11,899 bases of DNA from Verrucomicrobiota bacterium (GTDB taxonomy: Bacteria > Verrucomicrobiota > Verrucomicrobiia > Limisphaerales > AV2): assembly GCA_003218935.1 (NCBI GenBank), contig QHPA01000067.1, forward strand, positions 1 through 11,899, written 5' to 3'. Position numbers and translations under genes: made by a program. Shown here piece by piece: positions 1 to 11,899 of the stretch. Below the pieces are notes generated by a model, which made no database searches, was not told the DNA's origin, and saw nothing but the letters and a program-made list of their open reading frames with translations. The stretch's first letter is position 1. Each line of letters opens with the position of its first letter.

Positions 1-1
1 C

Positions 2-508
2 GAGATTACTGGGTTGAGGCAAAGAGACGTGGCGCTCGGTCCCGGTGCACACGTCCGTTGCGAAGGTAAAGGACGGAAAGAGCGATGCACACCACTGGCG
101 AAACCAACAATGGCTGTTCTCAAAGCATGGATCAACGAGCAAGGTGGTGACGAATCGCGTTTCCTCTTCCCCAATAGCAGCGGCGGTCGCCTCAGCGCGG
201 ATGCTGTGCAGCACGCGCTCGCTAAACATGTCACAGCAGCTCAATGCGCGTGCCCCTCGCTTGCGAAAAAGCGCGTGACACCGCACGTCTTGCGCCATAC
301 CGCAGCGATGGAGTTGCTCCAGGCCGGAGTTGATCGAGCGCTGATTGCCATCTGGCTCGGCCACGAGTCGCTGGAAACAACGCAGATTTACCTGGACGCG
401 AACCTCCAATTAAAGGAGACCGTCCTCGCCAAAATGAATCCGACGCGAAGCAAGCAGGGGCGATACCGGCCCGACGACCAACTGCTGAGCTATCTCAAAG
501 GGCTCTGA
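2..508 (+). CDS. Tyrosine recombinase/integrase, C-terminal catalytic part (5' end outside window)
   Basis: This is the catalytic domain of a phage-integrase-type tyrosine recombinase, which cuts and rejoins DNA at specific sites through a covalent phosphotyrosine. The reading frame is open to the left edge, so the N-terminal core-binding domain is missing and the TTG at 14 is an internal Leu codon of a TGLR motif holding the first catalytic Arg. Next come the beta-hairpin GKGRKER (about 68-88), the HxxR motif HVLR (His 284-286, Arg 293-295), the second His in WLGHES (362-364), and the nucleophilic Tyr in TQIYLDAN (389-391). All expected catalytic residues on this fragment are present, so it looks functional. 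A tail of about 38 residues after the Tyr ends GRYRPDDQLLSYLKGL. From memory this tail resembles recombinases of three-recombinase (RIT-type) elements, but that is inference. The inverted repeat beginning nine bases after the stop supports a mobile-element context. Confidence 0.9.
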   Translation, partial: EITGLRQRDVALGPGAHVRCEGKGRKERCTPLAKPTMAVLKAWINEQGGDESRFLFPNSSGGRLSADAVQHALAKHVTAAQCACPSLAKKRVTPHVLRHTAAMELLQAGVDRALIAIWLGHESLETTQIYLDANLQLKETVLAKMNPTRSKQGRYRPDDQLLSYLKGL

Positions 509-858
509 CAAAGCCTCCGTTTTATGCCGCAGCGGCGAATGGGTCGCCCCAATCAAACCGGGCCGAATCGTAAACCATGCGGCATAAAACGGGATGCGGA
601 ATAACTTCCGTTGTGGGCTTGGCTTGGTCGCTCCGCCACTTCCTGCGGCCCCCCTTGTTCCCCGCCTCCGGAATCGCTCCGTCTCCCCGTCGCCAACATC
701 CCAACCGAAGCAAAGGCGACCATCACCTCAACACAATCGTGTCTGCCTGGATAAAGATGCTGTCAGGCGCCAATCCAGGCCTTTAGTCCACTGCTGGATA
801 GGGCAACCTCTGCCATTGCTTTTTTATGCCATCAAATGAATTCTGTCTTGCGGGTCCT
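509..858. other. Gene-free interval between the recombinase and the giant protein gene
   Basis: This 350-base interval lies between two convergent genes. It holds the inverted repeat at 517-592 and the isolated TTTTATGCC copy at 822-830. Open frames of 60-80 codons on both strands (for example 577-786 plus and 522-713 minus) are Pro/Arg-rich, overlap each other, lack a Shine-Dalgarno sequence and resemble no family I know. I see no tRNA, no strong terminator and no complete gene remnant. Confidence 0.6.
517..592. repeat. Perfect 15-bp inverted repeat just downstream of the recombinase gene
   Basis: CCGTTTTATGCCGCA at 517-531 is the exact reverse complement of TGCGGCATAAAACGG at 578-592, with 46 bases between the arms. 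A degenerate direct copy of the right arm follows (ATGCGGAATAA at 594-604 against ATGCGGCATAA at 577-587). The core TTTTATGCC recurs at 822-830 in the left-arm orientation. Such a cluster next to a tyrosine recombinase gene suggests a recombinase binding site or element terminus. The wide spacing and lack of a following T-run argue against a simple intrinsic terminator. The repeat itself is certain; its role is inferred. Confidence 0.75.
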
Positions 859-3800
859 TCATGGTAGAGGAACGGCACGGTAAAACCGTGTGGAGAAACC
901 GCCAGCTTGCGGATCGTTAAAATCGACCAAGCCACTTCGGTTGTAATTTGTGGAAACCGGAATCCAATTTACCAGGTTAGTGGAGGCCTCCAGCACGAAC
1001 GGTGAACCCAAGGGAACGGGCATGCAGAAATCGAAGTGTCCGTTCTTGAAACTTATCAATTGATTGTCTTCCGGCCGTTGTGGACTGTCCGGAGCCAGAG
1101 TCAAAAGGAACGCGCGGTCGTTCTGATCAACCAGTCCCTTCTTGCCGAAGCCGACGATTTGGCCCGAGTCATTGATGCCGTTGGCTTGAGTTAAGACCCA
1201 ATCGGAGCCGGGCGGAATGAGCTGGTTGAGGTCATAAAGGACGCAATTGTGCCACAGAAACGCGTGCGACCTCAGATGGACGTCTTCTGCCCAGCCGACA
1301 ATCTGGCCGCGTTCACTAGTGTCGGTGGCGATGCTGTTGAAGCCGCCGAATGTCCCCAGATCGATCAGGAAGCCGTGCAGATAGAGCAAAGCATGGGTGT
1401 GGCCGTCCGCCGTTGATGCGTCACCAACGATCTGCCCGGAATTATTGATGGCCAGAGCCTGGCTGTTGTCTCCTCCCAGAGTTTCCAGCGTCGTCATGCC
1501 CGTGTTCGGGCTATAAACAAACCCGCGTGTCTTTCCCGATGGCAAGCGGGCTGCGCCAACGACCTGTCCGGTATTGTTGATGCCGCGTGCTCCACTTTCG
1601 GAGCCACCGAAAGAATCAAGGTTGGTCATGACTCCATTGCTGAACAGGAATGCCCGTGTTTGGTTGTTGTCATCCTCGGCCTCTCCTACAATCTGGCCGG
1701 ATGCGCTGATTGCGCGGCCAAAACTTTGTCGCCCTCCGAGAGTGCCCAGGTTCACCATGTTGATCCCGTCGTACAGAAACGTGTGCGGATATCCGCTGCC
1801 ATCGGCGGCGTAACCGGTGACGAACCCGGCATCGTTAATCGCCAGGGCACCACCGCCGCCACCCAGACCTTCGCCACCGAGCAAAGGCAGTATCTGTACC
1901 GCCCCATTTCGGTAGATGAAAGGGCGTTGCCGGTAGTCGGGTGTCTTTCCGTCACCAACTACCACTCCGTCGTCGTTGATACCGTTCGCCCGGCTCTCCG
2001 GACCGACCAAGGCCCCCAGATCGATAATGTTGTATTTGGGCATCCGAGTCGGATCGTTAGTGACTGTGACACATACCTGGCTAGAAACGCCGGTCCCTCC
2101 GCGATTGTCCAGAGCCCGGGCGTTGAGGCAATAGGTTGTCTCCGTGAGGTTGCGCACCACAAAGACGAAAGGTTGGTTGGTCAGGATGCCCAACAGAAAA
2201 TCGTACGAATACAGTTGGACTTGCTGAATGCTGCCGTCCGGGTCGGACGCGTCCACCACCACCACGATGTTTGTCGGTGCGGAGTAAATGGCGCCAGCCG
2301 CCGGACTGAGAATCCGGACTTGTGGAAGCGCATTGGGCGTCTCGACCGAAAAATGCACCGGCGCCGATGTCGTTGCGGCTCCGAAGGCGTCAATTGCCAC
2401 GGCGGTCAGGGTGTAGTTGCCGACCGGAGCATTGGTCCAGGTGAAACTGAAATCGGGAGAACTGAACTGGTTCGCGGTCGCGAGGAAGACGCCGTTTGTG
2501 TAGAAGTCCACACGGCTGACAGGGCCTTCGAAATCGCGTGCGTCCGCCATGAGGCGGACGTTGGCTGGGATCGTGTATCGGTCTCCCTCGCTTGGACTGG
2601 CAACAAAAACTTCTGGTGGATGCTGCAAGGTAATCTGAATCGTCGCTGAATTCGTTGCGCCCAGATTATCCATCGCCAGAGCGGTGAGCGTGTAGTTCCC
2701 CGCAACCGCATTACTCCATGCGATCGTGTAAGGACTGTTTGTTACGATCCCGATAAAATTGCTGCCTTCGTAAAACGCCACCTGGTGGATTGAGCCGTCG
2801 TTGTCCGTCGCGTTGGCCGTTATTCCCAGGGTTCGACCGGCTGTGAACACGGCGCCATTCGTTGGACTCACGATGGAAATGGTGGGCGGGATGTCGCCGG
2901 CAGGCGGCACCACACGAACTGCGAGCGGCGCGGAAGTGGTTACTTCGCCGCGGTTGTCGGTCGCCGTGGCGAAGACGAGATAATCGCCTGTAAACACGTT
3001 GCTCCACGTGAGCGAGAACGGCGCACTCGTCCGCGTGCCCAGCAACGTCGCGCCGGCATAGAAATCCACGCGAGTCACCGTGCCATCAGGGTCGGTCGCA
3101 TTCGCGGCGAGCGAGATGTTATCGCCGACGGTGAAGACCGCGCCCGGCGCCGGGCTGACAAGCTGGATGACCGGCGGTGCGTTCGTAAGCAACCAACGAG
3201 CGAAGCGCGTGGACGATTTTGTTCCGGCCTCCGTGAACGATCCACCCACCAACAGTTCGTTGTCGCGGAGCGCCAGAGCATTTACATAAGGGTCGTTTCC
3301 CTCGATGCCGGTGCCGAGCGCAAACCAATTCACCCCGTCCCAACGCGCCAGAGAAAACGTTTGAAGAGTGTCGATGCGCGAAAACAAGCCGCCCGCATAA
3401 AGATCACGACCGACCATTTGCAGAGCGCGAATGGTCAGGATGCGTCCGGGCATATCCAACGTGCTGGCGATGGGCGACCAATTGGCGCCGTCCCAGCGCA
3501 CGAGATACGGCATAGACTGACCGCCCGACGTGCCGATCTCAGTACCGGCAAACAGTTCGGTGCCGCGCACGGCGAGCGAATAAACTACCACGCTTGGACC
3601 GGGCGCCGTGATGCCCGTGCCAACCGGATTCCATTTGGCGCCGTCCCAACGGGCGATGTTATTGACGGTGAGGCCGCTGGCAGTGAAGAAACCGCCGCCT
3701 GCGTAAAGGTCCGTCCCGCTCGTCGCCAGCGCCAGCACGTCGCCATCAATGCCCTCGCCGAGCGCGGACCACGACTGCCCATTCCATTTGGCTATGTTCT

Positions 3801-6800
3801 TGGCCGCAAGTCCTCCGGCGCTCGTGAAACGGCCGCCGGCAAACAGTTCACCGGCATCGCTCATCACCAGCGCGCGCACGGTGCCGCCGAGGCCGTTCGT
3901 CGGCCCGATACCCAGCGGTGACCAGGTGTTCCCATCCCAACGGGCGATCCGATTCGCCGCGACCGCGCCCGCCTGGGTGAAGTCTCCCGCGACATAAACC
4001 ACGCCCGACGAAGCCGCCGACATGGCATACACGGTTTGGTTCACACCGCCGTTCGTGCCGTTTCCGAGCGACCACCAGTTGGTCCCGTCCCATCGGACGA
4101 TGCGGTTCATCGGCGTCCCGGCGACGGAGGTAAAATCTCCGCCGAGGTAAACGTTCGTACCCTGCGGCGCGACCGCCCAAACGCTGCCGTTCGGGATGCC
4201 GTTGTGCAGCGCGTGCCAGTTCTGGCCGTCCCATGACGCGATATAGTCAACGATTGCGTTTCCCGCGCTTGTGAAGCCGCCGCCCGCGATGAGGTCATTC
4301 CCTCTGAACGCCAGCGCCAGCACCCGGGAATATTGTTCCGCGCTCAAGCTTTGCGGGAGCGCGGACCAGTTCGTTCCGTTCCATTTGAAGATTTGAACCG
4401 GTGTGAAGTTGCCCTGTTGATCGTTGCCCTGGCCCGCATACAATTCTCCGTCTTTCATTGCCAGCGCACCGATATAATCTCCCGGCACCCCGTTGCCGAG
4501 CGCGGACCACTGAACCCCGTCCCAGCGCGCAACGTTCGTCGCTGATATACCGCCGGCGTTGGTAAAGCCGCCGGCAGCGTAGAGATTGGTTCCCTGCACA
4601 ACGAGCGCGTTCACGGGACCACTCACGCCTGAGCCCAGGGACGTCCAGGCGCTGCCGTTCCAGCGAGCGATCCGGTTGACAGTGACGCCGCCCGCGTTGG
4701 TGAACGCGCCTCCCACATAAACGTCACCATTGGTTCCGACGGCTATCGCGCGCACTTCGCCATCAACTCCGACGCCAAGGTTGAACCAGTTCGTGCCGTC
4801 CCACCGGGCAATATTGGCAGCGCTCTGGTTGCCTGCTGAGTTGAATTGTCCGCCGACATAGAGCGAATCGCCGCTTACGGCAAGCGCGTTGACCGGACCG
4901 CCCACACCTCCACCAATGTTCGACCAAACCTGTCCGTTCCATCTGGCCAGAGACATCGCCGGCCGTCCGCCCGCATCAATAAACGCACCGCCGACGCAGA
5001 GATCGCTCCCCTGCCAGACCATTGCGTTCACATTTCCGCCTACACCGTTGCTCGGACGATTGCCCAGCGGCAGCCAAATGCGCCCATTCCATCGCGCGAT
5101 ACCACCGTAGCCAAGAGAGCGGGACAGCGTGCCGCCGGCGTAAACATCACCGTTCGTCGCCACCGCAATCGCGCGGACCAGTTGGTTGAACCGGGAATAG
5201 TTGAACTGGTCGTCCCACTGTTCATTCCCGACAGCGAGCGTCACCGTCGCGGTGTTGCCGGTTTGAGCGCCGTCATTGGCCGCGTAAGTGAAGTGATCGT
5301 AACCCGTGAAGCCGGCATTTGGAGTATAGCTGAACGAACCGTCAGTGGTAAGGATGAGCACACCGTTGGTCGGGCCGGTCACGAGATTGGCCGTCAGCGG
5401 TTGACCGTCTCCGTCGTAATCATTGGCCAGAACACCCAGTGCGGCGGACACATTCAACGAACCATTTTGCGCGACCGAGTACTCATCGTTGTTGGCGAAA
5501 GGTGCGTCGGACACCGGACTGATAAGCAGGCTCACCGTGGCGGCAGTGGAGTCTATAGCTCCGTCATTGACAGAGAAACTGAAACTGTCCGACCCGTTGT
5601 AATTCGGAAACGGCACGTAGATAACCGCCATCGAGTTGCCGCTCTGGCCGTTGAGATACAGGTTGCCGTGCAGTGGCTGGGTGAGGATGTGAAACGTGAG
5701 CGGGTCAGCATCGGCGTCCGTGCCGGTCAAGTTAAAGCTGGCCTGCGTGTCCTCATTTAGCGTAATCGTTGCGGCCTGGGCCACAGGAGCGTCATTGACC
5801 GGTGTCACCACGACCTGCACCGTCGCGGGCGCGCTAGTGACGCTACCGGAGACCGCCTGATAATTGAACGAGTCTGTCCCGTTATAGTTCGTACCCGGCG
5901 TGTAGAAGAAGGAACCGTCAGCATTGAGATTCAAATCGCCGTGCGCCACGCCGCTCACCAGCACCGCGCTGGCCGGAGTCGGATTGCGGTTTGTGTCATT
6001 CGCCAATACCCCCGGCGCGGCCACGTTCAGTGGCGTGTCCTCAGCAGTAACGTAAGCGTCGTTTCGAGCGACCACGGCATTCGTCGCATATACAGTGACG
6101 TTGATAGGACCGGAAGTCCCGGCTCCGCCCAGCGTATCGGCCGCTTTGGCGGTCAGGACGTGTGGACCAGCGGGAGGATTTGTCCAGACAAAGTCGTAAG
6201 GCGCAGCCGCCGCTTCGCCAAGTTTGTTGGTGCTGGCGAAGAATTCGACTTTGGTCACGGTCGCATCCGGGTCGCTCACCTCAGCCGTGAGCGTAAGGTT
6301 GGTCGGAAAGAAGATTTCGGAACCGTTGGTTGGGCTGGTCAGGTTGATCGCAAGGCGAGTCGCGACAGAAATGGCCACGGGTGCCGATGTCGATGCGCCA
6401 CCGAGCGCGTCTGTAGCTCGCGCCGTGAGCGTGTAACTGCCCACCGGCGCATTCGACCATGTGAGGCTGTAAGGTGGGTTCGTCGCAGTGCCGATCAGGT
6501 TCGCGCCCTGAAAGAAATTGACTTGCGAGATCGTCGTTCCAAAAGCGGCTGCCGCGGCAGTGATTGAAATCGGCTGTCCGGGAAAGAAAACCGCGCCATT
6601 CGTCGGGCTGGTCAAGCGAACGTGCGGCGGCAGGGCAAGTCCGCTGTTGCCCGTGTGGTGCGGATCGCGATGAAACATCGGCCAGGCACCCTCCGCCAGG
6701 CCACTGCTGCCGGCCACCGCATAGAATTTGGAATTAAAAGCGCCGATGCAGACCGAGCCGTCTTCGCGAATTACAGGTGAACAGATGACCGCGCCCCCGG

Positions 6801-7737
6801 CGGCAAATGCCCACAACTTCGTCCCTGCGCTATCCAGGGCATAAAGCTTCTGATCGCTACAGCCAAAATACACCGTGCCATCACTTGCAATCGCTGGCGT
6901 TGATTCGATGGAGTCACCAACGGCAAACTTCCACTTTTGCGAGCCGTCCGGATTCACGGCGTAAAGATTTTGATCGAAGCAACCGAAATAGATCGTGCCG
7001 TCCGACCCGACCGCCGGTGAGCCAAAAATGTAGCTGCCAGCCTGAAACGACCAACGCGTCGTGCCGTCAGGATTGATCGCGTATAGCCTGGCTTCACCAA
7101 AGCCTGTGGTCGCGTAAATCGCTCCGTCCGCGCCGATGGCCAGTCCTGCCACCAACGCGTTGAATCCGACACTCCACTTCTGCGTGCCGTCCGGCCTTAT
7201 CGCGTAGAGCAACTTGTCATTGGAACCCGCGTAAATCGTCCCATCCGGACCTACCACGGGTGAGCACCGAAATGTCACGCCGGCGTTGAACTCCCAAAGC
7301 TTTGTTCCGCCAGGACTGAGAGCGTACAAGTTGCCTCCACCGCTGCTGAAGTAAATCGTCCCGTTCGTGCCCAGAGCCGGCGACGTGTCCACGGTGCCGC
7401 CCGCCGGGAAGGACCAGCGCGCCGTGCCATCTGCGTTGACCGCGTAAAGCTTGTTGTCGTCGGCGCCAAAATACAGCGTTCCATCCGGGGCAATCGCCGG
7501 TGCCGACCGGATTTCCGCGCCCACGGTGAATTCCCACTTCTTCGCGCCGTCCGGGGTCAAAGCGTAGAGTTTTTTAGCGTCAGAACCAAAATAGATCGAG
7601 CCGTCCACCGCAATTGCCGGCGAAGACCCGATGCCGCCGCCAGCGGTGAACTCCCATAGTTTGGTGCCGGGTGATTGAGTCAGGCCGGTCAATGGGAGCG
7701 TCAGCATCAACACGGTGATCAGGGATTTGGACTTCAT
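859..7737 (-). CDS. Giant secreted mosaic protein: PQQ-like, Ig-like, cadherin-like, WNG-propeller and HAF repeats
   Basis: This 2292-residue protein is probably exported by Sec and acts outside the cell, by adhesion or ligand binding; no enzymatic residues are recognised. Residues 1 to about 20 form a signal peptide (MKSKS, then a hydrophobic stretch to LTGLT) without a lipobox. Eight PQQ-like blades of 40-41 residues fill 24-345, each with a GTKLWEF-like start and a YFG...LYAL core, followed by WPMFHRDPHHTG (352-363). Ig-like modules lie at 372-458 and 463-550, and three cadherin-like modules at about 555-836 (NYNGTDSF, PVNDAP signatures). Residues 850-1515 hold 14 units of about 48 residues (LYVGGxFTxAGG, ARWDGxxW). 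Four more Ig-like modules occupy about 1521-1892, seven HAF repeats (INxSGQIVG) 1905-2213, and a C-terminal module 2215-2292 carries FVLEASTNLVNW and TRFYRAV. The ATG at 7737 is supported by GGAGGT five bases upstream and by the signal peptide it starts. It is transcribed after the kinase gene but separated from it by 212 bases containing its own promoter-like element. No PEP-CTERM, LPXTG or type 9 sorting signal is evident. The architecture is clear; the biological role is unknown. Confidence 0.93.
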   Translation of the reverse strand: MKSKSLITVLMLTLPLTGLTQSPGTKLWEFTAGGGIGSSPAIAVDGSIYFGSDAKKLYALTPDGAKKWEFTVGAEIRSAPAIAPDGTLYFGADDNKLYAVNADGTARWSFPAGGTVDTSPALGTNGTIYFSSGGGNLYALSPGGTKLWEFNAGVTFRCSPVVGPDGTIYAGSNDKLLYAIRPDGTQKWSVGFNALVAGLAIGADGAIYATTGFGEARLYAINPDGTTRWSFQAGSYIFGSPAVGSDGTIYFGCFDQNLYAVNPDGSQKWKFAVGDSIESTPAIASDGTVYFGCSDQKLYALDSAGTKLWAFAAGGAVICSPVIREDGSVCIGAFNSKFYAVAGSSGLAEGAWPMFHRDPHHTGNSGLALPPHVRLTSPTNGAVFFPGQPISITAAAAAFGTTISQVNFFQGANLIGTATNPPYSLTWSNAPVGSYTLTARATDALGGASTSAPVAISVATRLAINLTSPTNGSEIFFPTNLTLTAEVSDPDATVTKVEFFASTNKLGEAAAAPYDFVWTNPPAGPHVLTAKAADTLGGAGTSGPINVTVYATNAVVARNDAYVTAEDTPLNVAAPGVLANDTNRNPTPASAVLVSGVAHGDLNLNADGSFFYTPGTNYNGTDSFNYQAVSGSVTSAPATVQVVVTPVNDAPVAQAATITLNEDTQASFNLTGTDADADPLTFHILTQPLHGNLYLNGQSGNSMAVIYVPFPNYNGSDSFSFSVNDGAIDSTAATVSLLISPVSDAPFANNDEYSVAQNGSLNVSAALGVLANDYDGDGQPLTANLVTGPTNGVLILTTDGSFSYTPNAGFTGYDHFTYAANDGAQTGNTATVTLAVGNEQWDDQFNYSRFNQLVRAIAVATNGDVYAGGTLSRSLGYGGIARWNGRIWLPLGNRPSNGVGGNVNAMVWQGSDLCVGGAFIDAGGRPAMSLARWNGQVWSNIGGGVGGPVNALAVSGDSLYVGGQFNSAGNQSAANIARWDGTNWFNLGVGVDGEVRAIAVGTNGDVYVGGAFTNAGGVTVNRIARWNGSAWTSLGSGVSGPVNALVVQGTNLYAAGGFTNAGGISATNVARWDGVQWSALGNGVPGDYIGALAMKDGELYAGQGNDQQGNFTPVQIFKWNGTNWSALPQSLSAEQYSRVLALAFRGNDLIAGGGFTSAGNAIVDYIASWDGQNWHALHNGIPNGSVWAVAPQGTNVYLGGDFTSVAGTPMNRIVRWDGTNWWSLGNGTNGGVNQTVYAMSAASSGVVYVAGDFTQAGAVAANRIARWDGNTWSPLGIGPTNGLGGTVRALVMSDAGELFAGGRFTSAGGLAAKNIAKWNGQSWSALGEGIDGDVLALATSGTDLYAGGGFFTASGLTVNNIARWDGAKWNPVGTGITAPGPSVVVYSLAVRGTELFAGTEIGTSGGQSMPYLVRWDGANWSPIASTLDMPGRILTIRALQMVGRDLYAGGLFSRIDTLQTFSLARWDGVNWFALGTGIEGNDPYVNALALRDNELLVGGSFTEAGTKSSTRFARWLLTNAPPVIQLVSPAPGAVFTVGDNISLAANATDPDGTVTRVDFYAGATLLGTRTSAPFSLTWSNVFTGDYLVFATATDNRGEVTTSAPLAVRVVPPAGDIPPTISIVSPTNGAVFTAGRTLGITANATDNDGSIHQVAFYEGSNFIGIVTNSPYTIAWSNAVAGNYTLTALAMDNLGATNSATIQITLQHPPEVFVASPSEGDRYTIPANVRLMADARDFEGPVSRVDFYTNGVFLATANQFSSPDFSFTWTNAPVGNYTLTAVAIDAFGAATTSAPVHFSVETPNALPQVRILSPAAGAIYSAPTNIVVVVDASDPDGSIQQVQLYSYDFLLGILTNQPFVFVVRNLTETTYCLNARALDNRGGTGVSSQVCVTVTNDPTRMPKYNIIDLGALVGPESRANGINDDGVVVGDGKTPDYRQRPFIYRNGAVQILPLLGGEGLGGGGGALAINDAGFVTGYAADGSGYPHTFLYDGINMVNLGTLGGRQSFGRAISASGQIVGEAEDDNNQTRAFLFSNGVMTNLDSFGGSESGARGINNTGQVVGAARLPSGKTRGFVYSPNTGMTTLETLGGDNSQALAINNSGQIVGDASTADGHTHALLYLHGFLIDLGTFGGFNSIATDTSERGQIVGWAEDVHLRSHAFLWHNCVLYDLNQLIPPGSDWVLTQANGINDSGQIVGFGKKGLVDQNDRAFLLTLAPDSPQRPEDNQLISFKNGHFDFCMPVPLGSPFVLEASTNLVNWIPVSTNYNRSGLVDFNDPQAGGFSTRFYRAVPLP

Positions 7738-7742
7738 CTGTT

Positions 7743-7748
7743 ACCTCC
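7743..7748 (-). promoter_or_regulatory. Shine-Dalgarno site of the giant protein gene
   Basis: Reading on the minus strand, GGAGGT is followed by AACAG and then the ATG at 7737. The strong match and five-base spacing fix the start and suggest efficient translation. The kinase gene upstream has no comparable site. Confidence 0.85.
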
Positions 7749-7815
7749 AAAAGTAAGTTCAGTTATTTCGATCTCGTGTCATTCACAATCACAGTAGTTA
7801 TGAATTCTTCACCTC

Positions 7816-7847
7816 ATACATGCGTCGTCCAGCACCAAAACCCGACA
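7816..7847 (-). promoter_or_regulatory. Promoter-like element upstream of the giant protein gene (shared motif, copy 1)
   Basis: On the minus strand TGTCGG (7847-7842) is followed by exactly 17 bases and CGCATGTAT (7824-7816). The same two boxes with the same spacing occur upstream of the kinase gene at 11454-11423. A further conserved GGTGATTT lies just upstream of the first box (7859-7852). If these are -35 and -10 boxes, transcription would start near 7809, giving a 5' leader of about 70 bases. The ECF sigma factor encoded in this window is the obvious candidate to read it, though this is inference. Confidence 0.6.
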
Positions 7848-7949
7848 ACGAAAATCACCTTAATGGTCCTCCACGCGTCCGGCCTGAGGATCGTCGCATG
7901 CTTTCCCCAACAAATATCGAGATGTTCGTAAAGGTCAGCAAACCCGACC

Positions 7950-10900
7950 TTAATTTGATTTCGCGTCGGCCATTTCGATTGCGTCGATTTCCATCAGTGG
8001 AGGGGCGCGCCAGACGTGGAGCTTATCTTGGTCATTGAACGACACCAGCAGATTGCCGTCAGGAGAAAAAACCGTCTGCCTAAACTGGGCGCCCTGGCCT
8101 TTCAGATTCAATAATTCCTGGCCCGTCGAGAGGTCCCACACTTTGATGGCTTCCTTGGCGTTGCTCCCCGTGGCCAGCCGTTGCCCATCGGGAGAAAATC
8201 CAATTGAATGGACACCGAGCAAATGACCTTTCAACACAGCCCGTTCTTTGCGCGTGATGGGGTCCCACAGCTTTGCCAAGCCGTCCAGACCGCCGGTTGC
8301 CAGTAACCTGCCTTCGGGCGAGAACGCCACCACGGTGACAACCCCGAGATGGCCTGAAAAAGCCGCCAGCTCGTGGCCATCGACAGTGTTCCACATCTTG
8401 ATCGTTCCACTGGGAAGTCCTGTGACCAGGAGACGTTCGTCGGGACTGACGGTCACCGCACTGAGATTAGGGTCAATCTGCCACGACGCAATCTCCCGCC
8501 ACGAACCCACCTCCCACCGTTTGACCACGGAGGTCGAGTCCCCGGAGAGCAAAACCTTGCCACGAGCAAGGAATCTCCAAGGCGAGACGGGAGCATCATG
8601 GCTCTTAAACGTTGTTACTTCCCGCCGGGCAACGAAATCCCATATCTTTATTCTCCCATTACGGTCCCCGACCGCCATCGTCCGTTCATCGGGTGATATG
8701 ACACAGCTCATGTTGTCCGATCCCAGTTTCGAAATCTTTTCCTTCTCGCGCAATTCCCTGGCGTCCCACAAGGACAACGAACCGTCGTGGTTCACTGACA
8801 CAAATGATTTGCTGTCCGGTAAAAACCTCACCAGGTGCACCGCGGAGGACGCGACAACCTCAACTTCGTCGGCGTGCTTGAGGTTTGGATCCCAGATACA
8901 GACCTCGCCATCCTTGCTGCCGGTAACCAGTCTCCGCCCGTCAGGGGAAAACGCCAACGTATGAACCTCGTCCAGATGTCCGCGGAGCAGAGAGATTTGT
9001 TCGTGGTTTAGAGCATCCCACAGTCGAATCGTTTGATCGCCATCGGCGCTGGCTAGGCTCTTGCCGTCCGGCGCAAACGCCAATCCACTGACCCACGCAT
9101 TGTGTCCAGTGAGAGTACCGGCGTGTTCGCCAGTCGGAACCACCCAAAGTTTCACTGCGGTGTCTGCGTAACCTGAACCAGACGCCAACAGCGCTCCGCT
9201 GGGCGAGAAGGAAAGCGCAGTGATTCCTTCCGAGGACGCGCTGAACCGGCTCTTCAACTCGTAGGTGTTCGCGTCAAACAGCCGGACCCGGCCGTCTGTG
9301 CCGCCAATAGCCATCCATTTGCCATCCCTAGAAAACAAGACAACTCCTTTGTGTTCTCCAGCCTCCGACGTTGCCGGGATTTTTCTTATAATTTCCTGCC
9401 TCTCCAGATTCCAAAGCAACACTATCGGGTCCTTGGCATAAACAGCGAGTCTCTTGCCGTCCGGGGTGAACGCAAGCGACATTGCCTCTCCATCCAATTG
9501 AAGTTGAGTCACTGCAGTTTTCGTCGCCACATTCCACAACTCGACCATGAACCGACCATTCGCATTGGTACTGCCGTAGGCCAGGAGCGTACCGTCCGAG
9601 GAAACAGCCAATGCCCTGCAATAACCGAAGCCCGGCAATTCCCCGACTTGCCGATGACTGGCCATGTCCCAAAGCTCAACGGCCCCGTAATCGTGCCGGA
9701 GTGCGACCAGCTTTCCTGAATCGGCAAAGACGGCAAATAAGTGCGTATCCGGCCGTTTACGGAGTGTGAACAGCGCATCGCCCCGGCACCGCTGCCACAG
9801 ATAACGCCATTCCCATCCGCGCAAATCGACTTGACCCGGTTGCGGGCGATTGCGTTGCAACACTTCCCGCGCGCGTCCAAGATTATTCGCCGCCAGGGCC
9901 TGTTGTACCAGGTTCATGTCGGATGCGTACGCAAATCGTCGCGCAGTCAATTCTTCCGCCTCGGCCCGCAACCGCTGTTGCTTTTCATCAGCGCGCGCCT
10001 TTTCCGATTCCTGTCGGCGCAGGTCCGCCTCTTTGCGGGCTACCTGTTCTCTGAACAACGCCCAAGTCGTCGTGCCCAGGCCGACTATCAGCGCGAGGAA
10101 AACGATAGCGCCGGCGGCAAAAGCGAGCTTGTTCCTCCGCACCAGTTTCTCCAGCCGATATGTCGCGCTGGGCGGACGGGCCACGACCGGTTCGTTGTGG
10201 AGAAACCGTTTGAGGTCCATCGCCAGACCGTTGGCAGTCTCATAGCGGCGGGAGCGATTCTTCTCCAGACACTTCATGACCACCCAGTCGAGGTCCCCGC
10301 GCAATTGTGAGCGGAGCTTTACAGAATCCGTGGATCGGGCCTTTGCGACGGTGGTGCGTTGCGCGTCCGTCAGGGTGGCCAGTCGGGTGCTCGGGCGCGG
10401 TGGTTCGATCTCTCGAATCGTGCGGCGGATGCCGTCCAGTCCCTGCTTCAGAAGGTCCTTGGCGTCGAACGGAGTGTCACCCGTCAAAAGTTCATAGAGG
10501 AGTACGCCCAGGCTGTAGATGTCGCTGCGCGTGTCGATATCCAGCCCGCTCATCTCCGCCTGTTCCGGGCTCATGTAAGCGGGCGTGCCGATGAACTGGT
10601 GCAGTTCCGTATAGACAGTGCCGTCGGTCAAGCGGCCCTGCGTGGCTTTGGCGATGCCGAAGTCAATGACCTTCGGAACCGGCACGCCGTCGTGCAAGGT
10701 GACCAGAATGTTCGACGGCTTCAGGTCGCGGTGGATGATTCCCTTTTGATGTGCATGCTGTACGGCGTTGCAGACCTGGATGAACAACTCCAATCGCTGG
10801 TTGGTGTCGAGGTGATTCTGGTCGCAATAATCCGTGATGCGAATGCCGCGAACCAATTCCATCACGAAGTAAGGACGGCCGTTCTCGGTGGTGCCGGCGT

Positions 10901-11396
10901 CGAGCACTTTGGCGATGTTTGGATGGTCCATGATCGCCAGCGCCTGGCGCTCCGCCTCGAAGCGAGCGACAACCTGCCGGGTGTCCATCCCCAGCTTGAT
11001 GACCTTCAAGGCGACTCGCCGGCGGACCGGCTCTTCCTGCTCGGCCACATAGACAACGCCACAACCGCCTTCACCAAGCTTCTCACGCAGTTTGTAATGC
11101 CCGATGCGCGCGCCCGGTTGTTCTTCGGGTGGTAGCGTCACTCGGACGGTGTCTCCTTGCTCCGCTTTTTCGGCTGGGGATTCTGCTGCGTCGCCCGGAG
11201 CGTTCAACGCAGCACCGCTCTCTTCAAAAAACTTGTCGGCGTCTGGCTCGGCAGACAACAGGATTAGGAGGCGGCGACGCAGTTCGGGATTGTCTGCGCA
11301 CGCGGCGTCGACGAACGCCTTGCGCTGGACCGGATCGGTCAACTTCCGGGCGGCATCGAAAAGCGTTTCTTCCTGTTGTCTGGCGTCATTCATCAT
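7950..11396 (-). CDS. Membrane-anchored Hanks-type Ser/Thr protein kinase with 14 WD40 repeats
   Basis: Numbering is from the ATG at 11396 (1148 residues). An acidic N-terminal segment (about 1-95) of the type found in verrucomicrobial kinases precedes the kinase domain. The domain has the Gly loop GEGGCGVVY (108-116), Lys131 in VALK, Glu149, HRDLKPSN (222-229, catalytic Asp224), DFG (245-247), GTPAYMSPEQ (270-279) and DIYSLGVLLYELLTG (292-306). All catalytic residues are intact and it is an RD kinase. One hydrophobic segment (about 423-447) follows a basic VRRNK, then a charged probable coiled coil (448-485). A linker ending DLRGWEWRYLWQRC is typical of these WD40 kinases. Fourteen WD40 units of about 42 residues run to the C-terminus (VELWDMAS first, LHVWRAPP last), enough for two seven-bladed propellers. 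The kinase is predicted to be cytoplasmic with the propellers across the membrane, but topology is uncertain because both flanks are basic. A GTG at 11408 would add four residues. No start has a good Shine-Dalgarno site; I prefer ATG 11396 (or 11393) because 11408 leaves almost no leader after the promoter-like element. Confidence 0.93.
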   Translation of the reverse strand: MMNDARQQEETLFDAARKLTDPVQRKAFVDAACADNPELRRRLLILLSAEPDADKFFEESGAALNAPGDAAESPAEKAEQGDTVRVTLPPEEQPGARIGHYKLREKLGEGGCGVVYVAEQEEPVRRRVALKVIKLGMDTRQVVARFEAERQALAIMDHPNIAKVLDAGTTENGRPYFVMELVRGIRITDYCDQNHLDTNQRLELFIQVCNAVQHAHQKGIIHRDLKPSNILVTLHDGVPVPKVIDFGIAKATQGRLTDGTVYTELHQFIGTPAYMSPEQAEMSGLDIDTRSDIYSLGVLLYELLTGDTPFDAKDLLKQGLDGIRRTIREIEPPRPSTRLATLTDAQRTTVAKARSTDSVKLRSQLRGDLDWVVMKCLEKNRSRRYETANGLAMDLKRFLHNEPVVARPPSATYRLEKLVRRNKLAFAAGAIVFLALIVGLGTTTWALFREQVARKEADLRRQESEKARADEKQQRLRAEAEELTARRFAYASDMNLVQQALAANNLGRAREVLQRNRPQPGQVDLRGWEWRYLWQRCRGDALFTLRKRPDTHLFAVFADSGKLVALRHDYGAVELWDMASHRQVGELPGFGYCRALAVSSDGTLLAYGSTNANGRFMVELWNVATKTAVTQLQLDGEAMSLAFTPDGKRLAVYAKDPIVLLWNLERQEIIRKIPATSEAGEHKGVVLFSRDGKWMAIGGTDGRVRLFDANTYELKSRFSASSEGITALSFSPSGALLASGSGYADTAVKLWVVPTGEHAGTLTGHNAWVSGLAFAPDGKSLASADGDQTIRLWDALNHEQISLLRGHLDEVHTLAFSPDGRRLVTGSKDGEVCIWDPNLKHADEVEVVASSAVHLVRFLPDSKSFVSVNHDGSLSLWDARELREKEKISKLGSDNMSCVISPDERTMAVGDRNGRIKIWDFVARREVTTFKSHDAPVSPWRFLARGKVLLSGDSTSVVKRWEVGSWREIASWQIDPNLSAVTVSPDERLLVTGLPSGTIKMWNTVDGHELAAFSGHLGVVTVVAFSPEGRLLATGGLDGLAKLWDPITRKERAVLKGHLLGVHSIGFSPDGQRLATGSNAKEAIKVWDLSTGQELLNLKGQGAQFRQTVFSPDGNLLVSFNDQDKLHVWRAPPLMEIDAIEMADAKSN

Positions 11397-11422
11397 CGAA
11401 ACGGGCACAGGCTCTTCATCTG

Positions 11423-11454
11423 ATACATGCGCCGGTAGAAGGCAAAAACCGACA
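11423..11454 (-). promoter_or_regulatory. Promoter-like element between the sigma factor and kinase genes (shared motif, copy 2)
   Basis: On the minus strand TGTCGG (11454-11449), a 17-base spacer and CGCATGTAT (11431-11423) match copy 1 exactly in both boxes and in spacing, while most of the spacer differs. GGTGATTT lies just upstream (11465-11458), also shared with copy 1. The element sits in the short gap after the sigma stop, so the kinase may have its own promoter in addition to read-through. Predicted transcription would begin near 11416, about 20 bases before the ATG at 11396, giving a very short leader without a clear Shine-Dalgarno site. Confidence 0.6.
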
Positions 11455-11480
11455 CTTAAATCACCCCCTCCATTCCAGGT

Positions 11481-11899
11481 TCAAAGCTCCTGCCTGACGG
11501 CCGCGAACAACCACGCCTTGGCGTAGGCCCAATGGCGTTCGACAGTGCGCTCGGTCACGTTCAGGCTTTCCGCCAGTTCCCGGTTGGTCAGTCCACCGAA
11601 AAATTTCATCACGACCACGCGCGCCTTTTCAGGGTCCTCGGCCTGAAGACGCTCCAACGCCTCGTTGATCAACAGCACCTTTTCGTCGGGCGTCGCGTCG
11701 GCGAGTTCCAATTCCTGAATGTCGATGCGCACCTGACCTCCGCCGTGCTTGAGCCGGGACCTGCGCCGTGCCCGCTCAATCAGTATGCGGTGCATGGCTT
11801 CCGCTGCAGCGCCAAAAAAGTGTCCACGGTTCTGCCAGCCCATTTCCTCGTCGGTCGTGAGGCGAAGCCACGCCTCATGGACCAAGGCAGTCGGTTGCA
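11481..11899 (-). CDS. ECF-type RNA polymerase sigma-70 factor (N-terminus outside window)
   Basis: This is a TIGR02999/Sigma70_ECF-like sigma factor that would direct RNA polymerase to a dedicated promoter set. The frame is open to the right edge, where it reads QPTALVHEAWLRL, so the TTG at 11885 is an internal Leu codon and region 1/2.1 is missing. The region 2 remainder includes the family-typical NRGHFFGAAAEAMHRILIERARRR, followed by KHGGG. Region 4 (roughly the last 65 residues) carries a helix-turn-helix in LTNRELAESLNVTERTVERH. The position usually occupied by the acidic DAED stretch of region 2.2 reads QPTA. The kinase gene follows on the same strand after 72-84 bases, an arrangement typical of this sigma group, and no anti-sigma gene is visible. 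Control by the kinase is therefore likely, but is inferred. Confidence 0.92.
   Translation of the reverse strand, partial: QPTALVHEAWLRLTTDEEMGWQNRGHFFGAAAEAMHRILIERARRRSRLKHGGGQVRIDIQELELADATPDEKVLLINEALERLQAEDPEKARVVVMKFFGGLTNRELAESLNVTERTVERHWAYAKAWLFAAVRQEL

Follow-up and report, generated by a model that had tools for sequence, protein, structure and literature searches.

Shared two-box elements upstream of the genes for a kinase and a giant secreted protein: very probable promoters of the neighbouring ECF sigma factor

Two matching two-box elements precede a kinase gene and the gene of a giant secreted protein in this Verrucomicrobiota contig, and the locus raises the question of which factor reads them. 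The features concerned, in the whole stretch of DNA analysed (11,899 nt; hereafter the window), are:

11481..11897, minus strand: ECF sigma factor gene, 5′ end lost at the contig end (TIGR02999, PF07638; helix TVERHWAYAK)
11889..11891, minus strand: Thr of QPTA in region sigma2.2, in the place of DAED; candidate phosphosite, from the translation and relatives
11538..11540, minus strand: codon of Glu120 (x in TVxRHW) of the sigma fragment; this residue goes with −35 bases 5-6 (GG)
11423..11454, minus strand: P1, putative promoter of the kinase gene (−35 TGTCGG 11454-11449, spacer 17, −10 CGCATGTAT 11431-11423)
11413..11418, minus strand: shared piece TGAAGA behind P1, read from the sequence
7950..11408, minus strand: Hanks-type Ser/Thr kinase with C-terminal WD40 repeats (Pfam PF00069, WD40)
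7816..7847, minus strand: P2, putative promoter of the giant secreted-protein gene (TGTCGG 7847-7842, spacer 17, CGCATGTAT 7824-7816)
7806..7811, minus strand: shared piece TGAAGA behind P2, read from the sequence
859..7737, minus strand: giant secreted protein, 2292 aa (PQQ-like propeller, Big_7, Big_9/tandem-95, Rax2-like propeller, HAF repeats)

Despite its 5′ truncation, the sigma fragment scored above the curated cut-off of TIGR02999 (157.9 bits; cut-off 126.15) and also above that of PF07638 (144.2; cut-off 21.1), a family found in 52 of the 96 genomes sampled of the order. By eye, the N terminus of the giant protein is signal-peptide-like and the kinase carries a hydrophobic stretch; the kinase start codon is uncertain (GTG at 11408 or a Met at least four codons later). 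A truncated tyrosine recombinase also lies in the window.

As an earlier note on this DNA had stated, one element stands before each of the two genes, on the minus strand at 11454-11423 and 7847-7816. TGTCGG-N17-CGCATGTAT was exact in both, with 15 of 15 box positions identical and a spacer of 17 nt in each, and a scan of the window at up to three mismatches returned only these two exact matches (0.33 expected; two matches were reached in 8 of 200 shuffles). The likeness, counted by hand as about 36 of 51 positions, was borne out by alignment, which gave identity at 37 of 51 paired positions, a single 1-nt gap and a score of 35.5, compared with a mean of 17.2 (s.d. 2.4) for 3000 random 52/51-mer pairs, whose largest score of 34.5 may come from two overlapping stretches. 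The spacer had been described as diverged yet constant in length: its exact length was indeed kept, but its start is conserved in the genus, reading (G/T)TTTTG in six of seven sites and GTTCTG in the seventh. A further proposed box, GGTGATTT, was present in three of the seven genus sites and was dropped as a core box; TTT alone is common to all seven. Both window copies also share TGAAGA, 4 nt downstream of the −10 box, which behind P1 perhaps lies near the transcription start. The 17-nt spacer of both sites falls within the 16-18 nt that separate the boxes of ECF-type promoters before their target genes. The canonical ECF triplets, AAC in the −35 and CGT in the −10, are found in neither TGTCGG nor CGCATGTAT; part of PMC8103513 describes these as early ECF hallmarks, derived from a small early subset.

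P1 is the first site 3′ of the sigma stop codon, as in part of the relatives, and the link between sites and sigma gene was evident by computation within the genus. A profile built from six sites, run on five genus genomes, recovered those six plus one on contig C67 of genome G001 that was already known before the search (E from 7e-16 to 2.6e-5), while the best match beyond these seven had an E of 0.10. All seven strong sites are in the genomes with an orthologue of the sigma (G000, G001 and G004); the profile search found none in G002 and G003, neither of which matches the sigma at E 1e-68. One contig of G004 carries three copies, of which the last lies before a protein of 1752 aa containing Rax2 and Big_7 domains. 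In G001 one site, with a −10 box one base shorter, lies directly behind the sigma gene and precedes an inserted lipoprotein-like gene, and the other, on another contig, retains the position of P2 upstream of the giant-protein orthologue.

The draft genome of the window (3,828,600 bases, 546 contigs, 82% complete) contained exact TGTCGG-N17-CGCATGTAT only in the two window copies, against 0.007 expected by our arithmetic. At two mismatches there were seven further matches, with about seven expected by uniform arithmetic and one in a reversed-pattern control, and no wide regulon was seen (150 of 861 first-look candidates scored). The genome-wide enrichment test that the earlier note had proposed turned out otherwise: strong sites were confined to sigma/kinase/secreted-protein islands, with one weaker intergenic candidate elsewhere. 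Two looser patterns, run on genomes picked by us, exceeded their reversed controls (TTGGCCCN{16,18}CGCAT in 12 genomes, 51 matches versus 28; TGTCGGNTTTN{12,14}CGC in 14 genomes, 92 versus 30), a surplus accounted for only in the window's own genome, where three of the four matches outside the window lay inside long gene-like reading frames. The fourth, on contig C288, lies between genes, 79 nt upstream of a 482-aa frame, with spacer 17 and −10 CGCTC, and is a candidate further target by its sequence; confinement of the strong sites to their own locus is therefore likely rather than proven. Elsewhere the exact motif was rejected as a signature: a world-wide contig scan returned at least 118 stretches, which we take as chance matches, and none of those listed carried the T-run at the spacer start. 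One-mismatch matches in 53 genomes outside the genus (16, versus five for the reversed-pattern control) likewise lacked the T-run by eye.

Behind other ECF sigma genes of the order, an unsupervised two-box search in 21 stretches, genus sites excluded, gave TGGCnn-N17-CGCATG as the best of 160 runs; the search had no shuffled control, and runner-up solutions were close (log-likelihood 70.9, 68.0 and 66.8). In the held-out set, from which five training-genome loci (L244, L248, L259, L266 and L269) had been removed, a kinase lies behind the sigma gene in 37 of 65 loci, and 11-700 nt behind it in 33 of those 37. CGCATG occurred in 11 of these 33, with 2.04 in shuffles (none of 1000 reaching 11), two on the opposite strand and one in a coding control. 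CGCAT together with TGAA[AG] occurred in 13 of 96 other loci versus 0.82 in shuffles. CGCATG itself was fixed earlier, but the held-out sequences had been seen before the CGCATG-count and CGCAT/TGAA[AG] patterns were written.

The −35 box tended to vary with the sigma itself. Behind sigmas with the window's helix type, [TS][VI]ER.WA[YF]A[KR], TGTCGG-N16-18-CG was found in 13 of 30 cases (10 of 27 without the genus) and was absent in 17, compared with 4 of 197 behind other sigmas; two loci outside the order (L505 and L509) combine this helix type with a TGTCGG-type site behind. The Glu120 column had the highest z of the fragment's columns for −35 bases 5-6 (11.4; next 6.3), and by tendency Lys in this sigma4 helix position goes with CC, Arg with CG, Glu or Asp with GG and Tyr with AG. 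Among 154 ECF sigmas, under a rule that was less strict at the −10 and took only TGGC followed by CC or GG, within 200 nt, Lys had 20 CC and 3 GG, and Glu 0 CC and 11 GG (Fisher P value=1.3e-6); the opposite-strand control gave Lys 5 CC and 5 GG and no Glu. This count does not include L188 and L209, which have no protein by our rule. A caller blind to −35 bases 3, 5 and 6 recovered the same correspondence (Lys CC 11 of 18; Glu GG 12 of 13, three of them from the genus; Asp GG 8 of 11; Tyr AG 4 of 4; Arg CG 3 of 3). It placed a site at threshold in 54 of 199 loci versus eight on the opposite strand, the 199 being the 154 plus 42 close relatives and three genus loci, with L370 (genus) and five duplicates left out. 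Mutual information between residue and bases exceeded all 20000 permutations (52 rows, the genus as one row).

The Lys/Glu prediction was also written down before 60 new loci were fetched, 12 of whose helices were not parsed. By the prediction's own rule, Lys had CC in three and GG in another three of nine hits (CC in three of four once the third piece is required). The single Glu hit had GG, without the third piece; a looser −10 rule gave Lys 5 CC and 2 GG and Glu 0 CC and 4 GG (P value=0.06). On its own this subset is weak evidence for the rule. Outside the order, the sole called Arg site (L524) has GA, not CG, and Lys had AC in one of three. An independent-pairs test has no power here because Lys/Arg versus Glu/Asp changed about three times on the tree. 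No column convincingly explained the choice of G or T at −35 base 3 (highest z 4.4).

The residue position has a structural counterpart: in part of PMC6713349, the base pair at −31 is contacted by K170 of SigW and R171 of SigE, both reading the template G. The helices were matched by the T-V-K pattern, with profile alignment to SigL. As in the group IV sigmas SigW (B. subtilis) and SigE (E. coli), an early recognition-helix residue would face −31, and Lys goes mostly with C here too; unlike in them, the residue varies (Lys, Arg, Glu, Asp, Tyr and others), the DNA is often changed to match, and the −35 box is TG(G/T)Cnn.

The two-site layout of the window was also computed in some relatives. 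Among 20 chosen long loci, 11 had a second site of their own −35 variant close to where the kinase or next long gene ends (expectation 0.10), and nine had none there. Because the loci were selected for having a long contig and a clear first site, this share does not estimate how frequent the layout is in the population, and two of the loci (L494 and L496) are near relatives. 'Kinase' in this count means whichever long frame extends farthest downstream of the first site (in L485 a 325-aa frame), and one of 21 loci (L487) had no such frame. Second sites often precede large exported proteins or pseudopilins, the gene behind each being taken as the longest frame starting 35-450 nt downstream, a choice that favours long genes.

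On this basis it is very probable that the ECF sigma encoded alongside, of the TIGR02999/PF07638 family, reads P1 and P2 as promoters, in line with the earlier note's proposal; genus co-occurrence, the 11 two-site loci and the helix-residue/−35 pairing support it. For the cell, we infer promoter action at the two sites, phosphorylation of the sigma and the feedback, as well as the signal and what the giant protein does. The sigma next to the kinase would read both elements as ECF-type promoters. An acidic DAED motif serves core RNA polymerase binding in ordinary ECF sigmas; this sigma has QPTA instead of DAED, and it is therefore probably silent until the kinase phosphorylates the Thr. Once active, it would transcribe the kinase gene from P1, so that the kinase feeds back positively, and, as output, the gene of the giant secreted protein from P2. 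We hold this explanation with high confidence.

For the kinase step, PF00069 matched residues 105-393 of the gene after the sigma gene, and a same-strand kinase lay within 1.5 kb behind the sigma in 37 of 65, 35 of 60 and 40 of 48 other loci in three sets. The motif at the DAED position was QPTA in 49, QATA in 17 and QGTA in one of the 67 sigmas parsed, with Thr in 67 of 67 (the set had 68 sigmas; the one remaining, the window fragment, starts with QPTA). A variant of the same account, in which the adjacent sigma reads the promoters but is controlled by its amount or an unknown factor, is rather unlikely, although in a portion of PMC13147305 the X. citri EcfK T51A mutant still works and other sites matter: the invariant Thr, the adjoining kinase gene and the phosphorylation reported for the ECF43 pairs EcfP-PknT and EcfK-PknS, in portions of PMC8999054 and PMC13147305, argue for the kinase.

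It is distinctly improbable that a different regulator binds the elements, or that a different sigma reads them as promoters, with the nearness of the sigma gene incidental. The tie between sigma and sites rests on sequence, and their boxes do not correspond to the AAC and CGT given in part of PMC8103513; against this stand the asymmetric two-box layout with spacer 17, the joint presence and absence of strong sites and sigma across five genus genomes, −35 bases that go with the sigma4 residue, and second sites that repeat the first site's variant in 11 of 20 loci. That P1 and P2 merely reflect a recent duplication or mobile repeat of no regulatory role is very improbable, for although the copies align over about 50 nt and a truncated tyrosine recombinase is present, their likeness is greatest in the boxes and nearby spacer, the sites are retained in three species before different genes, and the genome holds only two copies.

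Kinase activation of an ECF sigma is itself known already; the promoter TGnCnn-N17-CGCAT is proposed here. The locus resembles ECF43 (EcfP-PknT of Vibrio parahaemolyticus, EcfK-PknS of Xanthomonas citri), a likeness judged by gene neighbourhood and Thr motif: the sigma gene adjoins the kinase gene, and an uncharged motif with a conserved Thr replaces DAED (QPTA here, STTA in EcfP and QTTA in the group consensus, as given in part of PMC13147305). It differs in that the window kinase carries WD40 repeats, in the proposed promoter, and in the proposed outputs, the kinase gene and adjoining giant secreted protein here versus polymyxin resistance or a type VI system there. Part of PMC8999054 lists ECF59, ECF61, ECF62, ECF217 and ECF283 as phosphorylation-controlled and kinase-linked, and describes DAED or a similar acidic motif in kinase-linked groups other than ECF43. 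The proposed control through a neighbouring kinase is shared with those five groups, whereas the sigmas parsed here lack the acidic motif; the groups were set apart by description. In the open-licence literature, no paper was found on the promoter, the residue/base rule or the layout, nor on promoters or targets of the order's PF07638-family sigmas.

A broader reading, which we offer tentatively as somewhat less than an even prospect, is that each sigma/kinase/exported-protein module is insulated from its paralogues in the same cell by matched changes in one recognition-helix residue and two −35 bases, driving only its own kinase and one neighbouring giant exported protein or pseudopilin. If true, the promoters and outputs of many modules would be predictable from the sigma sequence alone, in a large, little-studied class of kinase-activated sigmas with private signalling channels. 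The promoter pattern together with the specificity rule would let targets be read off sequence. They indicate an output that recurs: large exported proteins and pseudopilins, each switched on with its own sensor kinase. Such co-switching would make the purpose of the giant genes directly testable.

The earlier note proposed that one two-box element lies ahead of two minus-strand genes, and the claim held: in both copies 15 of 15 box positions fit TGTCGG-N17-CGCATGTAT, and 37 of 51 paired positions of the two stretches are identical.

11423..11454, minus strand: P1, element before the kinase gene
7816..7847, minus strand: P2, element before the giant secreted-protein gene

A scan of the source genome (3.83 Mb, 546 contigs, 82% complete) found the exact element only in these two copies, against a chance expectation of ~0.007 by our own arithmetic. 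The sigma gene, incomplete at the contig end because the window is the whole contig, encodes an ECF sigma factor (TIGR02999, PF07638). The product of the kinase gene is a Hanks-type kinase bearing WD40 repeats, and that of the giant gene a 2292-aa protein with propeller, Ig-like and HAF repeats; such genes point to Verrucomicrobiota. Separately, positions 2-508 hold a tyrosine recombinase gene (PF00589) truncated by the contig end. An inverted repeat around TTTTATGCCGCA / TGCGGCATAAAA (by eye) comes next, at ~520-590, and is perhaps the recombination site of that enzyme.

Among four congeners, exact copies were found in G001 (one, plus another with the -10 box one base shorter) and G004 (three). 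In G004 they stand before the kinase gene, before a few small frames and before a 1752-aa protein carrying Rax2 and Big_7 domains; the third copy overlaps the end of the preceding frame. In G001 one copy is still directly behind sigma, a lipoprotein-like gene now separating it from the kinase, and the other is ahead of the giant orthologue on a different contig, where a redoxin-type gene precedes the copy. Six genus sites were used to build a profile, which recovered those six and a seventh, after which E jumped from 2.6e-5 to 0.10 (150 first-look candidates were scored per genome; weak members may escape). All seven are in genomes with a sigma orthologue, and six retain the spacer start (G/T)TTTTG; G002 and G003 had none of these seven strong sites and no sigma match at E 1e-68. 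In G001 and G004 the same search listed no strong site ahead of the gene for sigma; feedback, if any, would therefore run via the kinase.

The stretches that follow other ECF genes of the family in the order were then read for sites. An unsupervised two-box search covered 21 such stretches free of genus sites; its top solution over 160 runs, ranked by raw likelihood, gave TGGCnn, a spacer and CGCATG as a candidate pattern, with runner-up solutions close to it. CGCATG was present in 11 of 33 held-out loci, compared with 2.04 in shuffles (0 of 1000 reaching 11), 2 on the opposite strand and 1 in the ECF coding control; TGGC[CG]N17-19CGCA was in 5 of the 33 (shuffles, 0.32). A third piece, TGAA[AG], stands 3-10 nt past CGCAT in 13 of 96 loci, compared with 0.82 in shuffles and 1 on the opposite strand, and reads TGAAGA in the window copies. 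Related loci of the family are not independent, and many members are without a site behind sigma.

Sigmas differ in the third residue of their sigma4 recognition helix, which reads TVERHW in the window. The prediction that Lys pairs with TGGCCC and Glu with TGGCGG was fixed in writing before the next 60 loci were fetched, in which the rule as written gave weak evidence: Lys with CC in 3 of 9 matches and with GG in 3 of 9 (CC in 3 of 4 with the third piece required), and Glu with GG in 1 of 1. Under a looser rule, allowing any base after CG at -10, 154 ECFs gave 20 CC plus 3 GG for Lys and 0 CC plus 11 GG for Glu (Fisher, 1.3e-6), and the new loci alone 5 plus 2 and 0 plus 4, respectively (p 0.06); the contrast was absent on the opposite strand. 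A caller that ignored -35 box bases 3, 5 and 6, applied to 199 loci (the 154 ECFs with 42 close relatives of the sigma and 3 rows from the genus), placed a site at threshold in 54 (opposite strand, 8), with Lys CC in 11 of 18, Glu GG in 12 of 13 (3 of them genus), Asp GG in 8 of 11, Tyr AG in 4 of 4 and Arg CG in 3 of 3. The helix residue tops the columns of the sigma fragment (z 11.4; runner-up 6.3), exceeding all 20000 permutations; a pair test is without power, because Lys/Arg versus Glu/Asp changed ~3 times on the tree. The window's sigma, with Glu and GG, is in line with the rule, and TGTCGG-N16-18-CG lies behind 13 of 30 sigmas of its helix type (10 of 27 without the genus) versus 4 of 197 others (opposite strand, 0 and 3, respectively). 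Two of these carriers, L505 and L509, come from beyond the order but belong to the same class. The 28 loci from beyond the order gave 8 sites (opposite strand, 2): Lys CC in 2 of 3, Glu GG in 2 of 2 and Arg CG in 0 of 1, the remaining two having other helix residues. The sites and their pairing with the sigma are what computation shows. Excerpts of a report on solved structures (PMC6713349) place SigW K170 and E. coli SigE R171 in contact with the base pair at -31, box base five; equated by us with the variable position through a T-V-K pattern and a profile alignment to SigL that is weak (E 0.003), this contact may offer a reason for the pairing.

Second sites were sought in 20 ECF loci of 10-15 kb each, chosen for a clear first site, with L185 added. 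The locus's own -35 variant, spelled as in the first site behind its sigma, recurred at -150 to +700 nt of the kinase end (or of the end of whichever long frame reached farthest past the first site). This held for 11 of 20 usable loci, where the 31 other TG[GT]Cnn boxes lead one to expect 0.10; all DNA read held 20 extra own-variant sites versus 3.4 expected. Several loci also share the -10 variant between both sites: CGCTT (L495) and CGCGT (L488, L489, L497). The genes behind second sites, taken as the longest frame there with export judged by eye from N-termini, encode an RHS-repeat protein (1543 aa), laminin-G or autotransporter-repeat proteins (909, 936, 1066 and 1679 aa), a seemingly similar 1681-aa protein, a DUF3570 protein (481 aa), a 240-aa product whose HEAT match falls under the cut-off, and pseudopilins, hinting that parts of the export machinery may belong to the output.

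L490 3271-4095: pseudopilin gene directly after the second sigma-type site (N-methyl and DUF1559 models)
L495 3281-4150: pseudopilin gene directly after the second sigma-type site (same models)
L491 3065-3904: pseudopilin gene directly after the second sigma-type site (N-terminus)
L491 7071: third own-variant site, 343 nt ahead of a >2500-aa frame with autotransporter-type repeats that leaves the stretch

By eye, the C-terminus of the window's giant protein (~859-1000, minus strand) resembles those of second-site proteins in L488, L489, L494, L496 and L497, ending roughly in W and later FYR or FFR close to the last residues. This shared ending is a candidate C-terminal sorting domain for the proteins that these bacteria export.

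A looser pattern hit four places in the source genome beyond the window, three inside long frames and one between genes on contig C288.

L528 1501 (G000:C288:1879-1904): intergenic candidate with TGTCGG, T-run, spacer 17 and CGCTC, 79 nt ahead of a 482-aa frame

This site is a possible further target of the window's sigma. Across 14 chosen genomes the looser pattern gave 92 matches versus 30 for the reversed control. A local regulon is likely, but this surplus and the C288 candidate keep it short of proof.

All 67 sigmas that could be parsed have QPTA, QATA or QGTA in region sigma2.2, resembling the motif that replaces DAED in ECF43 sigmas (STTA in EcfP, QTTA consensus) and is phosphorylated by the adjoining kinase, according to excerpts of PMC8999054 and PMC13147305. 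On this likeness we propose a chain in which a signal would act on the kinase, the kinase would phosphorylate sigma, and phospho-sigma would drive transcription of the kinase gene and the exported-protein gene; we infer the promoter activity, the phosphorylation, the feedback and the signal. The two elements are very probably promoters of the adjacent sigma, which is probably under kinase control and would drive kinase feedback and giant-protein output. A more tentative proposal, at somewhat under even chances, is that such sigma/kinase/exported-protein modules are insulated from their paralogues by matched changes in helix residue and -35 box, each driving its own kinase and one neighbour. 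Neither is put more firmly because the strict preregistered test was weak and the looser pattern gave a surplus. One further genome, G007, has 15 matches to the window's sigma, with at least one gene counted as two pieces, and would be well suited for testing the insulation of paralogous modules.
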